A stretch of DNA of 64,000 nucleotides from contig NZ_AQYH01000003.1 of assembly GCF_000380505.1 (NCBI RefSeq), positions 1-64,000 on the forward strand, written 5' to 3'. Each line of letters opens with the position of its first letter. Position 1 is the first letter of the stretch. The stretch is from Kaistia granuli DSM 23481. GTDB lineage: Bacteria; Pseudomonadota; Alphaproteobacteria; Rhizobiales; Kaistiaceae. Positions 1 to 64,000 of this stretch are shown in pieces. The notes under the pieces are model-generated. The model had not been told where the DNA came from, did no database searches, and saw only the letters and a program-made list of their open reading frames with translations. Position numbers and translations under genes: made by a program.

Positions 1-122
1 TCGTTGGTGATCACCAGGATGCGATAGCCGAGCTTGACCAGCACGGGGGTGATCGCCTCGATGATGGCGGTCTTGCCGGAGCCGACGGGTCCACCAATGC
101 CGATGCGGGGGATCTTTTTCAT
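1..122 (-). CDS. ureG: Urease accessory GTPase UreG, N-terminal part (gene leaves the window)
   Basis: The frame starts at an ATG at 122 and runs off the left edge after 40 codons. The P-loop GGPVGSGKT lies at residues 10-18 directly after a short MKKIPRIGI lead, as in UreG. UreG is the cytoplasmic GTPase that, with UreD, UreE and UreF, drives nickel into apo-urease. The ATG overlaps the stop of the eroded ureE frame by four bases (ATGA, 119-122), suggesting it was once translationally coupled to that gene. The ribosome site ahead of it is weak. The N-terminus lacks the histidine-rich leader found in some UreG proteins. The family call is secure although only one fifth of the protein is visible. 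Confidence 0.93.
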
Positions 123-353
123 AGTGCTATCCAGCTACCTGGTTCGTTCATGAACATGCGGACGTGGCGCAAGGTGACGGCGTCGTGGCTGTTATTATGG
201 TGACCCACCTCATGCTCGTGGCCGTGCGAATGGCAGGCCTCGCCGGCGCCGCCGAACAGCCGCCGGGCTTCACGGGTCGCCAGTTGGCTCCGCCGAATTG
301 GGCGCGCATTCCGGTGCGCTTGCATTGTCGAGGAGGCCCTCGATAACGATCAT
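119..353 (-). pseudogene. ureE: Probable eroded ureE (urease nickel metallochaperone)
   Basis: An ATG at 353 opens MIVIEGLLDNASAPE, which resembles the beginning of many alphaproteobacterial UreE proteins, but this frame stops at 270. A second frame over 119-325 continues to the ureG start and holds a histidine-rich stretch, CHSHGHEHEVGHH, like the nickel-binding UreE tail. The two frames are out of register, and together span only about 78 codons against roughly 150-200 for UreE. I read this as a UreE gene that lost its middle and was frameshifted. No ureF, which usually follows ureE, is present between ureC and ureG. The alternative is a new small histidine-rich protein; homology here is by eye only. 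Confidence 0.5.
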
Positions 354-384
354 GCAACCTCCGCTCTGAACGGGTCTCGCCGCT

Positions 385-2106
385 TCAGCTGAAGAAATAG
401 AGCTGGTTGAGTGAGATCGATTTTGGCGGTTTGACCGTCGCATGGACGCCGTCGACCTTGACCGCGAAGGTCTGCGGATCGACGTCGATGTTCGGCAGGA
501 AGCTGTTGCGCACCATGTGCTGCTTGCCAAGGGTCCTCGTGCCGGAAACCGGGCTGATCACCCGCTGCAGTTCGTAGCGCTCGCCGATGTTGTTGTCGTA
601 GGCGGCGCGCGACACGAAGGTGATCGAGCTCTGGTGCAGCGCCGTGCCGAAGGCGCCGAACATCGGGCGATAGTACATCGGCTGCGGGGTCGGCAGCGAG
701 GCGTTCGGATCGCCCATATTGGCCCAGGCGACGAAGCCGCCCTTCAGTACCAGCTTCGGCTTGGCGCCGAAGAAAGCAGGCTCCCACAGGACGAGGTCGG
801 CGAATTTTCCGGGCTCGATCGAGCCGATCTGGTCGGCAACGCCGGCCGTCAGCGCCGGATTGATGGTCACCTTGGCGACGTAGCGCAGGACGCGGAAATT
901 GTCGTTGCCGGCAGCATCCTCCGGCAGGGAGCCGCGCGCCTTCTTCATCGCGTCGGCCGTCTGCATCGCGCGCAGGAACGTTTCGCCAATCCGGCCCATC
1001 GCCTGCGAGTCGGAGCCGATCATCGAGATGGCGCCCATGTCATGCAGCACGCTCTCGGCAACGATGGTCTCGGCGCGGACACGGCTCTCGGCGAAGGCGA
1101 CGTCGGAGGGAATCTTCGGGTTGAGGTTGTGGCAGACCATGATCATGTCGAAGAGTTCGGCCACGGAATTCTGCCCGCAGGGCAGGGTCGGGTTGGTCGA
1201 GCTTGGCAGGATATTGCTCTGGCCGACGACCTTCAGCAGGTCGGGGGCGTGACCGCCGCCGGCGCCCTCGCTGTGATAGGTGTGGATGGTGCGGCCGTCG
1301 AAGGCGGCGATCGTATCCTCGACATAGCCGGATTCGTTGAGCGTATCGGTGTGAATGGCGACCGACACGTCATAGTCATCGGCAACGGTCAGGCAGGCGC
1401 GGATGGCGCCCGGTGTCGAGCCGTAATCCTCGTGAACCTTGAAACCGGCCGCGCCGCCCAGCAATTGTTCGACCAGCGGCCCTTCGCCAGTCGAGTTGCC
1501 CTTGCCAAGCAGGCCGATATTGATCGGCAGAGCCTCGATCGAGCGCAGCATCATCTCGAGGTTCCAGGGGCCGTTGGTGCTTGTCACACCATTGCTGCCG
1601 TCGACGGGGCCGATGCCGCCGCCCCAGAGCGTGGTGATGCCGTTGGAGAGAGCGGCGTTGACCTGTTGCGGCGAGATATAGTGGACGTGGGTATCCATGC
1701 CGCCGGCGGTCAGGATCAGGTGCTCGCCCGAGATGGCGTCGGTCGAAGCGCCGGTGACAAGGCCCAGCGTGACACCTTGCATGGTCGACGGGTTGCCGGC
1801 CTTGCCGAGACCGACGATGCGGCCGTTGCGGATGCCGACATCGGCTTTCACCACGCCGAGCGTCGGCTCGATCACGGTCACATTGGTGATGACAAGGTCG
1901 AGGCAGCCGGCTTCCTGCGTCAGCAGATTGTCCGAGCCCATGCCGTCGCGCAGCGTCTTGCCCCCGCCATACTGCAGTTCGTCGCCATAATTGCCGCGAA
2001 GATCCTTCTCGATCTCGACATAGAGATCGGAATCGCCGAGCCGGATCTTGTCGCCGACAGTGGGTCCATAGAGGTCGGCATATTGCTGACGGGATATCTG
2101 CGTCAT
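385..2106 (-). CDS. ureC: Urease alpha subunit UreC
   Basis: This 573-residue protein is the catalytic subunit that hydrolyses urea to ammonia and carbamate in the cytoplasm. All active-site signatures are present: the nickel ligands in HVHYISPQQ (about residues 140-142), the lysine to be carbamylated in GFKVHEDYG, histidines in AIHTDTLNE and YHSEGAGGGH, the flap histidine in VCHNLNPKIP, and the aspartate in GSDSQAMGR. Length matches the family (about 570). The start at 2106 gives MTQISRQQYADLYGPT, the usual N-terminus, with GAGG nine bases upstream; an upstream in-frame extension is non-homologous. It follows ureB after 82 bases and is the third structural gene of the operon. Confidence 0.98.
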   Translation of the reverse strand: MTQISRQQYADLYGPTVGDKIRLGDSDLYVEIEKDLRGNYGDELQYGGGKTLRDGMGSDNLLTQEAGCLDLVITNVTVIEPTLGVVKADVGIRNGRIVGLGKAGNPSTMQGVTLGLVTGASTDAISGEHLILTAGGMDTHVHYISPQQVNAALSNGITTLWGGGIGPVDGSNGVTSTNGPWNLEMMLRSIEALPINIGLLGKGNSTGEGPLVEQLLGGAAGFKVHEDYGSTPGAIRACLTVADDYDVSVAIHTDTLNESGYVEDTIAAFDGRTIHTYHSEGAGGGHAPDLLKVVGQSNILPSSTNPTLPCGQNSVAELFDMIMVCHNLNPKIPSDVAFAESRVRAETIVAESVLHDMGAISMIGSDSQAMGRIGETFLRAMQTADAMKKARGSLPEDAAGNDNFRVLRYVAKVTINPALTAGVADQIGSIEPGKFADLVLWEPAFFGAKPKLVLKGGFVAWANMGDPNASLPTPQPMYYRPMFGAFGTALHQSSITFVSRAAYDNNIGERYELQRVISPVSGTRTLGKQHMVRNSFLPNIDVDPQTFAVKVDGVHATVKPPKSISLNQLYFFS

Positions 2107-2188
2107 GATCATGCACCTCAGGAATGGCGGGGAACCACGCGCAATCTGGCGCAAAGCCACGTAGTCCCCGCCGGGATGAAAGAGCGAA

Positions 2189-2668
2189 CTACTTCTTCGA
2201 TGACTTGGGGTCCGTCCGGAACTTGAAGCCCAGCTTCTGGGCGCGCTCGATGGCGGCTTCGCGGTTCGGCCGATAGTCCGGCTTGGGTCCATCCCCTGTC
2301 CAGCCATCGACGAGATTGCTGAAGCCATAGACGAACTGCTTGCCGGCATAGGGAACCAGCGTCACTTCCTTCTCGTCGCCGGGCTCGAAGCGGACGGCGG
2401 TATTGGCGGGGATATCAAGCCTTTGTCCGAACGAGGCGCCTCGGTCGAAGTCGAGATAGCGGTTTGCCTCGAAGAAGTGATAGTGGGACCCGACTTGGAT
2501 CGGTCGGTCGCCGGTATTGCGGACCGTCAATTTGGTGCGCGGCCTTCCGACGTTGATCTCGATCGGCTCTTTCGCAAGCACATAGCCGCCGATCGGCCGG
2601 ACCGCTTTGTGTGCCTTCTTCATATGCTCGGGTTGGGGATGAACAGCCCTTGCTGGAGTCTTGGCCAT
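2189..2668 (-). CDS. ureB: Urease beta subunit UreB
   Basis: A 159-residue urease beta subunit. The core carries the family signatures [16 protein letters not shown] and [15 protein letters not shown]. It is longer than the common ~100-residue UreB: about 20 extra residues precede the core and about 40 charged residues follow it, ending DPKSSKK. The ATG at 2668 is chosen because AGGAGG lies just upstream; an earlier in-frame ATG adds 22 non-homologous residues. It sits between ureA (66 bases upstream) and ureC in the standard A-B-C order. UreB is a structural subunit and has no catalytic residues of its own. Confidence 0.97.
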
Positions 2669-2734
2669 GATGGCCTCCTCGATGCAGCCTTGCTCAGAAT
2701 TTCGAGACGCACCGCGATGGGCGCGCTGCGGCAA

Positions 2735-3037
2735 TCAGGTGATCGGATTGTGCAGGCTCACCAGCCGGCTGCCATCGGTGAAGACGGCCTCGACCTGAAT
2801 GAGAGGGAGCAGGTCCGGCACGCCCTCCATCACATCGCTGGAGCGGAGGACGCTGCGGGCGCCGTCCATGACTTCCTCAACCGTCTTGCCTTCACGGGCG
2901 CCCTCCAGAACGTACGCGCAGAGAACCGCGACGGTCTCGGGATGGTTGAGCTTCAGGCCCTTGTCCTTCCGCTTCAAAGCCACGTCGGAAAGCATGTGGA
3001 TCAGGAGCTTGTCGAATTCTCGGGGAGTAAGATGCAT
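2735..3037 (-). CDS. ureA: Urease gamma subunit UreA
   Basis: A full-length 100-residue urease gamma subunit, starting [15 protein letters not shown] and containing the conserved [12 protein letters not shown] and the [17 protein letters not shown] ending. It is the first gene of the urease transcription unit as seen here, with AGGAGG six bases ahead of the ATG. The usual upstream neighbour ureD (ureH) is not present; the next gene is gdhA, separated by a terminator and an AT-rich control region. UreA and UreB assemble with UreC into the holoenzyme. Confidence 0.97.
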
Positions 3038-3407
3038 GGACGCCTCCTGTGGGTGTCAGGAATGGCAATAGCGTCGGCTCTTGAAATGGTCCGACGAACA
3101 GGAACTCGCGGGCATGTCCCGCAACCTATCAGTCTATTCGCTGAAATCGCAAGCAGATGATCGGAAATTGTCGCGATCGCATATATTTAAAATATCTGAA
3201 TTGGCGGATATCACGGAAATTTGATCTTTCCGTGATCTGGTCGTATACATTGTAAGGGTCGGAAATACTTAAGAGATTCCGATCGTCGCCGCGGGTGTCC
3301 GCGCTCCCGGTGAATGCCGAGCCAGATAGCCGGAGGCCGTCGTTCGAAAGCGGGCTGACGGCGCGGTTGGGGAGGCTGTTTGGCGCCAGGTGGCGGTGGC
3401 TTCGCGC
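3038..3407. promoter_or_regulatory. AT-rich control region upstream of the urease operon
   Basis: This stretch has no credible gene. Positions 3130-3280 are much richer in A and T than the rest of the window and lie 100-250 bases ahead of the ureA start on the minus strand, so they probably hold the urease promoter. The region contains the perfect dyad at 3210-3236 and a GTATAC palindrome at 3243-3248. I could not assign -35 and -10 boxes with confidence. Confidence 0.55.
3210..3236. promoter_or_regulatory. Perfect 10-bp dyad, probable operator upstream of ureA
   Basis: ATCACGGAAA at 3210-3219 is repeated as its exact reverse complement at 3227-3236 with a seven-base spacer. It lies in the AT-rich region about 170 bases upstream of ureA and has no T-run on either side, so it looks like a regulator binding site and not a terminator. 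The cognate regulator is unknown; the arms do not match the NtrC consensus. Confidence 0.5.
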
Positions 3408-3441
3408 AAAAAAGCGACGGCGCCCTGGGGTGCCGTCGCTT
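3408..3441 (-). terminator. Rho-independent terminator of gdhA
   Basis: AAGCGACGGC at 3412-3421 pairs perfectly with 3432-3441 around a ten-base loop. Read leftwards, the stem is followed by a run of six T (3408-3413 on the opposite strand). It lies 45 bases beyond the gdhA stop and separates that gene from the urease operon. Confidence 0.85.
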
Positions 3442-3485
3442 CGCAACTTTTGCCGGCGCAGCGCCAAAGGCGCGGCGGTCGCCTT

Positions 3486-4778
3486 TTAGCTCGTGAAGAA
3501 CTTCTGCGTGCCATGCGCCTCGATGGCGCCGGCGACACGCGACAGGGCGTGCACATAGGCAGCGCTGCGGATCGTAATGCCGCGATCCTGGGCGAGGTTC
3601 CAGACGGCGCGACCTTCGCGGTCCATCGTCTCCTGCAGGCGCGAACGAACTTCCTCGGCCGTCCAGTAATAGCCCTGCCGGTTCTGGACCCACTCGAAAT
3701 AGGAGACGGTGACGCCGCCGGCATTCGCGAGAATGTCGGGCAGGACGACGACGTTCTTGCCGGCCAGGATGACGTCGGCTTCCGGCGTGATCGGGCCGTT
3801 GGCGAGCTCAAGGATGACACGCGCCTTGATGGCGGCGGCGTTGTCCTTGTGGATCAGGTCCTCAAGCGCTGCCGGCACCAGGATCTCGCAGTCGACCGCG
3901 GTGATCGCGTCGGCGTCGATGGCCTGGATGCCGTCCTGGCCGACCAGCTGCAGAACCGAGCCGGTCTTCTTGGAGGCGAGCAGCTTGGCGACGTCGAGAC
4001 CGGCGTCGTTGTGGATCGCGCCCTTCGAATCCGAGACGGCGACGATCTTGTAGCCGTCGGCGCCGAGCAGGCTGGCGATGTGCTGGCCGGCATTGCCGAA
4101 GCCCTGGATCGCGACGCGGGCGCCGGGCGTCAGGCCCAGTTCCGAGGCGAGGTTGCGGACCAGATAGTAGCCGCCGCGCGCGGTGGCGTCGTCGCGGCCG
4201 AGCGAACCGCCGAGCGAGATCGGCTTGCCGGTGATGACGGCAGGCGTCGACTGGCCGACGATGGACGAGTACTCGTCCGCCATCCAGCCCATGATCATCG
4301 AGTTGGTGTAGACGTCGGGAGCGGGGATATCCCGGTCGGGACCGACGATCTTCGAGAAGGCCTGCATGTAGGCGCGCGACAGGCGCTCCAGCTCGGCCTT
4401 CGAAAGCGAATGCGGGTCGACGCGGACCGCGCCCTTGCCGCCGCCATAGGGCAGGTTCATGACGGCGCACTTCATCGTCATCCAGAAGGCGAGCGTCTCG
4501 ACTTCCTCGATGGTCGAATCCGGATGGAAGCGGATGCCGCCCTTGGTCGGGCCGCGCGTGTCGTCATAGCGGCAGCGCCAGGCCATGAAGGATTTGCGCG
4601 ATCCATCGTCCATGCGGATCATCAGCCGCACCTTGGTGGTCTCGCGCGGGTATTTGAGCTTCTCGAGGACATCGCCATCCAGGTGCAGATGAGCTGCTGC
4701 TTCGTCGAGGCGCGTCAGGGCCTGATCGAGCATGGTGGCGTCTGTCATCCTTGCGTCGCTCCGATTGTTAAGTGTCAT
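3486..4778 (-). CDS. gdhA: Glutamate dehydrogenase (Glu/Leu/Phe/Val dehydrogenase family)
   Basis: A 430-residue glutamate dehydrogenase that interconverts glutamate and 2-oxoglutarate plus ammonia. The catalytic lysine motif LPYGGGKGAV is intact, preceded by GPTKGGIRFHP; the Rossmann half carries VAIQGFGNAGQH and the late NAGGVTVSYFEWVQN. The size and sequence fit the shorter, typically NAD-linked class. The start at 4778 is preceded by GGGGAA; a second in-frame ATG at 4748 is possible and would shorten the protein by ten residues. It ends in its own terminator at 3408-3441. Lying immediately upstream of urease, it would use or produce the same ammonia, but the terminator indicates separate transcription. 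Confidence 0.95.
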   Translation of the reverse strand: MTLNNRSDARMTDATMLDQALTRLDEAAAHLHLDGDVLEKLKYPRETTKVRLMIRMDDGSRKSFMAWRCRYDDTRGPTKGGIRFHPDSTIEEVETLAFWMTMKCAVMNLPYGGGKGAVRVDPHSLSKAELERLSRAYMQAFSKIVGPDRDIPAPDVYTNSMIMGWMADEYSSIVGQSTPAVITGKPISLGGSLGRDDATARGGYYLVRNLASELGLTPGARVAIQGFGNAGQHIASLLGADGYKIVAVSDSKGAIHNDAGLDVAKLLASKKTGSVLQLVGQDGIQAIDADAITAVDCEILVPAALEDLIHKDNAAAIKARVILELANGPITPEADVILAGKNVVVLPDILANAGGVTVSYFEWVQNRQGYYWTAEEVRSRLQETMDREGRAVWNLAQDRGITIRSAAYVHALSRVAGAIEAHGTQKFFTS

Positions 4779-4974
4779 GGTATTTCCCCGCGTGGGTTTA
4801 TCGCCCGCGTTATGACTGCTCTGCCCGAATAGGGCAACATTTCTGACGCATTTTATTGCGCGGCTGCCTAAATTTTGCACCAAATCGTGCTCGATTGGCA
4901 GACAGATTGCCGCAGGGGCGGGCAGTCGTCGAAATGGCGACCCTTCGGGCGTCGTCCCGCCGGACCCCTTATCG

Positions 4975-5883
4975 CTAAGGTTGCCGATCCGACTCGGGTG
5001 ACGTCGGGGCGTCCTGGAGGCCCAGCTCTCGCGTCATATCGTCGGTGGGAACGAAGCGGAGCCACTCGCGGGCACGGGTCATGTCCCAGGCCATGCCGCG
5101 ATTGCCGGAGACAGCGTTGACGACAATTCCCGGCTGCGGCCAGCGCGTGGCATCGGCGCGCAGGCTGGCTTCGAAAATGCCGACGAGATCGCGGTTCGAG
5201 AGCCACATGCCGCGGAACCAGGCCAGATCGCATCGCGCTGCCGCGTCCAGATTGTCGAGGCGGCTGTTGGGCGTGCCGGAGGCCGAGATGCTGGACGGGT
5301 GGTTTTCACCCGGCTGGCACCAGCCGATGCGGAGGGCGACGGCGGTCAGGCCGTCGCGCGTGGCGAGACTGCAGCAGAGCCGCTCGCCCATCAGCTTCGC
5401 CACGGCGTAGGGCGTGCTGTCGCTGCTGCCGGCATCGTTGCGCCAGCGTGTGCCGGGCAGGGGTGGCAGGTCCTCGTGCAGGGAGCCGGGCGTCGTCGCG
5501 ATGTCGGTATCCTTGTAGCCGCCCATGACGTGGTTCGACGTCGCGAAGACGAAGCGCCGGACGCCCGATTGGGCGGCGGCGCGAAACAGCAGGGCCGTCA
5601 TGTCGAAGGAGGCGGCCGAGTCGGTCCAGTCCGCCTCGGGATAGGGGTTTTGGGCGGCAAGATGCACGACGGCGTCGACGGAGGCGATGGTATTGAGCCA
5701 GCGCCGGTCGTCGGGTTGGCGCAGATCCGCCTCGACACAGTCGAGCGTGGCGTGGCCGGGTGCCTCGATCGGATCGAAGCGCCGGTCGAGCGCAACCAGC
5801 TTGCTGCACCAGGGCTGGGCGCCGAAGCCGGCGATGAGCTTGCGGGCGAGGTTTCCGTTGCCGCCGGTGATGGCAATGCGCAT
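4975..5883 (-). CDS. NAD-dependent epimerase/dehydratase, uronate-dehydrogenase-like
   Basis: An extended SDR of about 302 residues. The N-terminal TGGNGNLA is the NAD-binding loop and YAVAK is the catalytic YxxxK. Segments VFATSNHVMGGY, ALRIGWCQP and the late VVNAVSGN.GMAWD resemble uronate dehydrogenase of Agrobacterium type, which oxidises galacturonate or glucuronate to the aldarate lactone; the exact substrate is inferred only. The ATG at 5883 is preferred because the Rossmann strand begins there; a GTG at 5922 would overlap the stop of the upstream regulator gene by four bases (GTGA) and add 13 residues. It is the second gene of a unit behind the GntR regulator. Confidence 0.8.
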   Translation of the reverse strand: MRIAITGGNGNLARKLIAGFGAQPWCSKLVALDRRFDPIEAPGHATLDCVEADLRQPDDRRWLNTIASVDAVVHLAAQNPYPEADWTDSAASFDMTALLFRAAAQSGVRRFVFATSNHVMGGYKDTDIATTPGSLHEDLPPLPGTRWRNDAGSSDSTPYAVAKLMGERLCCSLATRDGLTAVALRIGWCQPGENHPSSISASGTPNSRLDNLDAAARCDLAWFRGMWLSNRDLVGIFEASLRADATRWPQPGIVVNAVSGNRGMAWDMTRAREWLRFVPTDDMTRELGLQDAPTSPESDRQP

Positions 5884-5918
5884 GGGTTGACGATCCGATT
5901 CTGGAAAGGGAAGGCTTG

Positions 5919-6629
5919 TCACATCCGCCCGCCGTCACGCGCGAGATTGGAGCCGATACGGTCGCGGATGACAAAGATGTGGGCCGAGACCGCCTTTTCC
6001 GCGGCGGCGAGGTCACTCTGGCGGATGGCATCGAGGATGGCGCGGTGGTCCGAATTCACCTGCAGCGCCGCTTCCAGCTCTCGGAAATAGTGCACCCGCA
6101 TGATGTGCAGGTGGACATGCAGGTTGCGATAGATCTCGAGGAGACGCTGATTGCCGCCGGCCGCGATGATGGCGAGGTGGAAGGCGCGGTCCCATTCGGT
6201 GAAGTGGTCGTAATCGGTGTAGAGGTCGCCAGAGGTCGACCGCTCCATCTCGCGATAGGCCGCCTCCAGCGTATCGGCGAGGGCGATGTGCCGTCCGTCG
6301 CGGATGGCCAAGCGAATGCTGTAGAGCTCGGCCGCCTCGCGGATCTCGAAGATCTCGCGCATGTCGTCCATCGTCAACGCCCGCACGAAGCAGCCGCGCC
6401 GCGCCCGGATCTCCACCAGGCCCTCGCTCGCCAGCCGTTTCATCGCGTCGATCACCGGCGTCCGGCTGACGCCCAGTTCCGCCGCGACCGTGTCGATCGG
6501 GATCTGCTGGCCCGTCTCCAGTTGGCGCAGCAGGATGCGCTTGCGGATGGCCTCATAGGTCTGTTCGGCCAAATCAGCATGCTTCAACGGCTCGAAGCCG
6601 GCGCCAGCCGGCGTGCCGCGGGGAGTCAT
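5919..6629 (-). CDS. GntR-family (FCD/FadR subfamily) transcriptional regulator
   Basis: A 236-residue regulator. The winged helix-turn-helix lies at about residues 20-85 (YEAIRKRILLRQLETG, LGVSRTPVIDAMKRL) and is followed by an all-helical FCD ligand-binding domain with the metal-site histidines and acidic residues in DRAFHLAII and HLHIMRVHY. Such regulators sense sugar acids or other organic acids. The ATG at 6629 has AAGGA seven bases upstream; a TTG at 6647 is also open. It is divergent from the SDR gene at 6768, with a palindrome between them, and directly precedes the uronate-dehydrogenase-like gene, so it likely controls both sides. Confidence 0.93.
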   Translation of the reverse strand: MTPRGTPAGAGFEPLKHADLAEQTYEAIRKRILLRQLETGQQIPIDTVAAELGVSRTPVIDAMKRLASEGLVEIRARRGCFVRALTMDDMREIFEIREAAELYSIRLAIRDGRHIALADTLEAAYREMERSTSGDLYTDYDHFTEWDRAFHLAIIAAGGNQRLLEIYRNLHVHLHIMRVHYFRELEAALQVNSDHRAILDAIRQSDLAAAEKAVSAHIFVIRDRIGSNLARDGGRM

Positions 6630-6681
6630 GGATCTATCCTTGGACAAAGGGGGCCTGCATCACAGTTTGGAACCTCTATTG

Positions 6682-6694
6682 ACATGTAACATGT
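6682..6694. promoter_or_regulatory. Operator-like palindrome between divergent transcription units
   Basis: ACATGTAACATGT is a near-perfect palindrome (two ACATGT half sites around one base). It sits in the 138-base gap between the GntR regulator gene and the SDR gene, within an A/T-rich patch beginning TTGACATG. FCD-type GntR proteins bind short palindromes of this spacing, so the neighbouring regulator is the natural candidate. The TTGACA here could also be a -35 box for the rightward unit. Confidence 0.55.
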
Positions 6695-6767
6695 GAAATT
6701 TTACGGATCAACACGGTCGGGTTCGAATCCGCTCGCGGCCGGCGAATTTCACGGAGGCACCAGCATC

Positions 6768-7469
6768 TTGAAACAGGCCCTTGTTACCGGCGGTGCGCGC
6801 GGCATCGGCTTCGGCGTCGCCGAAGCGCTGCTCGCCGCCGGCTATGCCGTCACCGTCAGCGGGTTGAGCGACGCGGAAGTCGACGCCGTCCCGGCGCGCG
6901 ACCATCTGACGGCCATCGTGCTCGATGTGACGGACCAGGCCTCCGCCGACGCTGCGTTCGCCCGTCTCGACCGGCTCGACACGCTCGTGAATTGCGCCGG
7001 CGTGCTGTTCCGGGGCAAGGAATACGACATGGACGTGTTCCAGAAGGTGATCGACGTCAATCTGACCGGCACGATGCGGATGTGCGTCGGCGCACGGCCC
7101 CTGCTGGCGAAGCAGGGCGGGGCGATCGTCAACACGGCGTCGATGCTGTCCTATTTCGGCGGCCCGCTGGTGCCGGCCTATACGGCGTCCAAGGGCGGCG
7201 TGGCGCAACTGACCAAGGCGCTCGGTGTCGCCTGGGCGGAGGAGGGCATCCGCGTCAACGCGGTCGCCCCCGGCTGGATTGCCACCGAGGTGACGCGCGG
7301 CATCGTCGAGGATCCCGTCCGTTCGGCCGGCATTCTCGGCCGCACGCCCATGAAGCGCTGGGGCGAGCCCCGCGATATCGGCGACGTCGTCGCCTTCCTG
7401 TGTTCGGACGCCGCGCGTTTCATGACGGGGACCGTTGTCCCCGTTGATGGCGGCTATGCTTCGGTTTGA
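6768..7469 (+). CDS. Short-chain dehydrogenase/reductase (classical SDR)
   Basis: A 233-residue classical SDR with TGGARGIG at residues 8-15, NCAGV, catalytic serine in NTASM, YTASK as the YxxxK pair, and the VNAVAPGWIATEV segment typical of NAD(P)-dependent alcohol or sugar dehydrogenases. The start is a TTG at 6768 with GGAGG about ten bases upstream; earlier in-frame codons encode no homologous sequence. It is followed after 15 bases by the cupin gene and is divergent from the GntR regulator. The substrate is not known; context suggests a sugar or sugar-acid intermediate. Confidence 0.9.
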   Translation: MKQALVTGGARGIGFGVAEALLAAGYAVTVSGLSDAEVDAVPARDHLTAIVLDVTDQASADAAFARLDRLDTLVNCAGVLFRGKEYDMDVFQKVIDVNLTGTMRMCVGARPLLAKQGGAIVNTASMLSYFGGPLVPAYTASKGGVAQLTKALGVAWAEEGIRVNAVAPGWIATEVTRGIVEDPVRSAGILGRTPMKRWGEPRDIGDVVAFLCSDAARFMTGTVVPVDGGYASV

Positions 7470-7484
7470 GATGAGAGAGTGACG

Positions 7485-8039
7485 ATGAGCGACAACACCA
7501 CGGTCAACCATTCCGGCCTCGAGACGGATGCCGACAGCAAGCGCATCCCCTATCGGCATCCGCAGCCGAAGGAATCCTTCCCCGAGATCGTCATCCCGAA
7601 CGCCATTCCCACGGATGAGCGGCTCTGGGTACCGCAGCAGGAGAATGTCTGGTTCCGCCCGCTCTGCCTGTCGGCAAGCCGCGGCTACTGGATGAACTTG
7701 CTGCGCGTGCGTAAGTCCGGTGTGCTGTCGCGCCACCGTCATCCGCAGCCGGTGCATGGCTGGGTGCTGAAGGGCAGCTGGCACTATCTCGAGCACGACT
7801 GGACGGCGGAGGAGGGCTCCTATGTCTACGAGGCGCCCGGCGAGACGCATACGCTGGTCGTCGAGCCGCATGTGACCGAGATGATCACGCTGTTCCAGGT
7901 CAATGGCGCGATGATCTATGTCGATCCCGATGGCGCCGTGCAGGGCTATGAGGACGTCTTCACCAAGATCGACCTCTGCCGCAAGCACTATACGGATGTC
8001 GGCCTCGGCGAAGGCTATATCGACCAGCTGATCCGGTGA
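7485..8039 (+). CDS. Cupin protein, 2,4'-dihydroxyacetophenone dioxygenase-like
   Basis: A 184-residue cupin. The metal-site histidines appear in SRHRHPQPVHGWVLKG and the second cupin motif in GETHTLVV, an arrangement also seen in 2,4'-dihydroxyacetophenone dioxygenase and acetylacetone-cleaving enzymes. It may be an iron dioxygenase or a non-catalytic sugar-binding cupin. The ATG at 7485 follows GAGAGAG; a GTG six bases earlier is in frame. It is the last gene of the rightward half of the divergent locus. The name rests on fold and motif resemblance, so the reaction is uncertain. Confidence 0.75.
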   Translation: MSDNTTVNHSGLETDADSKRIPYRHPQPKESFPEIVIPNAIPTDERLWVPQQENVWFRPLCLSASRGYWMNLLRVRKSGVLSRHRHPQPVHGWVLKGSWHYLEHDWTAEEGSYVYEAPGETHTLVVEPHVTEMITLFQVNGAMIYVDPDGAVQGYEDVFTKIDLCRKHYTDVGLGEGYIDQLIR

Positions 8040-8096
8040 GGGGGGGACTGGGTTGGCATTTGTGCATGAAGGCAGATTGCATTTGCCACCCTCCAC

Positions 8097-8135
8097 CAAC
8101 ATCCTGAGGTGCCCGGCGAAGCCGGGCCTCGAAGG
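8097..8135 (+). repeat. Hairpin repeat, left inverted flank of the GIY-YIG gene
   Basis: The unit begins CAACATCCTGAGG and ends CTCGAAG; its core GCCCGGC (8111-8117) and GCCGGGC (8121-8127) form a perfect seven-base stem with a GAA loop, extended by imperfect outer pairing. It belongs to the family of short palindromic intergenic repeats common in Hyphomicrobiales. A related copy in opposite orientation lies at 8445-8480. The hairpin could also end transcription of the cupin gene. Confidence 0.75.
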
Positions 8136-8152
8136 AGGCTCCAGCACGCCCC

Positions 8153-8437
8153 ATGGCCGCCGCCGTCTACATGCTTCGTTGTGCCGACGGCAGCTATTAT
8201 GTCGGCTCAACTTCGGCTGAAGATCGACAGCGGCGGCTGCTGGAGCATCAGTCCGGAGCCTATCGCGGCTATACCCATTCGAGACGCCCCGTCGAACTCG
8301 TCTGGTCCGAAGAGTTTGATCGCCTCACCGACGCCTATGCGGCGGAGCATCAGATCAAGGGCTGGTCGCGCGCCAAGAAGGAAGCCCTGATCCGTGGCGA
8401 TTGGGCGGCGATATGCGAACTTGCCAAGCGAAGGTGA
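8153..8437 (+). CDS. Single-domain GIY-YIG endonuclease family protein
   Basis: A 94-residue protein that is nearly all GIY-YIG domain: VYMLRCADG.YYVGST at residues 5-19 supplies the two tyrosines, arginine 25 and the RLLEH helix follow, and glutamate lies in AAEHQIKGWSRAKKEALI. It resembles stand-alone YhbQ-type proteins. A GGAGG lies 14 bases upstream, partly inside the left flanking repeat; this spacing is long, so the start is not certain. The gene fills the space between two inverted hairpin repeats, which hints at a small mobile unit. Biological role unknown. Confidence 0.85.
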   Translation: MAAAVYMLRCADGSYYVGSTSAEDRQRRLLEHQSGAYRGYTHSRRPVELVWSEEFDRLTDAYAAEHQIKGWSRAKKEALIRGDWAAICELAKRR

Positions 8438-8444
8438 GTGCGTG

Positions 8445-8480
8445 CTTCGAGACGGCCCTGCGGGCCTCCTCAGCATGTTG
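8445..8480 (-). repeat. Hairpin repeat, right inverted flank of the GIY-YIG gene
   Basis: Read on the minus strand this copy begins CAACATGCTGAGG, matching the left copy at 12 of 13 positions, and ends CTCGAAG. Its core GGCCC/GGGCC pairs around a three-base loop. It starts seven bases after the GIY-YIG stop codon. The outer ends of both copies point inwards, like terminal inverted repeats. Confidence 0.72.
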
Positions 8481-8551
8481 GGGGACGGTCCGCACGTCGG
8501 TGGAAGAGACGCTTTCCTGCGGAACGCCCACTATCCCGACGCTACAAATAC

Positions 8552-8583
8552 AAAAAAAGGCCGGCGTCTTGGACACCGGCCTT
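8552..8583 (-). terminator. Rho-independent terminator of the aapJ-like gene
   Basis: AAGGCCGG at 8557-8564 pairs with CCGGCCTT at 8576-8583 around an 11-base loop, and the leftward transcript then reads seven U (8552-8558). It lies 20 bases beyond the stop of the amino-acid-binding protein gene. Confidence 0.9.
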
Positions 8584-8603
8584 ATCTATATCGACGCTCG
8601 CGA

Positions 8604-9638
8604 TCAGCGGATCGGCGGGGCGTACTGGATGCCGCCGAGCGACCAGAGCTGGTTCAGCCCGCGCGGAATGCCGAGCTTGGAGCCGACGCCGAGATTGCGC
8701 TCGTAGACCTCACCGTAATTGCCGACGGCTTTGACGATGTCGATGGCCCAATCATTCGAAAGGCCGAGCTTCTGGCCGAAGCCGCCATCGGTGCCGACCA
8801 GGCGCATGACGTCCGGCTTCTTCGAGGCCTTGGCCTCGTCGACGCGCTCGGACGAGACGCCGAGTTCCTCGGCATTCAGCATGGCGTAGTGGACCCAGGT
8901 GACGAGGGCACGCCACTTCGCGTCGTCCTGGCGGACGACCGGGCCCAGCGGCTCCTTGGAAATCACGTCCGGCAGGATGATGTGATCGGCGCCGTCGGCG
9001 AGGCTCGCCCGCTCGGAATAGAGCTGCGACACGTCGGTGGTGATAACCGTGCACTTGCCGCTCTTATAGTTCTCGAGCGACTGCTCCGGACTGTCGGCGG
9101 CGACCGTCGTGAACTTCATCGTGTTGGTGTTGAAGTAGTCGACGAAATTCTGCTCGCTGGTGGTGCCGCTCTGCACGCAGACGGTCGCGCCATCCAGCTC
9201 CAGCCCCGAGACCTTGCCGCTGTCGCGCTTCACCATGAAACCCTGGCCGTCGTAGTAGGTGACGCCGGCGAAGGCGAGCGGCAGGTCGGTCTCGCGCGAC
9301 ATCGTCCAGGTCGAGTTGCGCGACAGCAGGTCGACCTTGCCGTCCTTCAGCGCGTCGAAGCGCTCGGCCGCCGAGAGCGGCACATAGGTCACCTTCTCCG
9401 GATCGTTGAAGATCGCCGTGGCGACGGCGCGGCAGAAGTCGACGTCGAAGCCGCTCCACTTGCCCGCGTCGTCCTGCGCCGAGAAGCCGAGCAGCCCCTG
9501 GCTGACGCCGCAGATCAAATTGCCACGCTGCTTCACCGTGTCGAGCGTGCCGGCATGGGCGGCGGCGGTAGAGCCGAGCGTGACGGCCAGAGCCAGCGCT
9601 GCCACGCGGCCAAAAAGAACCTTCGCAGGAAACACCAT
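8604..9638 (-). CDS. aapJ: General L-amino-acid-binding periplasmic protein, AapJ/BztA type
   Basis: A 344-residue solute-binding protein of the polar amino acid uptake family. An N-terminal signal peptide (LFGRVAALALAVTLGSTAAAHA) is followed by TLDTVKQRGNLICGVSQG, PLSAAERFDALKDGKVDLLSRN and VTYYDGQGFMV, all hallmarks of AapJ/BztA. It should capture a broad range of L-amino acids in the periplasm. The ATG at 9638 has GAAGAGG upstream. The partner permease and ATPase genes (aapQMP) are not adjacent: neighbours are the GIY-YIG unit and an L,D-transpeptidase. It therefore appears as a single gene ending in its own terminator. Confidence 0.93.
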   Translation of the reverse strand: MVFPAKVLFGRVAALALAVTLGSTAAAHAGTLDTVKQRGNLICGVSQGLLGFSAQDDAGKWSGFDVDFCRAVATAIFNDPEKVTYVPLSAAERFDALKDGKVDLLSRNSTWTMSRETDLPLAFAGVTYYDGQGFMVKRDSGKVSGLELDGATVCVQSGTTSEQNFVDYFNTNTMKFTTVAADSPEQSLENYKSGKCTVITTDVSQLYSERASLADGADHIILPDVISKEPLGPVVRQDDAKWRALVTWVHYAMLNAEELGVSSERVDEAKASKKPDVMRLVGTDGGFGQKLGLSNDWAIDIVKAVGNYGEVYERNLGVGSKLGIPRGLNQLWSLGGIQYAPPIR

Positions 9639-9700
9639 GGTCGCCTCTTCAATTGATCGTTCAGTGAAGCCACCCCGGAAGAGGCGACCGGAGAGTGGCG

Positions 9701-10342
9701 TCAGAGCTGCGCCTGCTGGCGAACAATGACCTTGGTTCCAACGGGCACGCGGTCGAACAGGTCGACGACGTCGTTGTTGACCATGCGGAAGCAGCCCGAC
9801 GACAGCGCGTGGCCGATCGTCTGCGGCTGGTTGGTGCCGTGGATACGGTAGATCGTGTCGCCCAGATAGAGCGCACGCGCGCCCATCGGATTGCCTTCGC
9901 CGCCCGCCATGAAGCGCGGCAGGTAGGGCTGGCGCTGGATCATCTCCGCCGGCGGCCGCCAATCCGGCCATTCCGCCTTGCGGGAGATCTTCAGGAGGCC
10001 CGACCACTGGAAGCCGTCGCGTCCGACGCCGACTCCGTAGCGGATGGCGCGGCTGTCCGGCTGGACGAGATAGAGGAAGCGCTCATCGGTATTGATGATG
10101 ATCGTTCCCGGCTTCTCGTTGGTGCGGAAATAGACCGGCTGTGGCCGGAACTCGGGCGGCAGGACCGAATCCTGCGCCGACGGCACCAGGCCGGGCTGCT
10201 CGGGAACCTGCAGAACCTGGCGCGGGGCGGCCTGCGCCGGCGCCATGGAAGCGAGCCCGATCGCGGCCGTGCAGCCGAGCAGGGCGAGGGACAGGGGGCG
10301 TTGGAACATCTGGCGGAGCAGTCTGGCCGCTATGGTGCGCAT
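9701..10342 (-). CDS. L,D-transpeptidase (YkuD domain), exported
   Basis: A 213-residue protein with an N-terminal export signal ending about APAQA and a YkuD domain over about residues 75-210. The catalytic motif is complete: histidine in RIHGTNQP and the SSGCFRM nucleophile cysteine. These enzymes make 3-3 cross-links in peptidoglycan or attach lipoproteins to it, in the periplasm. It follows the lipoprotein gene at 10397-10939 on the same strand with a 54-base gap, so the two may be co-transcribed. Paralogues are numerous in this group of bacteria, so the specific role is not known. Confidence 0.92.
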   Translation of the reverse strand: MRTIAARLLRQMFQRPLSLALLGCTAAIGLASMAPAQAAPRQVLQVPEQPGLVPSAQDSVLPPEFRPQPVYFRTNEKPGTIIINTDERFLYLVQPDSRAIRYGVGVGRDGFQWSGLLKISRKAEWPDWRPPAEMIQRQPYLPRFMAGGEGNPMGARALYLGDTIYRIHGTNQPQTIGHALSSGCFRMVNNDVVDLFDRVPVGTKVIVRQQAQL

Positions 10343-10396
10343 CGTGACCTCGAATTTGACTGGCGATAGGGAGGCCCGGTCGACGCCGGGCTGAAC

Positions 10397-10939
10397 TCAA
10401 CCGGCGGAAGCGGTGGAAGCCGGCGCGGCCTGTCCGCAGCGTACGAACACCATGGTGCCGTAGCGGGCCGTCACGCTCGGATCGACCCAGGGCGCGATCA
10501 TGACGCCGTCCTGGAACGATGTGATCTGGCGATCCTTCGGCGTGCCGGCGGGGCCAGGCGGGCCGATATAGACGCGGCCGCCAGCTGTCTTCAGCACGAC
10601 CTCGCTCGGCTTCGACTGGTCGGCGAGATACATCATCACGCCATTGTTCGGGCCGCGCGTGATCACATAGGGATTGCTGCAGTAGCGGCGCGCCTCGTTG
10701 ATGGTGCGCGGCAGGTCGGCTTCCTGGCGGAACGAACCGAGGCCCCAGTTGCCGATCAGATCCTCGGTCGTAATGGCGACGTTCGGCGCCGGACCCACGG
10801 CAGGGCCGGCGCGTTCGGTGACCGAAGCACATCCGGCGATCGAGAGAAGGGCTGCGGCGCCAACCAGCAGGGCGGCCGTGCGACGGTTGAGGGCTCCGAT
10901 CGGAGTTCCACCCACCGATGACGTAGCGGTTTGTTCCAT
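10397..10939 (-). CDS. Conserved lipoprotein of unknown function
   Basis: A 180-residue protein. A hydrophobic segment (TAALLVGAAALLSIAGC) ends in a lipobox, LSIAGC, predicting acylation of the cysteine at about residue 36 and attachment to a membrane. The rest is a compact domain with NWGLGSFRQEADLPRT, two further cysteines (RRYCSNP, FVRCGQ) and a proline/glycine loop VYIGPPGPAGTPKD. I recognise this as a type found in Hyphomicrobiales but know no function. It precedes the L,D-transpeptidase gene, so an envelope role is plausible. Confidence 0.8.
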   Translation of the reverse strand: MEQTATSSVGGTPIGALNRRTAALLVGAAALLSIAGCASVTERAGPAVGPAPNVAITTEDLIGNWGLGSFRQEADLPRTINEARRYCSNPYVITRGPNNGVMMYLADQSKPSEVVLKTAGGRVYIGPPGPAGTPKDRQITSFQDGVMIAPWVDPSVTARYGTMVFVRCGQAAPASTASAG

Positions 10940-11080
10940 CTTTCCCCCTTCTGCGACCGCAGGGCAGAGAGGTCCCCCAGATGCCGCAGTGTGTTCGCGC
11001 TAAGGCAGCACGCGATTCTGGTCAGCATGATGGCGACTATGCGGCAAAAATTGCAACTGCCGCCGCGACCGTGGGGTTGC

Positions 11081-12613
11081 CTAGTCGGCGGGATGCCGGT
11101 CCGACAGCATCGGCGCCCGCCGGAGCGGGTCGACCTTCTTGATCGGTCCCGCCTTGGGGGCGCCTGGCAGGGTGCGCCAGTTGACGCCGGCGATCGTCAC
11201 GATCCGGCTGCCGCGGAAATCGACCTCGTTGCGGATGTGGCCGTGCTCGGACATGTAGGTGAGCAGCCACCGGCCGCGCGATGGCGAGCGGCTGCCATAG
11301 GCATTGGCCAGCGACTCGTCGGTCGGGCAGGGCGCTTCCTCGCGGGCGGCGCGGGCGAGCAGCAGGAACACGCCCTGCATCTCCTCCGGCAGGCTCTCCG
11401 CCACGGTGAGGACCTGCTCCCACGCCTCGTCGCCCCGGTCGGAAGCGACGCCGGCGCGCGCCAGCGCCAGGCGCTTGCGGAAGCTCGGCATGTCCTGGCC
11501 ATAGGTGCCGAGCTTCTTGATCCGGCAATGGAACAGGAAATCCTGGTAGATCAGCGGCGCCGGGCGGAAGGCCGTATCCGGGTCCGACATGATCTCGGCA
11601 TAGACGCTGTCGAGCACTTCCTGCTTCTCGGCTTCCGTGCGGGTGTCGGTCTCGACTTCCGTGGCACTGTCGAGCGGGCCGGCTGTCTCGATGTCGCGCA
11701 GTAGCTCGGCCGTGCCGCGGGCGCGCGAGACGTTCGGCTTCGGCATTGGCAGCAGATCGTCCTCGCCACCGACAAAGATCAGGTCCTGCATCTCCGCCTG
11801 CGGCACTTCCGGCAACGGCATCAGCACGGGGCGGCCGCTGCGGCCGGCGGTGTCGACGGCGCCAATCCGCAGCGGGATCGGCTTGCGCGAGAGCGCCGGT
11901 CCGAGCGCGACGAACTGGCCGGGATCGAGATCGCGAAACCCTTCGGCCTGGCGACGGTCCATGCCGAGAAGATCGGCGGCGCGCGCCATGTCGATGTCGA
12001 GGAAGGTGCGGCCCATCAGGAAGTTCGAGGCTTCGGCGGCGACGTTCTTCGCGAGCTTGGCGAGACGCTGCGTCGCGACGATGCCGGCGAGGCCACGCTT
12101 GCGGCCGCGGCACATCAGATTGGTCATCGCGCCGAGCGAAAGACGGCGCGCCTCATCCGATACTTCGCCGGCTACGGCCGGCGCGAAAATCTGCGCCTCG
12201 TCGACCGTGATCAGCATCGGGTACCAGACGCTGCGGTCGGCGTCGAAGAGGCCGTTCAGGAACGCGGCGGCGCAGCGCATCTGCTCTTCCGCGTCGAGGC
12301 CTTCCAGATTGAGCACGACCGAGGCGCGATGCTGGCGGATGCGCAGCGCAATGCGCTGCAATTCGCTGGGGCTGCGCTCGGCGTCGACGACGGTGTGGCC
12401 GAAGCGCTCGGAGAACGAGACGAAATCGCCTTCGGGATCGATGATTGCCTGCTGCACCATGCCGGCACTCTGCTCGAGCAGCCGCCGCAGCAGATGGGAT
12501 TTGCCGGAGCCGGAATTGCCCTGGACGAGCAGACGCGTCGAAAGCAGTTCCTCGAGGTCGAGTAGGGCCGGTTGACCCGCCTGGTTGGTCCCGAGTTCGA
12601 TTCCAGCTTTCAT
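11081..12613 (-). CDS. HerA-like / DUF87-type P-loop ATPase
   Basis: A protein of about 510 residues. The Walker A loop GNSGSGKS lies near residue 33, Walker B is MLITVDEAQ near residue 137, and CRGRKRGLAGIVATQR follows, the arrangement of the HerA/FtsK-like superfamily that pumps or remodels DNA. The C-terminal 250 residues are poorly conserved but end with a region resembling a winged helix (NAYGSRSPSRGRWLLTYMSEHG). No NurA or other nuclease partner is adjacent. Two starts are possible, 12613 (preferred, GGAG upstream) and 12625. The gene lies beside a tandem tRNA-Glu pair. DNA-related function is inferred from the fold. Confidence 0.8.
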   Translation of the reverse strand: MKAGIELGTNQAGQPALLDLEELLSTRLLVQGNSGSGKSHLLRRLLEQSAGMVQQAIIDPEGDFVSFSERFGHTVVDAERSPSELQRIALRIRQHRASVVLNLEGLDAEEQMRCAAAFLNGLFDADRSVWYPMLITVDEAQIFAPAVAGEVSDEARRLSLGAMTNLMCRGRKRGLAGIVATQRLAKLAKNVAAEASNFLMGRTFLDIDMARAADLLGMDRRQAEGFRDLDPGQFVALGPALSRKPIPLRIGAVDTAGRSGRPVLMPLPEVPQAEMQDLIFVGGEDDLLPMPKPNVSRARGTAELLRDIETAGPLDSATEVETDTRTEAEKQEVLDSVYAEIMSDPDTAFRPAPLIYQDFLFHCRIKKLGTYGQDMPSFRKRLALARAGVASDRGDEAWEQVLTVAESLPEEMQGVFLLLARAAREEAPCPTDESLANAYGSRSPSRGRWLLTYMSEHGHIRNEVDFRGSRIVTIAGVNWRTLPGAPKAGPIKKVDPLRRAPMLSDRHPAD

Positions 12614-12801
12614 AGTGCTCCACATCGCCTTTCATGCAGGGCCGGACCCTATCACAGGCGGCGGAGGCTTCGGGGCGCCTCATGGAAACTCCACAGGAGA
12701 TCCAGTGCGCATGACGCGCAATTCGCCGGCCGCGCCAGCAGCCTGCGTTGCCCGGCGACACAGCGCACGGACGTTCATCTCTGAATTCGTTCAAAGAAGA
12801 T

Positions 12802-12876
12802 TGGTACGCCCTAGGGGAGTCGAACCCCTCTCTCCACCGTGAAAGGGTGGCGTCCTAACCGATAGACGAAGGGCGC
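12802..12876 (-). tRNA. tRNA-Glu (anticodon TTC), copy 1
   Basis: The minus strand folds into a full cloverleaf, with acceptor GCGCCCT/AGGGCGT, anticodon loop CTTTCAC and T-arm GGTTCGACTCC, and encoded CCA at 12802-12804. The first acceptor pair is G-U. It is the downstream member of a tandem pair with 12953-13027. Confidence 0.96.
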
Positions 12877-12900
12877 AGCGATGCGCGTTATAGGTAGTTC

Positions 12901-12946
12901 CCTTGAGCCTGACAAGCTCAAGTCTTGATCCCGACACCCGATCAAG
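12901..12946. repeat. Two hairpins in the spacer between the tRNA-Glu genes
   Basis: CTTGAGC (12902-12908) pairs with GCTCAAG around seven bases, and directly after it TCTTGATC pairs with GATCAAGA around nine bases. Neither has a proper T-run. They may act in processing or partial termination of the tRNA transcript, or be a remnant of a repeat. Confidence 0.5.
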
Positions 12947-12952
12947 AAAAGG

Positions 12953-13027
12953 TGGTGCGCCCTAGGGGAATCGAACCCCTCTCTCCACCGTGAAAGGGTG
13001 GCGTCCTAACCGATAGACGAAGGGCGC
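12953..13027 (-). tRNA. tRNA-Glu (anticodon TTC), copy 2
   Basis: Same cloverleaf and anticodon as the neighbouring copy, with encoded CCA at 12953-12955. It differs in having a perfect G-C first acceptor pair and GGTTCGATTCC in the T-arm. On the minus strand this is the upstream member of the pair. Confidence 0.97.
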
Positions 13028-13103
13028 GGCGAGGCGGTTTATAGGGGGCAACCCCCGGAGTGACAAGACCGTTCGCACCGCATGTCTACCGCCTGTGGAT
13101 AGA

Positions 13104-13129
13104 GTGCCGTCTCATCGCTGAGACGGCAC
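13104..13129. terminator. Strong hairpin after glyoxalase I gene
   Basis: GTGCCGTCTCA pairs perfectly over 11 bases with TGAGACGGCAC around a four-base loop (GCGA on the minus strand). It lies ten bases past the gloA stop. There is no T-run, so it is a terminator-like or RNA-stabilising hairpin. Confidence 0.7.
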
Positions 13130-13139
13130 GGCATTCGAT

Positions 13140-13556
13140 CTACCACTTGCCGGTGTTCGGCATCGAGGCCCAGGGCTCCTGCGGCGGCAGCGGGTCGCCG
13201 GCCTGGATCAGTTCGATCGAGATGTTGTCGGGGGAGCGGACGAAAGCCATATGGCCGTCGCGCGGCGGACGGTTGATGGTGATGCCGGCCTTCTGCAGCT
13301 TGTCGCAAAGGGCGTAGATATCGTCGACGCGATAGGCGAGGTGTCCAAAATTGCGGCCTTCGCCATAAACTTCGGGATCCCAGTTGAAGGTCAGCTCGAC
13401 CTGGGCATCCTCGTCGCCGGGCGCTGCCAGGAAGTACAGCGTGTAGCGTCCCTTCTCATTGTCGATGCGCCGCACCTCGTTGAGGCCGAGTTCCTTGTAG
13501 AAGGCGATCGACTTGTCGACGTCGGTCACGCGAACCATCGTGTGAAGATACTTCAT
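13140..13556 (-). CDS. gloA: Lactoylglutathione lyase (glyoxalase I)
   Basis: A 138-residue vicinal-oxygen-chelate protein that isomerises the methylglyoxal-glutathione adduct to S-lactoylglutathione. The metal ligands are visible: histidine in YLHTMVRV, glutamate in QVELTFNW, histidine in FGHLAYRV and glutamate in ISIELIQ. Length and the start [16 protein letters not shown] match bacterial GloA. It is a single gene closed by a hairpin at 13104-13129, downstream of which lie the two tRNA-Glu genes. Confidence 0.95.
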
Positions 13557-13848
13557 AGGGCGTCATCCTTTTCCCGGAATGGCATTGCCGGTTGCGCGCG
13601 AGCGTGGGTCGCTCGCGCGCCGGCGAATTGCCCCGCCACCATAGCGGCAGCATCGCAAAACAGGAACCCGCTCCACCTCTGCAACTCAGGACGGAAATCC
13701 ACGGTTGTGGCCAGGAAGCCACTGGTCTCCGCCACGTCCGATGTTATTCTTTGTTAAGGGAATCGGCGGTGAGCGCGCTTCAAGGGCAGGGCTATGCAGT
13801 CGACCATGTGTGTATTCGGCCTGGAAAGGCCAATCGGGGGCCGACGAT

Positions 13849-14427
13849 ATGGGTTCCAAGAACAGCGCTGAACCGTCTTCCGCCGCGGGGCGGGAGGACG
13901 AGGGCGGGCTGGATCTGGTCGAGGTAGTCGGCTCGATCAAGTGGTTCGACGCGTCGAAGGGCTATGGCTTCATCCTGCCCGACGATGGTTCGCCGGATAT
14001 CCTTTTGCATGTGACCTGCCTGCGACGCGACGGCTTCCAGACCGCTTACGAAGGCTCCCGTATTGTTTGCGAGGTCACGAAGGGCCAGCGCGGACTGCAG
14101 GCTTTCCGCGTCATCAGTATGGATGATTCGACGGCTATCCATCCGGCCCAGGCCGGTCCGCCGCGCACCCATACGGTGATCGTGCCGACCAGCGGCCTCG
14201 AGCGCTGCGTCGTCAAATGGTTCAACCGCGTCAAGGGTTACGGCTTCGTAACGCGCGGCGAGGGGACCGAAGACATCTTCGTCCACATGGAAACATTGCG
14301 CCGCTACGGCCTGACCGAGCTGCGCCCCGGCCAGACGGTGCTGGTCCGCTTCGGCGACGGCGACAAGGGCCTGATGGCGGCCGAGATCCGTCCGGATGGC
14401 GTTTCGTCCGGACCGTCGTCGCACTGA
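13849..14427 (+). CDS. Double cold-shock-domain protein
   Basis: A 192-residue protein with two cold-shock domains joined by a linker: the first carries [15 protein letters not shown] (about residues 30-44) and the second [14 protein letters not shown] with DIFVHMETL (about 122-150). Both keep the aromatic RNP1-like surface that binds single-stranded RNA or DNA, though the first has DILLHV in place of the usual DIFVH. Two-domain versions of this kind are typical of Hyphomicrobiales. The start at 13849 gives [11 protein letters not shown]; an earlier extension is not homologous. It may be co-transcribed with the DUF192 gene five bases downstream. Confidence 0.93.
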
Positions 14428-14432
14428 TCGCG

Positions 14433-14900
14433 GTGTCGCCGCGTCGCGCCCGTTTCGGCTTTCTTTCCACGCTATGCGGGGCGCTCGGCCTCTGCTTGGC
14501 GCTGGCCACCAGTTCCGCCGCGGCCGCCGACACCTCCGGCATCGACGTCGCGACCAAGACCGGCCAGCACCATCTGACCGTCGAGTGGGCCTCGACGCCG
14601 ACCGAGCGCGAGCGCGGCCTGATGGGACGCGAGGCGATGCCGGACGGGCACGGCATGCTGTTCGATTTTGGCGGCGAGCGGCCCGTCTATTTCTGGATGA
14701 AGAACACGCCGCTGTCGCTCGACATAATCTTCATCAAGGCCGACGGCACGACATCCCGTATCGAGAAGCGGACGACGCCGTTCTCCGAAGACCTGATCCC
14801 GGGCGGCGCGCCGGTGCGCTATGTCCTCGAACTGGTGGGCGGCGGCGCGGACCGGATCGGGCTCGAGCCCGGCGACCGTTTCGCCATTCCGGCACGGTAG
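14433..14900 (+). CDS. Exported DUF192 family protein
   Basis: A protein of about 155 residues with a signal peptide (LCLALATSSAAAAD) followed by a DUF192 domain showing TPTERERGLMGRE, MLFDFGG, FWMKNTPLSLDIIFI and an ending with PGDRF. Its function is unknown; it is often found near cold-shock genes in Hyphomicrobiales, as here. The start is uncertain: a GTG at 14433, five bases after the double-CSD stop, gives a plausible signal peptide and is used. Confidence 0.82.
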   Translation: MSPRRARFGFLSTLCGALGLCLALATSSAAAADTSGIDVATKTGQHHLTVEWASTPTERERGLMGREAMPDGHGMLFDFGGERPVYFWMKNTPLSLDIIFIKADGTTSRIEKRTTPFSEDLIPGGAPVRYVLELVGGGADRIGLEPGDRFAIPAR

Positions 14901-15003
14901 CCAGGTCACGGCCGGGGATCGTCTGTTGAGGCTCCAATTTGTCGCCGCTCTATGCCTTGAAGAGCCGGGGCCGAACGTGTAATCCACCCATGTCGTTGAA
15001 AGT

Positions 15004-15080
<77 letters not shown>

Positions 15081-15118
15081 TTCAAAGCGACAATTGATTT
15101 GATGGAGGCGATCCGACG

Positions 15119-15424
15119 ATGGTGGCGCGTATCTTCAGGCCGGCACGCAATGCGATGCAGTCGGGCAAGGCGAAGACCGATCGTTGGATGCTGACCTACG
15201 AGCCGGAGGTTCCGGTTTCCGTCGAACCGCTGATGGGCTACACGTCCACGGTCGACATGAAGCGCCAGATCAAGCTCGCCTTCGACACGCAAGAAGAAGC
15301 GGTCGCCTACGCCGAGAAGAACGGCATTCCCTACCAGCTCTTCACGGCGCAGGACGATACGCGCAAGAAGATCTCGTATTCGGACAATTTCAAGTTCGGC
15401 CGCGCCCAGGCCTGGACCCACTAG
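15119..15424 (+). CDS. NADH dehydrogenase accessory subunit, NDUFS4 type
   Basis: A 101-residue protein of the ETC complex I family (NDUFS4, 18-kDa subunit), present in alphaproteobacteria and mitochondria. Family features are MVARIFRPARNAMQSG, WMLTYEPE, the LMGYTSTVDMKRQIKLAFDT stretch, EEAVAYAEKNGIPY and the KKISYSDNFKFGRAQAWTH ending. It helps stabilise the peripheral arm of respiratory complex I at the inner membrane. GGAGG lies ten bases ahead of the ATG. It sits between tRNA-Pro and tRNA-Arg. Confidence 0.95.
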   Translation: MVARIFRPARNAMQSGKAKTDRWMLTYEPEVPVSVEPLMGYTSTVDMKRQIKLAFDTQEEAVAYAEKNGIPYQLFTAQDDTRKKISYSDNFKFGRAQAWTH

Positions 15425-15468
15425 GTCCTGCCGAGCCCGTCGCGCCCGACCGGCGTGTCGACAACTTT

Positions 15469-15545
15469 GGCCCCGTAGCTCAGCTGGATAGAGCAGCCGC
15501 CTTCTAAGCGGCAGGTCGCTGGTTCGAGCCCAGCCGGGGTCACCA
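15469..15545 (+). tRNA. tRNA-Arg (anticodon TCT)
   Basis: Cloverleaf with acceptor GGCCCCG/CGGGGTC, D-arm GCTC..GAGC, anticodon stem GCCGC/GCGGC around CTTCTAA, T-arm GCTGG TTCGAGC CCAGC, and encoded CCA at 15543-15545. Confidence 0.96.
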
Positions 15546-15841
15546 AATTTTCTTATATAATTCAATTTGATAACGGTCGGCGTGCCCTCTCGCGAAGAGG
15601 GTGCCTTTCTGTGCCGAGATTGTTCCGGTGCGCATGGACCCGGCGCTGCCTTGGCTGTCCGCGGAAGACACCTGTCGTCTCTGGGGCCGGGCGGCGGTCA
15701 TGATGCCACGTCGCCGGCATGCGCCTCGGCTGCTTGCCCTTCGATGCCGATTGCGTCAAGGCGCATCCTCGGCAGGCTAGGCTATCAAGCCCCCCCGAGT
15801 CGTTCGTTCCGACTCCGGTCCGTCGAGATCCGGTCTGGTCA
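15546..15841. other. Non-coding stretch between tRNA-Arg and the small protein gene
   Basis: No credible gene. An A/T-rich patch follows the tRNA, then a hairpin CCCTCT (15585-15590) with AGAGGG (15596-15601) followed by a short TTT, which may terminate the tRNA-Arg transcript. The remainder shows nothing I can name. Confidence 0.5.
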
Positions 15842-15868
15842 ACGGTGGCGGGCGAGGCCCGCCACCGT
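15842..15868 (-). terminator. Perfect 12-bp hairpin beyond the 68-residue gene
   Basis: ACGGTGGCGGGC at 15842-15853 pairs perfectly with 15857-15868 around a three-base loop, nine bases past the stop of the leftward gene at 15877. It lacks a T-run but is very stable. Confidence 0.65.
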
Positions 15869-15876
15869 CGGTCTCG

Positions 15877-16083
15877 CTACAGGCTGACGCCTTCGAGCTT
15901 GGTCATCAGGACCTGCCGGTCGGCGGCCGACTTCAGGCGGATCGTCAGCGACTCGCTCTTGACCGGAACCTGCGGCGGCAGGCTGACCGGGATTTCCGGC
16001 GCGTTTTCCGCAGCCCAGGTCCTGAAGCGGGGCAGCTTGTTCGAGCCGCTGATCGGGAGGGTGAAGGTGTACTTGAAGGTCAT
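15877..16083 (-). CDS. Small protein of unknown function (68 residues)
   Basis: The ATG at 16083 is preceded by TTTGGAGACATCC, a good ribosome site, and the frame is closed by a strong hairpin, so I regard it as real. The product begins MTFKYTFTLPISGSNKLPRF and contains a proline-rich middle (PEIPVSLPPQVPV) and a basic end. It has no signal peptide or membrane segment and no cysteine. The alternating pattern suggests a small beta-rich domain. No family recognised. Confidence 0.6.
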   Translation of the reverse strand: MTFKYTFTLPISGSNKLPRFRTWAAENAPEIPVSLPPQVPVKSESLTIRLKSAADRQVLMTKLEGVSL

Positions 16084-16498
16084 CGGATGTCTCCAAACAG
16101 ACAGAATCCGGCCCCGCGCGGCGCGCCTCAAAAGGCGCAGCCAATCGCTCGGCCGGTGCATGGATTTCAGGGGTCTTGAATGTCGCTTGCCTGGCGCCGC
16201 TCTTGCTCTCGCAGGTAGCAGCACCAGGCAGTCAGCCCGTTTGGAGGCTGCCTTTGCAAAGGATGAGGGTGGCAAAGGAAACGATGCGCATGATCAATAT
16301 CTCGGCCATACGGCCGGGATTGTCAAACTGCCCCGGCGGGTCACTCCGCCGCACGGCGCGAGGCCGCGTGGACCTGCCAGCGACAGCCGCCGCCATCGGA
16401 AAAGGCGGCCCCTTGTCGGGAGCCGCCTCGATTGATTCTGTCCCGCGGGACCAGATCAAAGCCGCGAGTCTGCGAATCCCTTTGCCGCGGACGCGCGG
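16084..16498. other. Intergenic region, 415 bases
   Basis: No convincing gene on either strand. The right part holds the terminator of the OmpA-domain gene (16400-16428). The left part should carry the promoter of the 68-residue gene, but I see no clear boxes. Confidence 0.5.
16400..16428 (-). terminator. Terminator of the OmpA-domain gene
   Basis: AGGCGGC at 16403-16409 pairs with GCCGCCT at 16422-16428, with three more pairs inside, and the leftward transcript then reads UUUU (16400-16403). It is about 70 bases past the stop at 16499. Confidence 0.8.
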
Positions 16499-17113
16499 CT
16501 ACTTGCCCGGGAGATACTTGCCGATATTGATCAGTTGGACCCGGCGATTGATCGGGTTTTTCGGGTTCTTGACGTCCTGCAGCGCTTCCTGGCCGAGGCC
16601 GACGGCTTCCACCCGCGCCGGATCGACATGATAGGTCGTGGTCAGCGCTTCGACGACGGCGTCGGCGCGTGCTTGGCTCAGCGCCAGATTGTCCTTGCGG
16701 TTGCCGGTGGTGTCGGTATTGCCCGTGACGACGAACTTGTAGCCGCCGAGCACCGGATGATGCAGCGCATCGGCGATCGAGCCGATGGTCGCGTAGGATT
16801 CCGGCCGGATGATCGCTGAATTCAGCGCGAACTGGATCTGGACGTCGACCTGGGCGAGGCTATCCAGCAGCTCCAGCGGTTTCCAGGTGATCGGCATGCC
16901 GGGATTGTCGATCATGTGCTGCTGCACGGCCTGGCGGATCAGGGCCGCGGACAGGCCGGGAGGAGCGGCCCGTGCGGCGCTGTTCATGGTCTGGATGATC
17001 TGGTTGCCGCTCAGCGCGGTCTGCGCGCTGGCAGGGCCACTTGCGGCGCTTGCCAGCAGGACGGCGGCGGCCAAGGCGAGGCCGCGCGAGCCGGCCGGTA
17101 TGCGCGATGTCAT
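16499..17113 (-). CDS. Exported OmpA C-terminal-domain protein
   Basis: About 204 residues: a signal peptide (LALAAAVLLASAASGPASA), a helical region of about 70 residues, and an OmpA-like domain from about residue 95 with VQIQFALNSAIIRPES, VVTGNTDTTGNRKDNLALSQARADAV and a VEAVGLGQ segment. Such domains bind peptidoglycan in the periplasm. The start at 17113 has AAGGA seven bases upstream; an ATG at 17131 is also in frame. It follows the cysteine-rich protein gene after 23 bases and is probably co-transcribed with it. Confidence 0.87.
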   Translation of the reverse strand: MTSRIPAGSRGLALAAAVLLASAASGPASAQTALSGNQIIQTMNSAARAAPPGLSAALIRQAVQQHMIDNPGMPITWKPLELLDSLAQVDVQIQFALNSAIIRPESYATIGSIADALHHPVLGGYKFVVTGNTDTTGNRKDNLALSQARADAVVEALTTTYHVDPARVEAVGLGQEALQDVKNPKNPINRRVQLINIGKYLPGK

Positions 17114-17136
17114 TCGGGTTTCCTTCGACATGACGT

Positions 17137-17556
17137 TCAATTCCAGCCGGCGTTGGTGATGGCGGCGGTGCAGCGCTTGCTGACGACCTTCTTGGCTGCA
17201 TTCAGGCAGCCGAGATAATGCGCGTTGCCGGGCGCTGTGCCCTGGCAGAACTGGGTGGCGTCGCCGCGGCAGGCCTTGGTGACCGCCGCCTGGGCGGCCA
17301 GGCGGGCGTCGAGCGACGCCACGACGGCCTTGTAGTCGGCGATGCATTGCGGATTGATCTTCGAGGCCTTGGCGGCAAGGCAGTCCTTCAGCGCGCCGCC
17401 GCCCAAATTGACCTTCGGGCAATACTTCTCGATGTCCTTGCCGCAGCTCTTCGCCAGCAGCGCTCCCGCCTCGGAATAACTGATCGTCTGAGCCGACACC
17501 TGGCCGGCCAAGCCAAGCCATAGCGCCGCCGCAAGACTAGTCACGATTAGTCTCAT
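17137..17556 (-). CDS. Exported protein with two cysteine-rich (GLG1-like) repeats
   Basis: A 139-residue protein with signal peptide (IVTSLAAALWLGLAGQVSA). The mature part holds two copies of the same spacing, C-x7-C-x12-C-x11-C: SCGKDIEKYC..DC..QC and ACRGDATQFC..GC..RC. This is the pattern of the cysteine-rich repeats of Golgi GLG1 (Cys_rich_FGFR), also seen in some proteobacterial exported proteins. The eight cysteines would form disulphides in the periplasm. The ATG at 17556 follows GGGGAGATCC. It is first in a pair with the OmpA-domain gene. Function unknown. Confidence 0.8.
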   Translation of the reverse strand: MRLIVTSLAAALWLGLAGQVSAQTISYSEAGALLAKSCGKDIEKYCPKVNLGGGALKDCLAAKASKINPQCIADYKAVVASLDARLAAQAAVTKACRGDATQFCQGTAPGNAHYLGCLNAAKKVVSKRCTAAITNAGWN

Positions 17557-17767
17557 GGTTGGATCTCCCCCTGTCGTCTCACATTCGCCTTTCCCCGCGA
17601 GCCGCGACGCCGCGTCAGATGTCGCGCGGATGCCTGCCGAGCTCGGCAATGCTGACGGGGTGGCTACACGCTACTGAGCGGCCGAAGAAGAGTCCATGCT
17701 GATCCGAGTGACCGGGCGATCACTTTCTTTTCCAGGGCGAGCATTCCGCTTCGTCATGGAGAAGTCT

Positions 17768-18244
17768 TCAAAGGGGCTTCCGAAAGAAGACCACGCGCTG
17801 GGTCTCGCTGAAGCCCATCCCCGCATGAAAATCATGGCTCTGGGTGTTGGCGAGGTCGGCGTCCGATCCCATTTCGGTGCATCCCTGGCCGCGTCCCCAG
17901 TCCTCGATCGCCGACAACAGACGCTTGCCGATGCCGGACCTGCGATGGCTGGCGCGCACGTAGATGCCCTCGAGAAAGGCGACGGGCGAGGTCTTGCAAC
18001 CGTTGACGTAGTCGTGCCGCAGCGAGGCTTCGGCAAAGCCGATGGCTGTGCCCCGATCGAGGGCGATGAAGGCCACCTGGGCCCGGCCGGCTGGGATCTC
18101 GGCAAGGAAGGTCTCGATGTCGGCGGCATGTTCTGCCGCCGTCCCATTCGGCCATAGCTCGGCGCGCAGTTCGGCCCAACCTTGCCGATGACGGGCCTCT
18201 GCCAGCTCGATCGCGACATCCACGGGGCTGCTCCTCGCGTTCAT
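17768..18244 (-). CDS. GNAT acetyltransferase, aminoglycoside 6'-N-acetyltransferase-like
   Basis: A 158-residue GNAT protein strongly resembling chromosomal AAC(6')-I enzymes (for instance of the Iy/Iaa type): ELRAELWP near the start, AIGFAEASLRHDYVNGC, SPVAFLEGIYV, the acetyl-CoA loop HRRSGIGKRLL, EMGSDADLANTQSHDFH and the GFSETQRVVFFRK ending. Such enzymes acetylate the 6' amino group of aminoglycosides using acetyl-CoA; whether this one gives resistance or serves another substrate is not shown by sequence. It starts at 18244, 16 bases after the methyltransferase stop, so both are likely in one transcript. Confidence 0.88.
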   Translation of the reverse strand: MNARSSPVDVAIELAEARHRQGWAELRAELWPNGTAAEHAADIETFLAEIPAGRAQVAFIALDRGTAIGFAEASLRHDYVNGCKTSPVAFLEGIYVRASHRRSGIGKRLLSAIEDWGRGQGCTEMGSDADLANTQSHDFHAGMGFSETQRVVFFRKPL

Positions 18245-18260
18245 CTGGATCCCATTCGTA

Positions 18261-19055
18261 TCAGGCCGCCTTCCGGCTCCGGAACAGGCCTGTCTCCTTC
18301 TGGGTTTCCAGCGCACCCTTGCCACGCGCGAAGGCACGGTCGATTGCCTGACGGAAGGAGTTGAGCTCGATCTCGCCGGCGCGGTCGCCGGGCGGATAGG
18401 AGGTGAGGGCGAGGAATATGTCGTCGGGATCGGTGATCCGAAGCACGGCCGGATAGCGCGACAGGCTGACATTGCCGAACTGCGATCGCATCAGCCGTTC
18501 GGCGGTGTCGAAGCCGAATATCGCCGCGGATGGATCGGTTGGGGCGCTGCCGAAGACGGTGGCGAGTTCGTAGAGTTCCCGCATGTTGCCGACGCCGTTG
18601 GTGGTGACGGCGAGAGTCCCGCCCGGCTTCAGGACGCGGAACATCTCCGCGATGGCGGCCGCCGGATCGGCCACGTGATAGAGCATGTGGGCGGCAAGAC
18701 CCGTATCGAAGGTGCCATCCTCGAAGGGGAGGCTCGTGACGTCCGCGACTTGGCCATCGACCGCCTTGAACGGCAGCGGGCGGCAGCGTTGCACGGCTTC
18801 GTCGACCATGCCGGGCGACAGGTCCGCCAGCGTCAGTTCCAGCCCTTGCGGCACGTCGTTCGCCGCCTCGGACCAGAGCCAGCCCGGCCCGCAGCCGATG
18901 TCGAGGACGTGGTCTCCCGACTTGAGGTCCAGCTGTCGCAATACCCAGGAGAACCAGGGCGTTTCGGCGATCGTATAGTCCCGGTTGAGCCGGGCTCGCG
19001 CCCGGAGCTTCCGGCTGTCGCCATACTGCCTGGCATTCTCCTCGTGGGTCGACAT
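18261..19055 (-). CDS. Class I SAM-dependent methyltransferase
   Basis: A 264-residue class I methyltransferase of the Methyltransf_11/UbiE-like kind. Motif I is VLDIGCGPGW (about residue 50), then TLADLSPGMV, LPFEDGTFDTGLAAHMLYHV and EMFRVLKPGGTLAVTT. The C-terminal half (DTAERLMRSQFGNV onward) should give substrate specificity and is not recognised. It is first in a two-gene unit with the AAC(6')-like acetyltransferase. It lacks the features of the 16S rRNA methyltransferases ArmA/RmtB, so a role in aminoglycoside resistance cannot be assumed. Confidence 0.85.
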   Translation of the reverse strand: MSTHEENARQYGDSRKLRARARLNRDYTIAETPWFSWVLRQLDLKSGDHVLDIGCGPGWLWSEAANDVPQGLELTLADLSPGMVDEAVQRCRPLPFKAVDGQVADVTSLPFEDGTFDTGLAAHMLYHVADPAAAIAEMFRVLKPGGTLAVTTNGVGNMRELYELATVFGSAPTDPSAAIFGFDTAERLMRSQFGNVSLSRYPAVLRITDPDDIFLALTSYPPGDRAGEIELNSFRQAIDRAFARGKGALETQKETGLFRSRKAA

Positions 19056-19155
19056 TTCGTCACCTCTGAGATCGGGGAGGCCGGGAGCCTCGACCGCCCG
19101 CCGAAGGGCCCCGATCCCTGTCGCGGGAGAAGGCTCCGTCGTGTGGGCGGTGAGG

Positions 19156-19181
19156 GGCGCCCGCCCGAAAGGGCGGACGCC
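19156..19181 (-). terminator. Hairpin after the 19197 gene
   Basis: CCGCCC and GGGCGG pair around GAAA, extended by GGCG/CGCC with one mismatch. It lies 15 bases past the stop of the leftward gene at 19197 and may also lie in the leader of the methyltransferase gene. Confidence 0.6.
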
Positions 19182-19196
19182 GTCTTGCTGAGTGCG

Positions 19197-19613
19197 TTAC
19201 CGCGCTGCGGAACGGATGATGTCGCAGAGGCCGGTACGGACGATCTTCTTGTCGGTCACCTGGCGCGCCTGGATACTGAAGACGGCGTCGACGCGCGTGC
19301 TCTTGCCACGCGGACGGACGACGGCGCGCAGCGTCTGGATGCGGCCCGAACCGGACGTTTCCTGATGCGCATCGACGGTCGAAAGCTGCTTGTTGATGCG
19401 GACGCCGGAGAAACCCTGTGCCGACATTTCCTGCGCGATCCGCTTCAGGGCGACCTCCGCCTTCAGCCTGGGAAAATCCTGCCACGTCTTGTAGCTGACG
19501 GCGGTCACCATCGGCACGCCGCTGACCGTGAAGTTCTGTTCGCAGCTGGCCGCAAGGGCACTGCCCGAAGCCAGGCCGACGATCGATAGGCCCAAGAGGA
19601 GTCTCGCTAGCAT
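19197..19613 (-). CDS. Exported protein of unknown function
   Basis: A 138-residue protein with a signal peptide (MLARLLLGLSIVGLASGSALA) and a mature domain starting SCEQNF and ending with a second cysteine in GLCDII, which could form a disulphide. The middle (GVRINKQLSTVDAHQETSGSGRIQTLRAVVRPRGKSTRVDAVFSIQARQ in outline) looks like a beta-sheet domain. The start at 19613 places the signal peptide at the N-terminus. No family recognised. Confidence 0.68.
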   Translation of the reverse strand: MLARLLLGLSIVGLASGSALAASCEQNFTVSGVPMVTAVSYKTWQDFPRLKAEVALKRIAQEMSAQGFSGVRINKQLSTVDAHQETSGSGRIQTLRAVVRPRGKSTRVDAVFSIQARQVTDKKIVRTGLCDIIRSAAR

Positions 19614-19715
19614 TTCCGTATGATTCCATGGTCGATTGCAGAGCCTGCCCCCGACCTGCCTATCAAACAATGCCATGCCCGCAAAGCGAGCGAGCCGCCG
19701 AAACTGGGGGGGCGA

Positions 19716-20324
19716 TCAGAAGACGCGAAAGAGCACCGGCAGATAATGGTTCACCTGCAGGTATTCGAGCAGCTCCATGACCGGGAAGATCGCCAGGAAC
19801 AGCAGACCGTCGAGGAAGGTGCGCTTCAGCGCTTCGGGCGAGAAGGACATCTCGGCGGAATCGCGGTAAAGCGACAGCTTCGGCCAGAACATCGGAGTCC
19901 GCGCCGCATAGCTGTCATAGCGCTCGCCGAACAGCGTGCTCAGATGGTCGGCTTCCTTGCTCGCGGTGACGAGGAACGCCCCATAGCTCAGCAGCCCCAG
20001 GAGGACAGCGACGAGGAGCGACCCGTACATCAGGCCGACGCCGACGGCGCCGATCGTCGAGAACAGATAGAGAGGATTGCGGGTCATCGAATAGGGACCC
20101 AGAGTCGTCAGGTCCCGGTTCTTGCGCGCGCCGATATAGAGGATGCTCCACATCCGCCCGGCGACGCAGACGAGCACGAAGGCAAAGCCGGCCATCTCGA
20201 TCAGCTCATGGGGCCGTCCGCCCCAGACTGGCTCGGCCAGCAGCAGCGCTGCTGCCACGACCAGGGCACCGAGCTGGATCAGGTGAATGCGCAGTCTCTG
20301 GTTGAGCGGATGGGGTCTCATCAT
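19716..20324 (-). CDS. Isoprenylcysteine carboxyl methyltransferase-like membrane protein
   Basis: A 202-residue membrane protein with about five hydrophobic segments. The NPLY-type signature GPYSMTRNPLYL (about residue 77) and the late KEADHLSTLFGERYDSYAARTP are the hallmarks of the ICMT/PEMT family of SAM-dependent membrane methyltransferases. The bacterial substrate is unknown. It starts with two consecutive ATG codons (20324 and 20321). The stretch after the ER..YAARTP motif is about 50 residues longer than in minimal family members and includes one more membrane segment. Confidence 0.85.
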   Translation of the reverse strand: MMRPHPLNQRLRIHLIQLGALVVAAALLLAEPVWGGRPHELIEMAGFAFVLVCVAGRMWSILYIGARKNRDLTTLGPYSMTRNPLYLFSTIGAVGVGLMYGSLLVAVLLGLLSYGAFLVTASKEADHLSTLFGERYDSYAARTPMFWPKLSLYRDSAEMSFSPEALKRTFLDGLLFLAIFPVMELLEYLQVNHYLPVLFRVF

Positions 20325-20404
20325 GGGATTCCGTGTGGCGTTGGCGCTGTGCTCTGCCCGAATTGTGCCTTATCCGAGGCAGCCGCGCGCAAGCCGGAAC
20401 CGGC

Positions 20405-21916
20405 TCAGGAGGCCAGGGCGCGGATCGGCCGGCGTTCCTCCAGCCAGAGGCTCGTCTGTTCGGCCGAGATCGGTCGCCCGAACAGATAACCCTGGCCGAT
20501 ATCGCAGCCGATGTCGCGCAGCGTCGACAGGATTTCCGGAGCCTCGATGCCTTCCGCCGTGGTGGCGAGATTGAACGCACCGGCGAGCTGGACGATGGCG
20601 CGGACGATCCGCCAGTCCTCGTCGTTGCGCTGGGCGTTCGCCACGAAAGCCCGGTCGATCTTCAGGCGGTCGACCGGCAGGTCGTTCAGATGGCGAAGGC
20701 TCGAATAGCCGGTGCCGAAATCGTCGAGCGCGACGGAAATGCCGGCATTGCGCAGCGTCGTCAGGATCAGGCGGGCCGAGGACACCTGGTCAACCAGCGT
20801 GCTTTCGGTGATCTCCAGCTCCAGCCGCGCCGGCGGGAAGCCGGCCTTGGAGAGGATTGTGAGGATGCGCGACGCCATCAGCGGCTCGGCGAACTGGGTC
20901 GGCGAAATGTTCACCGACAGTCGTAGGTCGGACGGCCAGTTCCGGGCATCGTCGCAAGCCCGCGCCAGCAACGTGTAGAACATCTCGCCGATGCGGCCGG
21001 ATTCCTCGGCCAGCGGAATGAACGAGGCCGGCGGGATGATGCCGTGGACCGGATGCTGCCAGCGCGCCAGCACTTCGAATCCAATCAGCTTGTCGCCATT
21101 CAGCGCAATCAGCGGCTGGTAGAAGGGCACGATTTCGCCGGCGGCCAAAGCGCGCTTGAGATCGGTCTCCAGCATGCGCCGATCCTTCATGGCCTCGTCC
21201 ATTCCGGTCTCGAACGTGCGGACCGTTCCGCGCGCGTTGCGCTTGGCGTCATAGAGCGCGACATCGGCCGCGTGCAGCATTTCCTCGCCCGTCACGGCGC
21301 GGTTCTCCGAAGCCGCCAGGCCGATCGTCGCGCCGACGCGGACGAAGCCGTTCTGGATCGGGATCGGGGCCGCCAGGCTTTCGAGCAGGCGGCGACCGAC
21401 GCGTCCCGGTATGCCGCCGCGATCATCCTCCAGCATGACGACGAATTCGTCGCCGCCGAGCCGCGCGACGGTAGAGTTGGTTTCCTGAAAGCTGCCGAGG
21501 CGGCGCGCCGTTTCCTTCAGCACATCGTCGCCGGCGGCATGGCCATGCGTGTCGTTGACGATCTTGAAGCGGTCGAGATCGATCAGCAGCACCGCGACAG
21601 GCGGCCCGCCGGCGCGCCAGGATTCGAGCGCCTTTTCGAGGGACCGCATGAAGGCGGCCCGATTGTGTAGTCCGGTCAGTGAATCAATGCGGGCGCTGGC
21701 GTGGAGCTGACGCTGCTTGCGATGCGAGCGATCGAGGGCACGGCGCAGGCGCATATGGGTCTTGAACAGAAGCAGGCCGATCGCAAGCGCCAGCAGCAGG
21801 CTGGTGATCAGATACATCAAGAAAGGCGCAAAGCCATGAGCCATGTCACTGGCCATAAGGCCGGCGACGGCAAAGAAAAGTGCGCCTACTCCCAGAACCA
21901 GGATGCCGATCATCAT
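20405..21916 (-). CDS. Membrane-bound GGDEF-EAL cyclic-di-GMP protein
   Basis: About 503 residues: two N-terminal membrane segments (to residue 50), a GGDEF domain over about 75-235 with intact RLGGDEFVV, and an EAL domain over about 245-495. The EAL signature reads EVLARW instead of EAL but keeps the metal-binding glutamate; later motifs LSVNISPTQF, ELEITES, LDDFGTGYSSL, LKIDRAFV and AEGIE are intact. The protein could thus make and degrade cyclic-di-GMP. No RxxD inhibitory site is obvious before GGDEF. The ATG at 21916 is preferred; a GTG at 21958 is open. Confidence 0.92.
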   Translation of the reverse strand: MMIGILVLGVGALFFAVAGLMASDMAHGFAPFLMYLITSLLLALAIGLLLFKTHMRLRRALDRSHRKQRQLHASARIDSLTGLHNRAAFMRSLEKALESWRAGGPPVAVLLIDLDRFKIVNDTHGHAAGDDVLKETARRLGSFQETNSTVARLGGDEFVVMLEDDRGGIPGRVGRRLLESLAAPIPIQNGFVRVGATIGLAASENRAVTGEEMLHAADVALYDAKRNARGTVRTFETGMDEAMKDRRMLETDLKRALAAGEIVPFYQPLIALNGDKLIGFEVLARWQHPVHGIIPPASFIPLAEESGRIGEMFYTLLARACDDARNWPSDLRLSVNISPTQFAEPLMASRILTILSKAGFPPARLELEITESTLVDQVSSARLILTTLRNAGISVALDDFGTGYSSLRHLNDLPVDRLKIDRAFVANAQRNDEDWRIVRAIVQLAGAFNLATTAEGIEAPEILSTLRDIGCDIGQGYLFGRPISAEQTSLWLEERRPIRALAS

Positions 21917-22272
21917 GCTATTGCCCACCGCGCCCTGGAGCTTCCACGCAAGGCGCACCGATCGAGTGGTGCGCAGCGCCAGGACCCCCCAGTCCGACCC
22001 ATGATCAGAGTCAGGGACAAGGGGCAGTCAAGTCAATAGAAGATTTGCGCTATATTTTGAACAACCGCTTTATCTGCAGCGAATGCAGTAATATCTCAGT
22101 GATCGTGCCGCTACGGAAACCTAGCGGAAGTAGCGCCGCAAACGGCGGCCAAGCAAGGGGATACGTTCCCGGCACGACCGTCGCTGTTTCGCTCCAGCCT
22201 GATCTATAGGAGGAGCAGGGCGAGCCGGAGCGTTGTCAAAAACCTGACAGCGGCCTCTTTCTTCGACAGCAT
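21917..22272. other. Intergenic region between the GGDEF-EAL gene and efp
   Basis: No gene seen. Positions 22030-22100 are A/T-rich and contain a short dyad CTGCA/TGCAG (22074-22088); this is the likely promoter region of the GGDEF-EAL gene on the minus strand. I could not place promoter boxes securely. Confidence 0.45.
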
Positions 22273-22303
22273 AAAAAATGGCGCCGAGCTGGGCTCGGCG
22301 CCA
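22273..22303 (-). terminator. Rho-independent terminator of efp
   Basis: TGGCGCCGAG at 22279-22288 pairs perfectly with CTCGGCGCCA at 22294-22303 around five bases; the leftward transcript then reads six U (22273-22278). About 50 bases past the efp stop. Confidence 0.92.
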
Positions 22304-22351
22304 TGGAAGAGGGGGTAAGCCATGGCCGGGCCATGACAGAGGCGCGGGACG

Positions 22352-22918
22352 TCAGTCCTTGGCGCGCTCGACGTAGGAACCGTCCTCGGTCAGGACGACG
22401 ATTCGCGTGCCCGGGCCGATATGCGGCGGCACCATCGAACGGACACCGTTCGACAGGATCGCCGGCTTGTAGGACGAGGAAGCGGTCTGGCCCTTGGTGG
22501 TCGGCTCCGTCTCGACGACTTCGAGCGTCATGCGCTGCGGCAGCACGATGCCGACGGCCTGATCCTCGAAGATCGACAGGCGGACGACCATGCCTTCCTG
22601 CAGGTACGGCGCTGCATCGCCGACAACGGCCGGCGAAACGATCAGCTGCTCGAAGTTCTCGGTGTTCATGAAGGTGAAGCCTTCGCCGTCCTGGAACAGG
22701 AAGGAGAAGTCACGATCCTCGACGAAAGCACGCTCGACCTGTTCGGTCGTCTTGTAGCGGTTCGAGATCTTCACGCCGTCGGCGAGGCCGCGCATGTCGA
22801 TCTGCGTGGTCGGCGTACCCTTGCCCGGGTGGAAGCTTTCGGCCGTGAGAACGGCGTAGAGTTTGCCATCGATCTCGAGAATGTTGCCCTTGCGGACCTG
22901 GCTGGCGATAACCTTCAC
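22352..22918 (-). CDS. efp: Elongation factor P
   Basis: A 188-residue EF-P with the three-domain architecture of the family, which binds the ribosome and rescues stalling at proline stretches. The modification loop reads HPGKG with lysine 33, the position beta-lysylated in bacteria that have EpmA and EpmB; both enzymes are encoded directly opposite (23062-25192). The ending ...[22 protein letters not shown] is typical. Single gene, closed by a strong terminator. Confidence 0.98.
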
Positions 22919-23061
22919 GAATTAAATCCTCAGATTGGCGTCGGCGCCCGTACAAAGGCGCGATAATGGCGCGCACCATAGCGATTCCGCTGGTTCGCGC
23001 CAGTCGAATCTCGCCGGTGGCCACGGTGCCGATCCGGGTCGACGACAGGAGAACGCAACGA

Positions 23062-24105
23062 ATGACCAGAGCCTCGCCCTGGTGGTCGCCCCATGTGCAT
23101 GCCGATCGCCGGCCGTTCCTCATGAAGCGGGGGCGCATCAAATCGTCTGTGCATGACTGGTTCCAGGCGCGCGACTTCGTCGAGGTCGAATGCGGAATCC
23201 TGCAGGTGTCGCCGGGCAACGAGGCCCATCTGCATGCCTTTGCCACTGAGCGGGTGTTTCCGGACGGCACGCGCCAGCCGCTCTACCTGCACACCTCGCC
23301 GGAATTCGCGGCCAAGAAGATTCTGGCCGCTGGCGAGGAGCGGATCTATTCGCTCGGGCCGGTGTTCCGGAACCGGGAACTGGGGCCGCGCCATGCCTGC
23401 GAATTCACAATGCTGGAATGGTATCGCGCCGGCGCGCCCTACGAGGTCCTGATGGAGGATTGCGCCGCGCTGCTGGCGCGCGCCGCCGAGGCGGCCGAGA
23501 CGCTGCGCTTTGAGCATCGCGGCCAGGTTTCGGACCCGTTCGCCGAGCCCGAGCGCGTCACCGTTGCGGAAGCGTTTCTTCGCCACGCAGGCATCGACCT
23601 CTTGGCGACGCTCGCCGCGGACGGATCGGCCGACAGGGACGCGTTGGCCGAGCAGGCGACGGCGACCGGTATCCGCATCGTCTTGGACGACAGCTGGAGC
23701 GATATTTTCAGCCGCATCATCGCCGAGAAGGTCGAGCCGCATCTGGGGCAGGGCAGGCCGACGATCCTCTGCGAATATCCGGTGGTCGAGGCGGCGCTGG
23801 CGCGGCCGAAGGCGGGTGATCCGCGCGTCGCCGAGCGGTTTGAGCTCTATTGCTGCGGCGTCGAGCTCGCCAATGGTTTCGGCGAGCTGACCGACCCGGC
23901 CGAGCAGCGCCGCCGCTTCATCGCCGAGATGGACGAGAAGGAGCGCGTCTATGGCGATCGCTATCCGCTCGACGAGGACTTTCTAGCGGCACTAGCCATC
24001 ATGCCGCAGGCTTCCGGCATCGCGCTCGGCTTCGACCGGCTCGTGATGCTGGCGACCGGCGCACCGCGCATCGATACGGTGATCTGGACTCCGGCGGCCG
24101 AATGA
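23062..24105 (+). CDS. epmA: EF-P--(R)-beta-lysine ligase EpmA (PoxA/GenX)
   Basis: A 347-residue class II lysyl-tRNA-synthetase paralogue lacking the tRNA-binding domain. Motif 2 is FRNRELGPRHACEFTMLEWYR-like and motif 3 is GIALGFDRLVML, with GVELANGFGEL between. It attaches beta-lysine to the EF-P lysine. The ATG at 23062 has AGGAGA nine bases upstream; an upstream in-frame ATG adds 32 residues without homology. It is divergent from efp and followed after 16 bases by epmB, giving the complete EF-P modification set except the hydroxylase EpmC. Confidence 0.96.
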   Translation: MTRASPWWSPHVHADRRPFLMKRGRIKSSVHDWFQARDFVEVECGILQVSPGNEAHLHAFATERVFPDGTRQPLYLHTSPEFAAKKILAAGEERIYSLGPVFRNRELGPRHACEFTMLEWYRAGAPYEVLMEDCAALLARAAEAAETLRFEHRGQVSDPFAEPERVTVAEAFLRHAGIDLLATLAADGSADRDALAEQATATGIRIVLDDSWSDIFSRIIAEKVEPHLGQGRPTILCEYPVVEAALARPKAGDPRVAERFELYCCGVELANGFGELTDPAEQRRRFIAEMDEKERVYGDRYPLDEDFLAALAIMPQASGIALGFDRLVMLATGAPRIDTVIWTPAAE

Positions 24106-24121
24106 TCGAAAGAGTGCGGCC

Positions 24122-25192
24122 ATGCCGCGCTCACCCGTCATTCCGCTGGAAAAATCGCTGACCCTGCGTTCGCCCGCAGCCCTGGTCGAGGCGGGTCTTG
24201 CGCCGGCCTCGGCGCGTGAGGGGCTCGACCGCGTGGCGGAACGCTATGCCGTGGCGGTGACACCGGCGGTGGCGAAGCTGATCGACGCGAGCGATCCGCA
24301 GGACCCGATCGCGGCGCAGTTCGTGCCGACGACCGCCGAGCTGACCACGCTGCCGGAGGAGCGCGCCGATCCGATTGGCGACGACGCGCATAGTCCGGTG
24401 CCTGGCCTCGTGCATCGCTACCCGGACCGGGTGCTTTTGAAGCTCGTCCATGTCTGCGCCGTCTATTGCCGCTTCTGTTTCCGGCGCGAGACGGTCGGTC
24501 CCGGCGGTCCGACCATGCTCGGCGAGGCGGAACTGGAAGCCGCGCTCGCCTATGTGCGGGAGCGGCCGGAGATCTGGGAGATTGTCTTCACCGGCGGCGA
24601 CCCGCTGGTGATCGCGCCGCGCCGGCTGGCCGAATTGCTCGAGCGCTTCCGCGCCATCGAGCACGTCAAGATCCTGCGCTTTCACACGCGGGTGCCAGTC
24701 GTCGACCCGGCCCGCGTCACGGCCGAGCTGGTCGCGGCGCTGCGGAGCACTGGCAAAACTGTCTATGTCGCGATCCATGCCAACCATCCGCGCGAACTGA
24801 CGGCGGAGGCTCGCTCGGCGCTCGCGCGCCTCGCCGATGCGGGCATTGCCCTGGTCAGCCAGACGGTGCTGCTGAAGGGCATCAATGACGATCCCGAGAC
24901 AATGGCGGCGCTGATGCGCGGCTTCGTCGAGGCGCGGGTGAAGCCCTATTACCTGCACCATGGCGATCTCGCGCCGGGCACCAGCCATTTCCGCACCTCG
25001 ATCGCTGAGGGGCAGGCGCTGATGCGGGCGCTGCGCGGCAGGCTGTCCGGCCTGGCGCAGCCGACCTATGTGCTCGATATTCCCGGCGGGTTCGGCAAGG
25101 TGCCGGTCGGACCGGACTATGTGCGCGCCGACGGCTCCGTGATCGATCCGAATGGCGGCGAGCACGACTACCGCTTCCACGACGTGGTATGA
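24122..25192 (+). CDS. epmB: EF-P beta-lysylation protein EpmB (lysine 2,3-aminomutase family)
   Basis: A 356-residue radical-SAM enzyme. The cluster motif CAVYCRFC (cysteines 112, 116, 119) is intact, followed by FTGGDPL, the HTRVPVVDP strand and IPGGFGKVPVG with the PLP lysine. It converts (S)-alpha-lysine to (R)-beta-lysine, the substrate of EpmA. Length and the lack of the C-terminal tetramerisation extension of clostridial KamA fit EpmB. Lies directly after epmA. Confidence 0.95.
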   Translation: MPRSPVIPLEKSLTLRSPAALVEAGLAPASAREGLDRVAERYAVAVTPAVAKLIDASDPQDPIAAQFVPTTAELTTLPEERADPIGDDAHSPVPGLVHRYPDRVLLKLVHVCAVYCRFCFRRETVGPGGPTMLGEAELEAALAYVRERPEIWEIVFTGGDPLVIAPRRLAELLERFRAIEHVKILRFHTRVPVVDPARVTAELVAALRSTGKTVYVAIHANHPRELTAEARSALARLADAGIALVSQTVLLKGINDDPETMAALMRGFVEARVKPYYLHHGDLAPGTSHFRTSIAEGQALMRALRGRLSGLAQPTYVLDIPGGFGKVPVGPDYVRADGSVIDPNGGEHDYRFHDVV

Positions 25193-25258
25193 GCCCACAT
25201 TGTCGCCGGCATACGTCCGGTGTCAGGATCTCCGGATTGTCGCAGACGAGGATCGACC

Positions 25259-25903
25259 GTGTACCAGCCGCCCCATTTTCGCGAAGACCGGCTCGAGGTG
25301 ATGCATGGGCTCATGCGCGCCCAGCCGCTCGCCATGCTGGTGACGGCCGGCGAGGGCGGGCTGATGGCCAATCTGGTGCCGTTCCTGATTGATCCCGACC
25401 AGGGCGAGTTCGGCCTGCTCAGGGCGCATCTCGCCAAGGCCAATGACCAGCTCAACGCGCTGCGCGCCGGCGCGGAGGCGATGGTCCTGTTCCAGGGGCC
25501 GAACGCCTATGTGACGCCGAACTGGTATGCCTCCAAGGCCGAGAACCACAAGGTAGTGCCGACCTGGAATTATGTGACCGTGCATGCCTGGGGCACGCCG
25601 CGTGTCCTCGAATCGACCGAATGGCTGCGCCAGCAGGTCGGCGAGCTGACCGATGTCAGCGAGCGCGTGCACGCTCGGCCCTGGAGCGTCGACGACGCGC
25701 CGGAGCCGTTCGTCGCCGGGCAGTTGAAGGGCATTGTCGGCCTCGAAATTCCGATTGCCCGGATCGAGGGCAAGTGGAAAGTCAGCCAGAACCGGTCGCT
25801 CGCCGACCGGCACGGCGTGGTCGATGGGCTGACCCGCGACCGGTCCGACGCGCGAGACATGGCGGCGCTCGTCGCCGAACGCATGCCGCGCGGCACGGAA
25901 TAG
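25259..25903 (+). CDS. FMN-binding split-barrel protein, PaiB-like
   Basis: A protein of about 214 residues of the FMN-binding negative transcriptional regulator family. It opens with VYQPPHF, the nearly invariant PaiB start, here using a GTG codon (25259), and contains AMLVT, ANLVPFL, HLAKAN, FQGPNAYVTPNWY, VPTWNY, VHAWG and the KGIVGLEI.I.RIEGKWK segment. Members bind FMN; the regulatory role is known only for PaiB of Bacillus. Convergent with msrQ. Confidence 0.92.
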   Translation: MYQPPHFREDRLEVMHGLMRAQPLAMLVTAGEGGLMANLVPFLIDPDQGEFGLLRAHLAKANDQLNALRAGAEAMVLFQGPNAYVTPNWYASKAENHKVVPTWNYVTVHAWGTPRVLESTEWLRQQVGELTDVSERVHARPWSVDDAPEPFVAGQLKGIVGLEIPIARIEGKWKVSQNRSLADRHGVVDGLTRDRSDARDMAALVAERMPRGTE

Positions 25904-25913
25904 AGACCAGTCG

Positions 25914-26858
25914 CTAGGCGACGGTTTCCTGCGGCCGCGGGGCGGGCGCTTCGGGATTTCCTGTCGTGGATCGGGCTGGGCGGCTGGGGCGTCTTGATGT
26001 CTTGGCGGGCAGGAAGCGACGCAGAACCGCCACCGCGATGATGGCGACGAGGATGCCGCCGACGATCCAGGCGGGACGAATGCCCGCGGCCGGATTGAAA
26101 TTGGTCGGCAGCACGCGGCCGAAGGCGACCCCGATCTTCAGATAGTAATAGAGGGCCTCGCCGAACGCCGTTGCGACGGTGACCGTGGCGCCAAGAGCGA
26201 TTGTCGCCGGCAGCGAGGCAATCCGCGCCTCGCCGAGCCAGGCCGCCAGCAGCCGCCAGCCCAGCAGCCAGACCGCCAGGGCGGCGATGACGATCGGTTC
26301 GGTGACGCCGAGCTTCGACTGCAGGAAGAAGTGCAGGGCGGCGAGGGCGATGATCGGATAGACGAGCCTGTGCAGGCGACGCCATTGGAGGCCGCCCAGT
26401 CGGCGCATCATCCCGTTGGTCGAGGTGACCGCAAGCGGGATCAGCAGGATCAGCACCATCAACCCGATCGTCAGATAGACGCGGGCGAAGATTTCGGACA
26501 CGACCTTCGGGATGTCCCAGGCCAGGTCACCCGCATAGGCGACGAGATGGATCAGCACATAGGCGAAGGCGGCGTTGCCGAGTGTGCGGCGGACGAACAC
26601 CAGCTCCGGCCAGCGCCAGACGTAGCGCAGCGGCGTGATGGCCAGCGTCAGCAGCAGGAAGCGGATGGCCCACAGGCCGGCCTGGTGGTTGATTTCGATC
26701 ATCTGGCGGGGACCGAGCGTTCCCATCACGGCGCGGGCGATCAGCCAGAGGCCGGGCAGGAACACGCCGGCGAAGATAAGCGCCTTCAGCGGCGAGAAGG
26801 CGCCTTTCCTGTCCTGCCAGGGATAAAGGCGCGCGGCCGGTTCGGCGGATCGATTCAT
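25914..26858 (-). CDS. msrQ: MsrQ, heme-binding membrane subunit of the MsrPQ system
   Basis: A 314-residue integral membrane protein with six to seven hydrophobic segments in the ferric-reductase-like (YedZ) arrangement and heme-ligand histidines in VLIHLVAYAGDL and WRRLHRLVYPI. MsrQ passes electrons from the quinone pool to the periplasmic methionine sulfoxide reductase MsrP. The ATG at 26858 follows GAGGT. No msrP gene is adjacent, although the two usually lie together. The C-terminal 60 residues (another membrane helix plus a proline-rich tail) extend beyond typical E. coli MsrQ. Confidence 0.88.
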   Translation of the reverse strand: MNRSAEPAARLYPWQDRKGAFSPLKALIFAGVFLPGLWLIARAVMGTLGPRQMIEINHQAGLWAIRFLLLTLAITPLRYVWRWPELVFVRRTLGNAAFAYVLIHLVAYAGDLAWDIPKVVSEIFARVYLTIGLMVLILLIPLAVTSTNGMMRRLGGLQWRRLHRLVYPIIALAALHFFLQSKLGVTEPIVIAALAVWLLGWRLLAAWLGEARIASLPATIALGATVTVATAFGEALYYYLKIGVAFGRVLPTNFNPAAGIRPAWIVGGILVAIIAVAVLRRFLPAKTSRRPSRPARSTTGNPEAPAPRPQETVA

Positions 26859-26924
26859 CGGGACCTCATGCTGTGCATTCAGTCCTCTTACGCTCGATCG
26901 GCGCAAAAGGTGTCACGACGGCCT

Positions 26925-27578
26925 TCAGCTTTCCGTGACTGACGGCATAGCTGCCAGTCGCTCGAAGGCGGTGGGCGCTGCAGGGCATTCGGCCAGCCGC
27001 TGTCGGATCATGGCCGCGCAGGTGGCCGGATCGTGTTGGGAGGTATCGACTTCGAGGTCATAGATGCCAGGCCGGTGAACCTCGCGCTGCCAGCGCAGGA
27101 CTGGCTCCGGCACGGGATCGTCCAGCGTCCCCACGGCATAGAGACCCTCGCGCCCGGTCTGGCCGAGCTGGCGGCGTTGCAGGATGATTTCGATCGGGCA
27201 GCGGACGCCGACAAAGAGCACCGGCAGGCCGCGCAGGCGACGTGCGCAATCGGCGAGGATATGGAGCGGCTTGCTGTAGGCGTCGTGATGGCCGACATCG
27301 GCCACGACGTCGAGCCCGAGACGGCCATGCGCGGCGATCGATTCGTACAGCGCCGCGTAGAAGCGGGGAATGGCTTCCTCTAGATCCGGCCGCTCGCCGC
27401 CCGGCCGCAGGCCGATGCCGGGCCGGTAGCGCAGCGGCGTGATCGCGTTGACATAGGCGTCGACGCCCAGATTCATACAGGGGCCGTCATAGCTCTCCTG
27501 GATGGCGGCCGCGATGCTGGATTTCCCTGCTCGCGGCGCGCCGTTCAGGATGACGATCTGGCCCGGCCTGGCCGGCAT
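26925..27578 (-). CDS. Chloramphenicol-phosphotransferase-like P-loop kinase
   Basis: A 217-residue P-loop kinase resembling the Streptomyces chloramphenicol 3-O-phosphotransferase family. It has GAPRAGKSS (Walker A, residues 13-21), LGVDAYVNAITP, LDVVADVGHHDAYS and VGVRCPIEIILQRR. Members phosphorylate a hydroxyl of a small molecule with ATP; many have no known substrate, and resistance is not implied. It lies between fructokinase (48 bases upstream) and msrQ on the same strand. Confidence 0.82.
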   Translation of the reverse strand: MPARPGQIVILNGAPRAGKSSIAAAIQESYDGPCMNLGVDAYVNAITPLRYRPGIGLRPGGERPDLEEAIPRFYAALYESIAAHGRLGLDVVADVGHHDAYSKPLHILADCARRLRGLPVLFVGVRCPIEIILQRRQLGQTGREGLYAVGTLDDPVPEPVLRWQREVHRPGIYDLEVDTSQHDPATCAAMIRQRLAECPAAPTAFERLAAMPSVTES

Positions 27579-27626
27579 GGTTTCTCTCCCGGTCTGTGTA
27601 TGGCGGGAGCCGCGATCCCGTTCTGC

Positions 27627-28553
27627 TCAGGCGACCAGTTCGTGGCGCCATGGCGGGTTGGCGCCGGCGCGCGAACAGGTGATCGCGGCGACGCGGTTGG
27701 CGAAATCGAGCGCGTCCTTGAGGGCCGCGTGGTCGATGTTGCGGACGCCGTCGATGGTGAGGAGGCCCTTCTCGGAAAGCCGCGCGAGCAGGCCGCCGGT
27801 GAAGCTGTCGCCCGCGCCGACCGTATCGGCGATGACGACGGGAACGACCGGGCTGAACACGGTGCCGGTCGACGTGTAGGCGGTGACGCCGTTGCCGCCG
27901 CGTGTGACGACGACGAGCCCGGCACCGGCCTTGAGCCAGCCTGCCGCGATCTCGTCGGCCTCGATGCCCGGATGCAGCCATTCGAGGTCGGCGCCGGAGA
28001 TCTTCACGATATCGGCGCCATGGGCGAACTGTTCGACGCGGGCGCAGAAGGCGTCGCGGTCGTGTATCAGCGTCGGACGGACATTGGGATCGTAGCAAAG
28101 CACGCGCTTGCCGCGATTGGCGTCCATGACGGCGGCGAGGCGGCCGACGATCGGCTCGGGAATCAGCGAGATCGAGCCGAAATGCAGCGCCTCGACCTCG
28201 TCGCCGATCGGCTCGTGCGCGGCGGGATCATGCAGGCGGCCGGCGGAGTTCTCGTCGAAGAAGGCATATTGCGGCTCGTCATGCAGCAGGCTGACGAAGG
28301 CAAGCGTCGTCGGGCGGGCCGAACGGCCGGCATATTTGAGGCTGACCTGGCTGCGCTCCAGTTCCTCCGCCAGCATCTCGCCGAAGAAGTCCGTCGAGAT
28401 GCCTCCCAAAAAACCTGTCGGATTGCCGAGGCGTCCCGTCGTCAGAGCCACATTGTAGGGCGAACCGCCAACCTTCGGCTGATAGGAATCATTCCCGTTC
28501 GCATCCTTGACCGGCAAAAAGTCGATCAGGGCCTCGCCGCAACTCACGATCAT
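27627..28553 (-). CDS. Fructokinase-like PfkB sugar kinase
   Basis: A 308-residue ribokinase-fold kinase. MIVSCGEALIDFLP starts the protein, GGSPYNVALTTGRLG is the sugar-binding region, and DTVGAGDSFTGGLLA holds the catalytic aspartate and anion hole. This pattern matches bacterial fructokinases. AGGAGG lies nine bases ahead of the ATG at 28553, while the ATG at 28562 has no room for a ribosome site. Likely first in a unit with the kinase at 26925. Confidence 0.92.
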   Translation of the reverse strand: MIVSCGEALIDFLPVKDANGNDSYQPKVGGSPYNVALTTGRLGNPTGFLGGISTDFFGEMLAEELERSQVSLKYAGRSARPTTLAFVSLLHDEPQYAFFDENSAGRLHDPAAHEPIGDEVEALHFGSISLIPEPIVGRLAAVMDANRGKRVLCYDPNVRPTLIHDRDAFCARVEQFAHGADIVKISGADLEWLHPGIEADEIAAGWLKAGAGLVVVTRGGNGVTAYTSTGTVFSPVVPVVIADTVGAGDSFTGGLLARLSEKGLLTIDGVRNIDHAALKDALDFANRVAAITCSRAGANPPWRHELVA

Positions 28554-28775
28554 GAAGCTCATCCTCCTGCAGGCGCATCCCGCCCTAAGCCCATTAGCGG
28601 AAGCGCGACGCGCCGCCAAGCCGGCGAAGGTGAGCCCGGCGCGTCGACCGGCCTGCGTCGAAACGGCAGGCGGCGGTTCGTCGCGTGTTTCGACGCAGGC
28701 TTTGCCTTATAAGGATGCGACGAGGATGGCATGAGGCCGTTCGTCGACCCTTGATGCGAGAACGACCGAGAGCCC

Positions 28776-29513
28776 ATGTCGGCAGACGTTACACTCTGGG
28801 CCGCCCTGTTCGCCGGGCTGCTGTCCTTCGTTTCGCCCTGTGTGCTGCCTCTCGTGCCGCCCTATCTCTGCTATGTGACGGGGCTGAGCCTTGACGAGGT
28901 GACGGGCAGCAACGCCGATCGCCGCGTCCGCGGCGTCGTGCTGCGCTCGTCGCTCGCCTTTGTGCTCGGCTTCACCACGGTCTTCGTGCTGCTCGGCGCC
29001 ACGGCCTCCGTGCTCGGCCGCGTCGTGGCGCGGCAGCAGGAGATGCTGTCGATCATTGCCGGCCTGGTGATCATCGTCATGGGCCTGCATTTCCTCGGCG
29101 TGTTCCGGATCAGCTTCCTGCAGCGTGAGGCGCGGGTGCAGGTGGCGAACCAGCCGGCGGGCCTTGCCGGCGCGTATGTTCTCGGCCTCGCCTTCGCCTT
29201 TGGCTGGACGCCCTGCATCGGACCGGTCCTGGCCTCGATTCTGTGGGTTGCCGGCAGCACCGACACGGTCGGTCGCGGCGCCGGACTGCTCGCCATCTAT
29301 TCGCTCGGCCTCGGCATTCCGTTCATGATCGCGGCGGGGTTCGCAGGCCATTTCATCGGCGGGATGCGGCGGTTCCGTCGCTATATGCCGATGGTCGAGA
29401 AGGTGATGGGTGTCTTCCTGATTTTGACCGGCATCCTGTTCCTGACCGGCCAGATGACGGCGATGTCGTTCTGGCTGCTCGAGACCTTCCCGGCGCTTTC
29501 CCGGATCGGTTGA
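28776..29513 (+). CDS. ccdA: Cytochrome c biogenesis protein CcdA
   Basis: A 245-residue membrane protein with about six transmembrane helices and the paired redox cysteines in FVSPCVLPLVPPY (helix 1) and FGWTPCIGPVL (helix 4). CcdA moves reducing equivalents from cytoplasmic thioredoxin to periplasmic thiol proteins used in cytochrome c maturation. The following gene glmU is unrelated and separated by 105 bases. Confidence 0.96.
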   Translation: MSADVTLWAALFAGLLSFVSPCVLPLVPPYLCYVTGLSLDEVTGSNADRRVRGVVLRSSLAFVLGFTTVFVLLGATASVLGRVVARQQEMLSIIAGLVIIVMGLHFLGVFRISFLQREARVQVANQPAGLAGAYVLGLAFAFGWTPCIGPVLASILWVAGSTDTVGRGAGLLAIYSLGLGIPFMIAAGFAGHFIGGMRRFRRYMPMVEKVMGVFLILTGILFLTGQMTAMSFWLLETFPALSRIG

Positions 29514-29618
29514 GCGGCCGGTCCGGCGGTTCGCCACATCATTGCTTGACCATCGCCGCCGCGATCGCGCAAAGCTTGCGCCTATTGCCGAACTTGCTGT
29601 CGTAATCTCGGAGGAAAC

Positions 29619-30974
29619 ATGCCGGATCGCTCTTCGCTCGCCATCGTGCTCGCCGCCGGCGAGGGCACGCGAATGCGCTCCGCGCTGCCGAAGGTGATGC
29701 ATGCGGTCGCCGGCCTGCCGATGATCGGCCATGTGCTGAAGACGGCGACGGGCGCGGGCATCGAGCGCTTCGCTGTCGTTGTCGGCAAGGGTGCCGACGC
29801 CGTCCGCGCGTTCGCCATCAAGACGGCTCCCTCGGCATCGGTCGTCGAGCAGGTCGAGCGCCTCGGCACCGCGCATGCGGTGCTGGCCGCGCGCGCAGCG
29901 CTGGATCAGCCGGCTGACGACGTCCTCGTCCTCTACGGCGACACGCCCCTGGTTACCGCCGAAACGCTGGCGCGGATGCGCACCGAACTGGCGAAGGGTG
30001 CCAGCGTCGTCGTGCTCGGCTTCCGCCCCGAGGATCCGACCGGCTATGGCCGCCTGATCGAACGCGACGGACAGCTGGTGGCGATCCGCGAGGAGCGCGA
30101 GGCGAATGAGGGCGAGCGTGCCATCGGCTTTTGCAACGCCGGCCTGATGGGCTTTCGCGGTGATGCCGTGCTTGGCCTGCTCGACGCCATCGACAACAGC
30201 AACGCCAAGGGCGAGTACTATCTGACCGACGCCGTCGAAATCGCCAACCAGCGCGGCCTGGCCGTCGTCGCGATCGAGGCGGAAGCGGCCGAAGTCGGCG
30301 GCGTCAATACGCGGGTCGAACTCGCCGCTGTCGAGCGCATCTGGCAGGACCGTGCTCGCCAGCAGGCGCTGCTTTCGGGCGTCACCATGGTCGCGCCCGA
30401 GACTGTGTTCCTGTCGCATGACACGGTGCTCGCCCGTGACGTCACGATCGAGCCCAACGTCTTCTTCGGACCCGGGGTGAGGGTGGACGAGGGGGCCCTG
30501 ATCCATGCCTTCTCGCATCTCACGGGCGCGCATCTGGAAGCCGGTGCCGAGATCGGGCCCTATGCGCGGCTCCGGCCGGGCGCCCAACTCGGCCCGAAGA
30601 GCAAGGTCGGCAATTTTGTCGAGATCAAGAACGCCGAGATCGGCGCCGGCGCCAAGATCAGCCACCTGACCTATATCGGCGACGCGCAGGTCGGCGCCGA
30701 GGCGAATGTCGGCGCCGGCACCGTCACCGGCAATTACGACGGCTACGACAAGGCGCTGACCATCATCGGTGAAGGCGCCTTCATCGGCTCGAACAGCGTT
30801 CTGGTCGCGCCGGTCACCATTGGCGACGGCGGCTATGTCGCGTCGGGCAGCGTCATCACCACTGACGTCGCGCCGGACGCACTGGCGATCGCGCGCGGTC
30901 GCCAGGTCGAGAAGCCCGGCTGGGCCGCCCGCTTCCGCGAAATGAAGTCAAAGACCAAGCGCGTGCGTGTCTGA
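29619..30974 (+). CDS. glmU: Bifunctional UDP-GlcNAc pyrophosphorylase / GlcN-1-P acetyltransferase
   Basis: A 451-residue GlmU. The N-terminal uridylyltransferase has [18 protein letters not shown] and YGDTPLV; the C-terminal left-handed beta-helix acetyltransferase shows hexad repeats ([19 protein letters not shown]) and NYDGYDK. It catalyses the last two steps to UDP-N-acetylglucosamine, the precursor of peptidoglycan and lipopolysaccharide. glmS follows after 124 bases, forming the usual pathway pair. Confidence 0.98.
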
Positions 30975-31098
30975 CCGGTTCGGTGAAGAGCCGAAACAGG
31001 ATGTGATTTCGGTACCTTGGCTGAAAACGCTAAGAGGCCTCGTGAATAATCCATTGCATGCTGACGCCTTCGGGGCTCGCGAAACGGGGAACAGCTAA

Positions 31099-32919
31099 AT
31101 GTGCGGAATTATCGGCATTCTGGGCCGGACGCCTGTCGCGCCTTTGCTCGTCGACGCACTGAAGCGGCTCGAGTATCGCGGCTATGATTCCGCAGGTATC
31201 GCGACGCTCGAGGCGGGCCATCTCAACCGGCTGCGCGCCGAGGGCAAGCTGCGCAACCTCGACGCCAAGCTGACGGCCTCGCCGCGCGCCGGCCTTTCCG
31301 GCATCGGCCATACGCGCTGGGCAACGCACGGCGCGCCGACCGAGCGCAACGCGCATCCGCACGCGACCGAACGGCTCGCCGTCGTCCACAACGGTATCAT
31401 CGAGAACTTCCGCGAGCTTCGGCTCGAGATGGAAGCGGCGGGGCGCAGCTTTTCGTCGGATACCGATACCGAGGTCATCGCCCATCTGGTGACCGTCAAT
31501 CTCGAAGGCGGCATGTCGCCGAAGGATGCCGTGCAGCAGGTGCTCGGCCGCCTCACCGGCGCCTTCTCGCTCGCTTTCCTGTTCGAGGGCGAGGAAGACC
31601 TCCTGATCGGCGCCCGTCGCGGCAGCCCGCTGGCGGTCGGCTGGGGCGATGGCGAGATGTTCCTCGGCTCGGACGCCATCGCACTCGGCCCGTTCACCGA
31701 CGAGATCACCTATCTGAACGATGGCGACTGGGTCGTGCTGATGCGCTCGGGCGTCGAGATCTATGACGAGGCGGGACAGCTGGTCGAGCGCCCGCTGACG
31801 CGCCTGCAGGGCACCACTCATGTCGTCGACAAGGGCAATCATCGCCACTTCATGGTCAAGGAAGTGCATGAGCAGCCCGAGGTGGTCGGCCATACGCTGG
31901 CGCGCTATCTCGACCTTGTGAACGGCAGCGCCCGCGCGCCGGACGGCATCGATTTCAGCACGATCGACCGGTTGTCGATCACCGCCTGTGGCACCGCCTT
32001 CTATGCCGGGTTTGTCGCCAAATACTGGTTCGAGCGTTTCGCTCGCTTGCCGGTCGACATCGATATCGCGTCTGAATTCCGCTACCGCGAGCAGCCGCTC
32101 TCGAAGGATGGGCTTTCCATCGTTATCTCGCAGTCGGGCGAGACGGCCGACACGCTGGCGTCGCTGCGCTATGCCAAGAGCCAGGGCCAGAAGATCGCGG
32201 CGATCGTCAATGTGCGCGAATCGACCATCGCCCGCGAGGCGGATGTCGTGCTGCCGACGCTCGCCGGGCCGGAGATCGGCGTGGCCTCGACCAAGGCGTT
32301 CACGGCGCAGCTCTCGGTGCTGGCCGCCACGGCGGTCGCGGCCGGCCGGGCGCGCGGCGTCCTCAGCGGTGAAGAGGAGCAGGCCTTGGTCCGCGCGCTC
32401 AGCGAAGTGCCGCGCCTGATGCATGAGGCGCTGAAGCTCGAGGATCAGATCGAGGCGCTGGCGCGCGATCTCGCCAAGGTCAAGCACTGCCTCTATCTCG
32501 GCCGCGGCACCAGCTATCCGATCGCGCTGGAAGGCGCGCTGAAGCTGAAAGAGATCTCCTACATCCACGCCGAGGGCTATGCGGCGGGAGAGTTGAAGCA
32601 CGGCCCGATCGCCCTGATCGACGAGGAAATGCCTGTTGTCGTCATCGCGCCCTACGACCACATCTTCGAGAAAACCGTCTCGAACATGCAGGAAGTCGCA
32701 GCGCGCGGCGGGCGGATCATCCTGATCACCGACGCGAAGGGCCGCGAGGCGGCGGCGATGGACACGATGGCGACCATCGTGCTGCCGGAGATGCCCGCCA
32801 GCATCACGCCGCTTGTTTACACGATCCCGGTGCAGCTGCTCGCCTATCACACGGCCGTCTTCATGGGCACCGATGTCGACCAGCCGCGCAACCTCGCCAA
32901 GTCGGTCACGGTGGAATAG
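31099..32919 (+). CDS. glmS: Glutamine--fructose-6-phosphate aminotransferase (isomerising)
   Basis: A 606-residue GlmS starting MCGIIGILG, where the cysteine exposed after methionine removal is the glutaminase nucleophile. The N-terminal amidotransferase domain includes GHTRWATHG; two SIS domains follow (ITACGTAFYAG, SQSGETADTLA, LGRGTSYPIALEGALKLKE) and the enzyme ends DQPRNLAKSVTVE. It makes glucosamine-6-phosphate from fructose-6-phosphate and glutamine. I saw no glmS ribozyme upstream. Confidence 0.98.
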   Translation: MCGIIGILGRTPVAPLLVDALKRLEYRGYDSAGIATLEAGHLNRLRAEGKLRNLDAKLTASPRAGLSGIGHTRWATHGAPTERNAHPHATERLAVVHNGIIENFRELRLEMEAAGRSFSSDTDTEVIAHLVTVNLEGGMSPKDAVQQVLGRLTGAFSLAFLFEGEEDLLIGARRGSPLAVGWGDGEMFLGSDAIALGPFTDEITYLNDGDWVVLMRSGVEIYDEAGQLVERPLTRLQGTTHVVDKGNHRHFMVKEVHEQPEVVGHTLARYLDLVNGSARAPDGIDFSTIDRLSITACGTAFYAGFVAKYWFERFARLPVDIDIASEFRYREQPLSKDGLSIVISQSGETADTLASLRYAKSQGQKIAAIVNVRESTIAREADVVLPTLAGPEIGVASTKAFTAQLSVLAATAVAAGRARGVLSGEEEQALVRALSEVPRLMHEALKLEDQIEALARDLAKVKHCLYLGRGTSYPIALEGALKLKEISYIHAEGYAAGELKHGPIALIDEEMPVVVIAPYDHIFEKTVSNMQEVAARGGRIILITDAKGREAAAMDTMATIVLPEMPASITPLVYTIPVQLLAYHTAVFMGTDVDQPRNLAKSVTVE

Positions 32920-33062
32920 GGCGGGCCGGCAGGATCGCCGTCTGGCGGGAACAAGCTTGCCGGGCGTGCCGTTTCCCTGGAGCGAGTATGTTCTGGCCAT
33001 CGCTATGCCAGCCGTCATAATGGCGGACGGGTGTGGATTGAATCGGACGCATGGGCGGTTGA

Positions 33063-33800
33063 ATGAGCTTTCAGGACCCTGAGCTTCCTCCTGTCGTCGA
33101 AACGGGCGGCAGCCGGCTGATCACGAGACTGCGGAACTACTTCCTGACCGGTCTCGTCATCGCGGCGCCGATCTCGATCACCATCTATCTGACCTGGTCG
33201 CTGATCAAATGGATCGACGGCTGGGTCAAGCCGGTGATCCCTCTCGAATACAGCCCGGACGCCTATCTGCCGTTTTCCGTGCCCGGTTTCGGCGTCTTCG
33301 TCGCCGTCGTCGCCCTGACGCTGCTCGGCTTCCTGACGGCGAACTTCGTCGGGCGTTCGCTCGTCCGCATCGGCGAGCAGCTGCTCAATCACACACCGCT
33401 GGTCCGCAATCTCTACAGCGCGCTGAAGCAGCTGTTCGAGACCGTCCTGTCCGGCAAGGGCGGCAAGTCGTTCCAGAAGGCGGCGCTGATCGAATTCCCG
33501 CGGAAGGGCGTGTGGTCGATCGTCTTCATCGCGACGGAGACCAAGGGCGAGATCCGCCAGAAGATCGGCAAGGACGGCGAGGACTGGGTCACCGTCTTCC
33601 TGCCGCCAACGCCGGCGCCGACGGCGGGTTTCATGATGTTCGTGCGCCGCGCCGAGCTCATCGAACTCGACATGACGGTCGAGGAGGCCGCGAAGCTGGT
33701 GATTTCGGCCGGCCTCGTTGCGCCCGAATATGAGCAGGCGGCGCAGAAGCTGGCGGTCGACCCGCCGGCCCCGGTGCTGACGCGGCGCTCCGGCAGCTAG
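33063..33800 (+). CDS. DUF502 membrane protein
   Basis: A 245-residue protein with two N-terminal transmembrane helices (FLTGLVIAAPISITIYL and FGVFVAVVALTLLGFLTA) and a soluble C-terminal domain with TPLVRNLYSALKQLFETVL and VFLPPTPAPTAGFMMFV. These are the signatures of DUF502, widespread in proteobacteria and of unknown function. It follows glmS by 143 bases and ends at a bidirectional hairpin. Confidence 0.92.
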   Translation: MSFQDPELPPVVETGGSRLITRLRNYFLTGLVIAAPISITIYLTWSLIKWIDGWVKPVIPLEYSPDAYLPFSVPGFGVFVAVVALTLLGFLTANFVGRSLVRIGEQLLNHTPLVRNLYSALKQLFETVLSGKGGKSFQKAALIEFPRKGVWSIVFIATETKGEIRQKIGKDGEDWVTVFLPPTPAPTAGFMMFVRRAELIELDMTVEEAAKLVISAGLVAPEYEQAAQKLAVDPPAPVLTRRSGS

Positions 33801-33812
33801 CGCTTTCCAAAC

Positions 33813-33833
33813 AAGCCCCGGTCGACGACCGGG
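33813..33833. terminator. Hairpin between convergent DUF502 and ClC genes
   Basis: GCCCCGGTC at 33813-33821 pairs perfectly with GACCGGGGC at 33825-33833 around three bases, followed on the plus strand by CCTTCTTGTTT. It can serve both convergent genes. Confidence 0.75.
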
Positions 33834-33931
33834 GCCCTTCTTGTTTGCAGCTTACTATTCCATGAGATTGTCCTGCTCGTTGAACAATCTGGCCTGTGGC
33901 TCGACCGTATCGGCTGGTCCTGCGATCTGGC

Positions 33932-35689
33932 CTAGCTCTCGCCGGCGAGATTGCGGCGGGCCTTTTCCAGCTCTTCGGCATAGCGGCGGAAGAGGTGCGC
34001 CTCGGTCAGCAGGCCCACGACCTGGCGTGTCGTGGCGTCGTCGACGACCACCAGTTCGTCGCTCTCGGCCTTCTCGAACACCTTCGCCGCCGTCTGGGCG
34101 CTCATGCCCGGATAGAGCATCTTGTCGGCGTTGCGACAGAAGGGGGCGATCGTTTCCGCCTCGGTGGACGACGGCTCCGAATGGATCTCCGGGACAACGA
34201 TGATTCCGGCGTAGCGCCCGTCCGGATCCGTCGCGACGACGCGTTGGGTCGAGCCTAACGGAAACAGGCTGCGAAACGCGTCGATCGGCATGGTGGCGAG
34301 AACGGTGCGGACGTCTGTCCGCATCATCCGCCCGACCGTCAGGCCCCGCAGCCAACCGATATCGATGGCGCTGCGGATCGTCTCGCCGCGCAGATGCAGT
34401 CGCCAGGTCGAAAACGAATAGCCGAAGAATTCGCGCACGGTGATGGCCGAGAGGATCGAGGCGGCGAGCACGATGCCCGTGATGGCGAGGTCGCCTGTCG
34501 CCTCCAACGCGAGGAATGTCATTGTCAGCGGCCCGCCGACAATGCCGACGCCGAGCGCCGTCATGGCGACGATCGCCGCCGCGGCGGGATCGATGGCGCT
34601 CGTCGGCACGATGAACGTGACCGTCATCGCAAACAACTTGCCGATCAGCGCGCCGAGGAAGAGCGAGGCGAAGAACATGCCGCCACGAAATCCGGATCCG
34701 AGCGATACTGCGACGCTGACGATCTTCATCACCAGGATTGTCACCAGCAGGCCGGCGGGAACCGCCTGGACCAGATTGACGTGCATCGCGCCATGGCCTG
34801 CGGCCAGCACCTGCGGGGTGTAGAGCGCCATGGCGCCGATGATGAGGCCGCCGACCAAGGGCCGGACGGCGCGGGGAAGGCGGCTCTTCTGGAAGGCGAC
34901 ATCGGCGAGCGTGACCAGCCGCATGATGGCGATCGCGGCGAAACCCGCCAGCACGCCGAGGATCAGGTAGGGCGGATAGTCCACGGCGCGAAGCGTCAGC
35001 GCGTTTGGCACCTCGATCGCGTAGGCGACGGCCCCCAGTCCCTGGGCAACGAGAAAGCCCGAGAGGGCCGCCGTCATGACCGGGGCGATGTTGGCGACGC
35101 TGTAGACGCCGATGATGAGCTCGAAGCTGTAGAAGGCGCCGGTCAGCGGCGCGCTGAAGGCGGCGGCGATGGCACCCGCCGCCCCGCAGCCGACGGCAGT
35201 GCGCAGGTCCGCCCGGCGAAGATGCAGGCGCTGGCCGATCCGTGACGCGACAGCGCTACCGACCTGCGTATAGCCGGCCTCCAGGCCGACCGAGGCTCCC
35301 GACCCGTTCGAGACGATCGCTTCGAAGGCGACGCGGAGACTGTCACGCAACGACATGCGGCCGCCATGCAGGGCATTGGCCTCGATCGGGTCGACGATCG
35401 GCTGGGATCGCCGGAACAGCCAGTAGACGCCACCCAGGACGATCCCGCCGCCCGCTGTCGCCAGAACCCGCCAGGACGGCGTGATCGCCAAGGCCGCGCT
35501 GAGAAAATCGTCGCGAGCGATGGCGAAGAGGACAACGTGAAGCCACTGGGCAAGGCGGCTCATCACCGTAACGGCGACGCCGGCGAGACAACCGATCAGC
35601 GCGGCGACGACCAGCAGGGACGGTTCGTCGGAGCGGACGAGCACGCGGGCGCGGGCGATGGCGCGGCCGGGGAGGTTGGCGAGTCTCAT
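33932..35689 (-). CDS. ClC-family chloride channel/antiporter with C-terminal CBS domains
   Basis: A 585-residue protein: a ClC membrane domain (about residues 25-425) and a CBS pair in the last 130 residues. The anion-pathway motifs deviate: SNGSGASVGLEAGY keeps the gating glutamate but has GLEAG for GREGP, and GSGFRGGMFFASLF replaces the usual GGIFAP. The second half contains the conserved APLTGAFYSFELI segment and FGYSFSTW. Whether it is a channel or a proton-coupled antiporter, and for which anion, cannot be told. It lies downstream of recG on the same strand (75-base gap). Confidence 0.9.
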   Translation of the reverse strand: MRLANLPGRAIARARVLVRSDEPSLLVVAALIGCLAGVAVTVMSRLAQWLHVVLFAIARDDFLSAALAITPSWRVLATAGGGIVLGGVYWLFRRSQPIVDPIEANALHGGRMSLRDSLRVAFEAIVSNGSGASVGLEAGYTQVGSAVASRIGQRLHLRRADLRTAVGCGAAGAIAAAFSAPLTGAFYSFELIIGVYSVANIAPVMTAALSGFLVAQGLGAVAYAIEVPNALTLRAVDYPPYLILGVLAGFAAIAIMRLVTLADVAFQKSRLPRAVRPLVGGLIIGAMALYTPQVLAAGHGAMHVNLVQAVPAGLLVTILVMKIVSVAVSLGSGFRGGMFFASLFLGALIGKLFAMTVTFIVPTSAIDPAAAAIVAMTALGVGIVGGPLTMTFLALEATGDLAITGIVLAASILSAITVREFFGYSFSTWRLHLRGETIRSAIDIGWLRGLTVGRMMRTDVRTVLATMPIDAFRSLFPLGSTQRVVATDPDGRYAGIIVVPEIHSEPSSTEAETIAPFCRNADKMLYPGMSAQTAAKVFEKAESDELVVVDDATTRQVVGLLTEAHLFRRYAEELEKARRNLAGES

Positions 35690-35764
35690 GCTAGAGGTGC
35701 CATTTTCCTTGTGGTGAGGGTTCCATAGTCCGGCGCATCGCCGAAATCATCCCTCCAGATCGCC

Positions 35765-37873
35765 TCAGCCGGCGCGCAGCAGCTTGATCGCCTCGTCGCG
35801 GCCGAAGAGATAGAGCAGGAGTTGCAGCGCCTTGCCGCGCGGCGATTGCAGGGCCGGGTCCATCTCGACGATCAGGCGGGCGTCGTCGCGGGCGATCTCC
35901 AGCAGGTTCGCATGATGCTCAAAGCGGGCGATCTTGAAGCCCGGTGTGCCGGATTGGCGCGTGCCGAGCAGCTCGCCCTCGCCGCGCAGGCGAAGATCTT
36001 CCTCGGCGATGCGGAAGCCGTCCTCGGTGTCGCGCATGATGGCGAGGCGGTCATGCGCGACCTCGCCGAGCGGTCCCTTGTAGAGCAGCAGGCAGGTAGA
36101 GGCCTTCGAGCCGCGGCCGACGCGGCCGCGCAGCTGGTGCAACTGCGCGAGGCCGAAGCGTTCGGCATGCTCGATCACCATGATGGTCGCGTCGGGGACG
36201 TCGACGCCGACCTCGATCACCGTCGTGGCGACGAGGATGCGTGTCTCGCCGCGCTGAAAGCGCTGCATCGCCTCGTCCTTCTCGGCCGCCTTCATCCGGC
36301 CGTGCACGAGGCCGACGACGGGGCCGAGCGCCCGTTGCAGATCGACGAAGCGATCCTCCGCGGCGGCGGCGTCGACTTCCTCCGATTCCTCGACCAGCGG
36401 GCAGACCCAATAGGCCTTGGCGCCGTCGGCAATCGCGGCGCGGATGCGCTCCACCACCTGATCGAGCCGTTCGAGCGGCACGGTGCGGGTCTCGATCGGC
36501 TGGCGGCCGGCCGGCTTGTCCGGCAGCTTCGAGACGTCCATGTCGCCAAAGGCGGTCAGCACGAGCGTGCGCGGGATCGGCGTCGCCGTCATGACGAGGA
36601 TGTCGGTGGCGGCGCCCTTGGCCGAGAGGGCGAGGCGCTGATGCACGCCGAAGCGGTGCTGCTCGTCGACGATGGCGAGCGCCAGGTCGCGGAACTCGAC
36701 ACCGGCCTGGAATACGGCATGTGTGCCGACGACCAAGTCGATGCTGCCGTCGTCGAGGCCGGCCAGAATGTCGGCCCGCTCGCGGCCCTTCTCGCGGCCT
36801 GTCAGGATCGCCATGCGGATGCCGGCGGCCTCGGCCAGCGGCTGTAGCGTTTTTGCGTGCTGGCGAGCCAGCAGTTCGGTCGGCGCCATCAGCGCCGCCT
36901 GGCTGCCGGCCTCGATCACGGTCGCCGCCGCCATCAGGCCGACCATCGTCTTGCCCGAGCCGACATCGCCCTGCAGAAGCCGCAGCATGCGTTCGTCCGA
37001 GGCGAGGTCCTTCTCGATCTCGGTGATGGCAGCCTGCTGGCTGCCGGTCAGTGTGAAAGGCAGGGCGGCGAGGATGGCGCGCCGCATCCGCCCGTCGCCG
37101 ATCCGCGCCCGGCCGGTGGCGCGGCGCAGATTGGCGCGCGTCAGCATCAGGGCGAGCTGGTTGGCGAGGAATTCGTCATAGGCGAGGCGGCTGATTGCTG
37201 GCCCCTCGGGCGCAAGCTCCGCCGGTGTCGCTGGCGCGTGTACGGTCTCGAGCGAAGCCTTGAAGCTCGTCCAGCGCTGGCGCGACATCAGCGTCGGGTC
37301 CTGCCATTCCGGCAGGTTGGGCAGGCTGTCGAGCGCGCCGCGCATGGCGCGACCGAGCGTCTTGCGGGCGAGGCCGGCCGTCATCGGATAGACCGGCTCG
37401 ACCATCGGCAATTGCTCGAACGCCTCGCGGTCGACGATATGGTCGGGATGGACCATTTGCGGCCGGCCGTTGAACCATTCGACCTTGCCGCTGATGAAGC
37501 GCGTCTCGCCGACCGGCATGGTGCGTTCGAGGAAATTCTGTTCGGCGCGGAAGAATACCAGCGCGATCTCGCCGGTCTCATCATGCGCCATGACGCGGTA
37601 GGGTACGCGCTTGTTACCGCGCGGGGCGGGCAAATGGCGGTCGATGCGGACTTCCAGCGTGACGATGGCGCCTTCGGGCGACAATGCGATGCCCGGCTGG
37701 TTGCGGCGGTCGATCAGGCCGACGGGGATATGCAGGAGCAGATCCGCGACGCGCGGCGGTTCCGGCGCGTCGCCGCCGACGAGCAGGCGGCCCATGGCTT
37801 CGCCGATCTTCGGGCCAACGCCGGCAAGGCTGGTGACGGGACGGAACAGCGGATTCAGGATTTCCGGACGCAT
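35765..37873 (-). CDS. recG: ATP-dependent DNA helicase RecG
   Basis: A 702-residue RecG: an N-terminal wedge/OB region (residues 1-230) beginning LFRPVTSLAGVGPKIGEAMG, then superfamily 2 helicase motifs LLQGDVGSGKT, MAPTELLARQH, IVDEQHRFGV, MTATPIPRTL and the C-terminal half with LVATTVIEVGVDVPDA and QLRGRVGRG. It reverses stalled replication forks and processes branched DNA. The sdhE and mfd genes that often flank recG in related genomes are not next to it here. Confidence 0.98.
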   Translation of the reverse strand: MRPEILNPLFRPVTSLAGVGPKIGEAMGRLLVGGDAPEPPRVADLLLHIPVGLIDRRNQPGIALSPEGAIVTLEVRIDRHLPAPRGNKRVPYRVMAHDETGEIALVFFRAEQNFLERTMPVGETRFISGKVEWFNGRPQMVHPDHIVDREAFEQLPMVEPVYPMTAGLARKTLGRAMRGALDSLPNLPEWQDPTLMSRQRWTSFKASLETVHAPATPAELAPEGPAISRLAYDEFLANQLALMLTRANLRRATGRARIGDGRMRRAILAALPFTLTGSQQAAITEIEKDLASDERMLRLLQGDVGSGKTMVGLMAAATVIEAGSQAALMAPTELLARQHAKTLQPLAEAAGIRMAILTGREKGRERADILAGLDDGSIDLVVGTHAVFQAGVEFRDLALAIVDEQHRFGVHQRLALSAKGAATDILVMTATPIPRTLVLTAFGDMDVSKLPDKPAGRQPIETRTVPLERLDQVVERIRAAIADGAKAYWVCPLVEESEEVDAAAAEDRFVDLQRALGPVVGLVHGRMKAAEKDEAMQRFQRGETRILVATTVIEVGVDVPDATIMVIEHAERFGLAQLHQLRGRVGRGSKASTCLLLYKGPLGEVAHDRLAIMRDTEDGFRIAEEDLRLRGEGELLGTRQSGTPGFKIARFEHHANLLEIARDDARLIVEMDPALQSPRGKALQLLLYLFGRDEAIKLLRAG

Positions 37874-37974
37874 CGGGGCATGATTCTCCTCGGCCGGAGA
37901 TTAGAACGTCCCGCCAGCCTTTCACCATGGCGAAGGGCAGGGTAGGAACAGCACAAAATGTGCATGAGAGACCG

Positions 37975-38892
37975 ATGACTGAAGAAGCAACAACCGGCGT
38001 CTATGGCAACCCTCCGGCGGAACTGGCCGAAGTTCCCCGCGGCGCGGTCCAGTTTTCGCCGCTCCTTCCCGGCAGCGCCGCGCTCGAGCGTCGCGACGAC
38101 GCCTCGCTTGCCGCCATGGTCATGCTGGCGCCGCCCGGCACCATCGAGCGCCGGCACGACGTCGCCCAGGCGCTGCGTGCGTTGCAGCCGGGTGGACGGC
38201 TGACGGTGCTGGCGCCGAAGGACAAGGGTGGCTCGCGCCTCGCCAAGGAACTGAAGGCCTTTGGCTGCGATTTCGAGGAGACGGCGCTGCGCCATCACCG
38301 CATCTGCGTCGCGACGCGGCCGGACGATCTCGCGGCCGCCCGCCAAGCGATCGCCGAGGGCGCGCCGCGGATGGTCGAGGAGACCGGGCTCTGGTCGCAG
38401 CCGGGCGTGTTCTCGTGGAACCGCGTCGATCCGGGCAGCGCGCTGTTGCTCAAGCATCTGCCGCAACTCTCCGGCCGGGGGGCCGATCTTGGTTGCGGCG
38501 TCGGTTATCTGGCGCGGACTGTGCTCGCCATGCCGGGAGTCGAAGCGCTCACCATGGTCGATATCGATCGCCGCGCCGTCGAGGCGGCGGCGAAGAACAT
38601 CACCGACCCGCGCGCCACCATCCATTGGGCGGATGTCCGCAAGGCAGGCAGTTTCCCCGAGAATCTCGACTTCATCGTCATGAACCCGCCCTTCCATGAC
38701 GGCGGTGCCGAGGATCGTTCGCTAGGCCAGTCTTTTGTCCGGCGCGCGGCGGAAAGCCTGCGCAAGGGTGGTCGCTGCTGGCTCACCGCCAACCGGCACC
38801 TGCCCTACGAGGACCATCTGAAGGCGCTGTTTTCCCGCGCGACGCTGATCGTCGAGGCGGACGGCTTCAAGATCTACGAGGCGCGCAAATGA
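37975..38892 (+). CDS. RsmC-like class I methyltransferase
   Basis: A 305-residue protein with a degenerate N-terminal half and a C-terminal methyltransferase domain: GADLGCGVGYLARTV (motif I) and the catalytic FIVMNPPFHDGGAEDRSLGQ region typed as NPPF (motif IV of N2-guanine methyltransferases such as RsmC). The expected target is a guanine of 16S rRNA. The start at 37975 (MTEEATTGV) is chosen over an upstream ATG that lacks homology. Its stop overlaps the start of the pseudouridine synthase gene by four bases, consistent with a shared rRNA-modification role. Confidence 0.88.
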   Translation: MTEEATTGVYGNPPAELAEVPRGAVQFSPLLPGSAALERRDDASLAAMVMLAPPGTIERRHDVAQALRALQPGGRLTVLAPKDKGGSRLAKELKAFGCDFEETALRHHRICVATRPDDLAAARQAIAEGAPRMVEETGLWSQPGVFSWNRVDPGSALLLKHLPQLSGRGADLGCGVGYLARTVLAMPGVEALTMVDIDRRAVEAAAKNITDPRATIHWADVRKAGSFPENLDFIVMNPPFHDGGAEDRSLGQSFVRRAAESLRKGGRCWLTANRHLPYEDHLKALFSRATLIVEADGFKIYEARK

Positions 38893-39650
38893 GCAAGCCC
38901 GGCGGCAAGCAGCCCTTCCCGTCCGCGCGGCTCGACCGGTTGCTCGCCAATCTCGGTTATGGCTCGCGCCGCGAGGTGCAGGGCCTGATCCAGGGCGGCC
39001 GCGTCATCCTCGACGGTGAGGCGGAGACGGATCCGAGCCAGCATGTCTATGTGAAGCCCGATCTGGCGACCCGCATGACGGTCGCGGGCGAGCCGCTCGA
39101 TCCGCCGCCGGGGCTGGCGCTGATGATCCACAAGCCGCTCGGCGTCACCTGTTCGCACAAGGAGACCGGTGCGCTGATCTATTCGCTGCTGCCCGAGCGC
39201 TGGCGCCGTCGCGATCCGGTGATCTCGACGGTCGGCCGGCTCGACAAGGAGACATCGGGCCTGCTGCTGATGACCGATGACGGCGCGCTGCTCCACCGGA
39301 TCATCTCGCCGCGCCATCATGTGCCGAAGCGCTATCAGGTGACGCTCGACCGGCCGCTCAACGGCGACGAGGCGGCGACCTTCGCTGCCGGCGGGCTGAT
39401 GCTGGAAGGCGACGACAAGCCGCTGCTGCCGGCCGAGATGGAAACCTCCGGCCCCAAGCAGGCGACGCTGACGCTGCATGAGGGGCGCTATCATCAGGTC
39501 CGCCGCATGTTCGCCGCCGTCGGCAACCACGTCGTGGCGCTGCATCGCGACCGCATCGGCCTGCTCGACCTGCCGGCCGATCTGGAACCCGGCGCGTACC
39601 GGCTGCTGACGCCGGCCGATATCGAGCAGGTGTTCGGAGCTTCGACGTGA
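38889..39650 (+). CDS. RsuA/RluB-family pseudouridine synthase
   Basis: A 253-residue pseudouridine synthase with an N-terminal S4 RNA-binding domain (RLDRLLANLGYGSRREVQGLI) and the catalytic GRLDKETSGLLLMTDDG containing the active aspartate. It has RYQVTLD and GRYHQVRRMFAAVGNHV, typical of the RsuA group; 16S uridine 516 is the likely target but RluE/F-like targets are possible. It overlaps both neighbours by four bases (ATGA and GTGA), so three genes are translationally coupled. Confidence 0.93.
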   Translation: MSKPGGKQPFPSARLDRLLANLGYGSRREVQGLIQGGRVILDGEAETDPSQHVYVKPDLATRMTVAGEPLDPPPGLALMIHKPLGVTCSHKETGALIYSLLPERWRRRDPVISTVGRLDKETSGLLLMTDDGALLHRIISPRHHVPKRYQVTLDRPLNGDEAATFAAGGLMLEGDDKPLLPAEMETSGPKQATLTLHEGRYHQVRRMFAAVGNHVVALHRDRIGLLDLPADLEPGAYRLLTPADIEQVFGAST

Positions 39651-40843
39651 CGGCATCTTCTTCGAACTTCTTCGACGTCGTCGTGATCGGCGCCGGCGCC
39701 GCCGGCATGATGTGCGCCCTCGAGGCGGGCAAGCGCGGCCGCTCCGTGCTGATTATCGATCACTCGCCCTCGGCCGGCGACAAGATCCGCATTTCGGGCG
39801 GCGGCCGCTGCAATTTCACCAACACCAATACCGCGCCGAAGAACTTCCTGTCGCAGAACCCGCGCTTCTGCATCTCGGCGCTCTCCCGATACACGCAGCA
39901 CGATTTCATCAAGCTCGTGGAAAGCTACGGCATCGCCTATCACGAGAAGACGCTGGGCCAGCTGTTCTGCGACGGTTCGGCCAAGCAGATCATCGAGATG
40001 CTGGTGGCGGAGATGCGCCGCCATGGCGTCGAGATGCGGCTGGGCACGGCGGTGAAGCGCGTCGAGCATCGCGTCGATGGCGGCTTTCGGATCGCGATGG
40101 CGTCCGGCGACGTCGTCTGCCGCTCGCTGGTGATCGCCAGCGGCGGCAAGTCGATCCCCAAGATGGGCGCTACCGGCTTTGGCTATGAAATTGCCGAACA
40201 GTTCGGCCTGAAACTGGTCGAAACCCGGCCGGGCCTCGTGCCACTGACCTTCGATCCCGCCATGCTGGAGCGGCTGGCGCCGCTTTCCGGCATCGCGGTC
40301 GACGCCGTCGCCAAGCATGGCAAGACCAGCTTCGCCGAGGCGATGCTGTTCACCCATCGCGGCCTGTCGGGCCCTGCGATCCTGCAGATCTCGTCCTATT
40401 GGCGGGAGGGCGACGAGATCACGCTCGCCATGCTGCCGGGAACCGACGTTTTCGCGGCGCTCAAGGCGGCCAAGGCCGATCGCGGCAAGCAGGCGCTCGG
40501 CACCGTGCTGGCGACGCTGCTGCCGAAACGGCTGGCGCAACTGATCGCCGAGGAGGAGAAGGGGCCGGGCAATCTCGCCGATCTCTCCGACAAGGCGCTG
40601 CGCCGGATCGAGGCGGCCATCAACGCCTGGCGCGTCAAGCCGCTCGGATCGGAAGGCTATCGCACGGCCGAAGTGACGCTTGGCGGCGTCGACACCAACG
40701 AACTCGATTCGAAGACGATGGAGGCCAAGCACGTGCCCGGCCTCTATTTCATCGGCGAGGTCGTCGACGTCACCGGCTGGCTCGGCGGCTACAATTTCCA
40801 GTGGGCCTGGTCGTCCGGCTGGGTGGCGGGGCAGGCGGCTTGA
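39647..40843 (+). CDS. FAD-dependent oxidoreductase, HI0933/YhiN family
   Basis: A 398-residue flavoprotein with an N-terminal dinucleotide-binding loop VVIGAGAAGMMCALEAGKRG-like (GAGAAG), the SGGGRCNFTN motif, ASGGKSIPKMGATGFGYEIA and the C-terminal GEVVDVTGWLGGYNFQWAW. All are diagnostic of the HI0933/YhiN group, whose reaction is unknown. It starts with GTG at 39647, overlapping the previous gene by four bases. Confidence 0.93.
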   Translation: MTASSSNFFDVVVIGAGAAGMMCALEAGKRGRSVLIIDHSPSAGDKIRISGGGRCNFTNTNTAPKNFLSQNPRFCISALSRYTQHDFIKLVESYGIAYHEKTLGQLFCDGSAKQIIEMLVAEMRRHGVEMRLGTAVKRVEHRVDGGFRIAMASGDVVCRSLVIASGGKSIPKMGATGFGYEIAEQFGLKLVETRPGLVPLTFDPAMLERLAPLSGIAVDAVAKHGKTSFAEAMLFTHRGLSGPAILQISSYWREGDEITLAMLPGTDVFAALKAAKADRGKQALGTVLATLLPKRLAQLIAEEEKGPGNLADLSDKALRRIEAAINAWRVKPLGSEGYRTAEVTLGGVDTNELDSKTMEAKHVPGLYFIGEVVDVTGWLGGYNFQWAWSSGWVAGQAA

Positions 40844-40862
40844 CGCCGTCCTGCCTATCCTG

Positions 40863-41438
40863 TCAGTCCTTTAGAACCCCGGACTTTCGCGCCGCGAAGA
40901 TCGATAGCGCGTCCATCAGCGTCGGCGACAGGCAGTCATAGGGCCGGAGCCCGAGTTGGCGCAGGCGGGCGCGGATGCCGTCCATGCGATCGGGTTTCAC
41001 GCCGCCCTCGATCACCGACGAGATGAAGGCGCCGAACTGCGGCGCCTGCCAGCCCTCTTCGCGCGACAGTTCCGGATGCAGGAAGGTGAGCCCCCTGAAG
41101 GCGTGGTCCTTCTCGACCGGGCCCTTCATGTGGACGCCGCAGACCGTGCAGGCATGGCACAGGATGGTGGCGGCCGGATTGACGACAGCGAGCTTGTCGG
41201 CGTTGGCGACCACCGTGACATGATCCGTCGGCGCGACGGCGACGATCGACAGGATCGCGCCTTCCGGCTTCCAGCACTGGGTGCAGCCGCAGGCGTGGTT
41301 GTGGGCGATCTGTCCCTTGACCTCGACCTTCACGGGCCGGTCGAGGCAGTGGCAGACGAGCGTGCCACCGGCGAAATCGTCGGCCCCCGGCTGGAAGCCC
41401 TTGTCGATGGCGGGATGAAGAAGGACCGCTTCTGGCAT
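40863..41438 (-). CDS. gfa: S-(hydroxymethyl)glutathione synthase Gfa
   Basis: A 191-residue zinc protein of the Gfa family, which condenses formaldehyde with glutathione. The metal cysteines are seen in [15 protein letters not shown] and CHACTVCG. The final half carries [10 protein letters not shown] and [20 protein letters not shown] lies about ten bases ahead of the ATG at 41438. No formaldehyde dehydrogenase gene is adjacent. Confidence 0.93.
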
Positions 41439-41546
41439 TTCGAGTTCCCTCCGATCGTCCATCCCGGTTTGTCCCGGGTCTGCGCAAAGGTAGCGCTGAC
41501 GCATCGTCAAGGGAATTGGGGCAATGCCTTTCCGGACGGGCAGGGG

Positions 41547-41571
41547 GGCGCGGACCGCTCGGGTCCGCGCC
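41547..41571 (-). terminator. Hairpin after argC
   Basis: GGCGCGGACC at 41547-41556 pairs perfectly with GGTCCGCGCC at 41562-41571 around five bases, 14 bases past the argC stop. No T-run follows. Confidence 0.65.
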
Positions 41572-41585
41572 GCATTCCGTCGAGC

Positions 41586-42536
41586 TCAGTTCAGGCCGCT
41601 GGCCTCGTCGAGGCCGAGAACCAGGTTGAGGTTCTGCACGGCGGCGCCCGAGGCGCCCTTGCCGAGATTGTCCAGCAGGGCGACGAGGCGGGCCTGGCCG
41701 GCGCCTTCGGTGCCGAAGGTGAAGAGCTTCATCCGGTTGGTGCTGTTCAGCCCTTCGGGATCGAGCCCGGTCATCGCGCCGCTCTCGGCGAGATCCGCCA
41801 CCGTGACGAAGCGCTCGCCCGCGTAGTGAGCCGAGAGAGCCTCGTTGAGGGCGGCCAGCGTCGGCTTGCCGGGGATCAGGTCCAGATGCAGGGGGATCTC
41901 GACGATCATGCCCTGCGCATAGCGGCCGACGGCCGGCGCGAAGATCGGGCGCAGGTCGAGCTGGCCATGCTTCTGGATCTCCGGCACATGCTTGTGCTGC
42001 AGGGGCAGCGCATAGATGCGGAAATTCTCGTGCGTGTAATTCGCGGCGTTCGGGTCCTCGAACTCGGCGATCATCGACTTGCCGCCGCCGGAATAGCCGG
42101 AGACCGCATTGATCGTGACCGGCCAGTTGGTGGGCAGCAGGCCGGCCGAAACCAGCGGCCGCAGCAGCGCGATCGCACCGGTCGCGTAGCAGCCGGGATT
42201 GGAGATCCGCGTCGAGGCGGCGATCTTCGCCCGCTGCGCCTTGTCGAGCTCCGCGAAGCCATAGGTCCAGTCGGCCGCGGTCCGATAGGCGGTCGAGGCG
42301 TCGATCACCTTGACCTTGTCGTTAGCGATCAGGCTGACGGCTTCCTTGGCTGCCGCGTCGGGCAGGCAGAGGATGACGGCGTCGGCGCTGTTCAGCAGTT
42401 CGGCCCTGGCAGCCGTCTCCTTGCGACGCTCGGGTGCGATCGACAGCAGCTGGATGTCGTCGCGGCCTTCCAGCCGCTGGCGGATCTGCAGACCCGTCGT
42501 GCCGGCTTCGCCGTCGATGAAGACCGTGGATACCAT
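41586..42536 (-). CDS. argC: N-acetyl-gamma-glutamyl-phosphate reductase (type 2 ArgC)
   Basis: A 316-residue ArgC of the shorter type 2. FIDGEAGTTGLQI is the NADP loop, SNPGCYATG holds the catalytic cysteine, and HVPEIQKHG carries the catalytic histidine. It performs the third step of arginine synthesis. The ATG at 42536 has GGAGG upstream. It follows rpsI on the same strand after a terminator, an arrangement common in this order. Confidence 0.96.
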   Translation of the reverse strand: MVSTVFIDGEAGTTGLQIRQRLEGRDDIQLLSIAPERRKETAARAELLNSADAVILCLPDAAAKEAVSLIANDKVKVIDASTAYRTAADWTYGFAELDKAQRAKIAASTRISNPGCYATGAIALLRPLVSAGLLPTNWPVTINAVSGYSGGGKSMIAEFEDPNAANYTHENFRIYALPLQHKHVPEIQKHGQLDLRPIFAPAVGRYAQGMIVEIPLHLDLIPGKPTLAALNEALSAHYAGERFVTVADLAESGAMTGLDPEGLNSTNRMKLFTFGTEGAGQARLVALLDNLGKGASGAAVQNLNLVLGLDEASGLN

Positions 42537-42629
42537 GGCTCGCCTCCGTTCAGGCTCAGGAGATGGGGGCTCTCGCGCCACCCGCAAGGATTTCGCGATC
42601 GTGAAATCGCGACAGGACGAAAAGCATAG

Positions 42630-42660
42630 AAAAAGGGCGCTGCGGTTGCCCGAAGCGCCC
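42630..42660 (-). terminator. Terminator of the rplM-rpsI operon
   Basis: GGGCGCT at 42635-42641 pairs with AGCGCCC at 42654-42660, and the leftward transcript then reads five U (42630-42634). Confidence 0.85.
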
Positions 42661-42686
42661 CTTCGAAAACGTCGCGTAGACGCCGA

Positions 42687-43157
42687 TTAGCGCTTCGAGA
42701 ACTGGAAGCTGCGGCGGGCCTTGGCGTGGCCGTACTTCTTGCGCTCGACGACACGGCTGTCGCGGGTCAGGAAGCCGCCCTTCTTGAGGACGCCGCGCAG
42801 CTCGGGCTCGTAGTAGGTCAGAGCCTTGGAGATACCATGACGCAGCGCACCGGCCTGGCCAGACAGACCGCCACCGGAAACCGTGGCGTTGATGTCGTAC
42901 TGGTCATTGCGGGCAGCGACGCCGATCGGCTGCTGAACGAGCATCTGCAGAACCGGGCGAGCGAAGTAGCCGCGGAATTCCTTGCCGTTCACGGTGATCT
43001 TGCCGGTGCCCGGCTTGATCCAGACGCGGGCGATCGCGTTCTTGCGCTTGCCGGTCGCGTAGGCGCGGCCCTGGGCGTCGAGCTTCTGCACATGGACAGG
43101 TGCCGCGTTCTCGGACGAGATGACGGCGAGGTCCTGGAGGGACTGGAGATCAGCCAT
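42687..43157 (-). CDS. rpsI: 30S ribosomal protein S9
   Basis: A 156-residue S9, with about 25 additional N-terminal residues before the core as in other alphaproteobacteria. [18 protein letters not shown] opens the core; [16 protein letters not shown] and the strictly conserved tail ending [11 protein letters not shown] (which reaches the ribosomal P site) are intact. It follows rplM with a two-base gap. Confidence 0.99.
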
Positions 43158-43159
43158 GT

Positions 43160-43624
43160 TCAGGCAATCCTCTTGTTCTTGGCATTCAGGGCGCCGACGT
43201 CGAGCACTTCCGGCTGCTGAGCCTCATGCGGATGCTGCGAGCCGCCATAGACGCGGAGGTTCTTCAGCTGGCGACGGCCGAGCGGACCCTCGGGGATCAT
43301 GCGCTCGATGGCCTTTTCCAGAACGCGCTCGGGGAACTTGCCCTCGATGATCTGGCGCGGGCTGCGCTCCTTGATGCCGCCGACGTAGCCGGTGTGCCAG
43401 TAGTACCGCTTGTCGGTGTACTTGGCGCCGGTGAAGACGCACTTCTCGGCATTGATGATGATGACGTTGTCGCCATCGTCAACGTGCGGCGTGAAGCTGG
43501 CCTTGTGCTTGCCACGAAGGCGGTTCGCCACGATGCTGGCGAGGCGGCCAACGACCAGCCCTTCAGCGTCGATCAGAATCCACTTCTTCACGACATCCGC
43601 CGGCTTGGTGGAAATTGTGCTCAT
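43160..43624 (-). CDS. rplM: 50S ribosomal protein L13
   Basis: A 154-residue L13 with [43 protein letters not shown] and [18 protein letters not shown], all family signatures. First gene of the rplM-rpsI operon. Upstream lie two dyads (43753-43774 and 43789-43802). Confidence 0.99.
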
Positions 43625-43928
43625 TGTTGAACTCGTTTTCTCGTGCCCCGATCGGGCAGGATTAGCGGCAACAGGACACGGGGTCCCGTCGATCGTGCCG
43701 GTGTGTAACCTGCGCCACAGATTCCGTCAAGCAGAGCTAGAATGGCGGTGTTCTGAATTGCATAACAAATTCAGCATCTTACGAATACGGTATTATTATA
43801 CCAATACGGATTGACCGTTTCCTGCGCGGTTGCTCGGGCGCGACAGGCCTGCCGCGTGGCAAAGGCCGGTGGTCAGGCCGCTCCGGGACTTGCGGGATAG
43901 TGCGCCGCCTGCCAAGCATGGTGCGAGA
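43625..43928. promoter_or_regulatory. Promoter region of rplM-rpsI with two dyads
   Basis: About 300 bases without a gene. The patch 43745-43810 is A/T-rich and holds CTGAATT/AATTCAG with eight-base spacing (43753-43774) and GGTATTATTATACC (43789-43802), the latter flanked by direct copies of AATACGG (43784-43790 and 43803-43809). On the minus strand this places a likely rplM promoter and regulatory site 130-190 bases upstream of the start codon. Confidence 0.5.
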
Positions 43929-44087
43929 ATGGCCCGGCGGAAATCTCCGGTTGCGCGGGTCGGTAAACTGAAAATTGGGGCACGCATTATGTATGAAGTT
44001 TGGAAGCACCCGCTGTTCCGGGTGGCCGTGGTTGTCGTGCTGCTCGTGGCGGCGCTCGCCTTCGCTTTCCTGATCGGAGCCGAGTAG
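43929..44087 (+). CDS. Possible small single-span membrane protein
   Basis: An ATG at 43929 gives 52 residues: a basic N-terminus (MARRKSPVARVGKLKIG), then VWKHPLFR and a strong hydrophobic span VAVVVVLLVAALAFAFLIGAE. An internal ATG at 43989 would give a 32-residue version. The amphipathic layout is that of a small inner-membrane protein with a cytoplasmic N-terminus. No clear ribosome site is seen, and I know no homologue, so existence is uncertain. Confidence 0.42.
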   Translation: MARRKSPVARVGKLKIGARIMYEVWKHPLFRVAVVVVLLVAALAFAFLIGAE

Positions 44088-44281
44088 GGCATTCGGCCGC
44101 AAGCCGACGCCACACTGGCGGAGCCCCTTGATCAGACTGCTCTGCCGCGCCGATTTCTGTCGTTCTGGACCGAAGGGTCTGGCGTCCGAAGCGCGGCTGG
44201 CAGTGGATCGGGGAGACGGGCCCCTGTACCCGGGCGGACGATCCGCTATGCTGCCGGCCGGATTGTGACGGGGAAGACAAG

Positions 44282-44731
44282 ATGACGAATACAGGCCTCG
44301 CACCAAGGCTCAGCATCGTGACGCTTGGTGTCGCCAACGTACCGAAAGCCCGCGCATTCTATGAGGCGCTCGGCTGGCAGGCATCTTCGGCCAGCCAGGA
44401 GGCGATCACGTTTTTCCAGCTCTCCGGTGTGGTTCTGGCGCTTTTCCAGCGCAATGCCCTTGCCGATGACGCCAATGTGGCGCCGGCCGGGGACGGCTTC
44501 CGGGCGGTGACGCTTGCGCATAATGTACAAAGCGAGGCGGAGGTCGATGCGGCTCTCGCCCATGCCGTCAATTGCGGCGCCCGTCTGGTGAAGGAGGCGA
44601 CCAAGGTGTTTTGGGGCGGCTATTCCGGCTATTTCGCCGATCCGGATGGCCATCTCTGGGAAGTGGCCTACAATCCGTTCCTGCCGTTTGACGAGGCGGG
44701 GCGGCCCGTTCTTCCGGGACCGCAATCATGA
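44282..44731 (+). CDS. VOC (glyoxalase/bleomycin-resistance fold) protein
   Basis: A 149-residue vicinal-oxygen-chelate protein: VTLGVANVPKARAFYEALGW, TFFQLSGVVLALF and GYFADPDGHLWEVAYNP, with a probable metal glutamate in LWEVAYN. This group includes many enzymes of unknown substrate. Its stop overlaps the start of the SH3-domain protein gene (44728) by four bases. Confidence 0.88.
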   Translation: MTNTGLAPRLSIVTLGVANVPKARAFYEALGWQASSASQEAITFFQLSGVVLALFQRNALADDANVAPAGDGFRAVTLAHNVQSEAEVDAALAHAVNCGARLVKEATKVFWGGYSGYFADPDGHLWEVAYNPFLPFDEAGRPVLPGPQS

Positions 44732-45537
44732 AGAAACTCCTTCTTGCTTCCGTCGCCTGCGCGGCGACGCTCTTCTTGGCATCGGGTGCGTTCGCGGCCG
44801 AGGAGCCGCAGCCGAAGCCTTACGAGGCCATCACGGTCACCTATGACAATGCGGGAACCGATGATCCGGAGCTGACGGCCCTGATCGCAACTCTCAAGAA
44901 GGCGATCGCGGTCGCCGACATCGGAACGCTCAAGGCCAGCGCCGCGCCAGAGGTCAAGATCTATTCGCCGATGATCGGCTTCCCGGACGCGACACCGCCC
45001 GACGCCTTGTCGGACCCGGAGAAGCGCCCCGGCGAGGAGCGGCTGGATACGGCCGCCGCCCTGACCTCCACCGGCGATGTCGACTACAGCCGCGAAGACC
45101 TCGACGGCCTCGTCGTCGATTTGTTCGGCAATGCGCTGGACCAGGGCACTGTGGGCCATTCGAAGATTGCCAGGGGCGAGATCTGCTCGCCGGCCGAGCC
45201 GATCTTCGATCGGGACAAGGCGCTTGCCATTGCGGACGCCGCCGGCGTGCCCGCCGGCAATCTCTGGATCCTGTCCGAGGACACCGAGTTCCGCGAGAAG
45301 CCGGCCGAGTCCGCGCCGGTTCTGACCACGTTGAAGGAGGGGACGATCGTTCCCTTCCTGGAGGGCTCGGTCGAAGGCGAGGACGGCGATGCCGACTGGT
45401 ATTCGGTCGCTCTGCCGTCGGGCAAGACCGGCTATGCCGCGAACGACATCTCGCGCGGCTTTCAGGCGACCAGCGTCTGCTACGGCAAGGTCGACGGCAA
45501 ATGGGCCGTTACCGCTGTCATCGTTCCGGGGCTCTGA
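44728..45537 (+). CDS. Exported SH3-domain protein of unknown function
   Basis: A 269-residue protein with a signal peptide (LLLASVACAATLFLASGAFA). Residues 25-180 form an unrecognised domain with many acidic residues; the C-terminal 90 residues look like a bacterial SH3 domain (FREKPAESAPVLTTLKEGTIVPFLE, WYSVALPSGKTGYA), which typically binds peptidoglycan. It overlaps the VOC gene by four bases and is followed after four bases by the CoA-binding protein gene, so three genes are likely one transcript. Confidence 0.78.
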   Translation: MKKLLLASVACAATLFLASGAFAAEEPQPKPYEAITVTYDNAGTDDPELTALIATLKKAIAVADIGTLKASAAPEVKIYSPMIGFPDATPPDALSDPEKRPGEERLDTAAALTSTGDVDYSREDLDGLVVDLFGNALDQGTVGHSKIARGEICSPAEPIFDRDKALAIADAAGVPAGNLWILSEDTEFREKPAESAPVLTTLKEGTIVPFLEGSVEGEDGDADWYSVALPSGKTGYAANDISRGFQATSVCYGKVDGKWAVTAVIVPGL

Positions 45538-45541
45538 CGGC

Positions 45542-45970
45542 ATGAACCACGATCGCTACGACGACAGCTATCTTCGCCAGATCCTGACGGAGACGCGGAC
45601 CATCGCGGTGATCGGTGCCAGCCCCAATCCGGCGCGGCCGAGCCACGGTGTGCTTGGCTATCTGACGGCGTCGGGATACGAGACCTATCCGATCAATCCG
45701 GGCATTGCCGGCCGTGAACTGTTCGGCCGCACGGTCTACGCCCGGCTCGCCGACGTGCCGGTTCCCATCGATATGGTCGACGTATTCCGCAATTCCGGCG
45801 CGATCGCGGGCGTCGTCGACGAGATCCTGGCGCTGCCGATCCTGCCCAAGGTGATGTGGCTGCAACTCGACATCCGCAACGATGCCGAGGCGGCGCGGCT
45901 GGAGGCGCGCGGGGTTCGCGTTGTCATGGACCGTTGCCCGGCCATCGAGCGGCCACGGCTCCTTGGTTGA
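45542..45970 (+). CDS. CoA-binding domain protein (YccU-like)
   Basis: A 142-residue single-domain protein of the CoA-binding (succinyl-CoA synthetase alpha-like Rossmann) family. It has TIAVIGASPNPARPSHGV, YPINPG, DMVDVFRN, VMWLQLDIRND and the ending VVMDRCPAIERPRL, as in E. coli YccU. The role is unknown. It closes the short cluster starting at 44282. Confidence 0.92.
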   Translation: MNHDRYDDSYLRQILTETRTIAVIGASPNPARPSHGVLGYLTASGYETYPINPGIAGRELFGRTVYARLADVPVPIDMVDVFRNSGAIAGVVDEILALPILPKVMWLQLDIRNDAEAARLEARGVRVVMDRCPAIERPRLLG

Positions 45971-46023
45971 GCGGCCCCTGAGCTGCAATTCGCGGCTGTT
46001 GCGGCCGGATGAGAAATGAATGC

Positions 46024-46071
46024 TCGCCAAGGCGGGATGTTGGCGAAACGATTGCTGCCGCGCGACGCGGC
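46024..46071 (+). promoter_or_regulatory. Structured leader ahead of metY
   Basis: Two hairpins lie in the 160-base leader: TCGCCAA/TTGGCGA with nine-base loop (46024-46046) and GCCGCG/CGCGGC with three-base loop (46057-46071). Methionine genes of this group often have SAM-sensing leaders, but I do not see the SAM-II consensus here. Function unproven. Confidence 0.35.
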
Positions 46072-46130
46072 GTCAGGCTATCGATGGATGGCCAAAAGAT
46101 AATCCAACAATGACGATGGAGGAGACTCGA

Positions 46131-47417
46131 ATGTCCGAAGACAGGCTGCCCGGTTTCGCAACGCTCGCCGTTCATGCCGGCGCGCAACCCGATCCGACCA
46201 CGGGCGCGCGCATCACGCCGATCTATCAGACGAGTTCCTTCGTCTTCGAGAATGTCGACCATGCCGCGTCGCTGTTCGGTCTGCAGGCCTTCGGCAACAT
46301 CTATACCCGCATCACCAATCCGACCACGGCCGTGCTCGAAGAGCGCGTCGCCGCCCTCGAGGGAGGCACCGCCGCGCTCGCCGTTGCCTCCGGCCACGCC
46401 GCGCAGCTGCTGGTCTTCCACACGCTGCTGCAGCCCGGCGATGAGTTCATTGCCTCCAGCAAGCTCTATGGCGGCTCGATCAACCAGTTCAACCATTCGT
46501 TCAAGAGCTTCGGCTGGAACGTCGTCTGGGCCGATCCCGACGATATCGGCTCGTTCGAGCGCGCCATCACGCCAAAGACCAAGGCGATCTTCATCGAATC
46601 GATCGCCAATCCGGGCGGCATCATCGTCGACATCGCCGCCATCGCCGCGGTGGCGAAGCGCGCCGGCGTGCCGCTGATCGTCGATAACACGCTCGCGACG
46701 CCGTATCTCTGCAAGCCGTTCGACCATGGCGCGGACATCGTCGTGCATTCGCTGACCAAGTTCCTCGGCGGCCACGGCAATTCGATGGGCGGTGTCATCG
46801 TCGACGGCGGCCGCTTCAACTGGACCCGCGAGGCGCGCTATCCGAAGCTGTCGCAGCCGTTGCCGGAGTATAACGGCGTCGTTCTCGCCGAGACCTTCGG
46901 CAATTTCGCCTTCGCCATCGCCTGCCGTGTGCTCGGCCTGCGCGATCTCGGACCGGCGATCTCGCCGCAGAACTCGTTCCTGATCCTGACCGGCATCGAG
47001 ACGCTGCCGCTGCGCATGCAGAAGCATTCGGACAATGCCCGCGCCGTGGCCGAATATCTCATCGACCATCCGGCCGTCGACTGGGTCAGCTATGCCGGCC
47101 TGCCGGGCGATCGCTACCACAATCTCGCCCGCCGCTACGTGCCCAAGGGCGCCGGCGCGGTGCTGACCTTCGGCCTGAAGGGCGGCTATGATGCCGGCGT
47201 CAAGGTCGTCTCGTCGGTCAAGCTGTTCTCGCATCTCGCCAATATCGGCGACACGCGCTCGCTGATCATCCACCCGGCCTCGACGACGCACCGCCAGCTG
47301 AACGACGAGCAGAAGATCAAGGCCGGCGCCGGTCCGGACGTCGTCCGCCTGTCGGTCGGCATCGAGGACAAGGAAGACATCATCGCCGATCTCGAGCAGG
47401 CGCTCGCCGGCATCTGA
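46131..47417 (+). CDS. metY: O-acetylhomoserine aminocarboxypropyltransferase (MetY)
   Basis: A 428-residue PLP enzyme of the Cys/Met metabolism family. The PLP lysine is in VHSLTKFLGGHGNS and the phosphate site in YTRITNPTT; the length of about 425 and the SGHAAQL and KLFSHLANIGD segments point to O-acetylhomoserine sulfhydrylase (MetY), which makes homocysteine directly from sulfide. The ATG at 46131 has GGAGGAG seven bases upstream; earlier ATGs are not supported. Homoserine dehydrogenase of the same pathway lies at 51344. Confidence 0.94.
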   Translation: MSEDRLPGFATLAVHAGAQPDPTTGARITPIYQTSSFVFENVDHAASLFGLQAFGNIYTRITNPTTAVLEERVAALEGGTAALAVASGHAAQLLVFHTLLQPGDEFIASSKLYGGSINQFNHSFKSFGWNVVWADPDDIGSFERAITPKTKAIFIESIANPGGIIVDIAAIAAVAKRAGVPLIVDNTLATPYLCKPFDHGADIVVHSLTKFLGGHGNSMGGVIVDGGRFNWTREARYPKLSQPLPEYNGVVLAETFGNFAFAIACRVLGLRDLGPAISPQNSFLILTGIETLPLRMQKHSDNARAVAEYLIDHPAVDWVSYAGLPGDRYHNLARRYVPKGAGAVLTFGLKGGYDAGVKVVSSVKLFSHLANIGDTRSLIIHPASTTHRQLNDEQKIKAGAGPDVVRLSVGIEDKEDIIADLEQALAGI

Positions 47418-47447
47418 TCCGGGTCCGTCTTTAAGGCCTTAGCAAAA

Positions 47448-47472
47448 CCCTCTCCCGCAAGCGGGAGAGGGA
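47448..47472. repeat. Palindromic intergenic repeat / terminator after metY
   Basis: CCTCTCCCGC and GCGGGAGAGG form a long perfect palindrome 30 bases past the metY stop. The sequence is of a kind dispersed in Hyphomicrobiales genomes, and a degenerate relative lies at 47592-47630. It may terminate metY transcription. Confidence 0.6.
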
Positions 47473-47591
47473 GTTCTGCGGATTGGTCGGTCCTTTGGGC
47501 CTTTCTCGATTCAGTCCTCTGAGCCTGACGCGGTCTTGATGGCGTTGCCGGAAATGACGCATCCGTTCTGACGGACGCAGGCTGAAAGCCC

Positions 47592-47630
47592 TCGACCGCT
47601 TGCGGGCGAGGGTTGGGTGGGGGCTCTTCC
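47592..47630. repeat. Degenerate copy of the palindromic repeat
   Basis: CCCTCG..CCGCTTGCGGG..CGAGGG followed by TTGGGTGGGGGC matches the usual longer form of the element at 47448-47472, with imperfect pairing. It sits in the 227-base gap between metY and phaC, directly downstream of phaC. Confidence 0.5.
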
Positions 47631-47644
47631 TTCGCCGGCGATGG

Positions 47645-49477
47645 CTACGACGTGACCTTCACATAGCTTCCCGGTGCGTCCTCGATCGGCTTGATCTTGC
47701 GGCCGCCTACGACGCGCGCCTTCACGCGGCGGTCGTCCTGCGCCGTGATCCAGGCCTGCCAATGCGGCCACCAGGAGCCAGGGTGCTCCTCGGCCTTGGC
47801 GACCCAGGCATCCAGGCCGTCGCCCTGCGGGGCAGGGCCTGTCCAGTACTGGTATTTTCCACGCGAAGGCGGGTTGATCACGCCGGCGATATGGCCGGAT
47901 CCCGCCAGCACGAACGTCACCGGACCGCCGAAGAAGGACGAGCCGTAGAATACCGAGCGCGGCGGCGCGATGTGGTCGTCGCGGGTGGCCAGATTGTAGA
48001 TCGGGATCGTGATGTCGCCGAGCGACAGCGCTTTGCCGTCGACCGACAGCTCACCCTCGGCCAGCTTGTTGTCGAGATAGCAGTTGCGCAAATAGAAGGA
48101 ATGGTTCGCGGCCGGCATCCGCGTCGCGTCCGAGTTCCAGTAGAGCAGGTCGAACGGGATCGGTTCCTTGCCGCGGAAATAATTGTTCACGACATAGGAC
48201 CAGATCAGTTCGTTCGAGCGCAGCATATTGAAGGAGGCGGTCATGTTCTTCCCCTCCAGATAGCCGCGCACGCTCATCTTCTTCTCGACGGCCTCGATCT
48301 GCTCCTCGTCGATGAACACCTTCAGATCGCCGGCATGGGTGAAGTCGACCTGGGTGGCGAACAGCGTCGTCGAGGCGATCCGGGTGTCGCCGACATTGGC
48401 CATGTAGGCGAGGGTGTAGGAGAGCAGGGTGCCGCCGACGCAATAGCCGATCGCGTTGATCTCGTCCTCGCCTGTGATGGTCTCGATCGTATCGAGCGAT
48501 TCGAGGATGCCCTCTTTCATGTAGTGCTCGAAGCTCTTGTCCGCCTGCGCCTCGCCCGGATTGATCCAGGAGATCACGAAGACGGTGTGCCCTTGCTCCA
48601 CCGCCCATTTGACGAAGGATTTTTCCGGGTTGAGGTCGAGGATGTAGAACTTGTTGATCCAGGGCGGGACGATCAGCAGCGGGCGCTTGAGGACATCCTT
48701 GGTCGAAGCCTTGTACTGGATCAGCTGGCAGACATCGTTCTGCAGGACCACCTTGCCGGGCGACAGCGCCAGGTTCTTGCCGATGGCGAAATGCGACGTG
48801 TCGGACTGGCGAATCCGTAATTCGCCGTCGCCGGCCGCGATGTCCTCGGCCAGCATGTCCATGCCGCGGACGAGGTTCTCGGCGCTCGAATCGAGCGTGT
48901 CGCGCAGGATCTCTGGGTTTGTGAACAGGAAGTTGGACGGCGCCACCGCGTTGGCGATCTGGCGGACGTAGAAGCCGGCCTTCAGGCGGATATGCGGGTC
49001 GAGATCGACGGCGCCCTCGACCATCTCCTCGGCCCAGCGCGCCGTGATCAGGTAGAACTGCTTCAGGAAATCGAAGAACTGATTCTCCGACCATTGCGGG
49101 TCCTTGAAGCGCTTGTCGCGCGGGTCTGCTTCGATCACCGGCGCCACGGCGAGGCCGGACATTCGCTGCATCATGCTCGTCCAGAGCGCGAAATATTTGG
49201 CGTAAAGCTTTGATTGCGCTTGGATACTTCGGCCCGGCTCTGCCGTCCAATATTCGACGATCTTGGCCAGGGTGCGGATGATCTCGGCGATCTCGTCGGT
49301 GGTGTCCGGCGACAGCCGTCCATCCTCGCGCGACTTCAGGAACGCATTGGCGGCCCGCGTCATCCCCTCGATCATGCGGGCGATGTTCTGGGCGAATTTC
49401 TCGGGATCTTTGACGACGAGGCTGATCGGGGTGCCGTTGGCGGTGTCCTTGTCCTTGCCGGTTTTGTCGTTGGCCAT
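47645..49477 (-). CDS. phaC: Class I poly(3-hydroxyalkanoate) polymerase PhaC
   Basis: A 610-residue class I PHA synthase. The lipase-like box GYCVGG places the nucleophile cysteine at about 346; the catalytic aspartate is in LATRDDHIAPP and histidine in GSGHIAGVINPP. It polymerises hydroxyacyl-CoA into storage polyester on granules. The ATG at 49477 follows GGGGAAGCG; an upstream in-frame segment adds 39 non-homologous residues. phaA, phaB and phaR are not adjacent. Confidence 0.97.
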   Translation of the reverse strand: MANDKTGKDKDTANGTPISLVVKDPEKFAQNIARMIEGMTRAANAFLKSREDGRLSPDTTDEIAEIIRTLAKIVEYWTAEPGRSIQAQSKLYAKYFALWTSMMQRMSGLAVAPVIEADPRDKRFKDPQWSENQFFDFLKQFYLITARWAEEMVEGAVDLDPHIRLKAGFYVRQIANAVAPSNFLFTNPEILRDTLDSSAENLVRGMDMLAEDIAAGDGELRIRQSDTSHFAIGKNLALSPGKVVLQNDVCQLIQYKASTKDVLKRPLLIVPPWINKFYILDLNPEKSFVKWAVEQGHTVFVISWINPGEAQADKSFEHYMKEGILESLDTIETITGEDEINAIGYCVGGTLLSYTLAYMANVGDTRIASTTLFATQVDFTHAGDLKVFIDEEQIEAVEKKMSVRGYLEGKNMTASFNMLRSNELIWSYVVNNYFRGKEPIPFDLLYWNSDATRMPAANHSFYLRNCYLDNKLAEGELSVDGKALSLGDITIPIYNLATRDDHIAPPRSVFYGSSFFGGPVTFVLAGSGHIAGVINPPSRGKYQYWTGPAPQGDGLDAWVAKAEEHPGSWWPHWQAWITAQDDRRVKARVVGGRKIKPIEDAPGSYVKVTS

Positions 49478-49606
49478 CGCTTCCCCGAACGCATTATGTG
49501 GTCGGCTAGGCGGCACTGCTTTCCCCGACGCGCAGAGTGTAATAGTTTCGCGCGCAGAGCGATACGATGCGCTCGTCGTCAGCGCGCTTACCATGATGAG
49601 TTCACT

Positions 49607-50011
49607 ATGAATCCGACCGGACCCAAGCGGTGTCGCCCCGCGTCGCTCGTTTTGATGCTGGCGCTGTCTGTCTCGCTGGCGGCGTGCTCGCAGCAGCTTT
49701 CCAAGACCTTCGACACGACGCCCGACCCGGAACTCGATCGTCCCGGCGAATTCCCGAACATCAACGTTGCCGGCGGCCAGCCGCCGGGCAAGCTGATGAC
49801 GGCGGATGAGCTGACCAGCACGACCGCCGGGCTGAAGTCAAAAGCCAGTGCCAACGATCCGCGCACGGCCGACGCAGCGCGCAAGGCGAGCGATGCGTCG
49901 AATGCCGCGCTCGAGAAGACGGCGGCGACGCACGCCAAGAAGACCTTGTCCGAGATTCAGGACCGATGCGGGGAGCCTGGCGCCGCCGACGCCACGAAAT
50001 GCCCGCAATAA
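49607..50011 (+). CDS. Small lipoprotein of unknown function
   Basis: A 134-residue protein with a hydrophobic leader (SLVLMLALSVSLAAC) ending in a lipobox, LAAC. The mature part is hydrophilic, rich in alanine, lysine and threonine, with two cysteines near the end (DRCGEP, TKCPQ). It begins 130 bases from phaC in divergent orientation and precedes the aminotransferase gene. No family recognised. Confidence 0.7.
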   Translation: MNPTGPKRCRPASLVLMLALSVSLAACSQQLSKTFDTTPDPELDRPGEFPNINVAGGQPPGKLMTADELTSTTAGLKSKASANDPRTADAARKASDASNAALEKTAATHAKKTLSEIQDRCGEPGAADATKCPQ

Positions 50012-50098
50012 GGGTGCTTCCATAGATTGCGGTTCGGTGTAGAACCGCCCTGCGCCAGGTGAGGCGCATCACTATCCAGGAAAGATGGATTCGGAGCG

Positions 50099-51319
50099 AT
50101 GAGCGAGTTCCACAGCGTGCGGCGTCTGCCGCAATACGTCTTTGAGCAGGTCAACCGGCTTAAGGCGAGCGCTCGAGCCGCGGGCGCCGACATCATCGAT
50201 CTTGGCATGGGCAATCCTGACCTGCCGACCCCGGCGCATATCGTGCAGAAGCTGGCCGAAACGGCAGGCCGTCCCGACGTGCACGGCTATTCGGCCTCGC
50301 GCGGCATCAATGGGCTGCGCAAGGCGCAGGCCGCCTATTACGACCGCCGTTTCGGCGTGAAGCTCGATCCCAACACGCAGATCGTCGCGACGATTGGCTC
50401 CAAGGAAGGCTTCGCCAACATGGCGCAGGCCATCACGGCGCCGGGCGACGTGATTCTGGTGCCCAATCCGAGCTATCCGATCCACGCCTTCGGCTTCCTG
50501 ATGGCGGGCGGCGTGATCCGCTCGGTGCCGGTCGAGCCGGGGCCTGAGTTCTTCCACGCGATGGAGCGCGCGGTGATCCATTCGATCCCGAAGCCGCTCG
50601 CCGTGGTGCTGTGCTATCCGTCGAACCCGACCGCGCATGTCGCCGACCTCGATTTCTATCGCGATGTCGTCGCCTTCGCCCGCAAGCACGAGCTCTTCGT
50701 GCTGTCGGATCTCGCCTATTCGGAGATCTATTTCGACGACGTCCCGCCGCCTTCGGTGCTGCAGGTGCCGGGTGCCATCGATGTCTGCGTCGAATTCACC
50801 TCGATGTCGAAGACCTATTCGATGGCGGGCTGGCGCATGGGCTTCGCCGTCGGCAACGAGCGGCTGATCGCGGCGCTGTCCCGCGTGAAATCCTATCTCG
50901 ACTACGGCGCCTACACGCCGATCCAGGTTGCGGCGACCACCGCCCTGAACGGTCCGCAGGACTGCATCGAGGAGATGCGCCAGATCTACAAGCATCGCCG
51001 CGACGTGCTTGTGGACAGCTTCAGCCGCGCCGGCTGGGACATTCCGGCGCCGCGCGCCAGCATGTTCGCCTGGGTGCCGATTCCCGACGCCTTCAAGGCG
51101 ATGGGTAGCCTCGAATTCTCCAAGCTTCTCATCGAGAAGGCGGACGTCGCGGTCGCTCCCGGCGTCGGCTTCGGCGAGCATGGCGACGAATATGTCCGCA
51201 TCGCGCTCGTGGAGAACGAGCAGCGGATTCGGCAGGCTGCGCGCAACATCCGCCGCTTCCTTGAAACGGCGGACAAAACGTTGCACAACGTCGTCCCAAT
51301 CAGCAGCGCCCGGCGCTAG
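50099..51319 (+). CDS. Class I/II aminotransferase, AlaC-like
   Basis: A 406-residue fold-type I PLP enzyme: IIDLGMGNPDLPTP, YSASRGINGLR, the asparagine of CYPSNPTAHV, the aspartate and tyrosine of LSDLAYSEI, the PLP lysine in TSMSKTYSMAGWRMG, and the late RIALVENEQRI arginine. It resembles the alanine aminotransferase AlaC group; in this gene order it is often annotated as an aspartate-pathway aminotransferase. It precedes hom by 24 bases and probably shares its transcript. Confidence 0.92.
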   Translation: MSEFHSVRRLPQYVFEQVNRLKASARAAGADIIDLGMGNPDLPTPAHIVQKLAETAGRPDVHGYSASRGINGLRKAQAAYYDRRFGVKLDPNTQIVATIGSKEGFANMAQAITAPGDVILVPNPSYPIHAFGFLMAGGVIRSVPVEPGPEFFHAMERAVIHSIPKPLAVVLCYPSNPTAHVADLDFYRDVVAFARKHELFVLSDLAYSEIYFDDVPPPSVLQVPGAIDVCVEFTSMSKTYSMAGWRMGFAVGNERLIAALSRVKSYLDYGAYTPIQVAATTALNGPQDCIEEMRQIYKHRRDVLVDSFSRAGWDIPAPRASMFAWVPIPDAFKAMGSLEFSKLLIEKADVAVAPGVGFGEHGDEYVRIALVENEQRIRQAARNIRRFLETADKTLHNVVPISSARR

Positions 51320-51343
51320 GCCGGGCCCCTCTGGGGCGAATTT

Positions 51344-52669
51344 ATGAACAATGCACTACGCTTGGGCGTCGCCGGTCTCGGCACGGTTGGCGCGTCCCTG
51401 CTGCGCTTGACGCAGCGCCATGCCTCCGAACTGGCTTTGCGCTGCGGGCGGCCTGTCATCGTCACCGCTGTCTCGGCCCGCGATCGCAATCGTGATCGCG
51501 GCGTCGATCTGGCTTCCGTGACCTGGTTCGACGATCCGGTCGCGCTGGCGAATTCTCCCGAGATCGATGTCTTCGTCGAGCTGATGGGTGGAGCCGACGG
51601 CGCGGCCGCCGATTCGGTTCGCGCCGCCCTCGACGCCGGCAAGCACGTCGTCACGGCCAACAAGGCGCTGCTCGCCAAGCACGGAACCGAGCTCGCGCGC
51701 CGCGCCGAGGAGAAGGGCGTCTCGCTCAACTTCGAGGCCGCTGCCGCCGGTGGCATCCCGATCATCAAGACGCTGCGTGAGTCGCTCGCCGGCAACACGG
51801 TCGGCCGCGTCTATGGCATCCTGAACGGCACCTGCAATTACATCCTGACGCGCATGGAGCGCGAGGGGATCGCCTTCGATGCCTGCCTCGCCGCGGCGCA
51901 GCAGCTCGGCTATGCCGAGGCCGATCCGACCTTCGACGTCGATGGTTTCGACACCGCGCACAAGCTATCGCTTCTGACCGCGATCGCCTTCGGCACCGAG
52001 ATCAACGCCGATGCCATCTATGTCGAGGGCATCCGCTCGATCACCACGGCCGATATCGAAGCCGCGGACGAGCTGGGCTACCGGATCAAGCTGCTTGGCG
52101 TCGCCACCCGCACCGAAAGCGGCATCGAGCAGCGCGTTCACCCGACCATGGTGCCGAAATCCTCGCCGATCGCGCGCGTCGACGGTGTCACCAACGCCGT
52201 CGCCGTCGAAGCTGATTTTGTCGGCAGGCTCGTGCTCGCCGGTCCGGGCGCTGGCGGTGACGCCACGGCCTCGGCCGTGATGAGCGATATCGCCGATCTG
52301 GCGCGTGGCGATGTGGTCGGCACCTTCGGTCGTCCGGCGCATCTCCTGAAGCCGTACCAGCAGGCCGGCATGCGGGCGCATGAGGGCGGCTACTACATCC
52401 GGCTGTCAGTCTATGATCGCCCCGGTGCTTTCGCTTCCATCGCCAAGCGTATGGCAGAAAACAACATTTCGCTGGAATCGATCGTCCAGCGTCGTCGTGC
52501 GCCGAAGGCGGATGCCCCCGAGCATCCCCGTCCGCTCGAGCCGCAGCCGGTCATGCTCATCACCTATGACACGACTGAGGCTCAGGTGAAGGAAGCGCTC
52601 GAGCTGATTACGGCGGATGGTCATATTGCGGAGCGCCCGCAGATGATACGAATTGAACAACTGGCCTGA
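51344..52669 (+). CDS. hom: Homoserine dehydrogenase with ACT domain
   Basis: A 441-residue homoserine dehydrogenase: GLGTVGASLL (NAD loop), ANKALLAKHGTELA, GGIPIIKTLRESLAGN, ILNGTCNYILTRM and EADPTFDVDGFDTAHK carry the catalytic residues; an ACT domain (YIRLSVYDRPGAFASIAKRMAE) lies at the C-terminus and allows feedback control, normally by threonine. It makes homoserine for methionine and threonine synthesis, matching metY at 46131. Confidence 0.97.
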   Translation: MNNALRLGVAGLGTVGASLLRLTQRHASELALRCGRPVIVTAVSARDRNRDRGVDLASVTWFDDPVALANSPEIDVFVELMGGADGAAADSVRAALDAGKHVVTANKALLAKHGTELARRAEEKGVSLNFEAAAAGGIPIIKTLRESLAGNTVGRVYGILNGTCNYILTRMEREGIAFDACLAAAQQLGYAEADPTFDVDGFDTAHKLSLLTAIAFGTEINADAIYVEGIRSITTADIEAADELGYRIKLLGVATRTESGIEQRVHPTMVPKSSPIARVDGVTNAVAVEADFVGRLVLAGPGAGGDATASAVMSDIADLARGDVVGTFGRPAHLLKPYQQAGMRAHEGGYYIRLSVYDRPGAFASIAKRMAENNISLESIVQRRRAPKADAPEHPRPLEPQPVMLITYDTTEAQVKEALELITADGHIAERPQMIRIEQLA

Positions 52670-52684
52670 AAGCGGAGCACCACA

Positions 52685-53686
52685 ATGGCGATGACGGGAA
52701 ATGCGAAGGCAGCGGGTCTCGACCGGATCCTGACGCTAGAGCTCGTGCGTGTCACCGAGCGCGCGGCCGTTGCGGCGGCGCGTTGGCGTGGACGCGGCGA
52801 TGAGATGGCTGCCGATCAGGCCGCCGTCGACGCCATGCGTCGCGAACTGAACCGCCTGCCGATCGAAGGCACCGTGGTGATCGGCGAGGGCGAGCGCGAC
52901 GAAGCGCCGATGCTCTACATCGGCGAGAAGGTCGGCCGGGGTTCCGGTCCGCGCGTCGACATCGCCCTCGATCCGCTCGAAGGTACGACGATCTGCGCCA
53001 AGAACCAGCCGAATTCGCTGGCCGTGATCGCCATTGCCGAGGGCGGCAGCCTGCTCTACGCGCCCGACGTCTACATGCAGAAGATCGCCATCGGCCCCGG
53101 CTACGCCAAGGGCATCGTCGATCTCGACGCCTCGCCGATGGAAAACATCCAGGCGCTGGCCGCCGCCAAGGGCGTGCCGGTCAACGAGATTACCGCCTGC
53201 ATCCTCGACCGTCCGCGTCACGCCAAGCTGATCGAGGACGTTCGCGCCACCGGCGCCGCGCTCCGCCTGATCGGTGACGGCGATGTCGCCGGCGTGATCC
53301 ATACGACCAACCCGGACGAGACCGGCATCGACATCTATCTCGGCATTGGCGGCGCGCCCGAGGGCGTTCTGGCGGCGGCGGCGCTTCGCTGCATCGGCGG
53401 CCAGATGCAGGGCCGCCTGGTGACGCAGTCCGACGCCCAGCGCGAGCGGGCCGCCAAGATGGGCGTGCAGGACTTCGACAAGAAGTTCACCCATGACGAG
53501 ATGGCCAAGGGCGACGTTCTGTTCGCCGCGACCGGCGTCACCGACGGCAACCTGCTCTCCGGCGTGCGTTTCGCCCGCAATGGCGAGATCACCACGGATA
53601 CGGTCGTCATGCGCTCGTCCTCCGGCACCGTCCGCTGGATCAAGGCGACGCACCGCGATCTCGAGAAGTTCGAGAACGAGGGCTGA
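52685..53686 (+). CDS. glpX: Class II fructose-1,6-bisphosphatase GlpX
   Basis: A 333-residue GlpX with GEGERDEAPMLYIGE and DPLEGTTICAKN holding the metal and phosphate ligands, and IDIYLGIGGAPEGVLAAAAL. It removes the 1-phosphate of fructose-1,6-bisphosphate in gluconeogenesis. The start lies 15 bases after hom and recJ starts ten bases after its stop, so hom-glpX-recJ appear to be one operon. Confidence 0.97.
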   Translation: MAMTGNAKAAGLDRILTLELVRVTERAAVAAARWRGRGDEMAADQAAVDAMRRELNRLPIEGTVVIGEGERDEAPMLYIGEKVGRGSGPRVDIALDPLEGTTICAKNQPNSLAVIAIAEGGSLLYAPDVYMQKIAIGPGYAKGIVDLDASPMENIQALAAAKGVPVNEITACILDRPRHAKLIEDVRATGAALRLIGDGDVAGVIHTTNPDETGIDIYLGIGGAPEGVLAAAALRCIGGQMQGRLVTQSDAQRERAAKMGVQDFDKKFTHDEMAKGDVLFAATGVTDGNLLSGVRFARNGEITTDTVVMRSSSGTVRWIKATHRDLEKFENEG

Positions 53687-53696
53687 TCCAGTCCCG

Positions 53697-55511
53697 ATGA
53701 CCATGACATCCAGCGACGCACGGCGCGCCTTTCTCGGCGTCGAGGGGTCCGTGACAGGGCGCCGCTGGACCGAACGGGTCGATGCCGGCGCGAGCCTCGC
53801 CGCGACGGCGATGGCCCAGCGCCACGAAATCCCCGAGCTCGTCGCCCGCGTGCTGGCGGGCCGGGGCGTCGCCATCGACGATGCCGCGCATTTCCTCGAT
53901 CCGAGCCTGCGCCGGCTGATGCCGGATCCCTCCGTCCTCACCGACATGGACGCGGCCGCGGCGCGGATCGCCGACGCGGTCGTCGCCGGCGAGCATGTCG
54001 CGATCTTCGGCGACTACGATGTCGACGGCGCGACCTCGTCGGCCTTGCTGGCGCGTTTCCTGCGCCATCAGGGCGTCGAGACGCGGATCTACATTCCGGA
54101 CCGCATCTTCGAAGGCTACGGCCCTAATCCCGACGCCATCCGCACGCTGGTGGAAGAGGGCGCTGATCTCATCGTCACCGTCGATTGCGGTTCGACCAGC
54201 CATGAGGCGCTCGGCGTTGCCCGCGATCTTGGCCGGCTCGCCGTGGTGCTCGATCACCACCAGATGGGCGCGGAACTGCCGCCGGCACTGGCCGTGGTCA
54301 ATCCGAACCGCCAGGACGATCTCTCGGGCCTCGGCCATCTCGCAGCGGTCGGCGTCACCTTCCTGGCCGTCGTCGCCACCAATCGCGAGCTCAGAAAGCG
54401 CGGCTGGTATGGGCCGACCCGACCGGAGCCGGACCTGCTGCAATGGCTCGACCTGGTCGCGCTCGGCACGGTCTGCGACGTCGTTCCGCTGATCGGCCTC
54501 AACCGCGCCTTCGTCACCAAGGGCCTGCTCGCCGTGCGGCGGCGGGCCAATCCCGGCCTGGCGGCGCTGTCGCAATCGGCGCGCATCGACGTTCCGGTCG
54601 CGCCCTATCATCTCGGCTTCCTGCTCGGCCCGCGCATCAATGCCGGCGGCCGCATCGGCGACGCGGCGCTGGGCGCCCGGCTGCTGTCGCTCGACGATCC
54701 GGCCGAGGCCGAGCGCATCGCAATCGAGCTCGATGATCTGAACAAGCAGCGCCAAGCCATTGAAACGTCGATGCTCGAGGAGGCCGTCGCCGAAGCCGAC
54801 GCCGAGATCGGCTCGGGCGAAGGCCCGGCCGTCATCGTCACCGCGAGCGATCGCTGGCATCCCGGCATCGTCGGGCTGATCGCGGCGCGGTTGAAGGAGC
54901 GCTTCCGCCGGCCGGCCTTCGCCATCGCGCTGATGCCGAACGGCACCGGCACCGGTTCGGGCCGCTCCGTCTCCGGCGTCGACCTCGGCGCGCTCGTGCG
55001 TGGGGCGGTCGAAGCGGGGCTGCTGGTCAAGGGCGGCGGCCACGCCATGGCGGCGGGCCTGACGATTGAGCCGGCCAAATTCGCGGAATTCCGCGCTTTT
55101 CTGGAGACGCGCGCCGCCGAGGCGTCGCGTTCCGCCCGCCAAGCGGATCAGCTCCTGATCGATGGCGCGCTGACGGCCCGAGCCGCCACGCCCGATTTCA
55201 TCGAGCGGGTCGAGCAGGCCGGACCGTTCGGCGCCGGGCATGCCGAGCCGGTCTTCGCGTTGCCGGCGCATATCGTCAATTACGCCGATACGGTCGGCAA
55301 CGGCCATGTCCGGGTCACGCTGTCGGGCGGTGACCAGAACCTGAAGGCGATCGCTTTCCGGGCCGCCGAGAACGACCTCGGTCGGACCCTGTTGGCCTCG
55401 CACGGCCGGCCCTTGCATGTCGCCGGCACGCTGAGCATCGATCACTGGCAGGGACGTCGGCAGGCGAGCTTCCGCATCCTCGACATCGCGCAGCCGCAAC
55501 CGCTGCGCTGA
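53697..55511 (+). CDS. recJ: Single-stranded-DNA exonuclease RecJ
   Basis: A 604-residue RecJ of the DHH family. Motif I is IFGDYDVDGATSSALL, then VDCGS, the DHHQMG motif, GPRINAGGRIGDA, and the C-terminal DHHA1 domain with LVKGGGHAMAAGLTIE. A final OB-like region follows (VNYADTVGNGHVRVTLSGGDQ). It digests single strands 5' to 3' in recombination and mismatch repair. It starts ten bases after glpX. Confidence 0.97.
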   Translation: MTMTSSDARRAFLGVEGSVTGRRWTERVDAGASLAATAMAQRHEIPELVARVLAGRGVAIDDAAHFLDPSLRRLMPDPSVLTDMDAAAARIADAVVAGEHVAIFGDYDVDGATSSALLARFLRHQGVETRIYIPDRIFEGYGPNPDAIRTLVEEGADLIVTVDCGSTSHEALGVARDLGRLAVVLDHHQMGAELPPALAVVNPNRQDDLSGLGHLAAVGVTFLAVVATNRELRKRGWYGPTRPEPDLLQWLDLVALGTVCDVVPLIGLNRAFVTKGLLAVRRRANPGLAALSQSARIDVPVAPYHLGFLLGPRINAGGRIGDAALGARLLSLDDPAEAERIAIELDDLNKQRQAIETSMLEEAVAEADAEIGSGEGPAVIVTASDRWHPGIVGLIAARLKERFRRPAFAIALMPNGTGTGSGRSVSGVDLGALVRGAVEAGLLVKGGGHAMAAGLTIEPAKFAEFRAFLETRAAEASRSARQADQLLIDGALTARAATPDFIERVEQAGPFGAGHAEPVFALPAHIVNYADTVGNGHVRVTLSGGDQNLKAIAFRAAENDLGRTLLASHGRPLHVAGTLSIDHWQGRRQASFRILDIAQPQPLR

Positions 55512-55739
55512 TCGCAGGGGTTAACGCGTTAGCCTGCCGTTAGCGCCGCGTCAGCTGCTTCGGCGCCTCCGGCCATGGAACCCGACTTTCCTTGCGGATT
55601 TGACCAAGGGCAAGTCGCGGCGCATTTCGTTGTGCCAGAGATCCGGCGGGCCGGTGCTGCGATGGCAAAGGAACTTGCCTTGTAATTTTAGCTATGGTGA
55701 AATATTGCAGCGTCGTGAACAGCGGCGGGGAGAGGCGGC

Positions 55740-56402
55740 ATGACCAGCGATCCCTTGAAGGTCGGAGTGAAGATCCGGGAAGCCCGCAAGCAGCGCCGTT
55801 TGACGCTGCAGCGCGTTGCGGAGGCGACCGGGCTTTCGATCGGCTTCCTGAGCCAGGTCGAGCGCGACATCACCACGCCGTCGCTGTCCTCGCTGGTTAC
55901 GATCGCCAAGGTGCTGGACCTTCCGGTCAGCGTGTTTCTGCACCAGCCGGAAATTCCGAACGCCGTGTCGCGGCGCGAGGGCAGGGCTTCCTACGCCATC
56001 AATCCGGCGTGGATTTCCTACGAGCGCCTGTCGACGACGTTTCCGGGGCAGATGCTGAACGCGGTCAAGATGAACGTCCCGCCGCGCTATCTCTCGGAGA
56101 CGACGGCGCATGAGGGCGAAGAGATCGTCTACGTCTTGAGCGGAACCATCCGCTACGTGATCGACGATACCAGTTTCGACCTGAAGGCGGGCGATACGCT
56201 GCATTTTTCAGCCCAGCGTCCGCATCGGGTGCAGAACCCGACGGATCAGGTGACGGAAGTCCTTTCCGTCGGCACGCAGCAACTCTTCGGGGACGCCGCC
56301 CGCCATGGCGGCCTGTCCCCGGTCGGCAAGGAGACGTCGCGCAAGGGGCACGAGAAGATCGCCATGCGCGGCACAGAGGGTGAAAAAGAGGTAATCCGAT
56401 GA
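55740..56402 (+). CDS. XRE-family regulator with C-terminal cupin domain
   Basis: A 220-residue regulator: a helix-turn-helix over residues 8-65 (KIREARKQRRLTLQRVAEATGLSIGFLSQVER) and a cupin domain over about 105-180 (HEGEEIVYVLSGTIRYVI, GDTLHFSAQRPHRV). Such XRE-cupin proteins usually control the catabolic operon they precede and sense a metabolite in the cupin. Its stop overlaps the start of the transporter binding protein by four bases, so it is the first gene of that operon. AT-rich bases 55682-55710 probably hold the promoter. Confidence 0.93.
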   Translation: MTSDPLKVGVKIREARKQRRLTLQRVAEATGLSIGFLSQVERDITTPSLSSLVTIAKVLDLPVSVFLHQPEIPNAVSRREGRASYAINPAWISYERLSTTFPGQMLNAVKMNVPPRYLSETTAHEGEEIVYVLSGTIRYVIDDTSFDLKAGDTLHFSAQRPHRVQNPTDQVTEVLSVGTQQLFGDAARHGGLSPVGKETSRKGHEKIAMRGTEGEKEVIR

Positions 56403-57997
56403 CCAGATTCCGCGCGACGCTGCTGATGGCGGCGCTTTCCACGACCGTGCTGGCCACGGCGCCGGCTTTTGCCGAGACCGTGCTGCGCCTCGACGAGGTG
56501 CCCGTCGGCGAGATCGATCCGGCCAAGGCGACCGACTACGCCGACTCCATCCTGATGTTCAACGTTTATGACACGCTGGTCCAGCCCTCCGCCGGCAAGC
56601 CCGGCATGGATCCGATGCTGGCCGCGAGCTGGACGGTCGACGGCAACGTCTACACCTTCACGCTGCGCGACGACGTCAAGTTCCACTCGGGCAATCCGCT
56701 GACCGCCGAGGACGTCGTCTATTCCTACGACCGCATGATCGCGCTCGGCCAGGGCTTCTCGCATCTCTTCGCCGAGAGCGTCGAAAAGGTCGAAGCAACA
56801 GATCCGAAGACGGTCAAGTTCACGCTGAAGGGGCCGTTCTCGCCGTTCCTCGCCTCGCTGGTCCGCCTGCCGGTCGTCGATTCCAAGCTGGCGCGCTCGC
56901 ACCAGGCCGAGGGCAAGTACGGTGCGTTCGGCGACTATTCGGAAGCCTGGCTGTCGGCCAACGACGCCGGCTCGGGCGCCTATGTCGTCGAGAGCCAGAA
57001 CCCGCAGGCGGAAACGGCGCTGGCCAAGTTCCCAGGCTATTTCCTCGGCGCCACGCCGAAGTCGCCCGACAAGGTGAAGTTCCGCTACGGCCTCGAGGCC
57101 TCGACCGTCCGCGCGCTTCTGGCCAAGGGCGAGCACGACATTGCCTCGCAGTGGCTGCCGCCGGAAGTCGCCAAGGCGCTCGCCGCCGACGACACGATGC
57201 AGCTGCTGACGGAAGTCGGCACTAACGTCTTCTACATCAAGCTGAACACGGCGAAGGCGCCGCTCGACGACGTGCATTGCCGCCGCGCGCTGACCTATGC
57301 CTTCGACTACGCCACCGCTGCCAAGATGATCGCCGTCACCGACAAGGTGTCGCTCGGCAATCCGGCCAACGGCCCGATCCCGAAGGGCATGCTCGGCTCC
57401 ACGACCACCGTGCCCGACTATGCGCAGGACATGGAGAAGGCCAAGGCCGAGCTGGCGCAGTGCAAGTACAATCCGGCCGAGACGCCGCTGGAGATCTCCT
57501 GGATCGCCGAAGTGCCGCTCGAGGAGCGCTTCGCCCTGCTGATGCAGGCGAACTTCTCGCAGCTCGGCTTCAAGCCGGAAGTGAAGCGCGTCCCCTGGGC
57601 GCTGTTCACCGAGATGGTGACCAAGCCGGAGACGACGCCGAACATCTCGCAGATCTCCAACAGCGCGACGACGCCCGATCCGGATTCGCTGCTGTTCAAC
57701 ACCTACCATTCGTCCGCGAAGGGTACCTGGCAGTCGCCGGAATATCTGGAGGACGCGGAGGTCGACAAGCTGCTCGAGGCGGGACGCGCCGAGACGGATC
57801 CGGCCAAGCGCCAGAAGATCTACGAGGATCTGAGCCAGCGCCTGCGCGACCTCGCTCCGACGATCTATGCCTATGACCAGGTCGCCGTCTTCCCGGCGCG
57901 CAAGGCGGTCACCGTTCCGGCTCTCTCCGACGACGCCCACCGCTATGCGCTTTCGGCCTTCGGCTTCACCTTCCGCGACATGGAAATGGCGCAGTAA
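56399..57997 (+). CDS. ABC importer substrate-binding protein, oligopeptide (SBP_bac_5) type
   Basis: A 532-residue periplasmic binding protein of the DppA/OppA family with signal peptide (LLMAALSTTVLATAPAFA). The family signature is FTLRDDVKFHSGNPLTAEDVVYS (in outline), and the protein ends with the expected IYAYDQVAVFPARKAV region. Family members bind peptides, but also nickel, opines, glutathione or other small ligands. The ligand here may be the substrate of the downstream hydantoinase. A strong hairpin follows at 58021-58044. Confidence 0.95.
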   Translation: MTRFRATLLMAALSTTVLATAPAFAETVLRLDEVPVGEIDPAKATDYADSILMFNVYDTLVQPSAGKPGMDPMLAASWTVDGNVYTFTLRDDVKFHSGNPLTAEDVVYSYDRMIALGQGFSHLFAESVEKVEATDPKTVKFTLKGPFSPFLASLVRLPVVDSKLARSHQAEGKYGAFGDYSEAWLSANDAGSGAYVVESQNPQAETALAKFPGYFLGATPKSPDKVKFRYGLEASTVRALLAKGEHDIASQWLPPEVAKALAADDTMQLLTEVGTNVFYIKLNTAKAPLDDVHCRRALTYAFDYATAAKMIAVTDKVSLGNPANGPIPKGMLGSTTTVPDYAQDMEKAKAELAQCKYNPAETPLEISWIAEVPLEERFALLMQANFSQLGFKPEVKRVPWALFTEMVTKPETTPNISQISNSATTPDPDSLLFNTYHSSAKGTWQSPEYLEDAEVDKLLEAGRAETDPAKRQKIYEDLSQRLRDLAPTIYAYDQVAVFPARKAVTVPALSDDAHRYALSAFGFTFRDMEMAQ

Positions 57998-58020
57998 GGC
58001 CGGGCTTCCCGATTGAAATC

Positions 58021-58044
58021 GTCGCGGGCGGTCTCGCCCGCGAC
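58021..58044 (+). terminator. Intra-operon hairpin between binding protein and permease genes
   Basis: GTCGCGGGC pairs perfectly with GCCCGCGAC around six bases, followed by CTTTGA. Such hairpins commonly protect or partly end the transcript so that the binding protein is made in excess over the membrane components. Confidence 0.65.
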
Positions 58045-58101
58045 CTTTGACCGGCCGATGCGCGATTGGCGCGGGCGAACGACAGGCCGAGTGGTAGATC
58101 C

Positions 58102-59130
58102 ATGTCGAACATCCTCAGATCCCTTCTGCATCGGCTTGGCGCCGCTCTGATCGTGATGATCGGCATTTCGATGCTGATCTTCGCCATCGCCCGCGTCATG
58201 CCGGGTGACCCCGCGCGTATCGCGCTCGGCCCCAATGCGACGGCCGAGCAGGTCGCCGCACTCCGGCTCGAGCGCCATCTCGATGCGCCTCTGCCGGTGC
58301 AGTACTGGGAGTTCGTCAAGTCGGTCGCGACCGGCGATCTCGGCAAGTCGCTCTACACCAACCGTCCGGTGACGACCGACATCGCGCAATTCCTGCCGGC
58401 GACGCTCGAACTGGTCTTCGTCTCCGGCATCCTGATGGTGCTGATCGGCCTGCCGATCGGCATTCTCTCCGCCCACTACCGCGGGCGCTTCCCCGATCAT
58501 GTCGGCCGGCTGATCTCGTTGCTTGGCGTCTGCACGCCAGCCTTCGTCTGGGGCGTCATCCTGCAGCTGGTGCTCGGCTATTTCTGGGGCTGGTTCCCGA
58601 TCGAAGGGCAACTCAGCCAGTCGGTCACTGCCGCGCCCGCTGTCACCGGCTTCATGCTGGTCGACATGGCGATCGCCGGCAACGGCGCCGGTTTCCTCGA
58701 CGCGCTGCACCACCTGATCCTGCCGGCCCTGGCGCTCGCGATGTCCGGCCTCGGCCAGACGGCGCGACTGACGCGCTCGAACATGAACGAGGTCTATGAG
58801 CGGCCCTATGTCGAGATGGCGCGCGCCTATGGCTTCCCGGCGCGCCGGATCGCCACGCGCTACGCCTTCCGGCCGGCGCTGATCCCGACCCTCACCATTC
58901 TAGGCCTCGAATTCGCGGCCATGCTCGGCAATGCCTTTCTCGTCGAGAAGGTGTTCGGCTGGCCCGGCCTGTCGCGCTACGGCGTCGAGGTGATCCTGCG
59001 CAAGGATCTCGACGCCATCGTCGGCACCGTGCTGGTGATTGCCGCCGCCTTCCTGATCGTCAACATCATCGTCGACATCCTGGTCAACATCATCAATCCG
59101 CGCATCCGTCTCGCGGCGGGGAGGGCCTGA
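58102..59130 (+). CDS. ABC importer permease, DppB type
   Basis: A 342-residue inner-membrane permease with about six transmembrane helices, an N-terminal domain of the DppB kind (ISMLIFAIARVMPGDPARIALGPNAT), and the ATPase-coupling EAA loop YVEMARAYGFPARRI. The start at 58102 (MSNILRSLLHRLG) is used. It is followed after three bases by the second permease gene. With 59134 it forms the transmembrane core. Confidence 0.95.
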   Translation: MSNILRSLLHRLGAALIVMIGISMLIFAIARVMPGDPARIALGPNATAEQVAALRLERHLDAPLPVQYWEFVKSVATGDLGKSLYTNRPVTTDIAQFLPATLELVFVSGILMVLIGLPIGILSAHYRGRFPDHVGRLISLLGVCTPAFVWGVILQLVLGYFWGWFPIEGQLSQSVTAAPAVTGFMLVDMAIAGNGAGFLDALHHLILPALALAMSGLGQTARLTRSNMNEVYERPYVEMARAYGFPARRIATRYAFRPALIPTLTILGLEFAAMLGNAFLVEKVFGWPGLSRYGVEVILRKDLDAIVGTVLVIAAAFLIVNIIVDILVNIINPRIRLAAGRA

Positions 59131-59133
59131 GTC

Positions 59134-60012
59134 ATGTCGGAACCCGATAGCCCCGTCATGGCCGCTCGCACGCGCGGCCGCTCCAGGGCCTGGACGGCGT
59201 TCAGCGCCGACCCGCTGTCGCTGCTCGGGCTCGTCATTGTCGTGGCGATCGTTGGGCTTGCGATCTTCGCGCCCTTCGTCACGCCCTATCCGGACCATGT
59301 CGGCCCGACCGGCGATTTCACGGCGATGACGGCGGCGCCGAGCGGCGCCTTCTGGTTCGGCACCGACATGATCGGCCGCGACCTGTTTACCCGCATCCTC
59401 TTCGGCTATCGCCTGTCGCTGATCATGGCGATCGTGGTGCTCGCCATCGCGGTGCCGATCGGCGTCATCGTCGGGCTCGTCGCCGGCTACAAGGGCGGCT
59501 GGACCGACTACATCCTGATGCGGATCACCGACGTGTTCCTCGCCGTGCCGCCGCTGGTGCTCGCCATGGCGATCATGGGCTTTCTGGAGCCGACGCTGCT
59601 GAACGGCATGCTCGCGATCACCGCCATGTGGTGGCCCTGGTATGCGCGCCTCATCTACAACGTCACCCGCGCCGAGGCGCAGGAAGGCTATGTACTGGCC
59701 GCCGAGACCGTCGGCGCCTCGACCGCGCACATCCTGTTCCGCGAGATCCTGCCGAATTGCTGGCCGTCGATCCTGACCAAGATGACGCTCGATGTCGGCT
59801 TCGTCATCCTGATGGCGTCGTCGCTGTCCTTCCTTGGCCTCGGCGTGCAGCCGCCGACCCCGGACTTGGGTTCGATGGTGGCCGATGGCGCGAAATACAT
59901 GCCCGACGCCTGGTGGCTGACGGTGTTCCCGGCGATCGCCATCCTGCTCGTCGTGCTCGGCTTCAACCTGGTCGGCGACGGCCTGCGTGAAGCCTTCGAG
60001 GCGGAGGGTTGA
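59134..60012 (+). CDS. ABC importer permease, DppC type
   Basis: A 292-residue permease with the DppC N-terminal segment (DPLSLLGLVIVVAIVGLAIFAPFV), the FGTDMIGRDLFTRILFGYR signature, and the coupling loop YVLAAETVGASTAHILFREILPN in outline. It has about six transmembrane helices. The end abuts the ATPase gene, which starts at 60014. Confidence 0.95.
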   Translation: MSEPDSPVMAARTRGRSRAWTAFSADPLSLLGLVIVVAIVGLAIFAPFVTPYPDHVGPTGDFTAMTAAPSGAFWFGTDMIGRDLFTRILFGYRLSLIMAIVVLAIAVPIGVIVGLVAGYKGGWTDYILMRITDVFLAVPPLVLAMAIMGFLEPTLLNGMLAITAMWWPWYARLIYNVTRAEAQEGYVLAAETVGASTAHILFREILPNCWPSILTKMTLDVGFVILMASSLSFLGLGVQPPTPDLGSMVADGAKYMPDAWWLTVFPAIAILLVVLGFNLVGDGLREAFEAEG

Positions 60013-60013
60013 G

Positions 60014-60919
60014 ATGATGGAGATCAACCCCCAGAAGCCGGTCCTGACCGTCCGCGACCTGCGTCTCGCCTTTGGCGATCGCCATCATGCCACCGAGGTG
60101 CTGCACGGTATCTCGATGCATATCCGCGCCGGCGAGAAGGTCGCGCTCGTTGGCGAGAGTGGCTCCGGCAAGTCGGTGACGGCGCGCCTCGCCATGGGAC
60201 TGCTTCAGGATCAGAAGCGCACCCATGTCTCCGGTTCGATCTGGTTCGACGGCATCGATGCGGCCAAGGGCGGCAAGGAGATCGCCCGGCGGCGGGGCAA
60301 TCGCGTCGCCATGATCTTCCAGGACCCGACCTCGGCGCTCAACCCGACCTTCAAGATCCGCGGCCAGTTCCGCGACGTGCTCCGCTCCGGCGACCGCTCG
60401 ATCGCCAAGGCCGAGGCCGACCGGCGCGCCGAGGCGGCGCTGGCCGAGGTCTCGATCCCCGATCCGAAGCGGGCGCTCGATTCCTATGCCTTCCAGCTCT
60501 CCGGCGGCATGAACCAGCGCGTCATGATCGCGATGGCGCTCGCCAACCGGCCGCAGCTCCTGATCGCCGACGAGCCGGGCACGGCTCTCGACGTGACGGT
60601 GCAGGCGCAGACGCTGAAGCTGATGCATGAGATGACCGAGCGGACCGGCACCTCGGTGCTGCTGATCTCGCACAATCTCGGCGTCGTGCGCGAATTCGCC
60701 GACCGCGTCTATGTCATCTATCGCGGCCGAATCGTCGAGCACGGCACGACGGCGCAGCTCTTCAACGATCCGCGCCATCCCTATACGCGGGCGCTGCTCG
60801 CCGCGATCCCGAAGATTTCCGGCGGTGGTCTGCCGGACCTGCCGGAGCGCAGCCCCGATTTCGAGAACCCGCTGATCACGCATGAAGGCTGCGGCGAGCC
60901 GACGGAGGCCTTCGCATGA
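60014..60919 (+). CDS. ABC importer ATPase, DppD type
   Basis: A 301-residue ATPase: Walker A GESGSGKS (about residue 47), Q-loop FQDPTSALNPT, ABC signature LSGGMNQRV, Walker B LLIADEPGTALD and switch HNLGVV. The late HPYTRALLAAIP segment is typical of the peptide-type oligopeptide ATPases. The stop overlaps the next ATPase start by four bases (60916-60919). GGAGG precedes the first of two adjacent ATGs. Confidence 0.95.
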   Translation: MMEINPQKPVLTVRDLRLAFGDRHHATEVLHGISMHIRAGEKVALVGESGSGKSVTARLAMGLLQDQKRTHVSGSIWFDGIDAAKGGKEIARRRGNRVAMIFQDPTSALNPTFKIRGQFRDVLRSGDRSIAKAEADRRAEAALAEVSIPDPKRALDSYAFQLSGGMNQRVMIAMALANRPQLLIADEPGTALDVTVQAQTLKLMHEMTERTGTSVLLISHNLGVVREFADRVYVIYRGRIVEHGTTAQLFNDPRHPYTRALLAAIPKISGGGLPDLPERSPDFENPLITHEGCGEPTEAFA

Positions 60920-61752
60920 CCCGTGACATGAGCGCGCCGATCCTCGAACTCGACCGTCTCGGCAAGACGTTCTCCGCCGATGGCCACAGCGTCGCGGCGC
61001 TCTCCGACGTCTCGATCGCCTTCGAGCGGGGCGAATGCCACGCCATCGTCGGCGAGAGCGGCTCCGGCAAGACGACGCTCGCCAATCTGGTGCTGGGCCT
61101 GCTTGGCGCGACGTCGGGCGAGATCCGTTTCAACGGCAAGCCGCTCGGCCGCAGCCGGACGCGCGACCAGAAGCGCGCCATCCAGCTGGTGCAGCAGAAC
61201 CCGCTCTCGGCGCTCAATCCGCGCCGCAGCGTCGGCGCTTCGATCCGCCTGCCGCTCGACGTGCACAATCTCGGAAAAAAGAGCGAGCGCAATGCGAGCG
61301 TCGCCGCTCTGCTCGAGGAAGTCGGGCTCGAAGCGGCGCACGCCCGACGCTCGCCGCGCGGCCTTTCCGGCGGCCAGCGCCAGCGCATCGCGATTGCCCG
61401 CGCGCTCGCCTGCGAGCCGGAGCTGCTGGTGCTCGACGAGCCGACCTCGGCGCTCGACGTGCTGGTGCAGGCGCGCGTGCTTCAGCTGCTGCAGCGGCTG
61501 CGCCAGGAGCGCGGACTGACCTACCTCTTCATCACGCATGACCTCGCGGTCGTGCGGGCGATCGCCGACCGGGTGAGCGTGTTCCAGAAGGGACGCCTCG
61601 TCGAGACGGGCCCGGTCGAGGCCATCTTCTCCGATCCCAAGAGCGCCTATACGCGCGAACTGATCGGAGCCATTCCCGTCGTCACGGAGGCCGAGGCCGC
61701 ATTGCGCGCCGAAATCCGAGCCGGAACGAATGTTCCCGCCGGGGCCGAATAG
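60916..61752 (+). CDS. ABC importer ATPase, DppF type
   Basis: A 278-residue ATPase with GESGSGKTT (Walker A), QQNPLSALNPRRS, LSGGQRQRIAIARAL (signature) and LLVLDEPTSALD (Walker B). It pairs with the previous ATPase to power the importer. It is a little shorter than common DppF and ends without the cysteine motif that closes many oligopeptide ATPases. Confidence 0.95.
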   Translation: MTRDMSAPILELDRLGKTFSADGHSVAALSDVSIAFERGECHAIVGESGSGKTTLANLVLGLLGATSGEIRFNGKPLGRSRTRDQKRAIQLVQQNPLSALNPRRSVGASIRLPLDVHNLGKKSERNASVAALLEEVGLEAAHARRSPRGLSGGQRQRIAIARALACEPELLVLDEPTSALDVLVQARVLQLLQRLRQERGLTYLFITHDLAVVRAIADRVSVFQKGRLVETGPVEAIFSDPKSAYTRELIGAIPVVTEAEAALRAEIRAGTNVPAGAE

Positions 61753-61765
61753 GAAGGATCTGAAA

Positions 61766-62317
61766 ATGAGCACTATCGTGAAGCAGGCCGATCCCGTGTC
61801 GGATCGCGCGGCATGGGATGATCTCATCGCGGCGCTCGGCGCCGGCGACCAGCCGACCGCGACGCTCGCCAAGGTCGAGGAACTCTACCAGCGCGAAGTC
61901 GGCGCCATCATCTTCACCGTCATGAACGCCGACATCGCCTCCGGCATGTCGCGCCGGCTCTATTCCAATCATCCGTTCGAGTACCCGACCTCCGGCTACA
62001 AGCAGTCGGCCGCCGGCAAGTGGAACGATCTGGTGATCGGCGAGAAGAAGCCCTATGTCGCCAACACGATCGAAGAGATCGCGACGGTCTTCCATGACTA
62101 TGAGCTGATCGAGCAGCTCGGCTGCGGCTCCTGCATCAACGTGCCCGTCGTGTTCGGCGGTGAGGTGATCGGCACCATCAACATCCTCGACAAGACCGGC
62201 GCCTACACGCCCGAGAAGGTCGAGCGCGCCATGGCGCTGCGCCCCTTCGCGGCGATTGGCATCCTGGCCGCCACGGTGACCGAGCAGGCATCGCAGCTCA
62301 GCGAGGGAAAGAACTGA
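61766..62317 (+). CDS. Stand-alone GAF-domain protein
   Basis: A 183-residue protein with a short helical N-terminus (residues 1-45) and one GAF domain: REVGAIIFTVM, KQSAAGKWNDLVIGEKKPYVANTIEEI, and CGSCINVPVVFGGEVIGTINILD. It lacks the catalytic cysteines expected in the GAF-type free methionine-R-sulfoxide reductase, except the CGSC pair, and has no enzymatic output domain. It probably binds a small ligand. It is 13 bases from the ATPase gene and followed directly by the hydantoinase gene, so its job is tied to that pathway. Function unknown. Confidence 0.82.
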   Translation: MSTIVKQADPVSDRAAWDDLIAALGAGDQPTATLAKVEELYQREVGAIIFTVMNADIASGMSRRLYSNHPFEYPTSGYKQSAAGKWNDLVIGEKKPYVANTIEEIATVFHDYELIEQLGCGSCINVPVVFGGEVIGTINILDKTGAYTPEKVERAMALRPFAAIGILAATVTEQASQLSEGKN

Positions 62318-62318
62318 G

Positions 62319-64000
62319 ATGAGCGACAAGACGATCCGCGTCGCCACCGACGTCGGCGGCACCTTCACCGATCTCGTCTATTTCGAGACGGACAATGCTA
62401 CCGGCCGCCAGACCGTCCGCACCGCGAAATCCGACACGACGCCGCCGAACTTCGAGCAGGGCGTTCTGAACGTGCTCGCCAAGGCCGAGGTCGACCCGGC
62501 TGACATCGCCTTCTTCGCGCATGGCACCACCGTCGTCATCAATGCGCTGACCGAGCGCAAGGGCGCCAAGACGGCGCTGATCACGACCGAGGGTTTTCGC
62601 GACGTGCTGGAGATCGCGCGCGGCAACCGGCCCGACTTCTTCAACCTGCAATATGTGAAGCCCGAGCCCTTCGTGCCGCGCTATCTCTGCCGCGAAGTGC
62701 CGGGCCGCATCGCCTATACGGGCGCCGAGCGCTCGCCGCTCGAGCTCGAAGGCCTGCCGGCGATCCTCGAGGATTTCCGTGCCGAGGGCGTCGAGGCAAT
62801 CGCCATCTGCCTGCTGCACTCCTATGCCGATCCCCGGCACGAGCAGGCGGTCGCGGCCGAGGTGCGCAGGCTCTGGCCGGAAGTGTCCGTCGTCGCCTCG
62901 CACCAGATCACCCGCGAATGGCGCGAGTATGAGCGCGCCTCCACGGCGGTGCTGTCGGCCTATGTGCAGCCGGTCGCCAGCCGCTATCTCGGCCGGCTCG
63001 AGGACGGGCTCGCCTCGAAGGACTTTGGCGGCCAGCTCTACGTCATGCAGTCGAACTGCGGCGTCGACTCGCTCGCGGCCACCCGCGAGATCCCGATCAC
63101 CATGGTCGAGAGCGGCCCGGCGTCGGGCTTCTGGGGGGCGGCCGAGCTCGGCCGTATCCTCGGCGAGAAGAACGTGCTGGCGCTCGACATCGGCGGCACC
63201 ACGGCGAAGTGCTCGCTGATCGAGAACGGCCATGTGAAGATCATGACCGACTACTGGATCGAGCGCGACCGCACCGCGTCCGGCTATCCGATCATGGTGC
63301 CGGTGGTCGACCTCGTCGAGATCGGCAATGGCGGCGGCTCGATCGCCTGGGTCGATGATTTCGGCAAGCTGCATGTCGGCCCGCAATCGGCCGGCGCGAT
63401 GCCCGGCCCGGCGGCCTATGCGCGCGGCGGCACGCAGGCGACGACGACCGACGCCAACCTCGCGCTCGGCCGTATCGACAAGGACTATTTCTGCGGCGGC
63501 ACCATCACCGCCGACATGAAGGCGGTCGACGGCGCGCTGAACGCACTGGCTGAAAAGCTCGGCCTTTCGCCGATCGAGGCGGCGCGTGGCATCCTGCGCA
63601 TCGCCAACAACAACATGATCAACGCGCTGAAGCTGGTCTCGCTCAACCGCGGCCATGACCCGCGCGACTTCACGCTGGTCGCCTTCGGCGGCGGCGGCGC
63701 CATGCACGCGGTGGCGCTCGCCACCGAGCTCGGCATGAAGAAGGTCGTGATCCCGCGCGGCGCGTCTGTCTTCTCGGCCTGGGGCATGATGATGTCGGAT
63801 CTGCGCCGCGACTTCTTCGTGTCGCGCCTGATCGAGCAAAGCGACGCTCGTTCGGCTGCGCTCGAAGCGCTGCTGCACGAGACGAAGCTGCGCGCCGTCG
63901 AGCAGTTCGCCAAGGAGGGCGTCGCGGCCGACAAGGTGAAGCTCGTTCCCTTCATCAAGTGCCGCTACCAGAACCAGGAGCACGCGGTCGAGGTCGAGTT
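62319..64000 (+). CDS. hyuA: Hydantoinase A / oxoprolinase family protein (C-terminus beyond window)
   Basis: An uninterrupted frame of at least 560 codons. The N-terminal Hydant_A_N domain begins RVATDVGGTFTDLVYFE and includes FFAHGTTVVINAL; the second ATP-binding module has VLALDIGGTTAKCSLIENG and a glycine-rich EIGNGGGSIAW stretch, then VAFGGGGAMHA. This is the ATP-dependent hydantoinase/N-methylhydantoinase/5-oxoprolinase A family, which opens cyclic amides. A hyuB-like B subunit is expected just past the window. The preceding GAF gene ends two bases before its TGA-ATG junction. Substrate cannot be told. Confidence 0.93.
   Translation, partial: MSDKTIRVATDVGGTFTDLVYFETDNATGRQTVRTAKSDTTPPNFEQGVLNVLAKAEVDPADIAFFAHGTTVVINALTERKGAKTALITTEGFRDVLEIARGNRPDFFNLQYVKPEPFVPRYLCREVPGRIAYTGAERSPLELEGLPAILEDFRAEGVEAIAICLLHSYADPRHEQAVAAEVRRLWPEVSVVASHQITREWREYERASTAVLSAYVQPVASRYLGRLEDGLASKDFGGQLYVMQSNCGVDSLAATREIPITMVESGPASGFWGAAELGRILGEKNVLALDIGGTTAKCSLIENGHVKIMTDYWIERDRTASGYPIMVPVVDLVEIGNGGGSIAWVDDFGKLHVGPQSAGAMPGPAAYARGGTQATTTDANLALGRIDKDYFCGGTITADMKAVDGALNALAEKLGLSPIEAARGILRIANNNMINALKLVSLNRGHDPRDFTLVAFGGGGAMHAVALATELGMKKVVIPRGASVFSAWGMMMSDLRRDFFVSRLIEQSDARSAALEALLHETKLRAVEQFAKEGVAADKVKLVPFIKCRYQNQEHAVEVE

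Follow-up and report, generated by a model that had tools for sequence, protein, structure and literature searches.

A small gene for a single-domain GIY-YIG endonuclease in Kaistia granuli, bounded on both sides by palindromes, is probably the resident "driver" locus of a family of REP/REPIN-like repeats, with the minimal endonuclease as the candidate partner that recognises the palindromes around it. This reading is drawn from sequence comparisons among Kaistia genomes and across Pseudomonadota, in which the pairing of gene and repeat is neither a matter of chance nor confined to one locus. On a wider scale, two clades of minimal GIY-YIG proteins may supply the enzymes so far lacking for the CGTC REPs and for the CCTGAG..TCGAAGG repeats, forming a second and independent REP-spreading system in which tag-specific cutting and host repair, with no transposase, would disperse hairpin pairs in at least 13 sampled Pseudomonadota genera; we give this broader proposal an even chance.

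The GIY-YIG gene and its palindromes in the window

The window, that is, the whole stretch of 64,000 nucleotides that was analysed, holds the gene and its repeats in a gap between two open reading frames whose names, cupin-like and aapJ-like, are taken over from the preliminary description (Table 1). The sequence CAACATCCTGAGG at 8097–8109 has its inverted counterpart, CCTCAGCATGTTG, at 8468–8480 with one mismatch, and the core of the right palindrome begins 7 bases past the GIY-YIG stop codon. All of the coordinates given earlier for these edge repeats, for the CTCGAAG hairpins, for the interior frame of 94 codons, and for the spacing of 7 bases after the stop were confirmed.

Table 1. Features of the palindrome-bounded GIY-YIG locus in the window
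Feature	Position	Strand	Details
Gap holding gene and repeats (564 bp)	8040..8603	.	Between the cupin-like ORF (7479–8039, +) and the aapJ-like ORF (ends 8604, −)
Left palindrome	8097..8144	+	Type-1 core CTGAGG-stem-CTCGAAG at 8104–8134; inner end GGAGGCTCCAG; outer end CAACATC, type-2-like
Single-domain GIY-YIG nuclease gene, 94 aa, clade A	8153..8437	+	PF01541 (E 4.2e-16) and tree
Right palindrome, inverted, type-2 repeat CAACATGCTGAGGAGGCCCGCAGGGCCGTCTCGAAGCACGCAC	8438..8480	−	Core at 8445–8473

The encoded protein covers positions 3–76 of the 78 in the PF01541 profile, a match over the whole length of the domain, and its nearest solved structures are 1ZG2 and 1YWL, both UPF0213/YhbQ-like single-domain GIY-YIG proteins. 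Y16 (the tyrosine of YIG), R28, and E65, which we take to be active-site residues by correspondence to I-TevI, are conserved in 96 to 100% of clades A and B; the tyrosine of GIY, Y6, lies outside the reference row used. Searches of PHROGs and NCBIfam matched no family, and a search of Rfam returned two matches, both under the gathering score.

Folded as single-stranded DNA, the left repeat forms a hairpin of −11.9 kcal/mol (z −2.06) and the right one a hairpin of −9.1 kcal/mol (z −1.32), both z values being modest. In a consensus-free test for inverted repeats between the flanks, the window locus scores 13 against a cut of 14, a borderline value that is explained by the left stem being of type 1 and the right stem of type 2, and 5 of 176 random segments from Kaistia loci reach the same score. 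Given that the local score is only borderline, the case rests on homologous loci. The window's genome (G000) has a second gene–repeat pair, a clade-B small GIY-YIG gene (L019, C10:381403-381621) embedded in CGTC-type B repeats, and both of its loci score 13. The CGTC-type pattern has 74 matches in this genome; the core pattern has 9 in the 4.77 Mb, about seven of which are hairpins by eye, two of these being the ones that flank the GIY-YIG gene.

Anatomy of the dispersed repeats

In several Kaistia genomes, the repeats are dispersed away from the gene. In one with 136 A-type sites (G001), 84 of the 100 sites listed fall in 42 close pairs, with starts 63–138 bp apart. Among these listed sites, 40 pairs are convergent and 2 divergent, so that they represent inverted doublets. 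An alignment of 20 gene-less pairs from this genome yielded two unit types, with 14 and 6 pairs: the type-1 unit consists of CCATCATCCTGAGG-stem-CTCGAAGGAGGGTCCAG, a spacer, and an inverted partner whose stem is mostly different, and the type-2 unit of CAACATGCTGAGG-stem-GTCTCGAAGCACGCAGAG, a spacer, and an inverted partner. By eye, the stems vary in sequence yet are mostly self-complementary, and the ends are constant, with CCTGAG/TCGAAGG in clade A and CGTC/CCA in clade B. The ends of the gene-less copies match the flanks of the gene, and in three Kaistia genomes (G001, G005, and G013), the gene lies between two type-1 ends, at the spacer position of a pair. For type-B repeats, the neighbours in a 1 Mb sample were oriented FR in five cases, RF in one, and FF in one. 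The gene-less copies are inverted pairs, which is the layout of REPINs as given in the available part of PMC3116915.

A further kind of palindrome, CACCTCTCCCTGAGGGAGAGGT, is present in Kaistia intergenic regions, upstream of locus L027 and at a site in G013.

Each gene subfamily has its own palindrome in Kaistia

The 14 Kaistia genomes carry from 0 to 4 small GIY-YIG genes each, UvrC aside. The genes are of three kinds and are accompanied by three palindromes: CTGAGG..CTCGAAG for A, GTCATCCC..GGGATCCA for B, and GTCATGGC..GCCATCCAC for C. In all 37 flanks of A, B, or C genes that have a palindrome (A 13, B 18, C 6), the nearest one is of the gene's own type, and one more A flank has none; the patterns were derived from the same 22 loci as this count, and its informative part is that no nearest neighbour is of another type. 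This matching holds even though several of the genomes are rich in A and B repeats alike. In the consensus-free test, 14 of 23 Kaistia loci reach an inverted score of at least 14, compared with 1 of 176 random segments. The 23 scored loci come from 25 non-UvrC matches, after leaving out L060 (the mirror of L051) and a 248-aa frame in G010 (L133); the flank-type count also left out L132.

The number of repeats follows the presence of the gene, with p-values that are optimistic here and in the phylum-wide comparisons below because the compared genomes share kinship. Type A repeats number 8, 70, 136, 138, 187, and 230 in Kaistia genomes with the gene and 1–13 in those without it (p 0.0018); type C repeats number 12, 12, and 18 against 0–8 (p 0.0029). 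For type B, the range is 51–286 with the gene, counting as a carrier G008, whose sole B gene is broken, and 0–42 without it (p 0.0010), with the B-less genomes G004 and G003 having 42 and 30 repeats, respectively.

In a Kaistia side group, B2, B repeats accompany 3 of the 6 flanks. Its loci L058, L066, and L067, from three genomes, follow one and the same upstream sequence; B repeats were found downstream only, and L066 contains an internal stop. Elsewhere, on contig C20 of G012, two copies of a C-type gene (L051 and L060) are inverted with mirrored flanks, which reflects either a large inverted repeat or an assembly artefact.

Distribution across Pseudomonadota

We found 17 named homologues in genome contigs; at this gene, the closest named relatives are from Kaistia. 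Of the 17, 16 have an inverted repeat scoring at least 14 between their flanks, compared with 0 of 136 random segments drawn from these loci. The only one below 14 (L026) is a disrupted copy of the locus in the window, and the 17 include three Kaistia loci that, by sequence, also belong to the genome set (L025 and L026 in G004, L027 in G001). The palindrome varies by lineage, being CTGAGG..CTCGAAG in Kaistia, CCTGAGCTTGTCGAAGG in sphingomonads, and GGTGAGC..GTCGAACC in Vineibacter. In 15 of these loci (L026 and L030 were left out), 37 copies of the flank core lie no farther than 400 bp from the gene and 4 copies lie in the rest of the loci, as counted with patterns written from the loci's own flanks.

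A broader survey covered 80 Pseudomonadota genomes and 77 small GIY-YIG loci among the matches listed, excluding the two loci of the window's genome, three matches with frames of 357–497 aa, and UvrC-size frames other than 12 controls. A tree of the 77 loci gave 7 in clade A (support 0.57), 29 in clade B (support 0.98), and 41 others; the low support for clade A makes its boundary soft. The others include L210, a fragment outside the tree, and L205, a UvrC-like frame of 216 aa, and YhbQ-like proteins are among them. Clade assignment by motif was dropped in favour of the tree, as it misfiled L170, L175, and L206.

A repeat common to both flanks, in either orientation, was found in 26 of the 36 clade A/B loci and in none of the 41 other GIY-YIG loci (Fisher 1.1e-12); it was also found in 3 of 616 random segments, but as these are unmatched to gene ends, the 41 loci serve better as a control. 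The 36 loci come from 19 genomes and 17 genera and the 26 positives from 15 genomes and 13 genera; the remaining 10 genes of these clades have no shared flank repeat. With the inverted score alone, the figures are 23 of 36, 0 of 41, and 1 of 616. All 12 UvrC controls fall under the cut of 14, seven other UvrC loci with a score of zero having been excluded because they end inside the gene. The possibility raised at the outset, that such repeats are just as frequent beside random sites, is contradicted both by these counts and by those from Kaistia. The flanks were measured from the domain and not from the ORF, since ORF-based flanks missed sphingomonad-type cases in which the frame reads through the 3′ palindrome.

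Contrary to expectation, the repeats shared by two flanks are not invariably inverted, as the inverted orientation scores better in 15 of the 26 positives and the direct one in 11; pairs on both sides of a gene can yield direct-better scores. In the sphingomonad-type loci L031–L039 and L041, running through the 3′ palindrome gives the GIY-YIG frame C-terminal tails such as GPSTSSG.

Repeat abundance also follows the clades in this survey. The six clade-A genomes have 5, 23, 37, 41, 60, and 159 A repeats, against a median of 1 in the 74 without a clade-A gene (p 6e-5), and B repeats follow clade B in the same manner (17 vs 63 genomes, p 2e-5). There is no association of A repeats with clade B genes only (n = 14, p 0.41), of B repeats with clade A genes only (p 0.12, in three genomes, too few to tell), or of A or B repeats with GIY-YIG genes outside both clades in genomes that have no others (n = 28; p 0.67 and 1.0, respectively). 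Several genomes are rich in repeats with no gene of the matching clade among the matches listed: G032 and G048, with 45 and 62 A repeats, and G050 and G066, with 175 and 63 B repeats, for which gene loss, a missed gene, or another mover may account. Conversely, the gene is present with few matching repeats in G000 for A and in G033 (4), G072 (4), and G084 (8) for B, the palindrome of the last being a variant that the B pattern misses. Among plasmid proteins, 14 records were found, and three of the four inspected share a flank repeat (scores 27, 16, and 40, with no random control alongside); the S. paeninsulae plasmid locus has no shared flank repeat (score 8).

Mobility of the gene and of the repeats

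The preliminary description saw in the locus a possible minimal mobile unit and proposed looking for an empty site between the cupin and aapJ genes of relatives. This gap is comparable in 6 of the 14 Kaistia genomes; in the rest, contig ends or other genes adjoin aapJ. It contains the gene and both repeats in G000 (564 bp) and G010 (705 bp), the latter with an additional B pair, and a GIY-YIG copy broken by a stop codon in G004 (507 bp). In G001, the gap of 70 bp has neither gene nor repeat and is a candidate empty site, which gain or loss of the gene would explain equally well; the gaps of G005 (339 bp) and G013 (323 bp) are not empty and hold gene-less palindrome pairs, which are divergent, unlike the usual convergent pairs.

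A genes occur at just two conserved Kaistia loci, the window locus (G000, G010, and G004) and another one (G004, G005, G013, and G001). Given these two conserved locations and the decay in place in G004, the A-type gene appears to be kept at low copy number in Kaistia and passed on mostly by vertical descent, and it is the gene-less repeat pair that disperses, with repeats that come and go. The notion of a minimal mobile unit is therefore the weaker part of the preliminary description. RAYT genes, too, are said to be low-copy and mostly vertical.

We also searched for another enzyme that could move the repeats. A Y1/RAYT transposase (PF01797, E 0.001) was found in 0 of 14 Kaistia genomes, with a control search positive in 5 of 14 known genomes, and the 179 ORFs neighbouring 24 clade A/B loci include no further gene family shared by more than two genomes. 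With no Y1/RAYT, no recurrent neighbour, and a conserved active site, the simplest account would make the GIY-YIG protein itself the partner enzyme. The suggestion that a GIY-YIG nuclease is paired with dispersed hairpins much as RAYTs are with REPs has gained from the flank enrichment over controls, the subfamily specificity, the tracking of the gene by repeat abundance, and the missing Y1/RAYT.

A possible mechanism and its alternatives

If the GIY-YIG nuclease is indeed the partner, its binding sites would be the tags conserved at the hairpin base, CCTGAG..TCGAAGG for clade A and CGTC..CCA for clade B, and binding would take place when the hairpin is extruded as a cruciform or present in single-stranded DNA. 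The bound hairpin might then be nicked or cut by the protein, and host break repair or replication could copy or relocate the palindrome pair. No GIY-YIG enzyme is known to join strands, and the route would therefore be one of cutting and repair and not that of a transposase. As a result, non-autonomous pairs would spread and the gene itself would remain at low copy number, which would make the unit a functional analogue of RAYT/REP built around an unrelated nuclease.

The gene could also be a homing parasite that inserts into palindrome pairs moved by another agent, in which case it would depend on the repeats. Its position in the spacer of pairs and the genomes rich in repeats with no gene of the clade are what one would expect from such a parasite, but no alternative mover is apparent, given the lack of Y1/RAYT in the 14 Kaistia genomes and of any widely recurrent neighbour; furthermore, repeat numbers follow the gene at the level of both clade and subfamily, and the A genes of Kaistia are fixed at two loci with no sign of hopping among many pairs, so we regard this explanation as unlikely. 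We are also rather sceptical of a host-side role, in which the nuclease would trim or resolve hairpins, the flanking repeats would regulate its own expression, and replication slippage or recombination would spread the repeats. Structure-selective nucleases are known among the GIY-YIG enzymes, and hairpins 5′ of the start and 3′ of the stop could well regulate the gene; nevertheless, such a manager of palindromes leaves it unexplained that each subfamily has palindrome sequences of its own, and the gene goes with more repeats, not fewer.

Mobilisation by an IS or RAYT element, with the palindrome-bounded segment as its cargo, appears very improbable. RAYT genes are likewise flanked by REPs according to the available text of PMC3733652, but PF01797 was found in none of the 14 Kaistia genomes by a search whose control was positive in 5 of 14 known genomes. 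Finally, we find it barely credible that the repeats are ordinary intergenic REPs or terminators whose nearness to a small gene is accidental. The right repeat does follow directly after the stop codon, and REPs are mostly located downstream of coding regions, as the available part of the same source states (PMC3733652); against this stand the shared flank repeats in 26 of 36 clade A/B loci versus 0 of 41 other GIY-YIG loci and 3 of 616 random segments, together with the subfamily specificity in 37 of 37 flanks.

Relation to known systems and implications

Our preferred reading, a GIY-YIG enzyme as partner of the repeats, has a close parallel in REP/REPIN elements with RAYT (the GTAG REPs), which share the short palindromes, the dispersal as inverted pairs, the low-copy partner gene bounded by copies, and the correspondence of one enzyme subfamily to each repeat type. 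The differences are that the partner here is a GIY-YIG nuclease and not an HUH Y1 transposase, that the GTAG tag is missing, and that Y1/RAYT was found in 0 of 14 Kaistia genomes. By this comparison, membership in the RAYT/REP family fails on enzyme and tag, and the likeness stands as a working analogy.

GIY-YIG homing endonucleases, which comprise the I-TevI type and the phage Seg proteins, resemble the window protein in the catalytic domain, the active-site residues, and the logic of cutting and repair proposed for it. The window protein differs in being single-domain, with no intron and no DNA-binding tail, and in having a gene flanked by dispersed palindromes to which it corresponds, where a homing enzyme has a single homing site. 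In size and fold, it is similar to the UPF0213/YhbQ-like proteins (1ZG2 and 1YWL), but the 41 other genes in the survey, YhbQ-like ones among them, differ from clades A and B in that they share no repeats between their flanks.

The palindromes of clade B bring a known class of repeats into the picture. As described in the available part of Di Nocera et al. (2013; PMC3733652), the CGTC REPs, which include the neisserial dRS3 and the rickettsial RPE-4 and RPE-6, have a CGTC tag, an AT at the base of the stem, and a CCA tail, occur mostly as head-to-head dimers, predominate in Alphaproteobacteria, and apparently have no dedicated transposase. Compared with that description, the clade-B palindromes CGTCATCCC..GGGATCCA match in tag, stem-base AT, CCA tail, dimers, and alphaproteobacterial bias, and they differ in having clade-B GIY-YIG genes as partners. 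The clade-A palindromes of the window, unlike CGTC REPs, have no CGTC tag. Judging by titles and the beginnings of abstracts, we recognised no description of a GIY-YIG/REP pairing among the papers listed from the open-access full-text literature, a body that leaves bioRxiv and most subscription journals outside, and the term GIY is absent from the main text of PMC3733652 and from the later citing papers PMC12306157 and PMC6006769, as far as their available text extends.

A GIY-YIG partner matched to each repeat subfamily means that the question of the CGTC REP transposase can be addressed with one small protein and one synthetic hairpin. If the pairing is as we propose, the REP lifestyle, in which a low-copy enzyme is accompanied by many non-autonomous hairpin pairs, would have arisen with two unrelated nuclease folds.
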